Shown piece after piece: positions 1-64,000 of a stretch of DNA of 64,000 nt. The position numbers and the translations under genes were made by a program. Within the stretch, counting starts at the first letter, position 1, and each line of letters begins with the position of its first letter. The stretch comes from Tricholomella constricta (taxonomy: Eukaryota; Basidiomycota; Agaricomycetes; Agaricales; Lyophyllaceae): assembly GCA_013368375.1 (NCBI GenBank), contig JAACJP010000022.1:62001-126000 (forward strand), in the 5' to 3' direction. A model generated the notes under the pieces. That model did not search any database. It was not told the DNA's origin and worked only from the letters and a program-made list of their open reading frames with translations.

Positions 1-3000
1 GACGCCAACAACGAACGAACCAACCTAAGGCAACAACAACGCACACACAAAGAACGCTGGGGAACCTATTGCGAGGTAATACACAGCTCACTTAAAAAGA
101 CGACTAACTACTTTAGGAGGCTATTCAAACACGAACGCCGCACATGGGTGAACAAAACACTCGAAGACGCCACCCCCGATGAAATCTGGGGACTCCGCAA
201 CTGGTCGAAGGGCTCAAGAAACTACCCATCCCCGGCCATAAACCGACCCAATCAAATGCCCGCAGTCCAACACGAGGACAAATGCGATGCGCTTCGCAAC
301 ACCCTCTTCAAACCACCGCCCCAGCTCAACAACAACCCGCCACCCAACCTCCAACACACACAGGACCACGACAAACCACACTTCCCGCTCACCAAGACAG
401 AGGTCAGGGAGGCCATTTATCGACACAGCGCTAAGAAGGCACCAGGCGAAAGCCAACAAACCTTCGCCACGGTCCGATGGGCGTGGGAGACACAAGAAAA
501 TATCATCTTCGCACTAATGCACCACTGCACACAGACCGGACACCACCCCAAGACATGGCGCCGAGCTATCGCAGTCGCGCTACGCAAACCGAACAAACCC
601 GACTACTCCGAACCCCGAGCATACCGACTCATCCAACTCCTAGAATGCCTCGGCAAAGTCCTGGAAGGCATAATCGCTCGCAGACTAGCATACATGGTCG
701 GAAGGGAAGATCTGGTCCCCCCCAACCAATTTGGAGGGAGACCCAACAGCAGCACTAACGACGCACTACTGACACACGTCGAAGACATACAGGCCGCCCA
801 CAACCACAAAAAAGTCACTTCCGTACTAACATTCGACATTTCAGGATACTTCGACAATGTTAACCACGACCGACTACTCCGCGAACTCAGACGTAAAGGA
901 ATACCGCTACCACTCGTCAAATGGGTAGCCGCTTTCCTCCGCGACAGGGAAGCGTCCATATGTCTGGACGGACTCCGCGGAGACATGAAACCGGTGGCAA
1001 ATGGTATACCACAAGGGTCCCCAGTCTCCCCCATCCTCTCGATAATATACACCGCTGAACTACAGGAACTGATGGAACTTAAGAAAACACCAGCACCCAG
1101 ACCAGGAGGCCCCCGCCCACCAAGAATCCCGGACGACCCAACAAACACGAATCTCGACATGTACATCGACGACGGAAACATTCGGATCTCATCGTACTCC
1201 CTGGACACCAACGTTATCATGCTCCGATCTTCATTCATAACGGTAAACGACTGGCTAACCAATGTAGGCCTCTCTACAGCAGCAGAGAAAACCGAACTCA
1301 TGCACCACTCCTGGCGCCGCGACAAAGGACACTCCCCGAACATCAAACTCCCCACAGCGAACGGCACCGAAGTCTCCATAGCTGCCGGCGATACCATCAG
1401 GATCCTGGGGGTATTTTTCGACAGACGACTAACATTCAATCAACACGTCAGAATACTAGCGGACAGAGCCGGAAACACAGTCCGAGGCTCCCGGATGCTC
1501 GCCAACACAATGAAAGGCCTCTCACAAGTCGAACTACGCACACTCTACCAAGCATGCGTAGTACCGGTACTAACCTACGGCAGCCCCGTATGGTGGACAG
1601 GCAAGAAGACACATATTAACATTCTAGACAAGGTCCAAAATACAGCCCTACGACACATAGCGGGAGCGTTCAAGACCACGCCGATCAAAGCACTGGAAAT
1701 CGACCTCGCCATCCCGCCCATAAACCTCGCCCTGGACCTCGCCAACGCGAGATACGCCGACCGCCTACACAAGCTCAACCACACAAACCCCGTCCTACAA
1801 CGTCTATCCAGCGAGTGGCGCGACGGAACACCACCGATATCACCACCACCCCTTCCGTCACAAAAGCCCACGAAGAGCAAGAAACCGCCAAAACGAACAC
1901 AACTCGAAAAAATTGCGGCGTCTACGTACCGCCCGTCAGAAGGTGAGAAAATCATCCCCTTCATCTCACCACCATGGCGTAGAACAGCAAGAGACTTTGG
2001 CCCCCGACTCACAATCAGCGGAGCCGACCCCAAAATCAAGAAAGACGACGCAGCCAAAACCCATAACCGCAGAACACGAGTACTTCTCACGGATCCCAGT
2101 AACCTGCTCATCTACTCCGACGGCTCAATGCTCGACGCCCCAGGAGACCAGCAAAAGAAGAACGTAGGGTGGGGAGTGGTTGGATACCACAAGGACAAAG
2201 AGGTCATAGCCCGCCGAGGCGGACTAGGCCACACAGCAGAGGTATACGACGCAGAGCTAACGGGACTAGTCGTAGCCGCGAAAGAAGCCACGACATACGC
2301 CCAACGACACCCCAGAATCACGAACCTACACATATACGCAGACAACACGGCCGCGGTCACATCGTCATTCGAACCGAAAACCCAACCCGGCCAATACAAC
2401 ATCTCGGCCTTCAACAAAACGATCACCGACTTCCTAGACAGAAACCAAAATCACTCCGTGCACGTCGAATGGTGCCCAGGCCACACCGACGTCAAAGGTA
2501 ACGAGAGAGCGGACGAGGAAGCCAAAGAAGGAGCCATACTCTGGCAACCCCGTTTCGTTACACTGACACACGCAATGCGCTCGTCAAAAGCACAGGTACT
2601 CAAGAAATGGAACGAAGAATGGAAACGCACACCCCCAACCGGAGGTTTCGGAATAGCCAACCAATTCCCCCCAGCGTGGAAGATCAAACAACACGTCAAA
2701 ACCACCCCGCGAGAAGTATTCAGCAGACTAACACAATGCCGCACACGTCACGCATTCATAGGTGAGTACTACTCAAAATTTGTACCTACTGAACCCACAG
2801 AATGCCCGTGCGGCGAAGCCATACAAACACGCGAACATATCATCACCACATGCCCCATATACGATGACCACAGACACATACTCACAGAAGACTACCCGGA
2901 ACTCGACCTCAAAGACATCCTTGGCACCAAGAACGGTATCGAAGCACTAGCGAAATTCATCAAACAGTCGGGCGCATTCACGAAGACAGGAGCACCCCGA

Positions 3001-3159
3001 CACGACTCCGCACAACCAACAATAGACGACGCCGAGAACGTAGACGAAGGAGAAGGAAACTGGTGGGACCGATGGGACAGACCGGGCAGAGGGAACCCGA
3101 CAGAAAGTGGAGAGGAAGAGGAGGAGAGAGAGAGCGAAGACGAAGAAGACGAAGAGTAG
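1..3159 (+). CDS. LINE ORF2 polyprotein (RT, RNase H, Cys/His knuckle), 5' partial
   Basis: Frame 1 is open from the first base to the TAG at 3157, at least 1052 codons with no start inside the window. The reverse transcriptase core shows FDISGYFDN near base 832, GIPQGSPVSP near 1000 and the catalytic box YIDDG near 1162; Ile replaces the more usual Ala of YADD. RNase H follows, with IYSDGS near 2110, a Glu in the AELTGL segment, and WCPGHTDVKGNERAD near 2475. A C-x-C-x8-H-x4-C knuckle sits near 2805. The tail is a very acidic Glu/Asp-rich run. These are the domains of a target-primed LINE polymerase; the apurinic-type endonuclease would be upstream of the window. No internal stop is seen, so the copy may be intact. 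Confidence 0.88.
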   Translation, partial: DANNERTNLRQQQRTHKERWGTYCEVIHSSLKKTTNYFRRLFKHERRTWVNKTLEDATPDEIWGLRNWSKGSRNYPSPAINRPNQMPAVQHEDKCDALRNTLFKPPPQLNNNPPPNLQHTQDHDKPHFPLTKTEVREAIYRHSAKKAPGESQQTFATVRWAWETQENIIFALMHHCTQTGHHPKTWRRAIAVALRKPNKPDYSEPRAYRLIQLLECLGKVLEGIIARRLAYMVGREDLVPPNQFGGRPNSSTNDALLTHVEDIQAAHNHKKVTSVLTFDISGYFDNVNHDRLLRELRRKGIPLPLVKWVAAFLRDREASICLDGLRGDMKPVANGIPQGSPVSPILSIIYTAELQELMELKKTPAPRPGGPRPPRIPDDPTNTNLDMYIDDGNIRISSYSLDTNVIMLRSSFITVNDWLTNVGLSTAAEKTELMHHSWRRDKGHSPNIKLPTANGTEVSIAAGDTIRILGVFFDRRLTFNQHVRILADRAGNTVRGSRMLANTMKGLSQVELRTLYQACVVPVLTYGSPVWWTGKKTHINILDKVQNTALRHIAGAFKTTPIKALEIDLAIPPINLALDLANARYADRLHKLNHTNPVLQRLSSEWRDGTPPISPPPLPSQKPTKSKKPPKRTQLEKIAASTYRPSEGEKIIPFISPPWRRTARDFGPRLTISGADPKIKKDDAAKTHNRRTRVLLTDPSNLLIYSDGSMLDAPGDQQKKNVGWGVVGYHKDKEVIARRGGLGHTAEVYDAELTGLVVAAKEATTYAQRHPRITNLHIYADNTAAVTSSFEPKTQPGQYNISAFNKTITDFLDRNQNHSVHVEWCPGHTDVKGNERADEEAKEGAILWQPRFVTLTHAMRSSKAQVLKKWNEEWKRTPPTGGFGIANQFPPAWKIKQHVKTTPREVFSRLTQCRTRHAFIGEYYSKFVPTEPTECPCGEAIQTREHIITTCPIYDDHRHILTEDYPELDLKDILGTKNGIEALAKFIKQSGAFTKTGAPRHDSAQPTIDDAENVDEGEGNWWDRWDRPGRGNPTESGEEEEERESEDEEDEE

Positions 3160-3711
3160 GACACCCACCAACAGAAGACGACGACAACGACGACGACGGA
3201 ATCGAAAACGGAAACGGAGACGGAGAGGGAAGGAGAGCAGGAGTCGAAAGGAGAGGAAGAGCGAGGTAAAGGAGGAGAACGAGGAGAAGGAGGGAGTACA
3301 CACAGGGCACGACGCCCAACCGACCAACAATTAGAGGCCCCGACACTGACGGCCCCCACAACACCGGCACACCAACACACACCACACACTAGCGTGACAC
3401 ACACCAAAGCCGCCCTCGGAACGCACGACCGAGTCTGACTGGGAAGATACCATTTCTCTTTTCTTTTCCGTTTCTATATTCATCCAAACATATACCCTCA
3501 TGCCCCACTGTCATATGCACTAACCAAACCATTAATCACTCCCACTACACTCTCGACAAGTCAAACGCTACACCTTCGTACGAAATTACCCACACACAGA
3601 AACTACTAGATCCACCGCCCGGCTTTACCCATACCCATTACTTTACTACTATTTGGCCCCGCCCTGCCCCTTAGCTCTCTAGTGTAGCTTGACCGGCAGT
3701 ATAAACTGAAT

Positions 3712-3728
3712 TCATCATCATCATCATC
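3712..3728 (+). repeat. TCA trinucleotide tail of the LINE
   Basis: A run of TCA units directly follows the LINE 3' untranslated region and is taken as its 3' terminus. No target duplication can be checked because the 5' end is off the window. Confidence 0.6.
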
Positions 3729-4324
3729 TCCAATCTCTGCAACTCAATTACAGTTGATTGTTGATATTCTATCTTGCTTGCCACCTGACCACAGCACGAT
3801 TGTGAACCTAGGACTTGTTCGGCTTATGAGTCACTCTCAGGCTTGCAAGCCAGCTGGCTGAGCGGACTGGGTCGTCTTGTCACTCTTCGGAGCCTGTCCC
3901 AACTTCAAAAAAGCGACCTCAACCTCCAGACTCAGGTGAGTACACAACAAAACCATTTTCTGAGCAGACAATGGTTAAAATTCTGAACAGTAATTTACAA
4001 ATGGTTCTGATGACCTATGGGGTGAACCGCTAACTGCTTATTATCGCGGATGACTCGGACAAGCTGCACAATGGCTCGGTAACCCATGGGCCACGTGCTG
4101 TTAAACAAAGCGCGTTTACGCGTTTCGTCTTGAGACGAAACGCGACGAAACGCGACTTTGTTTGTTGACCTGCGACTGATCATGTGATGAAGCCAGATGG
4201 GGACGAAGGACTTGTCTGGCATCAACCGTAACCATCAAGCAGTCCAACGTTCGAGGAGCTCACCTCGCGTATGTACATTCAATCTCATTTTTTACGAGCT
4301 ATACTACTCATATTCCTGGTACAG
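3729..4324. other. Non-coding stretch between LINE and transposase gene
   Basis: No convincing gene. It holds a long imperfect palindrome at 4103-4163 (listed separately). The bases just before 4325 (ending in ACAG) would suit a 3' splice site, so an upstream non-coding exon of the transposase gene is possible here. Confidence 0.4.
4103..4163. repeat. Imperfect inverted repeat / hairpin upstream of the Plavaka gene
   Basis: The inner arms 4119-4130 and 4133-4144 are perfectly complementary over 12 bp with a 2-bp spacer (CGCGTTTCGTCT). The outer arms 4103-4117 and 4148-4163 also pair except for one extra base. The GCGAC motif here recurs as a short tandem run just past the end of the transposase gene (19590-19610), so this may be a terminal or subterminal signal of that transposon. 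Confidence 0.55.
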
Positions 4325-7300
4325 ATGGGCTACCTACGCTGCCACGGTGCAGGATGCAACCAGAAATTCAGCGAAGCACGTTATCTAACCCGACACATCA
4401 GCAAGTGCGACAAGGTCCAGAAAGGTCACAAACGTCTATTCGAAGCTGCAGCTACAAACAGCAGGGGAACTCTTGAAGGCAGTGCTAAAAGACAGCGGGC
4501 TGAACCAGCTAGCACTGTTTTACAGCGCACATTTCTAGGACAAGCTCGCGAGAAGGGAAAAAGGCGGGATGAAATGGAGATTATGGTGCGTCATTGATCC
4601 TCGTTATTTTTGCTATCCTTATTCTTTCTCTAGTCAGAGGCGCCAGAGCCTTGCTCCCCCAAATCAAATTTCATGGACTTCGAGCAGGCGCCGGGACTCC
4701 CCTTCTCCGACCGACCCTCTGCATCTCCTGAACCCCCTGTACATCCCCGTAAACGAGTGCCAAAACTGTCCGAGAAACTCAAAGCCATGCTTGGTGACAC
4801 TCTACCAGAGGGGCCTGGTCCTCTTCCACCTGAGGAGCCTTCAGAACTTGAGACACCCCTGCAACCTCTCCGAATTCGCATTTGTCGCCGCCTCAAGACT
4901 CTTTTCAATTCCTTCTCCCTGCGTAGAACTTATTACGGCCATCCATCATACATTCCAGATGCCGACGTTGACTTCGGTGATCTCTTGGCGGACGACCTGA
5001 GGCGTTTAGATGCTGGGCAGGCCACCGGATTCCCAGATGCTTCACGAGACGAAGAGGACATCATAGCTCCCTACCCCAGCATGTCATCTTTCCTTCTGAA
5101 TAGATGGTTTTGGAAGAGCCACAAGAAGACGAAAGAGTCACGCAAGGACCTCCTCGATAATGTTCTGTTTCATGATAGGTTCAACCCAGATGACCTCAAG
5201 AATCTGAACTTTGACCGTCTCGATGAACAGGTGGCACAAAATTCTGGTGGCTTTTCCGACGGCAATGGCTGGGTCTCAGACACTGTATATATTGATGTGC
5301 CGACTGGGAAGAAGGAGACGAAGGCCTCACGTAGGGCGGCCGCCGCTGCCCAACGCCGCCGTGTTCATGATCCAGAATCTGAGGGGGAGGCCGCAGCCGC
5401 GGCCATGGATGCTGAGCCAACCACCAGTCGTCGATTTCCTATTCCGGGCTTTCATCACCGCAAACTGGTTGACATTGTTAAAGAAGTTTTTTCTGGTGCG
5501 GATGCAAATCAGTTCCACTTTCATCCATTTGAAGAGCACTGGCAGCCGCCGTGGAATGAGGAGACCACGGAACGTGTCCACGGGGAATTTTATACCTCTC
5601 AGGCCTTCCTCGACGCTGACCGTAAACTATACAACTCGCCTCCGGAACCAGACTGCAATCTCCCTCGTGTCATCGCAGCTCTGATGCTGTACTCAGATGC
5701 TACTCATGTTGCTCAGTTTGGACAAGCTAAACTGTGGCCTGGTTATTCATTTATTGGTAACCAGTCCAAATATGACCGGGGTCGTCCTTCTAAGCGCGCG
5801 GGCCACATGTTTGCATTTTTCCCTTCGGTACGGAGTACGCACTTCATTCTTACTTCCACTAATGTATATGTGCCCAGCTTCCGGATAACATCACGGATTT
5901 CATTCGCCGTGAACAGAACTTGCGGGTCACGGCTCCATTACTCGCTCACTGACGACGAGAGCTGTTTCATGGGTGCTGGAGGATACTTTTAGACAAGGAG
6001 TTCCTTCAAGCCTATGAACATGGAGTTATTATCGTCTGTGGTGATGGAGTGAAACGACGTGTTTATCCACGGATTTTCACGTATTCGGCGGATTACCCCG
6101 AGAAGTATGTGAACCATTATATTCAAATGTAAATCTCTGACCATCCTTAGAGTTCTCATTGTAACAATACGCGATATGGGGAAATGTCCCTGCCCACGGT
6201 GTAAAATATGCAAGGACGACATTCCAAGTCTGGGACCACCAGAAGATACTGCCATTCGATGCCATCATAAGCGCTGCGATGACGAGGACTGCCGATCTCG
6301 CATTCAGAAGGCAAGAGATTTGATCTACGCGAAGGGCTACGTCGTGAACAGTGACCGTGTCGAGGATTTACTGAGGGAAGATTCACTAATTCCAACCATA
6401 GTATGTATCCCCTCATTCTCGATGTCTACGTGACTAAGTTTGTATATATTTTAGAACGCCTTTTCTGAGCTTCTCGGGAAGTTTGAGCTAGATGTATTTG
6501 ACCTTGCAGTTGTCGATCTGCTGCACGAACTAGAACTGGGTGTCTGGAAGAGTTTGCTACTACACCTCGTGAGGATACTGTACACGCAAGGCCATGTGAA
6601 GGTCCTTGAATTCAACGAAAGGTCTGCAGTCGTGACTCTTTTTTCGTGCATGTCCTGATTAGAACTATAGATTCCGTTGTGTGGCATCCTTCGGATGCTC
6701 CACCATACGCCACTTCCCGTACAATGTAGCAGATTTGAAGAAACTCGCTGCCCGAGATTTCGAGGATATACTACAAGTAAACAATCTTCCGAAACACTCT
6801 ACCACGCCCTACTAATGTGGTTACCTTGAAATAGTGCTGCATTCCATGCTTTGAAGGCCTATTGCCGGAACCTCACAATCAAACTATCCTCGACCTCCTT
6901 TATCTCATATCCTATTTTCACTCCCTCGCCAAACTCCGTATGCATACCGATTCATCACTGAGAGTCCTCCGCAAGGTCACAGAAACTTTAGGCAAGGCAT
7001 TGCACTTTTTTGCTGATGAGACTTGTCGACACTTCAAGACCTTTGAAACTGATGGAGAATACCAGGCTCGAACCCGTGCAGCAGCTCGACAGGCAGCCAA
7101 GCGTGCTCCAAACAATTTGAACACGCTCCCGACGGACTTACCGCAGTCAAAGGCAGCAGTCGGACGGCACGAAAAGTCATTCAACTTGAAAACGTCCAAA
7201 TTTCACGCGCTTGGAGATTACGCAGACCAAATTGAGAAGTATGGTACGCTTGATTCTCTTTCGACAGTCCTTGTGCGCAAACTTTCTTTCCTATAAATTA

Positions 7301-7422
7301 TAACACCGTAATAACTGACATTTTATACAGGGTGAATCTAATCACCGAATCGTGAAAGCCTTCAACAGCCGTACAAACCACAATAATGCGGTACCACAGA
7401 TCACAAGCCAAGATACTCGGAC
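4325..7422 (+). pseudogene. Plavaka-type transposase, N-terminal segment, interrupted by the chromovirus
   Basis: The translation starts at ATG 4325 with a C2H2-like finger (CNQKF...RHISKC). It continues with the block around 5080-5240 (SFLLNRWFW, KTKESRKDLLDNV) and the strong Plavaka signature DATHVAQFGQAKLWPGY near 5700, then QAYEHG, ADYPEK, CPCPRCKICKDD and HELELGVWKSLL. Introns read at 4586-4633, 5828-5877, 6105-6150, 6401-6454, 6622-6670, 6777-6834 and 7273-7330, all GT-AG. In exon 3 the frame carries TGA at 5950-5952, at a place where I recall a conserved Cys, so the copy is probably dead. The gene stops at the target duplication and resumes in phase at 18392. Plavaka elements are basidiomycete cut-and-paste transposons related to KDZ/CACTA; the assignment is from motif recall. 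Confidence 0.82.
7418..7422. repeat. Target-site duplication CGGAC, left copy
   Basis: CGGAC here immediately precedes the left LTR and is repeated at 18392-18396 immediately after the right LTR. Removing the element and one copy restores the transposase reading frame. Confidence 0.93.
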
Positions 7423-7642
7423 TGTAACGGGGTTACAGAATTTGGGACCTTGTTGTTCACACTAGACGTAAGCTTGACAAGTCTGTCGATTGCTACGTAT
7501 AGGTGTACAAGGTTGTTTATACTTAATTAATGTAATGAATTAAATAGGCAACACCAGAAGGTGTTGCCAAACAATAGCGTAATCGTCTCGATAAGATACG
7601 ATTAGATAACCAAGATTAGATAAGATAGTGGGCGTCCTTACA
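7423..7642 (-). repeat. 3' LTR of the chromovirus
   Basis: 220 bp, identical to 18172-18391 except for G at 7634. It contains its own perfect hairpin (7547-7555 with 7560-7568, 9 bp, 4-nt loop), and its outer edge TGTAACGGGGTTACA is itself self-complementary. Confidence 0.95.
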
Positions 7643-7655
7643 TACCCCCCTTTAA
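7643..7655 (-). other. Polypurine tract
   Basis: On the sense (minus) strand TTAAAGGGGGGTA directly abuts the 3' LTR, the expected place and composition for the plus-strand primer of a Ty3/gypsy element. Confidence 0.75.
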
Positions 7656-7998
7656 GATCGCGTGTAGCGATCTTCACCAGGGAGTTGGGCAGAAAAAGAG
7701 AGTAAAAGGAGGGTCTAGGTCCCGGCGACCTAGACCTATCAAATAATGCAAGAATACGTAGGTAAAATACGTATTCTTGACTTAACGAGTAGTGGATGCA
7801 TTAGCGCCACTGCACGGCCTCAAAGTGCCGTGCGGCAAAGAATGGTGGTGAGGACATCCAATGTTGCGTTAATACGCAACCTGCGGATTGCTCCTCGGGA
7901 GTCAGGTGGTCTGCACCTGACAATGGCGGTCGGCCCGGCGGTACGCCCTACGTGTCGAGGTCGGTTCGTTGACGGGGGGATTAAGTTGTCTCCCCGAC
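7656..7998 (-). other. 3' untranslated region of the chromovirus, chain of hairpins
   Basis: No gene. Perfect inverted repeats occur one after another: 7654-7661/7667-7674, 7712-7721/7727-7736, 7751-7760/7768-7777, 7812-7818/7827-7833, 7863-7869/7874-7880 and 7902-7908/7914-7920, followed by a larger nested pair closing near 7960 and 7998. Confidence 0.85.
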
Positions 7999-10953
7999 CT
8001 ATGACTCCATCACTGTGTCGGGGTCGGTGGTGTTGTTGTCCACCAGACCCTGGCTGGTGGTAATCACCGCCAGTGATAAAGGCCCTGTAAGGGCCGACAC
8101 GGGGTCCACTTGGGTTTCGGTAGCTCCAGTTGGAGCTGCCACGACTGTGGAGGGTGTCGCGGGGGCAGGTATAGCTGCCGCCGGGTCCGCCATTTCGACG
8201 TTGATGGACGTCGATCCCGATGAAGCTGGGTGATGCAGGCCTGGGGGGAGATATTCCCCCACCCGAACACGGAGTCCTCGGAAGTGTGGGTCTTCACCCA
8301 CAAACATCCATTCCGAACTCACTAGACAGTCTAGTGATTCGGTCTGGAATTCCACGTGCATCAGTGTTTGGATGCGCGTGATGTCGTCGGTGGTGGGATG
8401 GTACCACCCATCCCACTCAGGGATGGCGGGCGGAACACCCATTTCATCTAGACGACGAACTCGATCGTCGTCAACATTGCGGAACAGGTCCTTATAGGGA
8501 CCTGAGTTAGAGTAGTTATGGTCCAAATAATGTAGACCATAAGTGTAGCTATGGTGTATCCAGCTTACTGGAATACCAATGTTGATAAGGTGTTGCAAGA
8601 CACCTTGTTCAGTGATCCGCACCTCCGGAGGGATCACTTGGATGCGAGGTATGGTAACCTCAGGGCCTTCGATCGGTGTGAAAGGCCGATCTGGGTTGGC
8701 CTCGTTATAGGCAGCCACAGCCTCTGCGTAGAGGTATGGCCGCGCAGTAATGGTCGCGAAAAGTCGCATGAACCATGACTGCATGCTGTGGGTAGTTGGC
8801 GCTAGTACATTCGCCAACAAGTATCCCCAAGTTCCGCGCCTATGTACGCGGAACCGGTAGTCCATGACGATTCCTCCGTATTGGTTCTTTGAACCAATAC
8901 GCCCATGGTGAATCATATGTCGGCACCAGTGCTCGACATCGAGGGCATGGTCGGGGCCTGGCTGAGGCAGGCCAGCGCCTCGTGTAGGCTTGTCCGGCCT
9001 ATATTCGAATGCCCTCCCAGGCCGCCTAATTGGCGCGGCCTGCCAAATGGGTGACCGTGTATCGAACGGTCGGTTGACGCTTCTAAATTCATCCATGGCT
9101 GCTCGAGCCATGGATCGGTCGCGCAAATGGGGCGCTACCGAGAGGGAGACTCGCCGGAACTCCCTAAAGAGCATAAAGGCCTCTGCCCGCTCTTCATCCG
9201 TCACGCCGGGGCGCCGATCGTTGATCAGTGCATACAACTGATCAACTTCACGAGGGTTCATTGGGAACCCGCGTGGTGCGACGGCATATAGCCGTCCCGA
9301 TGGGGGACGAGAATTGTGTCCCGTCCCCAACTCGCTTTCGGACACTCGCGCTGCGGTGCCTAGTGCGTAGGCACGATTCTGGGCGGACGATACATATATC
9401 GTCCGCACTAGCATATCCCAAAAACGGTTGTCCCTCTCGTGGCGGTCGTTGATGAAGACCACCCCGAGCTCGTCAGGGATCCGCCCCGGCATCTCCTTCT
9501 CAGCTTTGCGAGCCATATTCTCGCGATGCTGCTTTTGCCCGGCAGCCTTCTTCTTGCTGACAGGCTTGTCGTCGTCAGACGACTCGCCCCAGTCCGATTC
9601 ATCCATAGCCTCGGCATATGGATCCGATGCCTTCTGTTTGCCTTTGGATGGCGGCGTTGGGGGCTGCACCATCGTACTAGGTGGTGCAGGGGCTGGCGCT
9701 GGCAAAGTATATTTGCCAACAGGTTCCTTCTTCTGAGAACCTCGTTCTGGGTTCCGCACCCGGCTTTCTCCCGGGGGCGGTAACGCTCCGGATAGGTTTT
9801 GCGGCTTTGCTTCCGCTGACGTCGACGATGTCGACGTCGTGCGCTCGATTTCTCGAGCAGGTAAGGGGCGCACTTCGCGCGTCCCTTGATCCTCTCGGCG
9901 CTCTTCCCGTTGAGAACCATAATCAAGTGGGCGTTCGTCACGCCACACTTCCTGGTCGGGGTGGCGGTTGTACCGCCGATTCTCCTGTTCCAGGCGTCGT
10001 TCCGGACGCCTGGGCTCGCTCCTCTCTTGTCGTCGCGGCTCGTATGAGGTGCGTTCTTCTCGACGCACCTCCATTTGCTGCCTTTTTATGGGTTGGGACG
10101 ATGGTCCCTCCCCGCGATCCGGCGATGCTACTGCCGGCCGTTTTCTTGCCAGGCTGAGTTGCTCAGCCATGGCCGCTTCTCTCGCTTTCACGCGTCTCAA
10201 ATCCGCGCAAACTCCATCGTATGCATCAAGCAGCTGGGTTATAACCAGCTGCGCCATTCCATCGTCCAAGAAATCACAAAATTCGCGGTGAATACCCGCG
10301 TCTTCCAATCGATCCAAGAGAGAAGAAAGGAGACCATCGTCTGCGAATGGTCTCCTCGAACTTGACGCAGGCGATACTCTACGATCGTCTGCCATCCTCC
10401 GCGAACTCGACGCCGACGACGCTTTGTCGTCTGCATTCGGTGCAACATGTTGCCGCACCGGTTCGCCGCGCACCACTTGCGCCGGCGGGACATTTGCTTG
10501 CAGACGACTTTGGTCGTCTACCTCCATCTTCTCCGATTCGTTGTACCGCGTATTGTGCGGTACAGGCTGCATGGGCATTTGGGGGTACCACGTCGGTTGC
10601 GGGTACCCCATGAAACCCGCCATTGATGGCATCTGTTGGAATGCCAGCCCTGGCGGGTAAAAACCACCCATAGGTGGTTGTTGCCCTTGGTGGTGCGGTT
10701 GGCTCATATGGCCAACCGTCGGAAATGTTTGTTGCCCCTGATGGGGCGGTTGGCTCATATGGCCAACCGGAGGATATTGGTATAATTGGGGCTGCGAGCC
10801 CATGTAAGTTGGGGGCAGGGGCGCATTTTCCGCGCGCCCCTGCGCTCCCTCCCCACTTGAACTCGGCCCCGGGTTCAAATTTTGCTGGTCGGTGCGGCTG
10901 TCGCCGCCCCGAATCGCGTCGTTGCTGGAGGTTGGTACTTGGCTGGGGTACAT
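7999..10953 (-). CDS. Third chromovirus ORF, 984-aa protein of unknown function
   Basis: It starts at ATG 10953, 128 bp after the pol stop, and runs in the sense of gag-pol. Residues 1-150 are Pro/Gln/Gly-rich and contain two near-identical repeats around VGHMSQP-HQGQQ. A short helical stretch follows near 210-270. Residues 280-400 are extremely Arg/Glu-rich (RREER, PRRPERR patterns), then comes a low-complexity linker. The last 480 residues look globular and are rich in aromatic residues (for example RRGTWGYLLANVL, IPEWDGWYHPT). I see no transmembrane segment, signal peptide or fusion motif, so a retroviral envelope is unlikely. It could be a second capsid or RNA-binding protein; that is inference only. 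It has no obvious own promoter. Confidence 0.8.
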   Translation of the reverse strand: MYPSQVPTSSNDAIRGGDSRTDQQNLNPGPSSSGEGAQGRAENAPLPPTYMGSQPQLYQYPPVGHMSQPPHQGQQTFPTVGHMSQPHHQGQQPPMGGFYPPGLAFQQMPSMAGFMGYPQPTWYPQMPMQPVPHNTRYNESEKMEVDDQSRLQANVPPAQVVRGEPVRQHVAPNADDKASSASSSRRMADDRRVSPASSSRRPFADDGLLSSLLDRLEDAGIHREFCDFLDDGMAQLVITQLLDAYDGVCADLRRVKAREAAMAEQLSLARKRPAVASPDRGEGPSSQPIKRQQMEVRREERTSYEPRRQERSEPRRPERRLEQENRRYNRHPDQEVWRDERPLDYGSQREERREDQGTREVRPLPAREIERTTSTSSTSAEAKPQNLSGALPPPGESRVRNPERGSQKKEPVGKYTLPAPAPAPPSTMVQPPTPPSKGKQKASDPYAEAMDESDWGESSDDDKPVSKKKAAGQKQHRENMARKAEKEMPGRIPDELGVVFINDRHERDNRFWDMLVRTIYVSSAQNRAYALGTAARVSESELGTGHNSRPPSGRLYAVAPRGFPMNPREVDQLYALINDRRPGVTDEERAEAFMLFREFRRVSLSVAPHLRDRSMARAAMDEFRSVNRPFDTRSPIWQAAPIRRPGRAFEYRPDKPTRGAGLPQPGPDHALDVEHWCRHMIHHGRIGSKNQYGGIVMDYRFRVHRRGTWGYLLANVLAPTTHSMQSWFMRLFATITARPYLYAEAVAAYNEANPDRPFTPIEGPEVTIPRIQVIPPEVRITEQGVLQHLINIGIPVSWIHHSYTYGLHYLDHNYSNSGPYKDLFRNVDDDRVRRLDEMGVPPAIPEWDGWYHPTTDDITRIQTLMHVEFQTESLDCLVSSEWMFVGEDPHFRGLRVRVGEYLPPGLHHPASSGSTSINVEMADPAAAIPAPATPSTVVAAPTGATETQVDPVSALTGPLSLAVITTSQGLVDNNTTDPDTVMES

Positions 10954-11081
10954 GTTGGTTTGTGTTGAGAGGGTTGAAAATCGGTTGCGCGTCTAGCGCC
11001 AAACATATTTAACCTTCTGTCATAACTTTTGATGGTTATGTAATTTTCTTGATCGCCGTGGTCACATGACCGCACCACATT

Positions 11082-14000
11082 CTAGGTTCGTCGCGGTAAT
11101 CTCGATGCGCTCTTCACCCCTTGTAGTTCCAAGTAGCGATCCAGTGCCGCTAACTTGTTACAATTGGTGTGCGGTTCCCAGGTGGTGTCTCCCAGGCTCC
11201 ACCTAACCTGATATTCCACAGTATTATTTTGGGTCCATCTATGGCCCAAAATATCTTCTACAAACCATTCGTGATTATCCGGCGCCCCAAAATCGTAGGG
11301 CTCCGGATGAGTTCTATTAGGGAACATTGTATCATTCGTTGCGTAGTATGGGCGCAACATCGATATATGAAATGTTGGATGTATCCGGCGCTCCATGAGT
11401 GCCGTAGGTAATTCCAACGTATAGTTCGACGTGTCTGGCATGGCCTTCAGCACTTTGTAGGGCCCGACGAATTTCGGGCACAATTTACGGGCGCGTCCCT
11501 TGGGGAGGTTCAAGTTCTTGGTGGATAAATACACCAAGTCTCCCCCCTTTATTTCTGGACCAGCGGATCGGCGCCTGTTTGCCTCGCGCGTTTGAAATAC
11601 GCGCGCTTCGATTATAGCGTCATGCGCCTCCGCTATATTCTGCAATGCGCGTTCCGCATACTCTCGAATTCCCTTCGGTATTACGCTGTCTGAGCGTATC
11701 TCTTTCAACATGGACGGCATGTATCCACTATTCAGCTCAAATGGAGCGAACTTGGTAGTAGCCGATACGCTCGCATTTATCGCGAACTCAGCCATGGGTA
11801 TACAATCTACCCAATCCTTTTGGTCATGCCTCACAACGGCACGAAATATCTGGCCAATACTACGATTGGCTCGCTCCGTTTGTCCATCCGTCTGAGGATG
11901 GAAAGATGTCGACATTAGGAGCTTAGCTCCTAATAACTTATGTAGTTCGCGCCACCAGCGTGAAGTAAACTTAGAGTCTCGATCGCTTACGATCGAGCTT
12001 GGCAGGCCATGGAGCCTGACGATCTCCCGTAAGTATACCCATGATAATTGGGCTGCTGTCATCGTCGTATGTATGGGTATCATATGCACCATACTCGTCA
12101 TACGACAAATTACTACCCATAGGTAATTATATCCCTTTGATTCTGGAAATGGACCGATAAAGTCCATTCCGATAGAATCCCAAGGCTTAGTTGGTACTGG
12201 CAGGGAGTGTAGTTTCCCTGACGGTTTTTGATTCGACGTCTTGATCTGCTGGCAGTACTCGCACGTTTTACAAAACGTACGCACGGTCGTGGCTAGTGAT
12301 GGCCACCAATACCATCGTCGAATATATTCAGTAGTCCGTTCGGCACCGAAATGGCCCATAGTTTTATGGGCTTGCTCAATAATTGTGGTGATGAGCTCGG
12401 GTTCTCGCGGTATACATAGAACGCTATCATTTATAGCGTTCGTGGTCCAAATGAGATTGTCTTTCGTGGTGAACGTACGAAAGTCCCTGGGGTTAGCGAG
12501 AATAACTGAAAATAGTTTATCCTTTGGGTATCCAAGGATAACGTCGTGACGGATCTTTTCATCCGTTTTGTCTGGGGGAGGAGAAGCTGTGTCCCTCCCG
12601 AGGACAATATCTCCGACCGTACGTTCCCGTTCGGTTGGACTCATGCTTTTCTGAGGGTGTGACGATGTTCCGGATGCGGTACTTGGTGCCGCAGCCTCCA
12701 TTATCTGAGCCTCGACATCTCGATCCTCCTGGCGTTCTTGAAGACGCTTGCTTCGACGTATTTCTACGTCTTTCATCGCTCGAATCTCAACTACTTTTTC
12801 CACGATTTCATGGTATCGTGGTACTGGTAGATCTTCACCAGTAGGATCGATTCTAGCATCAGCAGCTACGAAGTCGTGGACGTCGTAACGATCTTGATGG
12901 TTATCGCTCTCGAAGTATCGCGATAGACAGTCGGCGACTTTGTTCAGTTCGCCTTTCACATAGGTTATGTCGAAGTTAAATCGCGACATGTATTCCATCC
13001 ATCGACGCTGCCTAGGTGATAAATTCACCTGGGTCTTAAAGAATTCGAGGGCTTTATGGTCGGTAATGATGTGGATTTTATAGCCCACAAGTTTATCCTC
13101 CCACTTAAGTAACGCTTCGAGAATAGCTAAGGTCTCGAGTTCATGCACAGCATAATTCTGCTGTGCATTAGTGAATTTTTTGGACATGAATCCAGCCGGC
13201 TGGGCTTGGATCCATGTAGGTCCTTGTCCATACATCGCACCGACGCCTGACTTGGAGGCGTCACAGATAATCCAAATTGGTTCGCCTGTCTTCGGTTGAA
13301 TCGGCCGAATAATTGGCGTTGTGCAGCATATATGCTTTATCATTTCAAAGCATCGCTGATGAATTGGTCTCCAATAAAATGGCGACCCATTCTCGGTCAT
13401 CGCCATTAGTGGACCAGTGTATGCAGATATATCTGGGAGAAACTGTCCCAGATAGTTAACAAGTCCAACGAATCGTTGGATATCGTTGTAATTCCGTGGT
13501 ATCCTCCAGTCACGGATCCGTGCCAGTTTGTCGGCGTCAGGGTGAATTCCTTGGTCGTCAATAATATGACCAAGGCAATCAACGCGATCCGAATACAATT
13601 CGCATTTCTTCCATTTAAGGTAGAGCGATTGTTCGCGTAATCGTTCGAACACAACTCGCAAGTGGTCTTCATGTTCCTCAATAGAGTTCGAGAATATGAA
13701 TATATCGTCCAAGTATACATGCATGAACTTCCCAATGACGTCCCGAAAGATGGACGTCATTAATCGTTGAAATGTCGCGGGAGCATTACAGTCCCCGATT
13801 TGCATGATGTTACTGATGTATGTTCCCGCTATCGTTGCGAAGGCGGTTTTATGTACATCTTTTTCAAGGATGCGTACTTGTTCATACGCATCCGTTAAGT
13901 CAATTTTGGACCGTATTTTTCCCCTAGCGACATCTTCGCGAATAACTTCCTGGTCTGGCAAGGGCGTAACGTCCTTGATCGTGTTATCGTTACGCTGGCG

Positions 14001-14981
14001 TGCGTCCAAGGGTGTTCTCAGGGAGCCGTCTTTTTTCGGGATACATAGCAGCGGCGCTGCTTGCTTCACCGAACGAGGCTCCCACCATTTAGAATCCGTA
14101 TACCGATTGACCTTCGCGTAGAATTCCTCGCGAAGGGACATTGGGCACCTCGGCGCGTGGTACTGGTACTGTTTCTCATCATCAATGAGAGTAATCTCGT
14201 GATTGACTTCCCGCCAGGGTGGTAGCTGTTGTTTCGTACCACCCACCATATCTTCGAATTCGTCATGCCATTGCTGGCGAAGTCGTGGATAATCTTCCGC
14301 GGTAAGGCCTCCATTGGGTGCCTTACCTTTTCTGTTCACCGTTCTTGCAGCGCGAATGTGCGCTGTGTCTTTATTGCTAGGTTTAACATCAAACCTAGCT
14401 CGTAGTTTTACGAGAGCAAAGTCACTCTCATCCTTCACTGGTAACCGATACAACGGCCGTTTAGCCCGTTGTATATTCACCGGAAAATTCATTTCCGTTG
14501 GCTCCGATACTTCCTCAGGCCGTGGATTTCGGTACGCTTGTCCTCGCGTGCCTACATTTCTTCCTTCGTGAGCCCGCATTGACGCTATTACTGCGTTCCA
14601 TTCTTGCGGCATCCGTGGGTCGAACATCCACTCATATTGTGGATGTGGATTTGGTCTATCCCAAAATGATCGATTACTCGTATTCGTATACGGCTCTGAT
14701 TCCGTATCCTTGTCGGCCCCGCTCGTCTTACGCGCTTCATTATCGCGCTGATGTTCTTCGCATGGCTCGTCAACCTGTGCTCGTTCGTTCGAAGGCTCGT
14801 TTTGTGCCTTCTGCTGTCGTCGTTGGGGTTTTCTCTTCTTCGGAGGTGGCTTATCCCCCTCCTTAAGAGTTTCTTGAAACTCTTCCTCGGATAATAAAAG
14901 TGCTGGATGATCCTTCGGTAGGCTGTTTATCGGCCTACCCTCATTATCAGGATCATCGTCATCTTCTACTGTTACTTTTAG
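11082..14981 (-). CDS. pol: Chromovirus pol: RT, RNase H, integrase, chromodomain
   Basis: In frame with gag, and open without a break from the codon after the gag UGA to the stop at 11082 (1299 codons). The first ATG is only at 14627. The N-terminal 120 codons are charged linker. RT: PKKDGSLR, DLTDAYEQ, CNAPATFQRL, catalytic YLDDIFIF near 13700. RNase H: CDASKSGVG, HELETLAIL, TDHKALEFF. Integrase: a zinc-binding H-H-C-C (TMGHFG...CKTCEYC) and a D,D,E triad in GMDFIGPF, VSDRDSKF and HPQTDGQTERANR. A C-terminal chromodomain (WFVEDILGHRW...VRWSLGDTTWEP) marks it as a chromovirus and suggests chromatin-targeted integration. The box before CNAP reads MQIGD rather than the usual MPFGL, an oddity in the RT fingers/palm. 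Expression most likely needs readthrough of the upstream UGA. Confidence 0.93.
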   Translation of the reverse strand, partial: LKVTVEDDDDPDNEGRPINSLPKDHPALLLSEEEFQETLKEGDKPPPKKRKPQRRQQKAQNEPSNERAQVDEPCEEHQRDNEARKTSGADKDTESEPYTNTSNRSFWDRPNPHPQYEWMFDPRMPQEWNAVIASMRAHEGRNVGTRGQAYRNPRPEEVSEPTEMNFPVNIQRAKRPLYRLPVKDESDFALVKLRARFDVKPSNKDTAHIRAARTVNRKGKAPNGGLTAEDYPRLRQQWHDEFEDMVGGTKQQLPPWREVNHEITLIDDEKQYQYHAPRCPMSLREEFYAKVNRYTDSKWWEPRSVKQAAPLLCIPKKDGSLRTPLDARQRNDNTIKDVTPLPDQEVIREDVARGKIRSKIDLTDAYEQVRILEKDVHKTAFATIAGTYISNIMQIGDCNAPATFQRLMTSIFRDVIGKFMHVYLDDIFIFSNSIEEHEDHLRVVFERLREQSLYLKWKKCELYSDRVDCLGHIIDDQGIHPDADKLARIRDWRIPRNYNDIQRFVGLVNYLGQFLPDISAYTGPLMAMTENGSPFYWRPIHQRCFEMIKHICCTTPIIRPIQPKTGEPIWIICDASKSGVGAMYGQGPTWIQAQPAGFMSKKFTNAQQNYAVHELETLAILEALLKWEDKLVGYKIHIITDHKALEFFKTQVNLSPRQRRWMEYMSRFNFDITYVKGELNKVADCLSRYFESDNHQDRYDVHDFVAADARIDPTGEDLPVPRYHEIVEKVVEIRAMKDVEIRRSKRLQERQEDRDVEAQIMEAAAPSTASGTSSHPQKSMSPTERERTVGDIVLGRDTASPPPDKTDEKIRHDVILGYPKDKLFSVILANPRDFRTFTTKDNLIWTTNAINDSVLCIPREPELITTIIEQAHKTMGHFGAERTTEYIRRWYWWPSLATTVRTFCKTCEYCQQIKTSNQKPSGKLHSLPVPTKPWDSIGMDFIGPFPESKGYNYLWVVICRMTSMVHMIPIHTTMTAAQLSWVYLREIVRLHGLPSSIVSDRDSKFTSRWWRELHKLLGAKLLMSTSFHPQTDGQTERANRSIGQIFRAVVRHDQKDWVDCIPMAEFAINASVSATTKFAPFELNSGYMPSMLKEIRSDSVIPKGIREYAERALQNIAEAHDAIIEARVFQTREANRRRSAGPEIKGGDLVYLSTKNLNLPKGRARKLCPKFVGPYKVLKAMPDTSNYTLELPTALMERRIHPTFHISMLRPYYATNDTMFPNRTHPEPYDFGAPDNHEWFVEDILGHRWTQNNTVEYQVRWSLGDTTWEPHTNCNKLAALDRYLELQGVKSASRLPRRT

Positions 14982-14984
14982 TCA
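14906..14984 (-). promoter_or_regulatory. Probable UGA readthrough signal between gag and pol
   Basis: The gag stop is UGA (14984-14982) followed by CUA, a context known to permit readthrough. Starting 24 nt downstream on the sense strand, an 8-bp stem (14957-14950 with 14913-14906, GATGATCC/GGATCATC) encloses a 7-bp stem (14939-14933 with 14923-14917, GGTAGGC/GCCTACC) with a 9-nt loop. The pol frame is the same as gag. Confidence 0.75.
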
Positions 14985-17900
14985 TTCTCTTCGTTTCTCC
15001 AATGACCGATGGCGTCTAGCTCGGCCATCGGTATCCTCCATTTTTACCTTAGTCGCTGGTATAGCGACTCCATTGACGACCACTTCGTCACGGTTAAAGT
15101 CCAGCACGACGTTATTTGCGCGCATAAACGGCGTGCCTATAATCACGTCGTATCGATCAAAGTTAGCAAGGTCCATGTAAACCTTGCCTTTAAACCCTGG
15201 CAGATCGGCTTCCACCGTCGTACCAAAGTTTACTGTGGCCCGACTTCCTTTAGTCCCGAGCTGGAGGATTAATGGATCCTCCAGCGGAAATACTCGAATA
15301 TCGGCCACTTGAGCGAATGACGGCGTAAGTCCGGTAGTTGTACTCCCGGAATCCCAAAGGGTCCAAGCCTCATGTCCACCTACGTTAATGTAGGTGACAA
15401 GGCACTCCTTGTCCTTTATCAGAACTACGGGACGAGCAATTTTGTCCCTCCCCGTCCGCACTTTAACTTTGCGAACTGGTGGTTTATCATTGCGTTCTTC
15501 TGACGCAATTACTTCTGTCATTGCAAACATACGCTCGGTCTCATCGTCCCGAGCATAGTATTCATTTTCGTAGACCTCCATGTCTACGAACTCATCGCCT
15601 TCGTCTTCATTGTCCGCCTCTGTATCAGGGCGTCCATTGTCTCGTCCGTCCGGGTCCTCAGGAGACGTGTCTTCATCGTCCGCCTCACTTGCCGCGTCAG
15701 GTGCCGCTGTACGTGCGGCCCTTAGGAACGCTCGCTGTTTCTTGGGCTGTTTGCAATCTTTTGCAAAATGCCCTAGTTTTCCACAATTAAAGCACACTTC
15801 CCCCGGAGGATGGTTGTGATGATCGTGGTTTTTAGGTTGATCGTAACGCGGACGATCTCCTGTCTTCATCGCTGGTTTTTCGACGTGGGGCTTTTGCTCT
15901 CCACGTCCAGGTTGATCCTGATACGCTGGCTTGACATATGGCTTTTCATTTACTGCGCCATACACCCGTCGAGGCCTGTTGAAAGTATTGTGTGGAGCGT
16001 TTACTCGCCCTCCATCTGGTTTCCGCATTTGGCTCGGTTGACTTCGCTGAGCGGTTATGGTCCGCTCAAAGTAATCAGCCGTTTTCTGGGTGGCTTGAAG
16101 TGCTAGGCCCACCGCTAGGAACTCTTGGGCTGTATTGATTTCGGGTGATAGCCCGTCATCAAATAATGCCTTCCGCATATCGCGCGGAAGTGTTTTGAGA
16201 AATTTCTCCAGGAACGTCCAATCATCCGTTCTTGCTGCCATGTTCATGGCATGATCCACAAGGTCGTCATACAGACCTTGTATGCCTTTGCTCGCCGAAT
16301 AGGTAACGGCGTTAAAGTCGTTACGAGCATCCTGCATGGTTGAAGGCAGCACGAACCGATCGTACAGCCCTAGTATGACGTCTTCAAACGTCCAGGACTG
16401 CTTTTCGCGGTTCACATGGATAACATGGTGATTGTACCATTTCCGAGCTTCACCATCAAGGAATTCAGATGTTATCAGAACGCGCTCTTGGTCGCGTTCT
16501 GCTCCTCCAAACTGGCTCACGGCTAGCATCACGACAAGGCTGGCTAGCCATTCTTCCAATTCGCCAAACTTGGCGCTTCCACTATAAGTGCCTACGGACT
16601 TTGAGTCCGCACGGCGAGATTTCATACCATCAGGGAGCGATAGGCGTACAGCCAGTCGCTCGTGTATCAGTTGATGCAACCGTTCGTGCATCTTAGTTTT
16701 ATGCTGCTCTCCAGCAGCATATATTCCGTCCGCAATTGATTGACTCCTGCGAATCGGGTCAGGCATTGAGTAGCCTCGACTTTGAAATCGAGGCTGAGCG
16801 TGTGAAGTGGGTTCATTTATACGAACCCGCATGTCTTGACGGCCGTTAGCCGTCGCCGTCGTATTATGTTTTCCGACGGCCCCATTTCCCAGTCCACCAT
16901 CCGAACCTTGAGTTTGCGAGGCCCATTGCCTCGCCATCTCATCTACGGGCATATGTCCTTCGAAGACGACTCCTTGATCATCATAATTCGTGAACTTGCT
17001 CCGTGATAAATCAGCGTTTCTCAAACGCTGATATGCGACTCGGTTGTTCCAATCTTTCGCTAATGGAACACGGCCATCCTTCGCATCCATAGGTACTTGA
17101 ATAGCTGGCGCGCTTTCGTCGCCAGCTGCTTGCGTGGTTGTATACTTACGTTCCGTGGGTGGGTCTAACGTAGACTCACTAACAGGGGCCCATTTGGATC
17201 CCTGTGGTTGCGCAAGATGCTCTTCACGAGTCATTCTTTCGCGCTTCGCTGCCGCAGACCGACGACGATAATCGTCGTCAGATTCTCCTAACTGTCGCGC
17301 TTGATGCAGCGCCGATACTGCCATGGCAGCCTCATCAAGAGGCTGGTTCGATCCGGCAGCCACTGCTTGAGGAGTGAAGAGGTCATCCCAACGACCTTTT
17401 CCTTTGTTGAACGAGGCTTTCTTAGGTACAGGCGTCCCAGCGATCGAGCTGACTGCTGAATTCGAAGTTCCCTTAGGGTACTTCTTCCTGTATTCCGTAA
17501 CTACTACGGACAGCGCTTCCAAGTATCGGTCGGCATATGCTTGTGCGACCATTTCTCCAACGGATTGTGCTCCGGTAGATCGCAGAACGAGCCTATCCGC
17601 TCGTTCCTCCAGTCGCCTTCGCCGATGCTCGCTAACCACATCGGTGGTGTCCCAGAATTGCTTCACTTGAAGCGCAAGCAGTTCCCTTTCGCTGGCCTCT
17701 TCTTCATTAGCCTCGGGGTCGGACAAGTCGTCTTCGTCCGACTCCATCTTGATTATGCTCAGGGTGGACGCCCCGAACGCTCTATTCGACAGACGGCTGT
17801 CTGGCCATCTGCTTCCCGCCGTGGGGCCAGGTCGATGTGACCTGGCCAATTCGTCGGCCAAGCTCCCAGGCACATTGGTGCTTGCTATTGGCCAAAGTTC

Positions 17901-18062
17901 CTCCGATTCTACTCCTAGTGTATTCTGCGCTGGTGAACTTTGTCCACCAGCGACTGATCCGACTTCCACTGGTTGCAGTGGAAGTTGTGATGGAGGATGC
18001 GCTGTGAGCGCATCCTCGAGGACCGGAGTTCGGCTCTTTCCGGATGTGGGAGTTGTTGTCAT
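14982..18062 (-). CDS. gag: Chromovirus gag-protease
   Basis: 1026 aa from ATG 18062; the frame is open upstream into the LTR but only through GTG, so 18062 is the first ATG. The first 450 residues are hydrophilic. The capsid-type gag region (ELEEWLASLV, GEARKWYNHH, FLKTLPRDMRKALF) spans roughly residues 490-640, the CCHC knuckle CFNCGKLGHFAKDC lies near 755, and then an acidic linker. A retroviral-type aspartic protease follows, with active site DSGST near 904 and flap/second-lobe pattern VIIGTPFM near 970. The ORF ends in UGA in frame with pol, so this is the gag-pro product and the extended gag-pro-pol would come from readthrough. Its coding sequence contains many perfect hairpins, for example 17993-18002/18008-18017. 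Confidence 0.92.
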   Translation of the reverse strand: MTTTPTSGKSRTPVLEDALTAHPPSQLPLQPVEVGSVAGGQSSPAQNTLGVESEELWPIASTNVPGSLADELARSHRPGPTAGSRWPDSRLSNRAFGASTLSIIKMESDEDDLSDPEANEEEASERELLALQVKQFWDTTDVVSEHRRRRLEERADRLVLRSTGAQSVGEMVAQAYADRYLEALSVVVTEYRKKYPKGTSNSAVSSIAGTPVPKKASFNKGKGRWDDLFTPQAVAAGSNQPLDEAAMAVSALHQARQLGESDDDYRRRSAAAKRERMTREEHLAQPQGSKWAPVSESTLDPPTERKYTTTQAAGDESAPAIQVPMDAKDGRVPLAKDWNNRVAYQRLRNADLSRSKFTNYDDQGVVFEGHMPVDEMARQWASQTQGSDGGLGNGAVGKHNTTATANGRQDMRVRINEPTSHAQPRFQSRGYSMPDPIRRSQSIADGIYAAGEQHKTKMHERLHQLIHERLAVRLSLPDGMKSRRADSKSVGTYSGSAKFGELEEWLASLVVMLAVSQFGGAERDQERVLITSEFLDGEARKWYNHHVIHVNREKQSWTFEDVILGLYDRFVLPSTMQDARNDFNAVTYSASKGIQGLYDDLVDHAMNMAARTDDWTFLEKFLKTLPRDMRKALFDDGLSPEINTAQEFLAVGLALQATQKTADYFERTITAQRSQPSQMRKPDGGRVNAPHNTFNRPRRVYGAVNEKPYVKPAYQDQPGRGEQKPHVEKPAMKTGDRPRYDQPKNHDHHNHPPGEVCFNCGKLGHFAKDCKQPKKQRAFLRAARTAAPDAASEADDEDTSPEDPDGRDNGRPDTEADNEDEGDEFVDMEVYENEYYARDDETERMFAMTEVIASEERNDKPPVRKVKVRTGRDKIARPVVLIKDKECLVTYINVGGHEAWTLWDSGSTTTGLTPSFAQVADIRVFPLEDPLILQLGTKGSRATVNFGTTVEADLPGFKGKVYMDLANFDRYDVIIGTPFMRANNVVLDFNRDEVVVNGVAIPATKVKMEDTDGRARRHRSLEKRRE

Positions 18063-18171
18063 CGGGTCTCGGTCTCGTTGGTTCTTTTTGATGATGGGTG
18101 TTCTAAATGGAATGTGGGTCTGCGTAACGTCGTGGGTACGCAGCAATAGAAAGCAAGGTAGCTTAAAAAAA
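18063..18171 (-). other. Chromovirus leader between 5' LTR and gag
   Basis: Short leader of 109 bp. Next to the LTR the sense strand reads seven T, then AAGCTACC. I cannot match this with confidence to a tRNA 3' end or to an LTR sequence for self-priming, so the primer-binding site is unassigned. Confidence 0.5.
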
Positions 18172-18391
18172 TGTAACGGGGTTACAGAATTTGGGACCTT
18201 GTTGTTCACACTAGACGTAAGCTTGACAAGTCTGTCGATTGCTACGTATAGGTGTACAAGGTTGTTTATACTTAATTAATGTAATGAATTAAATAGGCAA
18301 CACCAGAAGGTGTTGCCAAACAATAGCGTAATCGTCTCGATAAGATACGATTAGATAACCAAGATTAGATAAGATAGTGGGCATCCTTACA
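18172..18391 (-). repeat. 5' LTR of the chromovirus
   Basis: 220 bp, one mismatch (A at 18383) to the left LTR, followed by the right copy of the target duplication CGGAC at 18392-18396. Confidence 0.95.
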
Positions 18392-19565
18392 CGGACGGCA
18401 GTGCACTTGCGGATGACACATGAACTTGATGCATTGCAGACGTCTGGCAGCCTCGAGCCACTACCTGGTCCAACACCAACTGAAGAGCAGTTAGCAAAGT
18501 CATATTATATTGCTACAGACACCAAGAACAAGGAATACCTTCCAGACTGGGTCCACCAACATCGTGACGATCCCGTGTTCCAGGTATTTGTCTTCTTAGT
18601 GCTCCATTATTCTACACAGCTAATTTCGTCACTTACAGGACTTTATACCACGACTCAAGGCACACCTTTTGGCTCGTCATCAGCAACTTCCGTTCACAGG
18701 AGAGGCTGTTACCATGTTTACTGCAGAGGAATTATCAGGTGTCGTTATTCAGCATAACCGAATTTACTCGCATGCAACGGCATCATTCAACTTCACATCC
18801 TATGATGTCCGCCGTGAGCAAGACACCATCAATGTTAACACTCGGCATCGGGACATCATGCTACCAGCCTTCGAGGAGGATGACAATGACAATCCTATTC
18901 ATAGTCATCCATATTGGTACGCACGGGTCATAGGTATATATCATGCCTTGGTTCATTTCTCTGGTTCACGACGGCCCCAACGGTTGGACTTTCTGTGGGT
19001 TCGGTGGTTTGGACGGGATCCAGAGTGGGAAGGTGGCCCATCGAAACTAAGGCTGGATCGAATCGGGTTTGTTCCTGGAGATGATAACGATGCATTTGGT
19101 TTTGTCGATCCATCAATAGTCATTCGCGCATGTCATCTCATCCCTGCCTTCTCACTGGGCAGGACATTCCAGCTTTTAATTCCTTCAGTTGCTCACGAAG
19201 AAAATGGCGACTGGATCAATTACTATATATCACGGTGTGTATTGGTCTTGTCTGACGATACAATTATTAAGATAAATTTTGTCTTTTACAGATTTGTGGA
19301 TAGAGATATGATGATGCGTTTTTTGGGTCTGGGAATTGGCCATTGTCATCCAGCTGGATTTTTTCGTGAGGATGGGCTGCTCAAGTCCGTACCCTCTGGC
19401 CCATCCTATGTATTCTCGCCCCCATCTGCTCCTGGCATTCAAAAGGCAACATGTGAGGGTGAAGAAGACAACATATCGGAAGAGGAGGAATTATTTGGAG
19501 AACATGCTGATGGGCTTCTGGATGAGGAAGACTGTATGTTTGATGAAGAGGTTTATGAATTCTAG
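18392..19565 (+). pseudogene. Plavaka-type transposase, C-terminal segment
   Basis: The reading frame broken at 7422 resumes here in phase. Introns read at 18584-18638 and 19235-19291. Typical Plavaka C-terminal blocks follow: DFIPRLKAHLLAR, FNFTSYDVRREQD, YWYARVIGIYH, RLDFLWVRWFGR, DAFGFVDPS, RACHLIPAFSLGR, FVDRDMMMRFLGLGIGH. The tail is acidic and ends in a TAG at 19563. No stop is seen in this segment. With 4325-7422 it makes a single spliced gene, now inactivated by the retroelement and by the earlier TGA at 5950. Confidence 0.82.
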
Positions 19566-19737
19566 GTACTTTGAGAAGTAGACCACTTGCACGACGCGAC
19601 GCGACGCGACTTCCACGTGACACCACAATACTTTATCTTTCTCTGTTTGTAGTAATTTCAACAAAATTTTCCCTCTTAATGTTACCTAGTTACGACTCTG
19701 TGGATGCCTCCCACTTTGTCCCCTGCTGTCAGCCTTG

Positions 19738-20860
19738 ATGTCTGGTGCTCGAAGGTCAAAAACACCGCGTTCAAATGCCAGCTCTGGAACAGACCCTAGC
19801 CGATTTCGCAATAGGAATTATAGAAGCGCGTCCCCCTCCCGACGGCTCACATCAAGTCCGAATCCTGGGTCGTCTCATGCTGCTTTGAACCGTGACAATC
19901 AACGGGAATCGTCTAGCCAATCTACAACCCCAACCCTGGACCCTCAACGAACTCCATACAGACGTTTGGACCCTGTTCCATCAGATGACGAGAGCTCCAA
20001 TGGAGAGGAAGAGTCACCTTCCAATGATCAGTAAGCACAACTTTGCGTAGCAAAAATGCAGCTTTTAAAACCTTGTTATAGGCCATCCGAAGACTATCAT
20101 TCAAAGAAAAATCGAAGCATCGCCCGTTTTCGGTTTATGTTCAAACAATTTCTTCCCATGTTGGAAGAAGGCATGTCTCGCACCAGTCAGGATGACCCTG
20201 AGGCCTTCCCAGACCAGTGCGTTGTTACTATTGATCCCCTGGCTAAATGCTTTATAATCTTTATTTTAGTCGTAAACAACGCTATGAAAATTATCTTGAT
20301 CTTGTCGCCCTTGCTCCACTCATTGATGACCATCTTCAGGTTGTTGGTCCAAATGGCCTTATGGGCATTGCAAAGCAGTAAGTATACATTTCTGGTTTGA
20401 GGCATGTCTTGTTCACAGTCATCATAAGCTTGAAAGCGGCCGCAACAAGGCTCGGTCAACTGATATACATTCTATCAAACAAAGTATCCATCGTTGGAAA
20501 GACTTTTCACCATCATTTGATGCAATGAACCGACATTGCTTGGGTTTCCATAACGGTACAACTGGCCGACTTCTGTGTCCCGCTAACATTTCTTGGGCGG
20601 ACGAAAGGTATGTGATACAATGCATGCCTAGCCAGATGTATCTAATAATTGCCGTCAGAAACCAAGTTGCCCTTCGTGATGGCACCCGTCGAGTCAATGC
20701 ATCGGATTTACCGATCTTCCTTTGGAAGAATGAGACGGTGAGCTCAACAGATTATTTTTATAATTTTATGAAGGGGGATATTGTGCTCAAGGTATATGTC
20801 GTTCACTTACATGACATATCAACAACTATACTGACTATTTTATAGACATTTTTGCACTGA
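19738..20860 (+). pseudogene. Transposon-associated companion protein (DUF6698-like), 3' truncated
   Basis: Start ATG 19738; a Ser/Arg/Pro-rich N-terminus ends at the intron 20031-20081. Later exons contain a helical block (FMFKQFLPMLEEGM), a segment with RHCLGFHNGTTGRLLCPANISWAD, and RDGTRRVNASDLPIFLWKNE. The pattern 'G-F-x-H-x-x-T-G-x-L-L-C-P' and the following DGT.. block resemble an Agaricomycete family that often sits beside DNA transposases (I believe DUF6698, recalled, not searched). In that family the protein continues well past this point; here it stops within a few codons after the last intron at 20793-20845, where the copia-like remnant on the other strand begins. Function unknown. 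Confidence 0.55.
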
Positions 20861-21678
20861 ATCGATCCGGATAATCGAGAAAGCAGGATATGCTTAGCAG
20901 ATCCATCTCGATTCCACCATGTACGCCAAGCTTTAATTTCCGCGGCGGTAGAAGTTTGGGTAACGGTGGGTGGATACGTAGGAATTAATCCGGGATCGAA
21001 CGGGTCGTTTGGGTCAGGGGGGTCGCAAATATGACTAAAGAGGTCCATATTGTCAAAGAGAATGTCCACGGCAGCGGACCAAGGACCTCAGTCATGTTTG
21101 CCGGTGAGGAGAGGTACGTGAGAAGTATTGGGGAGTTTATTCTCGTCAACGGTTTGCGAGGAAGCTGGAGAATTACTAGGCTGACTTGGTACAGTGTAGA
21201 CAGGGGGAGCAGAGACCGTGGGCATTTGATTGTAGTAGGCAAGGGGCGGAGGAACACCCCCAGGCTGGCCGGAGTTAGTCGGCGGTTGCATCGGGAAGTA
21301 CTGATTGGAGTGGAATGTATGCGCGATATTGGGCGGCTGAAACGACACATGAGGCTGAGAAGCGGAAGGAAAGACCGAAGGATGCATACAGAAGTTCGTC
21401 GGGCGATAAGCAGTCGGTTGATGGTGCATATAGTGAGCCGGAGCAGTACGAGAGCGAATAGGACGAGGTGCTTCGTGAAAATTGCTGGTGACAGACGGAG
21501 TGGGATCAGGAACATCTTGACGCAGGGCAGTGATTTCCTCAGAGTCAGGGGCAGCCATTGTATGCTGTTGAGAAGGGTGATGCGAGCCGAAAGAGATGTG
21601 AGAGCTTGTTTGACGAAACGAGTCCGATTGCCGAGAAGACGAACGAGGAGGATACGGGAGAGGACGGTCTGTAGACAT
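20856..21678 (-). pseudogene. Ty1/copia gag N-terminal remnant
   Basis: From ATG 21678 the minus strand encodes a Ser/Pro/His/Gln-rich leader ending PLLTGKHD, then an in-frame TGA at 21090-21088. The same frame then continues with GPWSAAVDILFDNMDLFSHI, FDPGLIPTYPP and RDGSAKHILLSRLS. This is the start of a copia-type gag (UBN2/retrotran_gag-like); the stop stands where a Trp would be expected (TGG to TGA). It is cut off near 20856, against the end of the companion gene, so no protease or pol is present. Confidence 0.65.
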
Positions 21679-21746
21679 CCTAGAGGCGAGGCGAGAAAGA
21701 TTCTTAGAAGTCTGTTGCGCAGTTAAGACGCGCGGGGCCCATAACC

Positions 21747-21916
21747 TGTTAGATCTAGTACGCGAATAGCGTGGCTCAGTGTCACGAAGTGATAGTAGAC
21801 AACTTGTTATTACCTAGTACGCGAATAGCGTGCTAGGGGAGCGTAAGTATAAGTATCTAAGGATGATAAGGGAGGAAGATACACGTACGCTCAGTGTCAC
21901 GAAGTGATAGTAGACA
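21747..21916 (-). repeat. Two adjacent copia LTR remnants, one internally deleted
   Basis: 21805-21916 runs from TGTTA to TAGACA (112 bp). 21747-21801 has the same two ends (shared 19-mer at 21755 and 21814; shared 31-mer at 21774 and 21889) but lacks the middle. Each is followed by ACT. On the minus strand the sequence after the inner LTR end reads GGTTATGGGCCCC, a plausible copia primer-binding site, in line with the gag remnant at 21678. Confidence 0.6.
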
Positions 21917-22679
21917 ACTGAGGTACGGGGATGGCGAGGACGTGTCTACATGTCCGAGTCATGTGATCTACACGCGGTACGATCATGGAGATGATGAACA
22001 CTAAGTCCAACATCTTGGTTTTCCCGAAGGCGAGGTGCCGGATGACCTCATTAGTAGGGGCCCTTGCGCCGAGTAACGTCGGCAGGAGAACCTGTGGGGC
22101 GCGTCGGTCAGCACTGTTTGCGGATGCCTGCAGCGGCCTTACCGTTCCTGCGTCATCCGCTGTCTGTGTTTCCGTGACCCCCTTAGCTCCTGTTTCGGTC
22201 AATGGCAGCGTCGCGGTGTTCACCGTGACGGTTCCGGCAGTGGTGTTGGCAGGGGTAATCGTGTTGGACATGTTGAGTTGCGCGTGAGTTACTGTGTTTG
22301 ATGTGCGGGGTGAGTGTTCTCTGGTGTACAGGGCGAAAACTTCGCCACTCACCATCCTGTTGCCCACTCCGCCATCCGACTCCCGCCGCTCGTCCTCGAT
22401 CGTTCTGCGAAATGTGAGAGGGGTATTCACCGGCTCATCGAGAAGCCTCGTACCGCGCTTGCTGCTAGGGTTAGGGTCTGCCGTGGTTTTTGTTGGGCTC
22501 GCAGTGGATAGCGATGCTCGCTCACCGGCCCACAGCGGCGTGGATCTACTCCTCATCGCGTGTGTTGCTTCGACGAGGCGTCCGTTCACCAACTGGAGTG
22601 GCAGCCCGCCCAGTGCGGCGGTCTGAGGTGTGGTTCTTTGATCAGGGTCCGAATCTTGTGATTCCGCCGATTGGTTCAT
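21897..22679 (-). CDS. Unassigned ORF, about 260 aa, overlapping the LTR remnant
   Basis: A 260-codon open frame from ATG 22679 whose last codons lie in the copia LTR, so its end is artificial. Composition is Thr/Ala/Arg-rich with NTATLPLT and ANTTAGTVT stretches and one short hydrophobic run (DLVFIISMIVP). No recognisable domain. Its place beside a copia remnant suggests a piece of another element's gag, but it could also be a fortuitous ORF. Confidence 0.3.
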   Translation of the reverse strand: MNQSAESQDSDPDQRTTPQTAALGGLPLQLVNGRLVEATHAMRSRSTPLWAGERASLSTASPTKTTADPNPSSKRGTRLLDEPVNTPLTFRRTIEDERRESDGGVGNRMVSGEVFALYTREHSPRTSNTVTHAQLNMSNTITPANTTAGTVTVNTATLPLTETGAKGVTETQTADDAGTVRPLQASANSADRRAPQVLLPTLLGARAPTNEVIRHLAFGKTKMLDLVFIISMIVPRVDHMTRTCRHVLAIPVPQLSTITS

Positions 22680-22969
22680 CGACGGCCACGTCGCGAGCCC
22701 AGATTCTCTGCAGGCCCGAGGCTGAGTAGTATATTGTTGGGCGCAGCAGACGGTTTCCCCGTGCTCTTTTCCCTATACATAGTGCTTGTATCTACTGCTT
22801 TTCTCTTTTTTACTTTTTTTGATGATGGTGGTTTTGTAAGTAGTACTGGCATGTACCATAGCGCCCTAACACATTCCATCTCATGTTACAAGTTGCAAGC
22901 AATTTCACCGATTGTATTGTCTCGTATGACAACCACAGACCAATTTTATGATCCCGGTCATTTTGCTGA

Positions 22970-24006
22970 TGTGTACAAGTTTAATCAAGCTCGTTGCAGT
23001 CCCTGAACGCTTGACGACTGCGACAAAAATTGACATGAGGAGCTCTGAACCCCTCTTGGGAAGGTTGACGCACAGATCACGTATGCCTTGGTCAATGTCA
23101 AGACGAGAATGACTATCGCGATCAGTCAGGACGGCACTCCATTTCTGGTTGAGAACTCACTGAAGTAGATCAAGGGCATCGTAACAAGGGCGTAAGGATG
23201 CATCGGTATGCGCAATATGAGGTCGGTAAAAGGTATGCAGTCATGATCTGAAAAAAAGCACTCAATGAACGGCTCAGAAATCGGAACGGGAGGCTTTGTA
23301 GCTCTTACCTGGGAAAAATATAGCCCCGTACCAAACAAAACCATTGAGCAGGAAAGCCCCGGTCCATTCTGCGGTAAATAATATCGAAAGAAAGATTGCC
23401 ATCTTGCGCGTTCTGTCCCAAATCGCTGATTCAGATATCGACGATGTGAGTACCAACAGCGAGGACAAGTCACACCCTGACAGAATTTCTCGTGCAGTTA
23501 GAGTTACAAGATCTGCAGAGATGACCTACAGGTGAATAGTAAGATAAACATGCCGCATTGTATCTCGTAAACTGAGAGATAGAGTGAGTCAACGCATGGC
23601 TGAAATTGGAGGTGTCATACACACTTACCGCATAGCATCGCCGAGAGTAACATGAGAGGCGCCCATCTTATTATAAGATATATGACCTTCGGTATATTCC
23701 AACCGGCCCTCCAAATTACGGAAACCTCCCTTGGAAATGTACAAATGCATTCGCAGACCTAGGAACATGCTGGTCCGTGCCCAGGACGAAGGTAAGACGG
23801 AGCAATATGCAGGCTTACGCAAAGAGTCAAGCAGACAACTGTATTATCAAAAGTATCGGCCAGTGATATTCAACAAAAGCGGACGCGATTACCGTTCATG
23901 TACTGAAGGGTGATGTTGCCCTGCGAAAGCAATGAGACCTGTGATACTAGCACAAAATTAACATAAAGATTCTCACCCTGAGCGCTTCCAAATCGTGTTC
24001 GTCCAT
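22970..24006 (-). pseudogene. DUF6533-like multi-pass membrane protein, copy A, C-terminally truncated
   Basis: Start at ATG 24006 (MDEHDLEALR). Small exons follow, then the conserved exon with EVSVIWRAGWNIPKVIYLIIRW (near 23640-23760) and a membrane exon ending near 23275. Homology to copies B and C ends near 22970, inside the exon that should precede the last membrane helix, so the last helix and Arg-rich cytoplasmic tail are lost. Relative to copy B it also lacks 24 nt in frame in the SISESAIWDRT helix. This multi-helix family (up to seven helices) is common and expanded in Agaricomycetes. A sensor or receptor-like role is often guessed but not shown. Confidence 0.65.
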
Positions 24007-24673
24007 CTCTGCACTGTGCAGAATATTTGAGTGGCGCTGAGCTTGGGAGAACACCAATGGGCTGTGAAGTGAGATACCACCATCCCTGCGCAACGATTTT
24101 ATAGCAAGTTTTCAGGAAGGGGCTTCCTGGTCTGATAGATCGATCTGTGAGGGCGCAAAATTAGAAGAATCATATCTGCACTGGCTTGTTTTGTGCGAAG
24201 CATCAACGCCTCCGGTCGATGCTTCGGACCTTGGCGTTGGACCTTCAGAAACATCACTGTTTGTTTAAACTCCGAGTCGGTGCGGTTTGGTGTCTCGTCG
24301 TCTTTTGGACAGAACTGGTGGCACTACATTTTGGTTTCTTAGAATAACCAGGCGTGAATTGGATGTACTCACCTTAGAGAACTATTACCCAGTGAAACTA
24401 AACTTTTCGCTTCTCCAGTTATCAGTGCATAAGATCGTTGGCGATGGTTCTGATCTAACCGTGAGGCATTGTCCACTGGCACTTCTTGTTTCAGCCCCAC
24501 AGAATGATTGGCCCCTGCGCGCCCTACCGATAACACCTGCGTGTAGTGAAGGCCCCCTTGAGTTAATATAGCATGTCATCAAGTTCACATCCCTCTTCCA
24601 TTCCATTGATCTCACATTACTTCTCTTTCGAAATCAAACCGTTTTATGATACCTTTACCCTAACCACGTCTCC

Positions 24674-26225
24674 CTACGTACTAGCTGACGAGGTAACCAT
24701 TTCGTATACTTCATCGTCGGATATGTCGGTATCCCGATCTAAATCCTCGCTGTCCAGCTCCGCGAGCTCCGCATGTTTGAACACCAACGGGTCTTGCCGT
24801 AAAGTGAAGCCTGAGGAATAGGTATGTGAACCGATTCCATGCACAGTCCGCCTGCCGTGCTCGCGAAGACGAAGCATCATCCGGCACGAGACAATACTAG
24901 ATAACGCTATTTCACACCTATTTGTTTAGGACTGAGCTTTCGTGCCAACCAAATAGAAGCCTATCACGAGCCGACGCACATCATCAGGTAGTCGACCCAA
25001 AAAACGTTTTCCAAACCGAAATAGCATCCAATGATTGCGCTGTTAATCAAGAAGAGGTACATGGAGTACACCGCCCCTAAACAGACGTTTATGAATTTGA
25101 TATTTTTGCGATCGAAAATCGGGGACTTGCCATCCAGGTGTACGATTTTCATCAAGCTCGCTGCGGTCCCGGAACGCTTGACGACTGCGACGAAAATTGA
25201 CATGAGGAGCTCTAAAACTATTTTGGGAAGGTTGACGCACAGATTATATATGCTTTGGTCAAAGTCAATAGAAGAGTTACTATCGCGATCAGTCAGGTCA
25301 GCACTCCATTTCCGGTTGAGACTCACTGAAATAGAATTCGGGCATTGCAATCAATGAATAAAAATTCATAGGTAGACGCGCAGCTAGAACAACATGTACG
25401 CAGCCTTCTCCTGAAAGAAGCACTCAATGAACGGTTTATGAATCGGAACCGAGAGTGTTACCAACCTGTGAGATAATACCTAACCCAAATATGACCATTG
25501 ACAATGAAGGTCCCGATCCATTCCACGGAAAATAATATAGAAAGAATGATTGCCATCGCGTGAGTCCTGTCCCAAATTGCCCATAGTCGCAAAGCAAAGA
25601 TGGCTGATTTAGATATTGACGATGTTAGAATCAACAGCGAGGACAAGTAATACTGTACTAGACCTTCGCTGACGCATTTGCAGATGAGGGTACCACCTGA
25701 CAGGATCTCTGTGCAGTTAAGAGTCACAAGGTCTGCAGGAAGAACTTACAGGAAAATAGTAAGGTATACATGCCACAATCTCTCTCGAAAGCTGAAAGAA
25801 AGAGTGATTCAACACGCGGCTGAAATCGGAGGCGTTCCAACATGATACTTACCGCACAACATCGCTGAGAGTAATATGAGAGGCGCCCATCTTATTATAA
25901 GATATATGACCTTTGGTATGTTCCAACCGGCCTTCCAAATTACGGAAACCTCCTTTGAGAATGTACACATGTACTCGTAGACCTGGGGAAATAGTTTGTG
26001 CCCAAGACGGAGGTCAGATGGAGCAATATTAGGGCTTACGCAAAGCGTCAAGCAGATAACTGCGTTATGAAAATGATTAGCTAGGGATATTCAACGAAAG
26101 CGGACCCAATTACCGTTCACGTAGTGAAGGATGATGTTACCCTGCGAAAGCAATGAGAACTATGATACTGACACAAAGTTGACATAACGACTCACCCTGA
26201 GCGTTTCCAAAGCGTAGTCGTTCAT
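24674..26225 (-). CDS. DUF6533-like multi-pass membrane protein, copy B
   Basis: ATG 26225 begins MNDYALETLR. Exons read at 26196-26225 and 26114-26159, then a tiny exon (ICLTLC) near 26050-26070, the exon with EYMCTFSKEVSVIWKAGWN around 25850-25990, and GGTLICKCVSEGL...LRLWAIWDRTHAMAIILSILF around 25480-25730. The exon 24964-25350 holds FVAVVKRSGTAASLMKIVHLDG and the last helices. The final exon encodes RLREHGRRTVHGIGSHTYSSGF and an acidic tail ending at 24674. Several hydrophobic helices alternate with short charged loops, as in a seven-helix protein. I found no frameshift in the pieces I could align, so this is the best candidate for a working copy of the array. Confidence 0.7.
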
Positions 26226-26824
26226 CTCTGCACTGTGCAGAAATTTTTTGAGTGGCGTTGAGCTTGGGAGAACACCAATGGGCTGTGAAGTGAAATACCA
26301 CCGCCATCCCCACGCAACGATTTTATAGCAAGTTCTCAGGAGGGGGCTTCCTGGTCTGATAGATCGATCTGTGAGGACGCAAAATTAGAAGAATCATATC
26401 TACACCAGCTTGTTTTGTGCAAAGCATCAACATCAAAATACTCCACTCAATGGGCCAATGCCTTTGCGGTTCGATTATATATACCCTCAGAAACAACACT
26501 GTTTGTTTACTTGAATTCGGAGTGATTTGGTGTTCCGCAGTTGAGTTGGTGTCGTCTTTTGTACAGAACTGGTGGCACTATCTTTCGGCTTCTGAGGATA
26601 AATAGGCGTGTAGTGGACGCACTCACAAGCCATTGGCAAGTGAAGCCAAACTTTACGCCGCTTCAGTTGTCTGTGCATAGGAATGCCATCTCGGATTGAT
26701 TTTCGGGCATTGTCCACCACTGTTTCAGCCCCACGGAATCACTGGCCCCTGCGCATCCGTCTGATATCACCTACATGTGATGAAGGCCCCGCGCCGCTTG
26801 AGTTAATATAGCATGTCATCAAAT

Positions 26825-27220
26825 CCGGGCACAGGAATTTTACCGTGGCATGCGCGTGCCGCCCGTGCACCCGTGCTTTGCCCGTGCCACGGACTTGCAC
26901 GCGCAGACACGGGCGGGCACATAGTAGTTTCACACAGTCCTTGTAGGAGAAGTAGTACGTGCAGACACGGGCGGGCACATAGTAGCTTTCGCATAATAGT
27001 CCATAGATGTAGACGCTCTCTATTTTTAAACGACGAGGCTGCCCTAAACTAAACCGTCGCATATAATCTACTACCACACCTGCCAACACTTTCCCTTCTG
27101 ATGCGTACGAACCAGCCTCTGCAAATGGAGCCACTGGATGTGTTACCCAGCGAACTCAGAGCCGAGTGCGACGTCACCATTTCCTACCTTGATCTTACCT
27201 CGGTCCAACTCATAGCCCTC
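26825..27220. repeat. GC-rich insert with 25-bp direct repeats between copies B and C
   Basis: The block is absent from the matching place between copies A and B. It contains a 25-bp perfect direct repeat at 26903-26927 and 26961-26985 and several CCCGTGCC/GGGCACGG words in both orientations. Probably a small non-autonomous mobile element or a local amplification; no ORF of note. Confidence 0.5.
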
Positions 27221-27261
27221 AAAAATAAATCGTTTTACGATATTACCTGAACCACGTCTCC

Positions 27262-28819
27262 CTACATACGAGCTGACGAGGTATCCATTTCGTATGCTTC
27301 AATGCCGGATATGTCGGCATCTTGATCTAAAACCTCGCTGTCTAGCACCCCGAGCTCTGAATGTCGGAACACCAGCGGGTCTTGCTTCACAGTGAAGCCT
27401 GAGGTATAGGTATGTGAACCGATTCCATGCACAGTCCGCCTGCCGTGCTCGCGAAGGCGAAGGATCATTCGGCACGAGAGGATACTAGATAATGCTACTT
27501 CAAACCTTTTTGTCTCGGGCTGAGCTTCCAGAAAACAAGGGTATAATGAGAGCCGACGTACATGATCAGGTGTTTGACCCAGAATGTCGAATGATACCGG
27601 CCTGCCCCGACTGCACAGGAAATCAACAGGAGGTAGAAGGTGTATGCAACCCCTAAACAGGTGTTACTTCCGACGTTATGCAGGCGAAAATTTGGGACTT
27701 GCCATCCAGGTGTACCATTTTCATGAAGCTCGTTGCTGTCCCGGAGCGTCTGACAACTGCGATGAAAATTGACATGAGGGCCTCTGAAACCCTCTTGAGA
27801 AGGTTGGCGCACAGATCATATATGCTTTGGTCAAAGACGATAGAAGGGTTACTATCGCGATCAGTCAGGATGGCACTTCATTTTCGGGTGAAAACCTACT
27901 GGAGTAGAACAGGGGCATCGTCGCAATGAAATATGCATGTATCGGTGGGTCCAAATATCCAGAATAATGTTTACAATGTACGACTGAAAGAAGAAATCGG
28001 TGAACGGCTCGGTATTAGGCTCTGGGGATGGATGGATAGAATGGCTTTCAAGCTCTGACCTGCGAAAGGTACGCCGCCATGAGCCCAAGACACAACATTG
28101 AGAATGAGGGCTCCGATCCATTCCACGGAGAAGAATATAGAAATAATGATTGCCATCTTGCGAGTTCTACCCCAGATTGCCCATACTCGCAAAGCAAGGA
28201 TGGCTGAATCAGATATTGAACGATGTTAGAACCAACAACGAAAACAAGTAATACTGTACTAGACCTTCGGTGACGCATATGCAAATATGGGTACCCCCTG
28301 ACAGAATTTTCTGTGTAATGAGATAAACAAAGTCGCAGGAATGACTTACAAGAGAATAAGAAGAGAAATACATCACATTGTGTTTTGAAAACTGAAAAAA
28401 TGGAGAATCAAAACACGTCGAAATCGGAGTGTCCTAAATACTTACCGCATATCATTGCCGAGAGTAATACGAGAGGCGCCCACCTTATTATAAGATATAT
28501 GACTTTTGGTATGTTCCAATTGGCCTTCCAAATTACGGAAACCTCCCTTGAGAATGTACACATGTAATCGTAGACCTGGGGGAACAGTTCATGCCCAAGA
28601 CGGAGGTCAAATGGAAGCAATATTCGGGCTTACGCAAAGAGTCAAGCAGACGACTGTTTTATCAAAAGTATTGGCCAGTGATATTCAACAAAAGCGGACG
28701 CAATTACCGTTCACGTAATGAAGGATAATGTTACCCTGCCAAAGCAATGAGAACTACGATACCGGCACAAGATTGACATAGCGACTCACCCTGAGCGTTT
28801 CCAAGGCGTAGTCGTTCAT
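27262..28819 (-). pseudogene. DUF6533-like multi-pass membrane protein, copy C, frameshifted
   Basis: ATG 28819 begins MNDYALETLR, as in copy B. The VIWKANWNIPKVIYLIIRW exon is near 28440-28570 and the last exon (RLREHGRRTVHGIGSHTYTSGF) ends at 27262. In the membrane exon near 28219 the strand has one extra base compared with copies A and B (GATATTGAACGATG against GATATTGACGATG), which breaks the LTSSIS...AIW frame. Otherwise the gene order and splice sites match copy B. Confidence 0.65.
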
Positions 28820-29390
28820 CTCTGCACTGGGCAAATAATATTTGAGCAGCGCTGAGCTTCAGAGAACATTAATGCGTTTTGAAAGAAAGTACCACCGCCA
28901 TCCTTATGTATGATTTATAGCAAGGTTTTCAGACAGAGAAGGCTGTCTGGTATGACAGATCCGCCGCGACGCAAATCTACACATGCTTAATTTGTGCGCA
29001 TCATCATCAAAATACTCTGCTCATTGATTGGATTGACGCCTCGGACCTTGCCGTTGGATTTTATCCAACCTCGGGTTGGCTGTCGACGAATTCGGTGTGA
29101 TTTCGTGTTTCGCAGTTGAGTGGGTCTCGTCTTTTCTACAGCACCGGCGGCACACTCTTTCAATTTCTTAGAATAACTAGGCATGAAATGGATACACTTA
29201 CGTCAGAACTATTAGCAGGGAGGCTAAAATGTACGCTTCTCCAGTTATCTGTGCAGAGGAATGCCGGCGCAGTCAGGCATTGTTCACCTCTTATTTCATG
29301 CCCACGGAATCATCGATTCCTCCGCCTGGAAACACCTGCATGCAGTGAAGGCGAAGCATGTCACCAGATTTTTGACACCACTGAAGTTTG

Positions 29391-30325
29391 AACATCATCG
29401 ACGCGGCGACGCCGGAAACGAACACACAACGACAAAATTTTTCAATCAATCAACTGTGCCATTGAGATATAATGATCGAGAAGAAACCATGAAATGTTCG
29501 CCTCACATACTACCCCATTTATCCGGCACTATCCTTGCATCGGAAGGAGTCCCCACAGAGGCCCGTTGATACCACTCTACGGTTGGGTTTGATATGGCCG
29601 CGCAAGAAACAACGCTCGCAACGATAGACGCCACGGAAGAAGCCGGTCCGCATAAGAGTCGTTGCCAGCACTATGTATGCACCGGCTCGTCTTGTCAATG
29701 CTTCATCCCAACTCGGTTCCAAGCGTATCGTCTCCAGCATGCTCCGTCCAGAGGAAGGAAGTGCCAGAGGCGCCTCAGAGGAGCATGGGATATCGGCATC
29801 TGATCCAAAAAAAGACAGAGAATTTACGAGGAACATACCAGTGGATGCGGCAGGTAGTATCCTCAAGGCCACCCGGCGGCCAACCACGGGAAAAACACGA
29901 TGCCATTTTGTACAAGAAGGATTCTTCGAGTTTGTGATTTGTGTCCACGAGAGCCAACTTCGAATAATATGGTAGAAAGCAGGAGATATGAGCGGGTTAG
30001 CCGCATCGCACAACAGAGAAGTAGGAAGGGAAACAGAATGGAGACATGCACAGAACCAGGACCTAACACGACAAGGATGTCAATTAAAAACTGGATGTTC
30101 TTTTGATATGGGTGATGACGGCGACGAGATAGTGATGCAGTATGTGTAAATCCAGGCCAGACCAGGAAAACGCGCCATGCAGGAGCGACAAGTGTTCGTG
30201 TGCGTATGTCCGAATGTCCTCCTGGATTCGCAGCGGAAAAAATGTTAAAATCTCGCAGATATACGCGGGGATGAAAAGAAAATGCCGGCCGCAGAAAAAG
30301 AAAGAAGGCTATTTTATCGAGTCCT
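29391..30325. other. Intergenic stretch between membrane-protein array and FYRN/FYRC gene
   Basis: Several overlapping ORFs of 60-165 codons occur on both strands, but none shows a domain, conserved-looking block or clear splice model. Taken as intergenic and 3' untranslated sequence of the gene at 30326. Confidence 0.4.
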
Positions 30326-33300
30326 TCATTGGGCTGGTGGAGGTGGGCCGGACGTGGTGGGGTAAGCATTCATGATGCTGGCAAACGTAGCGGGAACCGA
30401 AGTTGTACCCGCAGCGGCAGGTGGCGGCCCTCCGTCTGGCACATAAGATGAAGGTGCGGCGCTCGCGCCGGGTCCGGACGGTGTCCTATCAGCGCTTGTC
30501 GCGAGCTGTGGTCGGTATTCCTGGAAGCCCATCGCTGCCAGGCTTTGCTGACCGGGAGGCTGATTAGCGCCTTTTAGCTGCTGCAGACCCGAGCCTTCCC
30601 CAGGTTTAAGCGGTTGCGCACCGATCTGCTGAGCCTGCTGAAGCGCTTGCTGCTGTGCACGCTGAGCCTCTGCTTGAGCAATGATGTGTTGAGGATAGTG
30701 GGAGATACCCTTGGGGGATGGTGTGTCAGGCGTCCCAGATGTCCTCCGCATCTTGTCCCTGTCCGTAGGGTAGTAAGCACCAATTGGCATGGACGCGTCA
30801 TACTCCTCAGGCAGCGCCGGGATCACGGCCGCATGGCGTCCACCGAGCGGTCTACGAAAAGGTCGCCCGAAATATCAGTGCACAGCTCCTAGTGATCGGA
30901 ATGCCTCCCAAAAACTCACCCTCCCTCGACAAAAGTCTGCCATACATAATCCCTCAGACGATCCGCATTCGGAAGCTCCTGGATGAGATGCTTGATCGTG
31001 TTCTGTCCGAGGCCAAAGAAGTCGGGTCCGGAGACCGAATTTGAGTGTTGCCTATTGCGAATCGCATTGGCCTGCTTTACAATGCTGGACCATGCGCCTG
31101 TCGCAGTGCCTGCGATCACTGGTCGGTCCGGCACGTCCGACGGTACAATCTGAAACTTTGGGCCGTCACCTCCATCTAGGATGGTGCAGTGATACACGAC
31201 CTCGATGTTCGGGTCGACAGTAGACAGATATCGCCTGCATGGTTCAACGAAAATAAATGAAAAGAAAACCCCCCGATGAGCACATATCACTACAACAATA
31301 AATGAACCACAGACCTCGTAACTTCATAACCAACAGGAAAGATATACCGCTCGGTGTGGAAGTGCTCGCGCATACACACATCGCCCAAGCTAATGACGGT
31401 CATGATCCCGACATTCAAAGGCAGCATAGGCTTGCCACGTTTGTCTCGAGGCACCATTGGGATGCTGAAGCTCTTGCTGGTGACAGTATGTGCCTTAAGC
31501 CGCTTTGGCTTGGCATGACGCTGCACTTCCGATGGCGGGCGTTGCGAACTCGGAGGCACAAAGTTCGGATTCGCGGGGTACATGCCGTTAGGACCGGGCA
31601 TGGGCCCGGTAAGGTAATAATAAGGATTATATGGATGAGGGTAGGTCGGGGTGCCGGGAGTGATGGGGGTGCCGGGAGCATAATACATGGCGTAGGGATT
31701 CATGGAGAGAGGCATCATTCCAGGAGGGGAAGCCATGCCCATGGTGTTGATCTTGCCTGGAACCATTTGCGTGGTGATCATATAGGGATTGTATGATGTG
31801 GGAGATGTGGAGGTGCCGGAGCCATTGGACCTCGCGGTTACTGGTGGCTGTGTTTGAGAAGGTGCTGGTGACGCAGACGTGGATGATGTTGCAGACTTGG
31901 CGGCATTCTGGGCAGCAATGGCCGCTTCGGCGACCTTGACAATGCTTTCCATAGGGGACGATTCCTTTGCGGAACCAGTTTCAGCGCTCTCGAACCGTGT
32001 ACCGGCCAAATTTGGATCAATGTTGGGATCCGGCCCAGGAGCTGGAGAGGCAGCAGCAGCAGAGGAGTGCCGGGAGCTATTTGCCATGACGGTCGATGTG
32101 GGATTTTGAGAGGGGGATATCTGACGAGATTGAGGGACAGGTGACGTCGAAGTGGACGCATATTGTTTTTCCTGAATATCAGGCGGGGGCGGGGGTGAAA
32201 GGGGTGACGGTGCTGATAGTGGTGTCGGCGGCGAGGGCTGATAAGCTGTGGGCGGAGACGTTGGATCCCGAACGACTACCGAAGAAGGTTGCGGTGAACA
32301 TTCCTTTATAGCCTCAGCCTCCTCCGCCTTAGCAGCTGCCGCAGCGGCGGCGAGTGCAGCGCTCTCCTTTCGCGTCACGCGGACTTTGACAGCAGGGGGG
32401 GAGGAGGCTTTTCGCTTCGCAGCTCCACGAGTTCTCGGCGCAGGGTCATGCTCAGATTCGCGATCATGACTTGCAACAGACACTCGTGTGCTTCGGCGGG
32501 TGGTTCGAGAGGGCCCTGAAGCAGGTTCTGTGCTCCGTGATGTCGAGGGTCCGCTCTCCGCGTCGCCCACGCCAGGCGAGAGAGCATTCTGAAGGCCGTT
32601 CTGTTCGTGGGTTTTGGGATCGGAACCACCAGAATCCCTGTTGGGACTGCCATCGCGTCGAAGCGAGTGCATATCGTCAGGCCGGGAGCTGGGGTCGTAT
32701 CCACGATCATCATCCATGCTTACGTCCATGGCCTCTTTAGGCGAAGAGTGACCGTATTCGCCTCGGTCAGGCGATCGAAAGTGCTGATGGGGATGAGAAT
32801 AGTGATGAGATGGTGACATACGTGCTTGTTCATTATACTGAGGTGGCTGGTGCGCGTACAGTGGTGAGTGGGACTGGTTGCTCGGTAGAGGCGAATGGCG
32901 TAAATGACCACGAGAGGAAGATGACGATGACGAAGCCGTAGCGTTGTGAGCGCCTGGTGAGGTAACACGTTCAGCAGAAGCACGCCTTCCACTTATACTG
33001 GTGGATGGCAGTGTCGGAGAGTTATGGTCGGGAGATGGGCTGCCTACATCAAGCGAAACAAGGTGAGAAATGAACCTAAAAGTTAACAGAAGCACCGCTA
33101 ACCTTGGTGGCTGCTGCCTGAATTGGGAAGAGAACCGCGACTTCTTCGGCCTCCATTGCGCGAATCTTCAACGTGACGTTCCATTGGTTCATCTTCGCCC
33201 CGCCTACGCGCTTCAGGCCCAAGGCAGCGCGAGGTAGGAATAGGGTCAAAGTCGTCATCTGCGTCATCCTCGGCATTTGCATGGCGGGGGTTTGCGACAT

Positions 33301-33833
33301 GCGACGTACGAGTTCGAGCATTCAATAGAGTGCGTGGGAATGCACTTGAATTTGGCTGCAAGGATGGCGGAGAAGCACTTGATCTGCCATTCTGGAACGG
33401 TTGTTCGCTTTCGAGCTCGATGATGCGATCCAACAGGATGCTGGAAATGTCCCGTCAGCACGAGCATGGTGAAAGCAAGAATGGCCGGGATATTCAATTG
33501 AATGACATAGGAAAATGACATACTTTCTTTCTTCTCGCATCTTGACGTTACGTTCTCCCGATCGCTGAAGTTCTGTGCTCGTTTCCTTATGTTTCTGACA
33601 TGCATCAATATTTTCATCAGGACTCTCTTTTTCTCGGGGGCGAGAAAAAGAGTAACGGTGTCACTAACCTCTTCGAGCTCAAAAAAGCGCCTTTTTAGCT
33701 TCCTGTACTTTTCATTGATCTCATGGTTGTCCTTAGGCTTCGGTTGAGGAGCCGATGAGGATGGGGGACCCATTGGACCGTCTCTATCGGTTGGCGGGCC
33801 CATGGTAGAGGAGTTTGAGCGACGGCGGCTCAT
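30326..33833 (-). CDS. FYRN/FYRC-domain nuclear protein
   Basis: ATG 33833 begins MSRRRSNSS. The first exons encode a charged coiled-coil-like helix (NEKYRKLKRRFFELEE, then KHKETSTELQRSGERNVKMREE). A long disordered Ser/Pro/His/Ala-rich region with an RKESAALAAAAAAAKAEE helix follows. At the C-terminus FYRN reads LPLNVGIMTVISLGDV...FHTERYIFPVGYEVTR, and after an intron FYRC reads YLSTVDPNIEVVYHCTILDGGDGP, then SGPDFFGLGQ and LIQELPNADRLRDYVWQ (31300-30920). The last exon is Gln/Pro-rich and ends at 30326. FYRN and FYRC fold together and occur in chromatin proteins (trithorax-type, TBRG1). With no PHD or SET here it is closest in layout to TBRG1-like proteins, so a chromatin or transcription role is likely but unproven. 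Confidence 0.85.
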
Positions 33834-35907
33834 GGGAAATGCGACAGCCACTGGCCTTTCTGTGGTCAAAGTTTGGGACAGAGATGTGGGCGGCGCTGAA
33901 AGTGCCGAGACTCGAGACCCATGCGCAGAAGGCACAGATCCAAACAACACAATCACAATGCCATGCGTTGCAAACAAACAAAGATCGATATTCACTCTCC
34001 ATCAATGCTCCATCCTTCCACCGAAACCTGTCCTTCCGACTGTTTGAAGCCGAATTCCCGCCTTCTCTAGTCCTTTTATATGCAGAAAAAGAGGCCCAAC
34101 TTGCCCCACGACCACAGAAGGACCCGCTGTTGTGGCGTTGAACGAGGCCGAAATTTACAACTCCGCAACCTTATTTCCACCACTACGCCTCGCCCCCTTT
34201 CTCTGCACCTCCCAAGCCTGATCTGATCATGCGACATCAACATCACGTCGCACAAGAATTACAAAACGGCTTGGAAGTTGGAAAGCACAAAGCACGGTCC
34301 ATCCAATCATCACCATACGTCCTCCTGTTATGTTCCTTTCGTTCACATGCATGGTTAAATTAGAATGTACATCTCATCTTGATGATGAACCCCACGTACG
34401 CGTGATGGATGATCAGCATCCCCAAATCGTTGCTGTCTCGCGATCGGTGGTTTCTTTTCTCCCCAAGGCCTTCCGGGGGTTTCACCCCATGGCGGTTACA
34501 GTACCCGGTGATTCAGACACCACGAGCCTGCGATGATTTACAAAGTGATCATATAACATTCTTTTACCGCAGCTTACTAGCTGCGCATCCCAATGTCCAC
34601 GGCTTACTGGGAAAGGAAGAGCCTGAAGCACGGCACGAAGCGTATAGTTATTAAAAGGAATCGAACGCCCGACAATAAAAGTGCACAGGGCCATGTTTAT
34701 CTCTTGTTGATCGAGGGAAGCCCGGAATACAAACCCGTGATGCATGCCATGAAGGCGTAAGATGTCACGGATCCCGGGTGGAACAAGCAGTGAATGTCCG
34801 GAAGGGTGTGAACCTTGCCGCCAGCTCTTCCCCTAGAAATTTCAAACGTTGCTTCCCCCAGAAACAACGATTTACCGGATGGGTGGTACTCAAAATCTTC
34901 TTAGATCTACGCCACCAAGCTGATGGCACAGCCTAGGGTACTTGCAAGCCAACAGAAGAGGAGCAGTCCAAGCCGAGATGTTTTTCAGGATGTTCAGATA
35001 ATCATTTTTGATAGACCACGCGTCGTTCCCTTTCAATAACACAAGGGACGTGTGTATAATTCCGCTATCCAAGGAACGCTCAGGGACCACGAGATCGCGG
35101 TATTATTTGACACGGGGGTCAACGGCAATGAAAACATCATTGCTGTATTTACAGGACTTTGTCCCCAGTGCGGAATATTTGCTTCTATTTTGATCCATCA
35201 GAACGACGAACCTGAGTGGAACGCATTCGCATGGACTCGGAACCACGAAATATCATTCTCGACTATCTTTTGGCGCGCCAGGAAATTTCCCCCGCTTCCC
35301 TGAACATTGTAGGCTCGAACACAGCGCAAGATTCAATGCACTGCAAGAGGCTCTCGGAGTAATCCATATCAAGTAACGAAATATCGGGCACATCCATTTA
35401 AAGATGGGCGCCGGGAAGCTGCCATTCATGTTTATCGGGGTAGTAGCGTATTCGTGAGCCCCGAGGTAAGCTCCCTTGCTATGAGAAAATAGCGTATCTG
35501 AGGCCCAGCGGCCCAGAGATCTTGTCCCGAGTGCATATTTACGGCCCAGCAGCAGAAATAGCCTTTCCGAATACATAAGTACGCGATTCTATTGTAGCAG
35601 CCGCTGGAGGCGCCTTCTCATGTAAAAACCTGCCGGGCATTGCGTATTCGGCGCCAAAACGGTGAAGTCTCCAGATCACTTACTTTGCACACTTTTATGT
35701 ATTGCTCCCATCACCCTAGGTAATCGAAAGAGAGACTCTGACAGGTTACTCTGGCCCTGTGAGATATAAAATGCCACTCTTCCTCAAGACGATATTATTA
35801 ATTAATAGACGTCGTTGACTTGTGGAGAAACCTGTAAATGATCTGAACTCAGTACGTCGCCGCATTAATATTACCCCCGATCAGCTGGAAATGTAATTTC
35901 AGCAAAA
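33834..35907. other. Intergenic stretch of about 2 kb
   Basis: The left part is the likely promoter of the FYRN/FYRC gene. Short ORFs on both strands show no recognisable domains or consistent exon structure, and no RNA gene was recognised. Confidence 0.45.
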
Positions 35908-35990
35908 GTGGCTCGTCCAGAGGTACGAAGGCTCACTGACACTGGTAATAATGCGATGCTTTTCTCACTGTCTGGGGCTGGACCTGGCGC

Positions 35991-36721
35991 GTGTATAGGC
36001 TCATTAGTAAAGCTCATAATTCAAGGGTTGATCATGACAGGAGCAAGTACATTGTCAATCCTATACTCCCTAGCGCAGACACAGCTCGAATTGTTCTACT
36101 CCCAAATAACGTATGTCATCTCCACAAGCACATCGCAGATGTAGGCCGTTTCGTTGACAAGACACGTACCCGGTATACCCACAGGAACCCCGACTTTGAC
36201 ACGAAGCTCGTCCCGATCGACAAGGTCATCGATAAGCGCAACTTCATATACTGTCAGACGACCAGCAGCCCATTGGACATCGCGTCCATCATCACGTCGA
36301 CCGCCTCGGATTTCGCAAACGGCGACGCGTCGCCACAATTATCCAATCCGCCCTCGACGCTATAATGGGAGAAAGCAACCTCCTTGCAAACAAGCAGCTT
36401 ATAGCGCGTCACACCACGCCGTGTATTACCATGGGAAAAAAACATGTACTGACCTTGCCATGCAGCTCCATCACCGCTGGCGACCTGGGCGGAATCCAGC
36501 GATTGGACATCATGGTCTTCGCCTACTCATTCACCAGCAAAGACCTGATGGATATCACGCAGTACGTGCAGGGCGCGTGTGTGGTCATGTCCTCTGCGGA
36601 CACGCAGAACATGGACGACAACACGCTGCGAGTCATCGTTTAGGAGACCTACCAGGGCGTTGCGCAGGATGAGCAGGAGAAGATCTATGCCCAACTTGTA
36701 CAGGCGCTGGATCAGAAGTAG
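35991..36721 (+). pseudogene. Degenerate gene of unknown family
   Basis: Good-looking coding sequence in pieces: VPIDKVIDKRNFIYCQT...IITSTASDFANGDAS in one frame (36200-36330), then ATIIQSALDAIMGES...KKHVLTLPCSSITAGDL and DIMVFAYSFTSKDLMDIT in a second frame. One base missing near 36330 would explain the switch. In the second frame two TAG stops (36641-36643 and 36719-36721) interrupt a continuing helix-like pattern (ETYQGVAQDEQEKIYAQLVQALDQK); both are what CAG codons become by C-to-T change. No family is recognised. Called a pseudogene on this basis. Confidence 0.5.
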
Positions 36722-37169
36722 GAGTATGCCAGCTGGTTGCTCTTACAGGCGTAGTACAACTGTAGTTGCACTTGTACTATCCCTTCTTTTTACCGTTGTT
36801 TGATTGACAATGAACTCCAAAATTCTTCGTCGCTCACTGGAAGGTGCTGAAGACAGAGTGAAGAAGTTTTAGTGATGTCGAATGGCGAGATCAAGTCTCC
36901 CAGCTAAGAGCATTCGAGGGGTATGATATTGCGTCGATCCAGAGTCCCTCGAGCGTTCTAAGAAAGACGCCTGATATGGATATTCGATTCATGCAAAGGT
37001 ACGCCGCCACAACAGGTCTTTACTTACATACGAGCCCGCTTGGGAGGCAGAAGGTATACGTGTATTATCTGTCTTGGACCAGCCTACTCTTCCTCAAGGA
37101 CTCAGGAGTGAATCACGAACGGATACGAGCTGGAGCGAGCACGAACCAACTTACCATCTCTAAGAATCC

Positions 37170-38505
37170 CTAAAACAAAATTTCCGAATTTCCATAGGCC
37201 CCACTAACCCGTTTCGCCCCAATATACCGTCCCAAAAACTGCCCGACCGCATCAAACACCTCCCCAAACATCTCCTCCGCCCCATCCTCATAATCAAAAG
37301 AATGCTCCCGCCCCTCAATCTCGCGCAACTCCACCTCCACCGCACACGCCGCCAACCTCCTTGCCAGGCTCCTCGACTCCCACACCGGCACTGCCGAGTC
37401 CTCCGTCCCATGCACCAACATCGTCGGTGGCCACTGTCCCGACACCCCAAATTGCGGAAACAGGCCTCGGTGTTCCGGGGGAATGAGGGCACGCACGTCC
37501 TGGAGGAATTCGGCGTCATCGTCGGCGGGTGGTGGCTTGGCCTCCGATGCTTCGCGAAGGACGAGGCTGATCCCGCCATTGTCATGTGCGCCGGTGTAAT
37601 AGTCCAGGAAGACGCCCAGCTGGAGGTAGAGGCGCGTGAGGAGCATGCGCGGGTTCGCAGGGTATCCGGGGATGTGGTACGTTTGGGGGTGGTACACGAG
37701 CGCCGAGTCTGCGATGGGTTGGAGAGCTGCGAACGACGCAGACGACGGGATATCGGGGTTGTGGTTTGGATGGAGGTATTCGGCGAAGTCGCGGGCGTCG
37801 AGGATCTCTCTGCCGCGGAAGAAGGGTTTCGTTTTTGGACTGAGGTAGTGAGAGGTCTTGAGCATTCGTCAGTTATCGTTTTGTACATCAGGACATCATA
37901 GGATACGTACGAAGAAGTCCGCACCCATCCCATACAGTGATACTAAGGCCTTTGGCTTTGGAGACACACAATGCATGGCAGCGAGGTACGCGCAAAGCCC
38001 GCCTGCGCTCGATCCCGCGACAGCAATTGCCTCCGGGTCAACCTTGAATGTGAATCGCCGTTCGTTGCCGCTCTCTGAAGCACTGTCCGCAGTCGAGGCA
38101 GGCGTTGCGAATTCGCGAGAAACCACGAACGCCAACAGATCCTGGATGTCCTGGACAATATCATGTCCTGTAGCCGGTGGCAGAAGCTGGTAATCTGCAG
38201 AAATGAAGGCATACCCGGCAGCTGTGGCGCGTTCTTCGCGTTTAAGTGGTTCAAGCATCAAGATGGAAGATGAGCAGTGGCAATAGGTACTAACTATGGA
38301 TCCAGGTGGGGAACCAGCTTCGGCGACTACCAACTGTTAGGCCGCCTCCATGGAAGTAAATTACAGCAGGAATTAATGGTGTAGTTGTGTGGGTTCCAGT
38401 GGCAGCAGATAGCAGTGGTGGGTAGACATCAACATGGACGTCGAGAGGGTTCAAAGACGTAGATACCTGTTTGTAGGGCAAGGTCAGGAACTCTGTAGTT
38501 GACAT
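37170..38505 (-). CDS. Alpha/beta hydrolase (HSL/esterase-like, fold-3)
   Basis: Begins MSTTEFLTLPYKQV at about 38505. The oxyanion-hole motif HGGG is in the first exon (VIYFHGGGLTV), the nucleophile elbow is GSSAGG (VAGSSAGGLCAYL), and the last exon supplies the acid (VHGTEDSAVPVW) and the catalytic His (GREHSFDYEDG). Two introns, about 38231-38289 and 37866-37910, join the frames. The order and spacing fit the hormone-sensitive-lipase-like family, which hydrolyses carboxyl esters or acyl groups; substrate unknown. No signal peptide, so probably cytosolic. It is divergent with the gene at 38673 across a 168-bp shared promoter region. Confidence 0.82.
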
Positions 38506-38672
38506 TCAACTAGTAACTGTAACGTCAAGGAGTTTCGGCTATCCCCGCGCCGTTCCTTGACAAGGCACGGCCGATGCGCTATTTATAGCTACAGCGTCTA
38601 TGAATAGCACACGATGTCACGACAATCATAGGACGCAGCTGCGGTTTCTTTGGACACTTTCAAACCCGACTC

Positions 38673-39186
38673 ATGATGTCCTCCGGAAGCCCGCGCACCA
38701 TCGCCGTCCCTCCAGTCGCCAAGACTGCCCCGATCACTACCCAGCCCAAAGCTGATGCCGTTAAGATGAGTGCGTACATCATTTGCTGTTCTAGAAGTGA
38801 ATCGCTGACGCCTTCCGTTCCAGAAACACTCTCTCCCCAGAACGAGACTCAGGAGCCGTGCGTCCATAATCAGGCCCAGAGGCTGCGTGGCGGTGGTGCA
38901 GCAAAGGTACGTGGCCCGGGTGCCTCGCAGGCTCATCTTCAACGACTGCTTGATGTTGAATGTTTCAAACTTATGTAGGACTGCTTCCTGGGCCTCTTTG
39001 CGTGCTTTATGTGTTTCGGTGCGTCTCTTTCCAGTATACTGATCTGATTATGGTTCTGATGATTGCAGAGTGCTGCGAGGGCTGCTGTGATTGCATAGCT
39101 GATATTCTCTGTGCGTCCTCCCCTGCCCTCTGCTACGCGGAACTCATATGTGACCTGTAGGCTGCCCCTGCGAGATGCTTTGTTAA
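38673..39186 (+). CDS. Small protein with Cys-rich C-terminal tail (CYSTM-like)
   Basis: ATG 38673 (MMSSGSPRTIAVPP). The first exon ends near 38766, then come ETLSPQNETQEP and QRLRGGGAAK. A tail of very small exons follows (DCFLGLFACFMCF, CCEGCCDCIADIL) and, if the intron 39111-39160 is removed, CCPCEMLC before the TAA at 39184-39186. Reading through instead would stop at 39160. A hydrophilic Pro/Gln-rich N-terminus with a short, Cys-packed hydrophobic end is the CYSTM/palmitoylated-tail layout, which is abundant in Agaricomycetes and linked to membrane association and stress tolerance in other eukaryotes. Confidence 0.7.
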
Positions 39187-39365
39187 ATACTCTATGCTTG
39201 ACGATTCATTTTCTGTCCTTGTACTTTTCACCATCTAGACTATTCGTTACGCACCAGATAAACGATGTACATTAGCAGTGGCCCCGTAGTTCACATCTCT
39301 GCACCCTTTTCAAAGTCCTACGAATCAAGATCCCAGCCTGATAGTTCCTGGTAAATCACGATAGA

Positions 39366-40187
39366 CTAAGTATGCTGGACGGCATTCTCTACTATCTGTG
39401 TGAACAGAAAGTCGCTGCGCATAGTGTACTTGACGCGCTGCGTCACTTCCTCGCCGCTGTGCACGAGCATACGCTGTTGTGAGATAAGAACGCGACCTAG
39501 CTTCGGATGCACATCCAAGTGTGCCCTCTTGTCCGGCGTCCAGAAGCGTGTGACGCCTCCGTGGAGCGGGACGTCATCACCCGCAGCGGGCGCCTCAGGC
39601 TGCGGTTCCACCCTTCTTATTGCCTCCGCGTTTCCAGAAGGCTGCGCATGCAGCGGCTCCGATGGGGCTAGCGCTGCGGCGGCAGGGAATGGCGTAAATG
39701 ACGCACAATGGACTCCAGATGTAGATGAACTCTGTGGGGGATGCGGCAACGTAGGGAGATTTGAAACGAGCGGCGCGAACGCGAGTGCGCAATCGTTGAG
39801 GTAGAGGTGGATTCGTCTGCGAGTATAGAAGCCAGAACAGAGACAATAAACCCCCGGACAATTTACGGGAAATTCAAAAAAGGAATACTGGACCTTGCGA
39901 GACAATACCAGAAAAGCTGTCGTCCCAGGAATAGAAAGACAAATGTCCGGAACGCCCTCGACAGAGTAAACAATGATATGTTGGAGGACGAGGATGAACG
40001 AAAGGTAGCGTCGGCAGAAATTGAAACAAAAATCCAAGCCCTCGAATAAAGACGCCGCCAGGACAGAATAGCGACAAAAAACAGACTTGAAGGTGAGACA
40101 ATCGTAGAAGGCGCTGTAGGGGCCTGCGAGAGGTGTTTGTGCAAAGTCCATGGTGGTAATGGTTACTTCTGGCTTCTCGACGTCCAT
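39366..40187 (-). CDS. Hypothetical protein, single exon, about 273 aa
   Basis: Uninterrupted frame; ATG 40187 (MDVEKPEVTITTMDF) is chosen because the following residues look like real coding sequence, with a second ATG at 40151. The N-terminal half is hydrophobic and aromatic/Cys-rich (YSAFYDCLTFKSVF, FILVLQHIIVYSVEGV, YLCSGFY-like blocks), the middle is Pro/Ala-rich, and the C-terminal 60 residues look globular (RAHLDVHPKLGRVLISQQRML). No family recognised. The antisense strand has only short ORFs. Confidence 0.5.
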   Translation of the reverse strand: MDVEKPEVTITTMDFAQTPLAGPYSAFYDCLTFKSVFCRYSVLAASLFEGLDFCFNFCRRYLSFILVLQHIIVYSVEGVPDICLSIPGTTAFLVLSRKVQYSFFEFPVNCPGVYCLCSGFYTRRRIHLYLNDCALAFAPLVSNLPTLPHPPQSSSTSGVHCASFTPFPAAAALAPSEPLHAQPSGNAEAIRRVEPQPEAPAAGDDVPLHGGVTRFWTPDKRAHLDVHPKLGRVLISQQRMLVHSGEEVTQRVKYTMRSDFLFTQIVENAVQHT

Positions 40188-40435
40188 GGAGGGTCTAATT
40201 TTCGAGGAGACAGCCTTAAGGTGAAGATGACGCGAGGCGCGTGCGGCACTTGGCAGGGCCGCCCTGCCATTTTGGGCAATATGATGTTTGTGTGTATGTA
40301 CGCGCAGGGTCTGCTCCAAAATGAAGACTGCGGGTCTCATCTACTCCAACGACTCACTCACACTGCGTCATGCCATCGGGCGCGCGTCATTCCATCGTGG
40401 CTCACGTCATGGCCGTCATAGACTCCCCCAAATCC

Positions 40436-40443
40436 TATATAAA
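40436..40443 (+). promoter_or_regulatory. TATA box
   Basis: TATATAAA, 47 bp before the ATG at 40490 and followed by a pyrimidine-rich stretch, a normal place for a strongly expressed fungal gene. Confidence 0.65.
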
Positions 40444-40489
40444 CACCCCACCCGTCTAAACCTTTTTCAATCTCCATTTTACAACCACA

Positions 40490-41175
40490 ATGTCATACGG
40501 AAAAGGCGACACTAGCGAAACTTACCAAACCGGATCTACCGGCCTCAGCAGCTCAGAGCAGTACGGTGCGTTGTTTATGTCCCTCTTTTCTCCCTCTTGC
40601 TCTAATTCATAGTTTAGGTGGCCAGCGCCAAGGTCAAGGTCAAGGACAGCAGGGTATAACCGAGACCGACCCCAGCAGCGGCGGATACGGCGAGGGCCAG
40701 ACGCGAGGTCGCGAGACCTCCGGAATGTACGGCTCAGGAGGTGGTCAAGGCGAGACCCTTGGATCTTCCGGGACTGGGACGTACGGGCAAGGTGCAGGGA
40801 TGGGCGGAACTGGCTTAGGCTCCACCGGTGCGCGCGATACGTCTTGGGAGGAGGGAGAGAGGGGCCAGGGCCAGTATGGTCATACCCAGCCCCAGAGCGG
40901 AATGCAAGGCGAGCATCACAAGCCAGGCATCGGTGAGAAGATGCGCGGTATGTTCTTTACGCCTCTTTGTGCTGCCGTGGGCGCTAATTGTCTTGTTTTC
41001 GTGTAGGTGGTATGGAGAAGGTTGCTGGCAAGATGTCCAACAAGCCTGAACTCGTTGAGAGGGGACAGGAGAGGTCGGTTCGTGCCTATTTTGCCTCGCT
41101 ACAGTAGACCAAGGCTTACTTGATTATGATTTTTAGACCGGCCAGCAAGAGCCATCTTCGGGTCAGAATTTCTGA
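40490..41175 (+). CDS. Glycine-rich hydrophilic (stress/hydrophilin-like) protein
   Basis: ATG 40490 (MSYGKGDTSETYQTG). The intron 40566-40617 leads to an exon very rich in Gly, Gln, Ser and Thr with repeated GQGQ, SGGYGEGQ and GTGTYGQG units. After a second intron (about 40950-41006) the conserved-looking end GGMEKVAGKMSNKPELVERGQE follows. The last exon boundary is uncertain: the intron 41074-41136 shifts the frame to a longer end near 41274, whereas the alternative frame stops at 41175. The composition suggests a disordered, highly soluble stress protein. The TATA box upstream suggests strong or inducible transcription. Confidence 0.65.
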
Positions 41176-42150
41176 ACGGCCATGCCCCGAGCGCATATGT
41201 CCCGAACAACCTTGGCCCGAGCATGTTCACACACCTCGATGTCCCGCCCCGTCCTATCTTCCATTTTTAACTTAACCTTCAAACAATCTTTACCTCTTCA
41301 AATGTAACCAGATAAAGAGCCTTTAATGTATTTGTATCTTCCGTGTCGCGATGAATATAACGTGTGTCGATTGCCAACTTAATCTTAGTGCTTGCGCAAC
41401 TCGGGGAAATGCTCCTTACAAAGTACTACTTTTCGACGAAGAGCATAACTATGTTATCTTTGAATATCAGGACGAAATATAGTATCCTGGCGACTGCTAT
41501 TTGCACTTCTCCATCGTTAGGCGCCCACGTAGCTGCTAGCGCTGATGGACTATTGTCGGGTTTCAGGGTCTCCGTTACATTTCTTACTCCGCGGAGCAGA
41601 CGGTGCCTCCTAATAGGCAACTTGGAAGCTGGATTTCCTAGATTTCTTCGTGGTCATGGTCAACATATGAAGGCCATCGGTGAGTGTTCATCCTGGCTGG
41701 AGCTTCACCCGACGATATGATTCCACGGGGCTATGGGTTGTGTCCCGGTTCAAACTGAACGTACTCGTCTGCACAGTCCCCATTCTTATTTTGACCTCGG
41801 CCGTCATCATGCAAAGCCTATTATTGATTCAACTCCACATCAACTGATGTACCTTTATGAAACATCTTTGTAGGATCCATAAAAGCTCTCAAGACCCCTT
41901 TAGCCTCACCAGCGAAGCCTAAATCCTGATCTCTTTCCATCTGCAATAGGTCCTTCCTGGGACGCCCGAGGGCCCCTACTGGCATCTAGGAGCACAAAAT
42001 GGTGCGTCTATCACCTTCCTACAGGTGGGACCGCTGTCTCATGATTCGCCAGTCTTTCAATCCCTTCACCTTCAGCGTGCGGACTACGAACGGTCTGGAA
42101 TTCTACTTCTATCTTACTCGGCCCCAGTCTTACACTTCCAGAGTACACAG
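41176..42150 (+). other. Mostly non-coding; may hold 5' exons of membrane-protein copy D
   Basis: No confident gene. By analogy with copies A-C, the small first exons of copy D should be here, but I could not place them. An ATG at 41999 is followed at once by a splice-like GTGCGT. Confidence 0.35.
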
Positions 42151-43589
42151 TGGCCTGCCTGACACTCTGCGTGCGTACAATCTTCACACATCGTCCTACA
42201 CTTGCACCCCTCTTACAGCAGGCGCCTGACCGCCAGCTCTATGAATACGGATGTACATTTTCAAGGGAGGTCTCTGTTATTTGGAAGGCTGGTTGGAACA
42301 TACCAAAGACCATCTACCTTGCCGCAAGAGTACTGCCGCCCATCTTGCTGACGGCGATGATATATAGTACGAGATTATCTGGTTCACGCGTGAAACGTCA
42401 CTATGCTTAACGTCACTGTCCTTATCTCAATAGCCTTCGAAACCCGCTGCAGCGCATATATCAAGCTGTTCACCTGTAAGTCAAGAGTGCGCACAACGTA
42501 CAAGGATCTTGTGAACTTCATGAGTGAATCTCACAGGGGGCACACATATTTGCCTACTCCTCAGCGAAGGTCTCTCGTACCATTACGATGATTGTTCGTT
42601 CTGACGTCCTCAACGTCAGTAATCTTCGTCTTGCGGACGTGGGCCATCTGGGATAGAAGTCGCAGGATGGCGGTCTTTTTATTCATATTTTTTTCCGTCC
42701 AATGGGTGGTGAGCTTCATGTTCAATGGACTCTCGTGGACGGGGGCCGGAATCGACAAGTGGGGACCTCCTGGTAACGCATCAATTCCTACTCTCTTCAG
42801 GATGTGGCATTGCACTCATTCAAATTATTATGTCTTCTCAGATGGCAGATGCCTGGAGATTGAGGAGTCGCTCGTTGTCGTGTTTCCTCTGGTCATTTAC
42901 ATCATGCCTGGTTTCTATTTTGGTGAGATACTATTCGGAACGTGCACAGTAGTCAATTCTCCTGAAATCGTAACCGCGGCGTGGCGCAGTAACGCTCCTC
43001 TTGACCATGGTCAAAACATACCTGAATCGTGCGTCGATTTAAATTTTCTCTTATGGCTGCGCTTTGCCTTGACGGCCTCGACAGTCATCAGGCCTTCAGG
43101 ATCAGTGACGACTTTGATGCGAGTCGTGCATCTAGACGGTATATCCCCAGCTCCCTCTGCGCCACAGCTTAATTGATGGTCAACAAGGCATTGCGTACTA
43201 CGCCTACCTTCTCGTGATCTGGATAGCCATTTTGGTGTCCTACCTCCTCGATCCAAATTCCGTCAGGTCGCCTTATTGGGTGAACATTCTTATCCTGTAA
43301 GTCTGGCTCTATACATCACCGCGTGGTGATTGTATACCAAAAAGCATTGTTCAATTTGTCGTCTAATTTTATGTTTAGCGTTCAGGTAACTATGTCAAGC
43401 ATTCTCTCGTGCAGGATGACGCTTCGCCTCCGGGAGTATGGCAGTCGTACCGTTAGGGGGCTTGGATCTCAAAGGTATACATCCGGCTTCAGTTTCAACC
43501 AGGACCCGCTGGTCTTCAGGCATACCGATCTCGGACTAGACGCGCGAAACTTTACTACCCGTGATTCTGCTGTTGACGAGGAGGAGTAA
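42151..43589 (+). pseudogene. DUF6533-like multi-pass membrane protein, copy D, frameshifted
   Basis: The small exon ACLTLC (to 42170) is followed by intron 42171-42234 and the exon LYEYGCTFSREVSVIWKAGWN. GGTHICLLLSEGLSYHY then lies in a different frame from the next block LTSSTSVIFVLRTWAIWDRSRRMAV (from 42592), although the two are continuous in copy B. This indicates an indel near 42592. The helices continue (FLFIFFSVQWVVSFMFNG, LVIYIMPGFYFGEI) and the last exon encodes RLREYGSRTVRGLGSQRYTSGF, ending at 43589. It is more diverged than copies A-C and on the opposite strand. Confidence 0.6.
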
Positions 43590-44183
43590 AGGTAGAATGG
43601 CTTGCGAATGACTTCACTCGCAACGAGTCGGACGAAAAACTTGATCATAAAACAATTTTTCTCAGGGGGACTGAGTCCTGGCGTGGTGATTGTGATCAGT
43701 GCAACAAACATATTTAAAACTACACGAACTTTGTGAGACTAATATGATAGTTTCTGAGATGGTAAAAAAAAATTTATGTGAGCTCTGGGTGGCTCCAAGA
43801 CACATACCCATCACAAAGGACAGATATCCTCAACGTTATCTGGATCTAGGCATGCCGTGAATGAGGATCGCGAATTTACGGATGCTACAGCCACTCTCAA
43901 AATTTCATCCTTATCTTGATTCTGGGTGCCGATGGATGGATGGATGGATGTATTTCCCGCAGCGATCCCAAAAAAGAACAAGCGAGGTTACATAATAATA
44001 GGGACACCGAGGATAGAAATACTCGAGCGAGACCACCCTTTTCCTTGAGGTCTTGCTTTTAACCATTTCTATCCTCATGTAAGTAACCCAATATCGAGGT
44101 AATCGTGGTCTTAACCATTTTTCTCCGCAGAGAGTTCGGTTCATGAGGAAAAAGTCATTGGTCACCATCAGCCTCGTTGACCG
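43590..44183. other. Intergenic stretch with a GATG microsatellite
   Basis: No gene seen. A 20-bp GATG repeat lies at 43931-43950; a complementary ATCC repeat lies at 46123-46141. Confidence 0.5.
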
Positions 44184-45332
44184 ATGCATCCAAAACTCGA
44201 CGATGTCGTAGCAGAGTATGAATCACTCCTTACCGATATCTTGCAGACCGCCGCAAGTGGAGGAGATGTCGCCCAGAATGTCCTTCGTTTTCGTGAACGC
44301 AAGCCGGATGTAGCACGGACCATGACCCCAACCGAATTCACTCTCGACGGAGCCATTAAGGCATTCGGGTTGAAGTACACCCCTTTATCTTTTTCAAACC
44401 CTTGGAAAATCCAAGAAAACCCTGAGACGAAAGACTTTGAACCAACCCACTGTCTGAGTAAGTCATTTCAGCACCCTATTTCAAACATCCAAGATGACTG
44501 ATATTGCAATTGGAAATAGAGTATCTGGTGGAAAACTATTCCAGGAACTTTGACCGGTCGAGTGGAGCAGTGTGCAGAACGGCTGTGGATTTTATTTTGA
44601 ATGAGTGTTTGACGGCGATGGTGAGCACTGTAGATTCATCATCGGTAGAACATGTCATGAATCGTCATGAATCGTCAACAACTTCAGAAAACCAGCCAGA
44701 CGACTGAGCAAAGCCAGGTGACCGATCGGAGCCACACAATCGACCAAAGCCAGCAAACTGATCGACCACCACGCACTCCTCCGCCTTCCCAGGACATTAA
44801 AGTCTTTGGCGAACTGTCCTTCTCTCACACCATCACTTCACCAACACATCCACGATCAACGTCGGTTCACTCGGGTGTTATCATCAATGGCCGTGTAGAC
44901 CATGGGATCGGTCGTACCCTCACATCCCTTCATGATTTTCGGAAGCGCCGTTTCCAGTCGCTCCTGCTTGTTGTCGAAGCCAAGAAAGAAGGCAGCCTAA
45001 GGGAGGCTTTTTTCCAACTAGTGGTCTATTTGGCGTCTCTCCACCAATCTCGGCTGTCACGGAACCGACGCGATGCATCTGTTTATGGGGCAGCTTCTGA
45101 TGGATTCCTGTGGACCTTCGTCACCATTACGCATGACGGGACCCTCAAACGAAGCAAGCAGTTCGATATCGTAGGGGGTGAGAAGGACTTGGGCATGGTG
45201 CTAGGCTGCCTGAAGTATTTGCTTGAAACCTCAGCGTCTATTGCCGGTGGTGACGACCCGGCCATCAATCCGGATGATAACAAATTTACAAGTACGTTGG
45301 AGTCGGGTGATGAGTCGCAGTCGGACTCCTGA
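44184..45332 (+). pseudogene. Basidiomycete protein with EAK (PD-(D/E)XK-like) motif, frameshifted
   Basis: ATG 44184 (MHPKLDDVVAEYESLLTDIL). The intron from about 44459 to 44519 joins to YLVENYSRNFDRSSGAV. In this second exon a perfect 10-bp tandem duplication (44657-44666 and 44667-44676) shifts the frame so that it stops after about 15 codons. The following frame (44667-45332) continues with SQDIKVFGELSF, FQSLLLVVEAKKEGSLREAFFQLVVYLASLHQSR and a C-terminal acidic tail. The V-E-A-K plus Q-L-V-V-Y-L pattern resembles restriction-endonuclease-like proteins widespread in Agaricomycetes. Function unknown. Likely a recent loss of function, unless it is a sequencing artefact. Confidence 0.6.
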
Positions 45333-45934
45333 CACAATGTTGGCAACACTGTGAGTTCTATCCATGGGTTTGTGCGATTTTTTTGACCTTGGCACTCACA
45401 GGTTCTTGTCGCCATCCTGCCATGCATCTTTTTGGTACTATCATTCCGAGGGCATCAACAATTGAAAATTATCGTTCGGATTATAAGATGAACGTGGAAT
45501 AAGAACGGGAAAAGTTAACCGGAAGCTGAACAGACGAAAATTGAGCAAAGTTCAGGTTATTTCCTTCGTTCACATTTTGTTCTGAATTGTCCACATTTGC
45601 CTCTTATACACATTTTGTTGGCCCACTGAATTACAGTCTTGAGTTCACATCATTCGACAATACGCTCAACACCGATGCCACCGATCTCGATCTCCCTTGT
45701 CATGATATGGCCAGGAATGGGCCACCTCCGATTGTGTGTCTATTATGTATACCTTAGAATTGACTAGTAGAACTGGTGGAGTTCTAGAGCGATGAGCTGA
45801 CTTCTGCGACGGCCACCCTCACTTCTACGCCACCTCTCGACTTGCGAGCAGGCCTGAAAAGACCCAGATATCCCGGTCGTAACATGGTCAAGTGTGGACT
45901 TGAACACGGTGTCCTCGAGCAGACGTACCTCCAC
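45333..45934. other. Intergenic stretch
   Basis: No gene or repeat recognised. Confidence 0.45.
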
Positions 45935-46105
45935 TGTAATTGTTGCCAGGGATAACAGAATGAAAGATACAGGACAAGATCAGGGAGCACACCGCCTGTT
46001 GTCTGTTTACTGGGTGTGCAATCGTTACGGAACACGTACCCTCAAAGAGACCGAGGAAGAAACGACAAGCTAATAGACCTTCGTAGCTTTTCACGACACC
46101 TGTTA
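45935..46105 (-). pseudogene. MFS transporter fragment (allantoate-permease-like)
   Basis: The minus strand shows KSYEGLLACRFFLGLFEG, a GT-AG intron, then GVLPDLVLYLSFCYPWQQLQW. Together these match the helix 4-5 region of fungal anion:cation symporters of the DAL5 group. The intron has survived, but nothing before or after is recognisable, so this is a gene relic of about 40 codons. Confidence 0.6.
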
Positions 46106-46224
46106 CGTTGAATCACGGTGGGATCCATCCATCCATCCATCTGTTTCACAGGGCTCTCAAGACGAAATACGCTAGGCTTGCGCTAGGCTGATCCTGTGAG
46201 AAACCAGCTACAACCCCAACCACC

Positions 46225-47859
46225 ATGGGAAACAAGCAAAACTCTCCTACAAGAAAGAAAGAGCAGTCTCGGGAGTCGCAGCGCACCAAGGACATCCGTG
46301 ACCTCGCTGAATACATCAAGTCCGAGAAATGCAAGAACGTCGTACTGATGGTGTGTCGTTACTAGTTTCTTGTAGAGTAGAACGACGCCTCATGGTGACC
46401 TTATCTTTCTGTCGACAAATGCAGTTGGGCGCCGGTGAGTTCCTTGAGTTGGATGGCTTTGCTAACGGCATGGTGTTGAAGTTGAGACTGCAGGCGTCAG
46501 TACGTCTGCAGGGATACCTGATTTCAGATCTCCAAAAACAGGCGAGTATTCGTCCCCGTCAGTATAACGCCAGCTTCTTGATCGCTCGGACATTTCGTTT
46601 CAGGGCTCTACGTACGTACACATTATCTCCTATGGTCAATTCTGGAAGGCGACAACAAACGTTTATCGCCTGCCATAGTCCAATCTCGCAAGACTGAAGC
46701 TCCCCCACCCCGAAGCTGTCTTCGAGATCAACTTCTTTCGCAGAAACCCCGTGCCCTGTATGTGTCGTCATCCTGCAAACAACATCCTATAATATTCACG
46801 TTCGTCTCCTCACTCCAACAGTCTACACTCTTGCGGCGGAACTCTACCCTGGCATCTTCCGCCCTACCCCCACCCACTCCTTCATAAAGGTCCTTGAATC
46901 CCAGGGTCTGTTACACACGTGCTTCACACAGAACATCGACACACTCGAGAGACGAGCGGGCATTCCTGCGGCTAAGATTGTTGAAGCCCATGGCAGCTTT
47001 GCGACGCAACGCTGCGTGGATTGCAAGACGCCCTTCGACGACGAAGAAATGCGCGAGATCGTCCTCGCAGAACGGGCGCCTGGCGAGGCAGTGCGCATTC
47101 CAAGATGTAAACGGGGCAGATGTGGCGGTCTCGTAAAGCCGGATATCGTGTTCTTCGGGGAGGCGGTGCGTGCCTCCAATTCGGTCTCACATTACTACTC
47201 TGTTGTCCTTTGCTTCGAACTAATGAGCCCCCCGATCTTAGCTTCCTGATAACTTCATCACAAGTATCCCCGCAATTTCGGATGCGGACATGCTCCTCAT
47301 TATCGGCACGTCGCTGACGGTGCATCCCTTCGCGTCGCTCGCGGACATGGCGGACCGCCGGACGTGCCGCCGCGTGCTGATCAACCTCGAGCGCGTGGGC
47401 GACATTGGGCAGCGCCCCAGCGACGTCGTGCTCCTTGGCGAATGCGATACAATTATTCGCGAGCTGTGTGCGACGCTTGGGTGGACGGAGGAGCTGGATC
47501 GCGCATGGGCGGAAACAACTATGGATTCTAAACCGAAGGGGAAAGTGGGAGGGGAGGTGGTGGTGAAAGGTCTAGATGGTGCGGCAGTTGAAGTGGGTAG
47601 CAGGACGGATGAGCAAGAGGAAAAGGAGGCTAAGAAGGAGTCGTTAGAAGCGGAAGTGGAGAAGATCGCGGAAGCTCTTGAAAAACGGCTGGATCTGCAC
47701 AAGCATGAGGACGAAGCGAAGGCAGAGGAGACTGGAGGAGATCCGGCTTCACCTAAGGTAGCCAGTAATGCTCAACCAGATGTGACAGAAAAGGGTGGAG
47801 ACGAGACGCTCCGGAGGGTAACCGATTCATCAAAGGCAGGTGATGTCGGCAAGTTGTGA
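46225..47859 (+). CDS. Sir2-family NAD-dependent protein deacetylase (class I-like)
   Basis: ATG 46225 (MGNKQNSPTRKKEQSRES). Seven short introns interrupt the N-terminal half. The NAD-binding start is split over introns (VVLM, LGAG, VSTSAGIPDFRSPKTG). Then come ARLKLPHPEAVF, the catalytic segment CFTQNIDTLERRAGI and HGSF, the zinc site C-x2-C (CVDC) with C-x4-C (CKRGRC), KPDIVFFGEA, and IIGTSLTVHPFASLAD and NLERVGDIG after the last intron. The length and order match SIRT2/Hst2-type sirtuins, which remove acetyl groups from histones and other proteins at the cost of NAD. The C-terminus is an added acidic, Lys/Glu-rich tail of about 110 residues. Leu stands where Thr is usual before GAG, which could reflect a slightly different 3' splice site. 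Confidence 0.88.
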
Positions 47860-48090
47860 TTCAATTGTGACGCTCGTTGAGTGTTTGGAGTGTTCTTTTG
47901 CTATGCTGTCTGTTAGGAAGGATCATCTGTTTTCGACTCCTTACCGCCAGTGATTCTTTCTCTACCTCTCTACCTTTGATTAACACCGACTAGTTATGTA
48001 GGATTAGTCCCAGAGGTTGTTACAATGCTATTACATCTTCATGCCTCGCTAGATTGACTCGTCCTTTCGTGCGGTTGCAATCAGTTCTAG

Positions 48091-48283
48091 TCTTTGTCTG
48101 GAACTCAGGGATTATTAGCCAAGGAGATAAGAGTGATCATTGTGTAGCATTAATTGATGTATGTAAGATATGACCAAGAAGAAAGTTGTCAAGAAGTACG
48201 ACAGTGGGTGAAAGCGCGCAGCGCTTCCCGGCGTAAGGAAAACGGTCTGACCCTGGTCTGACCCATACCCAAGCGGCCGAGGC
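48091..48283 (-). repeat. Ngaro repeat B2 (outer 3' end)
   Basis: 193 bp, identical by eye to 48555-48747; the outer edge of the element. Confidence 0.9.
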
Positions 48284-48392
48284 CAAACTCGCGCGCTCGG
48301 CGAGGGGCCGTGAGACGAGCAGGACTATTTTACTCACACCAGAATGTTGCGTGGGAGACAATGTTCGAGTTTATTGAGGGAGTGGAGGGTGG

Positions 48393-48554
48393 GGCAAAGA
48401 AAAGGCGCAGGAAGCCGCTCTGACGATGGCGGACTCGAATCCTATGGGAGGCGTCGAGGTAGCCGGAGGAGAAAAGATGCCGGCAACTCCCGCCGTCCTC
48501 CCAAAGACTTACGTCTAATTCTCCGGTCGTTCCTCGCTACGCAATAGACAACAA
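48393..48554 (-). repeat. Ngaro repeat A2
   Basis: 162 bp, identical by eye to 54239-54400; directly abuts B1 and is separated from B2 by 109 unique bases (48284-48392). Confidence 0.9.
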
Positions 48555-48747
48555 TCTTTGTCTGGAACTCAGGGATTATTAGCCAAGGAGATAAGAGTGA
48601 TCATTGTGTAGCATTAATTGATGTATGTAAGATATGACCAAGAAGAAAGTTGTCAAGAAGTACGACAGTGGGTGAAAGCGCGCAGCGCTTCCCGGCGTAA
48701 GGAAAACGGTCTGACCCTGGTCTGACCCATACCCAAGCGGCCGAGGC
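48555..48747 (-). repeat. Ngaro repeat B1
   Basis: 193 bp, identical by eye to 48091-48283. The B1/A2 junction presumably mirrors the joined ends of the circular intermediate. Confidence 0.9.
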
Positions 48748-48866
48748 GAGCTGCGATTCCCACAGACTAGGAGGTTACGACGCGTCGAGTGAGACTCGGC
48801 ACCCCAATATAAGGAGGAAACCGTACCGTGTCAGATGAAAATGCGCGCGGGGCAGAAATTGGACCT

Positions 48867-50324
48867 TCACCGGCCCCCAGTGGGCATGGTGAGCCGCACA
48901 AAATCGTCGTAGACTTGCGGGGCTTGTGCTTGAATGTAGGGTGCAAGGATAAGGGCGTGCTTCCGGAGGTAGAGAGTGAAAGCATCACTGTGCCAGCGGC
49001 CCATGATCTTCATGGCCTCAAAGGACATCCCCCGCAATAGGTATTCGAGTGTGGAACCTATCCGAATGCCATGGCCTTGCAGCGGATCCAACCCGGCGCG
49101 ACGGGCCAATGCCGCTAGGCGCTTGATGAAAGCGGTTTTGGTGAGGGACCGGTAACCACCCTTGTGTCGGTAAGCGAAAAGGTGGTGGCCCTCGGGTGGC
49201 TGATTCACCCCGAGGTGTCGGTTGATAGCCGCCTCGGGATCAGTGGGGCCGACCTGGGAGCTCCAGTAGACTTCCTCACCTTCGACCGATGTTTTGGTGC
49301 GCGGGAGCTGCAGGATGGTGACCTTTCGGCCTGCCCGGTCCTGGTCGCGCCTGAGGGATTGGACCGAGGGATGTACCGCGGGGTCAAAAGCGTTGAGACG
49401 CCGGACCGTGAACTCTCCTACGCGAGATGCTGAATAGAAAAGACAAACCAGGCAAGCGAAGACCGCAATGTCGAAGGGGTCATCCGGCGTCATTTGCTCC
49501 TGCAGCCGGCACATGAAGTCAATGGTGTACGGCTGTCGCTTCTTCCTTTTGGAGGAGGCGGGGGTCAGTTTGTCGGCGGCTTTTAGCATGAGGTCGAGTT
49601 CGTCGTCATTGGGACGCCAGGGCACGCTGTGAACCACATGCCAGGCGCGGATGCCATACACGTAGTTCCGTATGGTTTTTCCGGCGAATGCTCCGGTAAG
49701 TGAGGAAATAAAAGCGGAAATTAGCACCTGAGAGGCGGGGGCACGGTCGCCCTCTGGCACGTCCTTCGAATCGCACCAGACGTGCCAGGCCAGAAGGCCC
49801 GAGCCATAAGATTCCGCCGTGCCCTCCGCGTACCCGAGGGCCAGTGTGGCCACGACCCGATCAAGGTCGACAAAGTCGGGGGCCGCAGCGCGAGTCGCCG
49901 GGACCCAAAGGCGAAGTCGCTCGCCGGCAAAGCAGTGCGGGCGCAGGGGAGATGGCCGTGGGGTGAGCGAAGGGTGATAGGCTGCAGGCTCCCCCTGTCG
50001 CGATGTCCGGGGAATTGGGGTGTAGCGCCGGTGGACCAGCTGACCCCCCCTACCAGTCTGCTGTGCTGGGAAGGAGGGCCTCGCCCAGGGATTCAAGGAG
50101 CCGCCCGACCCGCTGCCGGTCAGCCCTTGCAGATTCGTCAACGGCCGGTTTTGGGAGGGGGGTCGGGACGCGCCCGCATACTCGATCGCATACCTCTCGT
50201 GCGTGGAGAGGTGCGTCGAAGTCGACGATGAAGGGATGGAGTGCAGGGGGAATGGGGACAGCTGGGAGAAGGAGGCTGTGGGCGTAGTAGATCCCCCGGG
50301 AAGGTTGATCTGCCGTGGACCCAA
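48867..50324 (-). CDS. Ngaro tyrosine recombinase
   Basis: The core catalytic domain is clear: first Arg in SASRVGEFTVRR, H-x-x-R in GHGIRIGSTLEYLL, the Trp/His box GRWHSDAF and the nucleophile Tyr in FTLYLRKH. Before it lies a SAM-like N-terminal domain (AEGTAESYGSGLLAWHVWC, GKTIRNYVYGIRAWH). It joins the circular cDNA into the genome by site-specific recombination in place of a DDE integrase. The open frame reaches 50324 but has no ATG ahead of the conserved part, so the real protein probably starts by splicing from the pol transcript or from a start I could not find. Confidence 0.85.
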   Translation of the reverse strand: MGPRQINLPGGSTTPTASFSQLSPFPLHSIPSSSTSTHLSTHERYAIEYAGASRPPSQNRPLTNLQGLTGSGSGGSLNPWARPSFPAQQTGRGGQLVHRRYTPIPRTSRQGEPAAYHPSLTPRPSPLRPHCFAGERLRLWVPATRAAAPDFVDLDRVVATLALGYAEGTAESYGSGLLAWHVWCDSKDVPEGDRAPASQVLISAFISSLTGAFAGKTIRNYVYGIRAWHVVHSVPWRPNDDELDLMLKAADKLTPASSKRKKRQPYTIDFMCRLQEQMTPDDPFDIAVFACLVCLFYSASRVGEFTVRRLNAFDPAVHPSVQSLRRDQDRAGRKVTILQLPRTKTSVEGEEVYWSSQVGPTDPEAAINRHLGVNQPPEGHHLFAYRHKGGYRSLTKTAFIKRLAALARRAGLDPLQGHGIRIGSTLEYLLRGMSFEAMKIMGRWHSDAFTLYLRKHALILAPYIQAQAPQVYDDFVRLTMPTGGR

Positions 50325-52716
50325 CCAGGCGTTAGATGCAATAGAGCGAGCGGGAGATGATATGTTGAAGTGTTAGCTTACCGGCGGGGTTGAGGTGGCT
50401 GGGGACATAGCGCGAGTGAATTGCGCAGTCATGGTCAGCGAGGCAGGCATGGATGCGTTTGAAGACCTCGTTGGTGGGTTGGTTCCTACTGCGGCCCTTC
50501 CACCAGCCTTCGACAACGCCTCGGTTGTCGCCAAATACCTTAAATTCGTCGCCCTCGCTACTGGCGGTGAGTAGCGTGCTGACGAGGAGTTCGAAGCCGA
50601 CGGCCTCTGCCCAGCCAATATCTCTGCCCTCATCACGCCATCCTGGTATGAGCCTCCAGGCCCGCCACCTGTTGCCGATGGTGATGCCAATGCCGATACC
50701 GGAGCTGGCATCTGAGTATGCTTGAGGATCGACCAGAACGCTCGGGCCTGGAACTCGTCGAGTGAGGCAGGGGTGCCCGAGCGTTCGAGACCACCATTCG
50801 AGGTCTCTGGTGGTGCCTGAGGGAGCGTGGTGAAGAATGAACGGACGATCGTGAAATGTCCCGAGCATGGTCTCCAGTCGGGTGAGATACACTCGTCCTG
50901 CAGGAATGATGAGGGAGGCGTGAAGAAGCTTGCCATAGAGCTTCTGCGTGGCTTCCCGTGTGTGTGTGCGTTGCGCCTCCCAGTCCTGGATGGCGCACAG
51001 GTACTTCGTCTTCTTGGCCGACGGAAGGGAAACAGACCGTTCCTGGAGGTCCCAGACCAAGCCCAAGTATTGAACATGAGAGTCGAATTCCACCGTTTTC
51101 GTTGGCTCCCAGGGAATGCCCAGAGACTTGGAGATACGATCAATGTCCGTGCTCGCGTATGCGTACTCGGCATCCAGGGTGGAACGGGGGGAATCAGAAG
51201 ACAGGTCACGCACAGGATAACTAAGATCCTCATCGAATTCCATGGGTAGCCCGTTGGGCATGGTCTCCCCTTTGTACCAGAAGCGACTGCGCTCCTGTAG
51301 ACGCCCGCCGTTGTCCGCGATGATGGTGCGCCATCTCGCTCTCCGGGCGTTGTATCTAGAAATGGCAGTGCGGGGGATACGGAAGAAAATGTGGTCATCC
51401 ACCCATTTTGATACAGGGCCAATACCTTCGGCCCTAAAAATGTCAGCACCTGCATCGCTAACCGAGCCATATACGCCGCCCGCTGACGCCAATCCAAAGT
51501 TGTCATTGGTATTGATGGCGAAGCTATCGCCATCTCGTAGCCTGACAACCAACCCCGGCCACTGGCTCGGTTTGATGGGTATGGAACGATAAGCCTCAGC
51601 GACGTCTCTGATGGATGCTTGAGAGTCTGGCGGGAGGTGCCATATAGTGGTGCACACGGTGGGGAAGGTCCCCCAGGTGCACGGGAAAAGGTCGGAGTCA
51701 ATGGAGTAATTAATGGATTGGAAACCAGCAGAGGAGGCGCGGGGAAAAGAAAAATTATGTACGGCGCGAAACTTATCAGGCTTTCCTGGTTTCGGAACAA
51801 GAGAAAGGGGTGAGGATTGAAAGGGTCCGATGATTGCCTCCACTTCGGCCCTGGAGACGGGCCCGACGTAGCGTCCTGAGCGGAATTCCTTCTCAACGAT
51901 GTCCAAGTATGCTTGGGGGTATATGTTGATGGAGGGCCCGTTGTCGGGGGCATGAGTGACGGAAATCGAGGGGATACCTGCGTCAAATCCTGTGCGGAAG
52001 TCCTGGGGAAGATGCGGGTATTTATCAAGAAGGTTATGTACATGGAGCAAGCGCTCCCAAGCTTCCGGGTCATATGGACATAGCGCGTTACATTTTCTGT
52101 GTTCGAGAACACGTTTGAGCGCCGTGAGTTTTTCTCCCGCAACCGGAGCACTCGTGGACGTGACTGGCGCTGGCACTGTTGCAACCCTGAGGTCGCTGCC
52201 AGTCGGAGCAAAGAATGATTCCGTCCGGATTGATGAGACGCCCCCGTTCGTTCCGCTTGCACCGAGCGGGAGCCCCGTCCCAGAGGGCTTCGGAATTGCA
52301 CTTGCCGATCTCGTGCCGATGGCGCCCGAGGCATATCGCACAGGCGGATAGGCCGTCCGAGCCTGTGCTGGCGCCAAAAACCTGGTTGACGTTCCGCGTG
52401 GCAGCCGAGTTGTGCCTCGGGGGTGACCGGGAGCGCCGACGCCCCTTGGATTCACGGTCCCGACCTCGGGAGGGTGAGGGCGAAGGAGAGCGCGGGCGCT
52501 TGTAGTAGGGTGTGGCCCCCTCTCGTGCCGCTCTGTTTCTCTTTGGAGTGCGCTCAGCTGACGTTGTGTGGGGGGACTTAAAGGACAGGATCGCTTCCGC
52601 CATCTGTCAGTCACATGTCGTTCCAGAGAAAGCGAGATGCGGTTCGGGAGACACAGCAGAGAGGTAGCAGCGGCGCGGCAAGCCCAATGTGTGAAAGGAT
52701 GTATATATACATGCAA
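50050..52716 (-). CDS. Ngaro pol: reverse transcriptase and RNase H
   Basis: RT blocks: SSPLSLVPKPGKPDKFRAVHN, RDVAEAYRSIPIKP with the first catalytic Asp, FGLASAGGVYG, and WVDDHIFF with the catalytic pair. RNase H: AYSDASSGIGIG, a Glu in EAVGFELL, GDNRGVVEGWW, then SRYVPSHLNPA. A 72-bp intron (50310-50381) removes the apparent stop after NPA. The same frame then reads DQPSRGIYYAH, LLPAVPIPPALHPFIVDFDAP and stops at TAG 50052-50050. The frame overlaps gag in +1 and has no ATG before the RT, so it is probably made by +1 frameshifting or alternative splicing. Confidence 0.85.
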
Positions 52717-54128
52717 TATAATTACATGAGTGGAAGGTTCATGTATCGACCAGGCGGAGACCAGTCAGCAGGGTGTGTGCAGCGTAAGAGAAGCAGCGCG
52801 AAGGGGGGGATAGGGGGAGAAATTGTAGTGTGCAGCGCGTGTAGCCGGTAGCGTGTGTAGCCGGTAGCATGTGTGGCATGAGGAGGCGATCACCGAAGCG
52901 ATGCGTGCAGCGTGGTGAAGCATGAGGCAGGGCGTAGCGTGTTGCGAGGAGCGGAGGCAGCGGTGGTAAGCGCGCACCGGGTCGTGTGATGGGGTGCAGC
53001 ATGCCGTGAGGAGCGGAGGTAGAGGCGGGTAGTGCGCCGCGGGTGTAGCGTTGGTTGGAGCACGGGTGTTGTGACGGGTGGGTAGTTGGGTGAGGATAGG
53101 AAGGGGAAAGGGAAAGACGATATGGTTAGCGTTGGATCTCGAGACCGAGCAATGGATTGATTACTGACCTGGCGCTGTAAGTTCGCCGTCGTGACGCTCT
53201 GCAGGTCCCGAGCGATGGTCTCCATGAGATCGTTGTTGATGAGGGCGATGTTGAAGACCGCCCCCTCGCTCTGTTTCATGACGTCCATCCAGTTGCGTCG
53301 CACCCGTGCTTGATAGGTAAGCAGAATCTGCTTCCCGTTCTCGCGGTTGATGTAGGGGCTGTTCTCCAGATGTACGAAGAAGCGGACCAGGGATTGTGCA
53401 TGATCCTCTGGCCAGCCGGCCTTCAGAACGTGCTCCACGAAGGAGCGCTGAGCGTAGTGGAACTGTTCCCAGGTGAGGTCGGCGTCCTGGACTACGCGTT
53501 TCGAGGCCTGGACCGATGCGACAGGCCGAAGCATTACCATCTCGCCCATCTTGGCCATACCGAAGGCATCGTCGGCTTCAGAGCGCTGAGAGCGCTGCGC
53601 GTCTTCGCATCCTTCCTGTGTGAAGTACCAGAGCTCACAATAGTCAAAGTTAGCAAGTTTGTTGATGGCGTAAGATGACGGGCGCGGGACGATTACGCTG
53701 GCGACCGACAAGTTGGGGTCGAAGGACCTCAACTTCAGCTTGGTGCGTCGCTGTTCGTCCTCGACTGGCTCCTGCGGAGCCTCGCCCTCTTCCTGTTGGT
53801 CTGGAGGCAGCGGTTGCACCTGCTGGTTTTGTTGCTGCAGTAACAGCTGCTGCCGCCTAGCCTCCTGTTCCCGCATCAGCTCTTCTTCCTCCTGCTGTTG
53901 CTGCAACTGCGCCGCAGCTTCAGCCGCGGCCGCCCTCGCATCCGCTTCCTGCGTCCAACGGTCGCGTAGCTGGTCGTTACGGGTCATCCACGCTTCGCGC
54001 AAGGCGTCGACAGCTTGTTCGTCCGTGAGCCCCGTGTTGCGCATGAGGAGGCGCATGGGTTCGAATGGCTCGGAGTCGAAATCCGGGCAAACCTCCATGT
54101 TGGGGTCACGCACTAGTAGGGCTGCCAT
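52088..54128 (-). CDS. Ngaro gag-like protein with Cys-rich knuckles
   Basis: ATG 54128 (MAALLVRDPNMEV). Exon 1 has a long Gln/Glu/Ala coiled-coil-like stretch and a helical core (LTWEQFHYAQRSFVEHVLKAGWPEDHAQSLVRFF is its centre) and ends ANLQRQ at 53169. A 565-bp intron (52604-53168, GTCAGT...GACAG) is inferred. Exon 2 (52603-52088) has a basic RS-type linker and a Cys/His-rich nucleic-acid-binding end: CAICLGRHRHEIGKC, LCSDWQRPQGC, HECSGCGRKTHGAQTC. Without splicing, exon 1 would run into a low-complexity tail ending at 52890. About 491 aa in all. Confidence 0.7.
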
Positions 54129-54238
54129 GTTGTCTGTGGATATAGTTTTGAGAAAATTTTTCTTCAAAAATGATAAGGGGATACGAAAGTCCGAGAGGTT
54201 GAGATATGCGTTAAACGGTTGCGTATTGTGAGACAAAA

Positions 54239-54400
54239 GGCAAAGAAAAGGCGCAGGAAGCCGCTCTGACGATGGCGGACTCGAATCCTATGGGAGGCGT
54301 CGAGGTAGCCGGAGGAGAAAAGATGCCGGCAACTCCCGCCGTCCTCCCAAAGACTTACGTCTAATTCTCCGGTCGTTCCTCGCTACGCAATAGACAACAA
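54239..54400 (-). repeat. Ngaro repeat A1 (outer 5' end)
   Basis: 162 bp, identical by eye to 48393-48554; the 5' boundary of the element, presumably carrying its promoter. Confidence 0.9.
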
Positions 54401-54588
54401 ACTTAGCCTGAAGCACGAAGAGTAAATCTCGCCTTGACGGAACCAGGTCGAGAGCTTGAGGTGAGATCGCAAGATAACGCAAGAGTGCTCAATAGTATCT
54501 CTGAACAGCTGTATATTACGAAATTAAAAACCAAAGTCCCAAGAACGAAGAGTACGACCAGAGAGACATCATGCCCAAGTGGTGCATA

Positions 54589-55934
54589 TCAAAGGCAGCC
54601 AAGGAAATACTGCGGTAGACTTTCCCGTGCATCAACCACATTCCGCTTGAGACTCTCCAGACCTGCCAATCTACACGCAGAAGTGACACCCTCTACAAGC
54701 TCCACATCTGCATTGAGTTGTTCACTCATGCCCGAAAAAATGCCCAAAATGTCCGCGGAACTATGACCAAGGACCTTCCTGGAGCCCGCGGCAGCCTGCC
54801 ATTGCTCGCTCCAGACAAGGGTACATGCGCGATGCGCCTCGGTTGAACAATCCTCTGCACGATCTAGCTTGACGGGACAACGCCGGTATCGCTCGGTGAA
54901 ATTAACAAGGGAGAAATGACCGGCCAGTAAGCGGATAACCTGCTTGTCGCTCAGCTTGGGGTCTGCCTGGAAGCGCAGAAGTGTGGTGGGCGTCCCCGGC
55001 GGTGATTGTTCTATTGCCTCTAGGAGATGTGTGTAGTACGCGATACCCCGCAGCTGAGGCAGCTTGTGGGTGTCTGCAGCGAGGATGGCGGGCACGGCAG
55101 GGATGTCCCTTCGTCGGACTCGGTCGCTCCAGGTAGAAACAGCGGCGTCGAGAAGGTCGGTGGCTTTGTATTGAGTGGCTATCTCGATGACGCGGGTGAA
55201 GTTGGCAGAGGAGCAGGTGTCGGTGAGGACAATGTTCGCTGTGAATGCTTTCTGCATTGATTGGATTGCCCATTCGTGTAGTTCGTAGAACTCCAGACTC
55301 TTTGCGACGGTAGCGAGATACAATAGCCGCTCAAGGTCTTCGCGAGCTTTTGGCTGGTCCTTTGCATCCTCTTCCCTGTGGAAAATGTGAGAAACACGGG
55401 CACTTGTAAGCGAACGGACTTACGAAGCGTAACGCGCCCATAACAGCGCCCGAAACTCGTTCACAGACACTCCGAAAAGTTCCAGCGGGTCTTTGCCACT
55501 CGTTGGTGCTGGTCGATTGGCAACCCTCGATGTAAGGAGTTTAGACATGTGCAGTAAATGACCATGGATCTATGACGGTGTCAGTACTTAAAGAAAGAAA
55601 TTTTAGAGCATAGACGCACCTTGAATATGATTTTCTCAACTCTGACATAACAATCCGCCTGTGGATCTTCAGCATAGTAATACGTTGGGTCGTGAATCAG
55701 GATCTCCGTGCCATCCACGTCTGGCCTTAACGATGGCCGCAAAGGAACTTTTGGACAGAATCGAAATATGTTGTCGCGGTCGCTCGAGTCTGAATCCACT
55801 CGCTGGCGTTTCCGGGTCCGATTGTCCCCTTCGTCGCATGATTCGCGAATCGTGCCTTCGTCTACGATGATGAATCGCGGTTTCCCATCGTCCTGCTTCT
55901 TGCCAATTCCAAAGAGGCCACTAAAGTATGACAT
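54589..55934 (-). CDS. BTB/POZ-domain protein
   Basis: ATG 55934 (MSYFSGLFGIGKKQDDG). The BTB core begins DGTEILIHDPTYYYAEDPQADCYVRVEKIIFK, continues after an intron (from about 55616) with IHGHLLHMSKLLTSR and GKDPLELFGVSVNEFRALLWARYA, then after a second intron (55380-55425 region) with MYLATVAKSLEFYELHEWAIQSMQ, the usual post-BTB helices. The C-terminal 200 residues form a helical, Cys-containing domain found in many Agaricomycete BTB proteins. Likely a dimerisation or adaptor protein; partner unknown. The Ngaro element sits 190 bp downstream of its stop. Confidence 0.8.
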
Positions 55935-56302
55935 TATTGTGAATAGTTAAGAATCAAAGGGTAGTTGAGTGCGCTGGGGCCACCCTGGGCCTTTACGTCT
56001 TCTTAAGGGGACGAAAGGCAGCGGAGATGGCCAGTGCGGAGTGGTGCGGGAAACAAAGGACCCATAGTCGTCGTTGACAATGGGAGACAATAAACAAGGC
56101 AACATCAGTTCGACTCCTGCCAGGTGCTGTGTCGTTCCAGATTAGTATTAGTAACAAAGACACTGATTCAGCTTCGAGCTTCAGTCTATGTCCGAGTGAG
56201 GAGTGCGTAGAGTCACGCGAAAACGTATAATTAGTACAGATGTGATGCAGGGAGCGAGTATATACAGTGCCACCGAACTCGAGATACGGATTGGCTTCAT
56301 CT

Positions 56303-57664
56303 CTAAGTATCGTGCGCAATAAAGACGGACGTCGTGTGAAGGAAGGTGGTGATTAAAGTGCAAGGAGGGGTAGTACCAATGATAAAACGGTCAAGGTCAA
56401 AGGAATGCTGAACTGCATGTCCATTAGCGGAAATATCCGGATAGCTCTGAAGTGGAAGAGAAGGATCAACAATGATACGTCTCCACGAAGGGGATAGAAA
56501 AACTAACGATGCGCTTTGTGGTCTCGTGGTGATCTTCACATTGAACACTGCCACGAGGCCGTCAACAGCGTTGATGCCATCCACACCGACGGTTATATTG
56601 TGGTTGATTGCATCGCTAGTATTTGCAAGCAGTCCCGAGACATACACAATGTCACTCTGGTATGTGTATCCGTTTGCAGAGGTCGAACCACTGTAAGTGG
56701 ACGTGTTCGTCAATTCTCTTGTTGGAATCGCCGATTGAGTTATATTTCCTATCAGCCAGTCGCTAAAAAAGATCACTTGAGCGTAGGGCAAATGAAGGCA
56801 GGACAGAAACATACCGTCCCAGGTTGTATCCATGTGGAATGATATCGTGTTGTTCTAGCGGCGCATAAGAGTGAGACAGATAGAACTCTTGAAAAACGTG
56901 TTATATACGTACTGGCTAGAGGCATCTCATACGAGACTGCCATGAAGATTGCTCCACTATCGGCGAGTTGAAGAAAAGAAGAACAAAAGAACCAGCATGT
57001 TGGGCGTACCTGTTGCCTTCTGGACCGTTCTGCACCCAGTAACGAAAATGGTTACCTCCTTCTATTGTTTCTCTACAAGAACCCAATTGGGGGTCGCCAA
57101 AATTCCACCGAATTACAGCCGTTTCGTTCTCTGGTGATCAAAAGACCATAACGTATGCTGCAATTGTTTATGAGCTCTGTAAGACTTACTATAACCATTT
57201 CCATCACCAAGGTTCACTTGCTGGTTTCCGACGGATTTTTGCCCCAGGCATTCGCTCGAAAAATGGAGTGACCTGTACATAATGAGGATGCCGCGAAATA
57301 TGGGAGCTAGACTGGTTCGTACGCAAAATAATTCCTCAAGCCACCATTCACTTCCGAGTCTACGAGGACATCGCTATCCGAATGTCCAGATATTATGGCA
57401 TTGACCGGCTCTCCTTGCCCCATCGGGAATGTAATGGGTATTTTCTGCGTATGGGATCAGCTCGCACTCAAGGCTCTGAGATATTATGGATCGTACGGTC
57501 AAGAAGCTGCCGCCATTATCATTCGGGTTATAAAAGCCTTGCTCAGGGACCTTCCTTGATGACTCTGCACGCCGCCAGAGAATATTTGATAGACTTGACC
57601 AGCCAAGTCCGTAGCTCAAGGTCGGCGAGGTGAGCAAGAGCAATAAGAGAGTCGTAGAAGCCAT
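56303..57664 (-). CDS. Secreted protein of unknown function
   Basis: ATG 57664 starts a clear signal peptide (MASTTLLLLLLTSPTLSYG). After several 50-60-bp introns the exons read VGNQQVNLGDGNGY, ETAVIRWNFGDPQLGSC, IEGGNHFRYWVQNGPEGNSGAIFMAVSYEMPLA, HDIIPHGYNLG, DWLIGNITQ, SGYTYQSDI-like Asn/Thr/Ser-rich blocks and a beta-rich end (INHNITVGVDGINAVDGLVAVF). I recall similar secreted proteins in wood- and litter-decay basidiomycetes, without a known activity. The exact 3' end (56303) is uncertain; the last 60 residues may belong to an intron or another exon. Confidence 0.6.
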
Positions 57665-58223
57665 CCAGCGTCAGAGAAAGGGGGGAATGAGCAGTGGGAT
57701 CGCCAGTAATGGCAAGGAAGTGGTCAGCGACAAGTCAAGCGAAGGAGCCAAGCATTGAGGGTCACCGTCACCGGTCATCACCGTTGATTTGAAGGGGAAA
57801 ATTAGTGGGTTACGTAAACTACTTTATGATAATCCGTGCTCATTTGGGCCTTGGCCGCTACATACCTTTGTTCTATTATAACTTGAACAAGAGCGCCGTC
57901 CTGGTTGCTGCGCCTAGGTACAGGATAGTGTATTGCACATGATTAAAGTTGAAGACAGCCTATAATTCGGAGCTCTCGATGGGCCTCAGAAAATGGTTCA
58001 TTTTATGCTCGCACATGTCGGCGATGTCTATGGATTCTATCGCGCGGGTGGCACGACTGAAATCGCAACCTATCGATGGTCGGATCGAGCCCTGAAGCTA
58101 GATCTGGAAGAGGAGCCAAGAAAGGCCTCCAAGGACCAAGTGTCTCTCTTGTTTGGTTGCCTTTTGCGGATGAGAGGCGCAGCCTCAATCTCACAAGGTA
58201 AAAGGCAGGGTATGAATTATAGA

Positions 58224-59639
58224 TCAATCAGCGATCTCCAAGTCACCATACGGCTTGGCTCTGAAGTACGAATCGTCAAAGTGGTGCACGCGGACGAAAC
58301 CATCCTCTCCGCCAGATGCGTAACAAGTGCCCGCGGGATGTACAGCGATTCTGAACCTCAATGTCAGCATCGTACAATGTGAAACGCAGTAAGATGTTAC
58401 AAACGTGTTGATAGGGCCGAAATGACCCTTCACGCGTCCAACCTCCTCTTCGAAGACCTTGTGCCAGAATCGCGTCTCGAATTTTCCTTGACGGAGGGAT
58501 GTAGTGGTCACGCTCATCGCCTCTTGTCCACCTCCGAGCAGAACCTGGAAAATGATTTTAATATATCTATCATCGATTGCTGGTCAGGTTAGCATCGAAC
58601 TCACGTAAGGTCGGCCAGGCGCGAGAGCAGCACTGTTCAGCGGTGTCTCGGTCGTAAACGTTTTGATAACCATAAGGCTTTTTGTATCGTGTATCTGAAG
58701 CACATATAAGTCCCTGAGCCAAAAATTAAGCGGCAGTACCTACCCGTGCGGCTTTATCCTTACTGCTGGTGATGCAGTAGGTGCCATCCTTGCTCATCTG
58801 AAGGTCGGTCACGATGTCGCTGTGCGCGCGTTCGTTGTTCTCGATTTCATCACCGGATTTGACATTAAACAATGCGACCTTGCCGGACTCGTGCCCGGTG
58901 ATGATAACGTTGGGTGTTGGGGTGAACGCGCACACCGTGGCTTTTGATCCAATAGGGTTGAACATGTACAGTGGTTCCTGGGACTCTGATCACGGAGCCG
59001 GAAGCAAGAGTCAGGCAACACATTTGGAACAAAATGAGCAAGGTAGACGCACGATTCGTCCCATCGCCATCACGATTGATGTTGAAGACCCGTATCGCGC
59101 ATTGGTGGCCCATACGCTGCTCGGTGATGCACACCACCTGGCTATCATCCTCCTTGAAAGCCACCCTTTTCACTGCCGTCGGGAACTCCCAGGTGTAAAG
59201 GCACTTGCCCGTCTCGACCGCCCAGAGCCGCAGGGTATTGTCAGCAGCGCCAGAGACCATGAATCTTGACTCTGCTTTTGGTGATTATACTGGCGTCAGG
59301 TTGTCCAGATTGGGAGTGCTAGAAGGATAACTTACAATCAACATCTACCGTCCACACCGTTCCGTTGTTTCCCTCGTATGTTCCTAGTCGCTCTCCATTG
59401 TGAGAGTACCAGACATTGATGACATGATCTTTTGAGCATGAGAGAAGCAGGTCTCCCTCCGTGTTGAACTTGATCTGAGTCAAGGACCGTTCGTGACCTA
59501 TTGTCCAGCAGAAGCCGAGTTGAGTGAGTGGGAGAACATGCTAGGAAGATTCTTTGGCTAGGAACCTTGTAGCAGAATAGGCCGCTATAAGAAACAAGAT
59601 TAAAAGAGCGTCAGAGGAGTGGTTATCGAAACTTGCCAT
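58224..59639 (-). CDS. TIF34: Eukaryotic translation initiation factor 3 subunit I (eIF3i)
   Basis: WD40 propeller protein of the eIF3 complex, needed for translation initiation. The translated exons give [59 protein letters not shown], then [99 protein letters not shown] and [22 protein letters not shown], ending EIAD at 58224. This matches eIF3i over its whole length. The first coding exon is only the ATG (59639-59637), followed by a GC-AG intron (59585-59636) and a 19-nt exon (59566-59584). Confidence 0.93.
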
Positions 59640-61839
59640 TTTTTCGTGAGCGTCGGTGAGAGGATAGATTTTTGGTGAGCACGTGGTCTTTCCCGATTTA
59701 TCGATGGTGCTGTGGCTGTGGTCCTCCTCCCCCCTTCTCCCATCCTTCTGTCCGCTTCAAGTCTGCTCTCTGGACGCCTGCACTAGAACAAAAGGCGTGT
59801 AACACTCTCTGGATGCTTCTTCGGACCTTGTCGTCCGACACATCGGCTATGGATGCTGGAACTGCAGTCAGATACATCAAAGCGCCTTGCGACCCAGAAC
59901 AACCCCTGCGGCTAAGGATGCGCTGCTTAAGAGGAGGCTTCATCTTGTATCTTTCAGAAACCCATCGTTTTGTACTACCTGGGTAACAGGTTCATCGGTT
60001 TCTCTTCACACGTGGTCGCTGCATCTTTAAGGACACGTTTACCTCTCCAGGGGACCCAGAGGCGCCTCATTGAATGTTGAATAATGCTCCCATTGTCTTG
60101 CAGGACACCCTTCCCACACTCAACAATGTCTTGGGCATGCCTACCTGGCTCAATGTCCCTCCAACATCTGCCGACTTTTGTAATAGGAGCACTCTGCGGT
60201 GGGGGCAGCGACTACTCGACACCCCAACCTTTAGATGTACCCTCTTCATGCCGGTGAAGAGTATGGCTCTCACAAATTCCAAATGTACCACTGTCCAGGC
60301 CAGGCCATGGGAACGAAAACCCGTTCTCGCAACGCCCAACATGGGCGCTTCGCTCTTCACCGAGCTAAATTTTTAACGTTGAGCCAACGTCACCGCCTCC
60401 ATGCAGGCCACGGTCGCTCAGGAAGCTTTGAACTGTGTCCGGGATGCCCCGATTCTCGCTGGATGTCATGGTCAAACTCATGAGATTGGTAGGGGCCATG
60501 GTCAGGAGAAGACATGCATCTAGAATGTCCATCCGTGGCGTTACGACTAATTCCAGTCATCCGAGGTGGCATACAGCAGGCTATGGCGGATCATTTCTTG
60601 GGATATGTACCTTACGTGGACGATAGTTGTCAAAACTATCATGTGGCACTACGAGGTACGACAACGTGCCTCCTGGTAAGGTGCCCATCAGTTGAAGATT
60701 TTGTGTCGCTGTCCATATCGACATCCGCCTTGTACTACACCTTCTGCGTCGATTGCCTTTTCACGCTTCTACTGAAGTGTCTCGCCGTGCTTCTCGGCGT
60801 TCAGGACTTGAACATACGGTACATGATAGTCAAGCATTGCATTGCTTCTGTGCAGATTGTTCTAGCGAGTCGACAACGCACCCGGCTGAACCCAAACTCG
60901 CCCTTCCCGTGTGCGCTTTATTCAGTCTTTGATCGCCTGCGCTGCGGTCATTCAAAACCCACTCCGACTGGCATCATCTTGAATCACGAAGAACTGATAT
61001 GCTAGGCTCAAGCACTCGGATTGAGAGTTCGACCGTTTCCTGGATGCCCTATCACGGCGCTTCGTGGGTCGTTTCATTTAGCGAATCTCGCACAGAACGA
61101 TATCCTGCTCGTCGCATTCCATGCTACCTTTTTTTGGCTATTGACGTCTTCAGAGGCTCGTCGGCAAAAGTGCAACGTACCTGGCTGGCAGAAGAATGAT
61201 ACTTAGAGCGGATGCTCAGGGAACTAAATGATGCCGGGACAAGTGGGTCAGCGGTTTCCCTGTCATTTTATTCTCATCTTCATTCCTCTGCTATACGACC
61301 TGTTTTACTCCTGCCCCTCCTGCGGCTCTCCATCGTAGGCTCGCATCTGTCCCTGGCTCATGTCCGTGTCAGGGGATAAGTTAACACCGACCCTACTCAG
61401 TTTTGAGGGGTTTTGAGCTGTGCCTTAATGTGTATTTTAGGGCCGATACTGTTTACTTTGCCCTCTGGAACTGCTGCATATTGTTGTTCTAACGGTTTGC
61501 CTTTTCTGGACGCTGGAACATTCACGCCGTCAAACCTGGAGAGCTCCGGGACGCCTCCGCACCGGACTCAGCATCGTACCTCAGGCCGCCAGGCACGAGG
61601 TTGGCGCATCCGAAATTTATTTTGATTGCTAGAACAAGGCCAGCACAGCGTACCTTCTTTCATTGTCGGGCTCACGCACTTTACCGCACTGTCACCGAGG
61701 TCGTCGGGAGCCCTCCAACACCGAAAGCTTTGCAGGCACTTCAGGTCAACAGGAACGATATCAATTCAGGAATCTTGTCACGCGTGGGCGCAAGTTACTG
61801 GATGACTTGCCTTCAATCCCGAAACGGTTTCTGAAAATC
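59640..61839. other. Stretch of about 2.2 kb without a confident gene
   Basis: Several plus-strand ORFs of 60-163 codons occur (longest 60514-61005), but they show no domain, no consistent splicing and no repeated element. The left end is the eIF3i promoter. A decayed gene cannot be excluded. Confidence 0.4.
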
Positions 61840-61847
61840 TATAAAAG
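61840..61847 (+). promoter_or_regulatory. TATA box
   Basis: TATAAAAG, 91 bp before the ATG at 61931, followed by a C/T-rich leader. Confidence 0.6.
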
Positions 61848-61930
61848 CACGGTCTATTATCCTTTGAGCCAGACAACCCAATACCAGTCGCACTCGTCTT
61901 CTAGCCCAACAACTCACATTACACCGTATC

Positions 61931-62593
61931 ATGGCCGCCGTTGCTGCTTACCCTTCCGCCATCACCTTCGCCTCAAAGAATGTGGTCTCTGAACCTGATG
62001 GTAAGTCGTTCGCAGATTTGGGAACACCTGAAGCCGACGCTGACGATGTACCCGCCGCTCTCTCCTTAGCCGTTATCGGTGAGAATCCTAGCCAAACATA
62101 AAGACCGAAGCACTCATATATGGTATTCTGGACTAGCTAACCTTCAGTTCCTTCTGGAGAACATTGAAGTTTTCGACATCTGCGAAGGCGAGAAAGGATA
62201 CATCCTCCATCCCCCCAAGGGCACTAGGTTGGCCGCAGGTCCCATTAACTACAAGATTGCTATCGGTCCGCTTGAGGTTAGTAATAGCTTCTGTCTTCAG
62301 CTGGAATTCAAAGGATTGAAAACGTACACCTACAGATTGATCTTACAATCGATCTGAGCACATTCTCCGTTTCTTTAAAGATCATCCTGAAAGTTCCCAT
62401 CCTCGGCGGTGTCACCATCGCCAACGTCGTCGGAAACCTCAAGGACGGTATCGAAGTTAAGGTCGGATACCCTGGCCTCCTCGGAGGAATTGTTGGTGTT
62501 AAACTCGATGCCAACTCCGACGTTGTCCTCAGCTGGGATTTCACTGCGTTTGGCAAGGGCTTCCAGGGCTCCAAGGTGCTGTTCCACATCTGA
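61931..62593 (+). CDS. Small conserved-looking protein of unknown function
   Basis: ATG 61931 (MAAVAAYPSAITFASKNV). Introns read at about 62001-62070, 62080-62148 and 62278-62380, all GT-AG. The third exon encodes FLLENIEVFDICEGEKGYILHPP and NYKIAIGPLE, the last exon IILKVPILGGVTIANVVG, DGIEVKVGYPGLLGGIVGVKLD and VLSWDFTAFGKGFQG. About 140 residues of alternating hydrophobic residues, as in a beta-sandwich; no signal peptide or helix-rich membrane segment. Splice choice around the second, 9-nt exon is uncertain. The TATA box suggests good expression. No family recognised. Confidence 0.6.
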
Positions 62594-63102
62594 GGACTTT
62601 CAAGGTGAATGCTTTGACTGAAATTGACGATGGTACAATTACTCATATGTTTGATGTTGGTAGGCCTTTCCTGCGGCCGAGAAGTCGATGAACGCACTAT
62701 TTATCTCCTATTCCTAAATTTCCATTTCCTTGTCGTCAGTTGTACAGATTGTTATTGGGTTGAGCGGTCGATTATATTCTTCGCATTCGAAAAATACATT
62801 GATGGGATTCATGCATCAAGAATGCAACCGTTCTCGACAACGGCAAGTGTCATCAGCCGCTTCTATGTAGCTCGCCACACGTCATTATAATAGAGGGCTC
62901 AAAAAACCAACGACGTGCCCCGAATCTGCCTGAAGCGGTCCATTGCATTCCAGTAATCGACGCTCTCAAACTGAAGTGGGGGTCCTGCATGCATACTTAT
63001 ATATATATATGTCGCGCGTTTGTATTTCACGACGGATCATCCATCAAGCTTCAAGGTTGATCGTCGTAGCTTCACATAGACAAAGGTACTGAAGAAGCGC
63101 CG
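62594..63102. other. Convergent intergenic stretch with TA microsatellite
   Basis: 3' flanks of two convergent genes; a short TA run lies at 62999-63011. Nothing else recognised. Confidence 0.5.
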
Positions 63103-64000
63103 TTAGGCCTTCTCCTCGAGTTTCTTACCGTCAAGGGGCCGGTCAGTCCCAATGGCAACGATATCGCCCTCGCCATCCATTGTATGGAAGAAAATCCAAA
63201 TCGTGAGAGCAGCAAGGACACAAGCCCCGCCAATACCAACGAAGGGCCAGATCAAGTCCGGATCCGAGAATGACGGCGATATGATGAGAACCAGGGCGCT
63301 AGACAGGGAGCTCATGAAGAGAACGAGCGCAAAGACCAATCCCTTCATGCGCTGAGGTGCGCGAGTGTATGCACTTGAGAAAGGAACCTTCCAGCATCAG
63401 ATTCGATTATCGGAAAAGGAAAACAAGCAACACACATTTCGTAGCAAGTGATATTAACCATGAGTTCTGCAGTTGCGGGGAGAACATACAATGGAAGCTG
63501 GGCCCAAACACTTAGTGGTGATACCGTCGTTCCAGTTTTACAACCCGTAGCGTTATATCCACAAGGCGAGGTCTCGTAGACACGCCATTGGAGGATAGCA
63601 CCAACAGCCATAGTTGCCGCGGCAAGAAAATAGCCAAAAACAACTAGGTTCTGAGGCTGAGGAACGTGCCCTTTCAATTGAAAGGCTGCAGGACTCACTG
63701 CGACGGATAGGCGAGAAGTTAATGCCGATCTTGCGAAGGTAAGGGTAAACCTAGCCGAGGTCTAAACACAGAAATTCCTCTTAAATCAGGACAATGCACA
63801 TACGCCATAATTGAGAATGGGTGCCATCACGATGATTGTGAGAGGGTTGAAGTTCGAAAGCAGATCGTTCGGTGCGCCGTTCGTCGTCATGCTTCCCGCC
63901 TGACTCGTTTGGATTGTACTCAATCCGCCATCAGCCATGTAGAAAATGGGCAGGAAGATGCTGCGGCACGACATCAGAGTGTGGCGCAGACGACAAGCGA
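63103..64000 (-). CDS. PTR2: POT/PTR2 proton-coupled oligopeptide transporter, C-terminal part
   Basis: The gene enters from the right edge. Exons read FLPIFYMADGGLSTIQTSQAGSMTTNGAPNDLLSNFNPLTIIVMAPILNYG, then FGYFLAAATMAVGAILQWRVYETSPCGYNAT and SVWAQLPLYVLPATAELMVNITCYE, then AYTRAPQRMKGLVFALVLFMSSLSSALV and WPFVGIGGACVLAALTIWIFF, with introns near 63715-63800 and 63350-63410. These are helices 8-12 of fungal PTR2-type di/tripeptide transporters of the plasma membrane; the N-terminal helices and E-x-x-E-R region are outside the window. Stop at 63103. Confidence 0.9.

Follow-up and report, generated by a model that had tools for sequence, protein, structure and literature searches.

Dense short hairpins written through synonymous codons along a Ty3-type retrotransposon of Tricholomella constricta point to probable selection for RNA folding

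The full-length sense RNA of a Ty3-type LTR retrotransposon from the mushroom Tricholomella constricta is probably under selection for dense local folding, a reading to which we give a probability of roughly two in three. Synonymous codons, together with the bases of the non-coding parts, would let this RNA form a row of short, nearly pure Watson-Crick hairpins, with stems mostly of 6-11 bp and A-rich loops of about 3-12 nt, at a predicted density of about 27 per kb. Single hairpins would appear and vanish between lineages, with their density preserved. In the literature that we searched, no LTR retrotransposon is described as carrying coded hairpins over its full length.

The element lies in a window of 64,000 nucleotides, the whole stretch of DNA analysed here (contig JAACJP010000022.1, positions 62,001 to 126,000), from a genome of 44 Mb (G000). 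All DNA that we scored comes from this one genome, in which the window element, representing subfamily A, was compared with one copy each of subfamilies B, C and D. The order of reverse transcriptase (RT), RNase H and integrase in pol, together with the LTRs and a target-site duplication, marks the element as Ty3-type (Metaviridae, chromovirus-like; Table 1). The match of pol to SH3_Tf2-1 in Pfam is clear, and the Chromo match at the integrase end (E 0.00026, 21.3 bits) falls below the 25.1-bit cut-off. Since the two LTRs differ at only 1 of 220 positions and the target-site duplication CGGAC flanks the element (7418-7422 and 18392-18396), we regard the insertion as recent. Among the best 120 of 825 pol matches, those with names belong to Phanerochaete, Mycena, Trametes, Agrocybe and Phlebia, and two scans of viral contigs detected no relative. 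Across the whole window, Rfam gave no match at gathering scores and ARAGORN found no tRNA.

Reading by eye, we found a protease-like DSG motif in gag and, beside the 3' LTR, the sequence AAAGGGGGG, which we take to be the probable polypurine tract. UGA CUA is a leaky readthrough context, and a leaky UGA seems to give access to pol. One single in-frame UGA lies between pol and the preceding frame in subfamilies A, B, C and D (14982-14984; L025:3710-3712, L021:3767-3769 and L023:3831-3833), followed by CUA in A, B and D and by CUC in C. In subfamily C, the frame preceding pol is a separate ORF of 372 aa, distinct from the main gag ORF. The third ORF (ORF3) has no match in Pfam; its single homologue among the candidates scored is P0121 of Lyophyllum atratum (62%), and its C-terminal half is the better conserved one. 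We made no use of the AlphaFold model of that half, whose mean pLDDT was 36.5. In another frame, ORF3 is overlapped by a second open frame of 225 aa (9408-10085, minus strand), which most A copies keep intact; identity is about 60% in B copies, and in many of these the frame contains a TAG. We also observed a 51-nt tandem duplication within ORF3 (10675-10776), which doubles a hairpin with the arms CGGTTGGC and GCCAACCG.

Table 1. Positions of the parts of the retrotransposon and of its individual hairpins within the window
Feature	Position	Strand	Description
Ty3-type LTR retrotransposon (subfamily A)	7423-18391	minus	10,969 bases
5' LTR, 220 bp	18172..18391	minus	direct repeat; 9-bp hairpin at 18296-18317 and second hairpin of 7 bp
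3' LTR, 220 bp	7423..7642	minus	direct repeat; hairpins as in 5' LTR, the 9-bp one at 7547-7568
gag, from first Met of open frame	14982..18062	minus	ORF; zf-CCHC (zinc knuckle)
gag, whole open frame	14985-18275	minus	30 stems
Single in-frame UGA, then CUA	14982..14984	minus	between gag-protease and pol, which share one frame
pol	11082..14981	minus	RT, RNase H, integrase, SH3_Tf2-1, weak chromodomain; 30 stems
ORF3	7999..10953	minus	Arg-rich stretches in N-terminal half
ORF3, open frame, 997 codons	8002-10992	minus	36 stems
3' stretch, ORF3 to 3' LTR, 359 nt	7643..8001	minus	6 stems of at least 7 bp, two of at least 10 bp
AAAGGGGGG	7645..7653	minus	adjoins 3' LTR; read by eye
Hairpin	7712..7736		10-bp stem
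Hairpin	7749..7779		12-bp stem; longer than first stated
Hairpin	8393..8416		9-bp stem
Hairpin	8877..8901		11-bp stem
Hairpin	9091..9115		10-bp stem
Hairpin	9383..9406		10-bp stem
Hairpin	11914..11934		10-bp inverted repeat, 1-nt centre; longer than first stated
Hairpin	13143..13168		10-bp stem
Hairpin	16700..16721		9-bp stem; longer than first stated
Hairpin	17010..17032		10-bp stem
Hairpin	17825..17847		9-bp stem
Hairpin	17962..17985		10-bp stem; longer than first stated
Hairpin	17993..18017		11-bp stem; longer than first stated

All 14 hairpins named in the original prediction, which had described the element as saturated with short perfect inverted repeats, are present exactly where it placed them, and five are longer than it stated (Table 1). 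We counted perfect stems with loops of 3-12 nt, using as controls 40 dinucleotide shuffles or 100 synonymous-codon shuffles, the latter preserving protein and codon counts. The element contains 106 stems of at least 7 bp, against a mean of 5.55 (sd 1.7) in dinucleotide shuffles; the corresponding numbers are 60 against 1.2 for stems of at least 8 bp, 32 against 0.3 for at least 9 bp, and 14 against 0.05 for at least 10 bp. The excess in A starts at 5-6 bp (101 against 73 and 66 against 19.5). Synonymous-codon shuffles abolish the stems in all three ORFs: the counts for at least 7 bp are 30 in gag, against 2.05 (maximum 7) after shuffling, 30 in pol, against 2.52 (maximum 6), and 36 in ORF3, against 2.54 (maximum 7). 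The claim that the pairing is built into coding sequence is thereby confirmed. Hairpins had also been noted outside the ORFs, and we found 6 stems in the 3' stretch and 2 in the LTR. In the rest of the window, stem counts are at chance level both to the left of the element (3 against 3.2 expected) and to the right (26 against 22.8 expected), in agreement with the claim that the density is special to the element. Chance or base composition as the source of the hairpins can practically be dismissed: both kinds of shuffle remove the stems, and other elements and other window ORFs lack the excess. Two isolated 12-bp inverted repeats lie outside the element, at 4119-4154 and 33625-33652.

Two details of the original prediction require revision. 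It gave the spacing of hairpins as 30-65 bp, but the 109 non-overlapping stems of at least 7 bp are on average about 100 nt apart; closer spacing is seen only if shorter predicted hairpins are counted, at 26.7 per kb against 22.1-22.8 in two synonymous shuffles. It gave the loops as 1-15 nt; the excess holds for loops of 3-12 nt, but loops longer than 12 nt are near chance in the element.

Pooled amino-acid identity between A and C is equal in stem codons (216/438) and outside them (1177/2386), which indicates that the stems were fitted in by synonymous choice. Identity in stems is higher in the first half of pol, gag and ORF3, and lower in the second half of pol (46/71 against 375/531 outside). 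Most stems lie in coding sequence and pol is seemingly reached through a leaky UGA; hence, the structure might tune translation, through ribosome speed, start or readthrough, rather than serve the whole RNA genome. Selection for unusually strong secondary structure in the coding sequences of cellular genes has reportedly been described. That case resembles ours in that selection acts on mRNA structure through synonymous choice, but here the whole RNA of a mobile element is involved, non-coding parts included. Since stems also occupy the 3' stretch and the LTR, and their density is even across gag, pol and ORF3, we consider a role in translation alone very improbable.

Comparison of folding energies with shuffles, a check proposed together with the hairpins, revealed an energy difference of 21.1% for the sense strand of the element. 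The differences were 18.7 and 19.7% in B (two pieces), 14.5 and 15.3% in C, and 16.8 and 17.4% in D. Five other Ty3 loci gave only -0.3 to 3.8%, and three stretches of the window -1.8 to 1.7%. Stems of at least 7 bp are enriched over synonymous shuffles 9-13-fold in A and B, 4-8-fold in D and 1.6-2.9-fold in C; in nine other Ty3 loci of the genome, the five just mentioned among them, they occur at 0 to 1.4 times the shuffled number. These nine loci make up about four families and lie together in another part of the pol tree. Since the energy difference of C is about 15% despite few perfect stems, we conclude that all four subfamilies fold strongly, and that A and B do so by way of perfect hairpins. 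The high density of hairpins is present in one group of related elements and absent from the nine other Ty3 loci.

Measured against synonymous shuffles, A, B and D show an energy excess per 80 nt of 4.0-7.0 kcal/mol (sense) and 3.5-6.7 kcal/mol (antisense); the corresponding ranges in C are 2.0-4.5 and 1.9-3.8 kcal/mol. We scored 21 further ORFs in this way, nine belonging to the other Ty3 loci and twelve located elsewhere in the window; some of them overlap. None has a sense excess above 2.1 kcal/mol per 80 nt, a value reached by a window ORF and not exceeded by the gag piece of C. Stem-loops number about 27-28 per kb in A, B and D and 21-23 in shuffles; at the 95th percentile they hold 17 pairs, and those of shuffles 18-22, so that folding in these subfamilies consists of more stem-loops, not longer ones. 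For C, the values are 22.5 stem-loops per kb and 21 pairs.

DNA identity between B and A is 91% in gag, 93-95% in pol, 82% in ORF3 and 77% in the 3' stretch, and pol protein identities of C and D are 67-70% and 52-64%. The near identity of A and B in pol, set beside the far greater divergence of their ORF3 and 3' stretch, suggests recombination or faster change at the 3' end of these elements. A third ORF follows pol in A, B, C, D and a further relative, E28, and is present in pieces in another, F27; this ORF contains Arg-rich stretches in three subfamilies (A, B and D), and in C its start is RG-rich. In seven unstructured loci, the 5 kb after pol contain no ORF longer than 343 aa. If the trait has a single origin, this association of structure with a third ORF amounts to one event.

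We simulated random drift from A in 200 runs. At B's distance, drift leaves 6.5 stems in ORF3 (sd 2.6, maximum 15), as compared with 33 in B; at the distance of E28 and F27, it leaves 5.6 (maximum 12), as compared with 30 and 29. The stem density of ORF3, which has 36 stems in A, is thus kept across 17-19% divergence. Drift leaves 11.9 non-overlapping stems (maximum 20) in gag, where B has 30, and 17.1 (maximum 26) in two pieces of pol, where B has 28. L033, a copy with broken frames and 7.6% difference, has 22 stems, within the drift range (15.9, maximum 24). We conclude that stem density is maintained while individual stems turn over between lineages. ORF3 of F27 is itself interrupted. F27 also has an ORF3 insertion (L027, about 1060-1270), which looks tRNA-like (SINE-like) by eye in the alignment.

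Divergence between A and B is 0.058 per base in stems and 0.110 in distant inverted repeats. Low stem divergence alone is no proof of constraint, because picking stems for being perfect in one lineage should by itself give about half the background divergence if they are ancestral; hence, we rely on the drift simulation and on a control in which the 3' arm was slid by one to three columns. ORF3 of A, B, E28 and F27 yielded 116 two-sided changes in 2995 pair comparisons, which share sequences and are not independent, against 47-75 with slid arms. The outcome is a Watson-Crick pair in 78 of the 116, and in 41 of the 52 in stem interiors. One-sided changes are commoner, at 362 of 2995, so compensation is partial. 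For a polymorphism test, we used 17 of 20 near copies, leaving out three with at least 70 differences. Variants shared by at least 2 of the 17 occur at 4 of 724 sites in stem cores and at 27 of 5929 elsewhere, so the cores are not depleted of them, and private changes (11 of 724 in cores, 130 of 5929 outside) give no signal of constraint.

One of the meanings first offered for the hairpins was a template-switching or snap-back reverse transcriptase that perfects near-palindromes, which would make them a useless by-product of replication. The almost purely Watson-Crick stems are what copying would produce, as are mismatches in A without a G-U bias, and such conversion could also yield two-sided changes. 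However, not one of the 23 stems with at least three A/B differences has all of them in one arm (a place may enter this count once from each side), which speaks against template switches that overwrite an arm. Among 84 stems that are perfect in A or B but not in the other of the two, 52 have one mispair, often at an end, and changes are nearly balanced between left arms (94) and right arms (96). Overall, stems are not lower in A/C amino-acid identity, the second half of pol excepted; C folds strongly without many perfect stems; and loops are A-rich, not T-rich. We therefore set template switching aside as distinctly unlikely, given the absence of overwritten arms, the single mispairs and the equal change of both arms.

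Selection might alternatively act on DNA, through hairpins formed by single-stranded cDNA, or cruciforms of the integrated copy, that would be needed, for example, for integration, recombination or chromatin. Compared with chance hairpins, loops are enriched in A in subfamilies A (A.366 against.277; T.215 against.211), B (A.381 against.285; T.218 against.204) and D (A.324 against.277; T.193 against.180). The combined z for sense minus antisense stability gain is -3.1 in A, -2.7 in D, -1.0 in C and -0.3 in B; the extra gain thus lies on the sense strand in A and D, is weak in C and is absent from B. Loop composition and the larger sense gain in A and D are strand-specific and argue against DNA as the target, as does the folding of C mostly through imperfect structures, although minus-strand cDNA with T-rich loops would still fit the strand-specific signs. 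Folding excess is high on both strands, with an antisense energy difference of 19.1% in A, close to the sense value, and this suits a DNA structure. So do Watson-Crick purity and the lack of a clear tolerance of G-U pairs: A/B changes gave 41 G-U and 43 A-C in all (18 and 16 in interiors), and single interior mismatches within A comprise 3 G-U and 12 A-C. ORF3 interiors alone lean to G-U (31 against 16 A-C), and with gag, pol and non-coding parts included the interior counts are 38 and 24 (p 0.10). The share of G-U among predicted pairs is 7.0%, against 10.2% in shuffles. Taken together, the G-U counts do not discriminate between RNA and DNA. Where G-C closes the outer end of a stem, its orientation is usually 5'G in A and B, but usually 5'C in D. 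Overall, we regard selection on DNA as unlikely. The most likely reading is that selection acts on the sense RNA and prefers Watson-Crick pairs; sense RNA rather than DNA as the target is supported but not proven. A folded RNA genome is the best supported of the three meanings originally offered, given synonymous encoding, stems in non-coding parts, their upkeep, two-sided changes and A-rich loops; the strand comparison favours it in A and D, but not in B.

The closest parallel is GORS. As in GORS, folding energy lies well above that of composition-matched shuffles along the whole coding genome (21.1% in A and 14.5-19.7% in B, C and D), many short stem-loops follow one another and are written through synonymous sites, and stem positions turn over while overall folding is kept. 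The spread over the whole RNA is evident from the excess in gag, pol and ORF3 and from the stems in the LTR and the 3' stretch. Published energy differences reach 24% in a deltacoronavirus and are 15% in SARS-CoV-2 and 7-9% in HCV (PMC7642675); comparison of our values with these is rough, since we used our own dinucleotide shuffle, 8 shuffles per window and a larger step. Unlike the GORS cases, in which the carrier is a positive-strand RNA virus, the carrier here is an LTR retrotransposon, and in A and B much of the structure consists of perfect 7-11-bp Watson-Crick stems with few G-U pairs. GORS pairings are called poorly conserved in the same source (PMC7642675), whereas many stems here are common to relatives and two-sided changes are in excess. 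As the tested sequence features of GORS are present, and the kind of genome and the shortness and purity of the stems differ, we file the element as a GORS variant; judged by its sequence, it would work like GORS in another kind of genome, with shorter and purer stems. A second parallel comes from yeast Ty1 and Ty3, whose RNA is, according to a chemical probing study, up to 30% stable and highly structured (PMC11381356). Those are likewise LTR-retrotransposon RNAs with folded regions, and Ty3 belongs to the same superfamily; unlike that probed structure, the excess here runs from end to end, is encoded in codons and is known by computation alone.

What the folding of the sense RNA might be for can be framed in two ways, which we infer to be about equally likely. 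In the first, folding would give the host's Argonaute and RNA-dependent RNA polymerase (RdRP) little unpaired sequence to work on, with stems that would stay too short for Dicer. In the second, folding would make a long RNA of about 10.7 kb compact enough to be packaged, perhaps together with the Arg-rich protein of ORF3. The host genome has matches above cut-offs to the Piwi, RdRP and RNase III families; hence, an RNA closed to guide RNAs without forming long duplex could gain an advantage. The other Ty3 families in this RNAi-bearing genome lack the structure, which counts against the proposed explanation. A broader possibility is that a clade of mushroom retrotransposons combines genome-long, codon-written hairpins with an Arg-rich ORF3 protein that binds or packages the RNA, the two jointly shielding the element from host silencing; we offer this tentatively, as doubtful. 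In the pol tree, which also holds elements of Phanerochaete and Trametes, A and D fall in different branches; if the clade-wide reading were true, the trait would therefore be older than the split of the element lineages.

Discussion of genome-wide RNA structure has treated it as a feature of positive-strand RNA viruses, where its purpose is debated, being hard to separate from infection and immunity. Our analysis predicts genome-wide folding for an LTR retrotransposon, to an extent comparable with the most structured viruses in PMC7642675. Within one genome, there is a natural comparison between elements with perfect hairpins (A and B), with more imperfect ones (C) and with none (the other Ty3 loci), and it bears on the purpose of such structure in a host with Argonaute, Dicer-like and RdRP genes. 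Synonymous sites of a mobile element can thus be under strong selection unrelated to protein, which affects age estimates and dN/dS tests.
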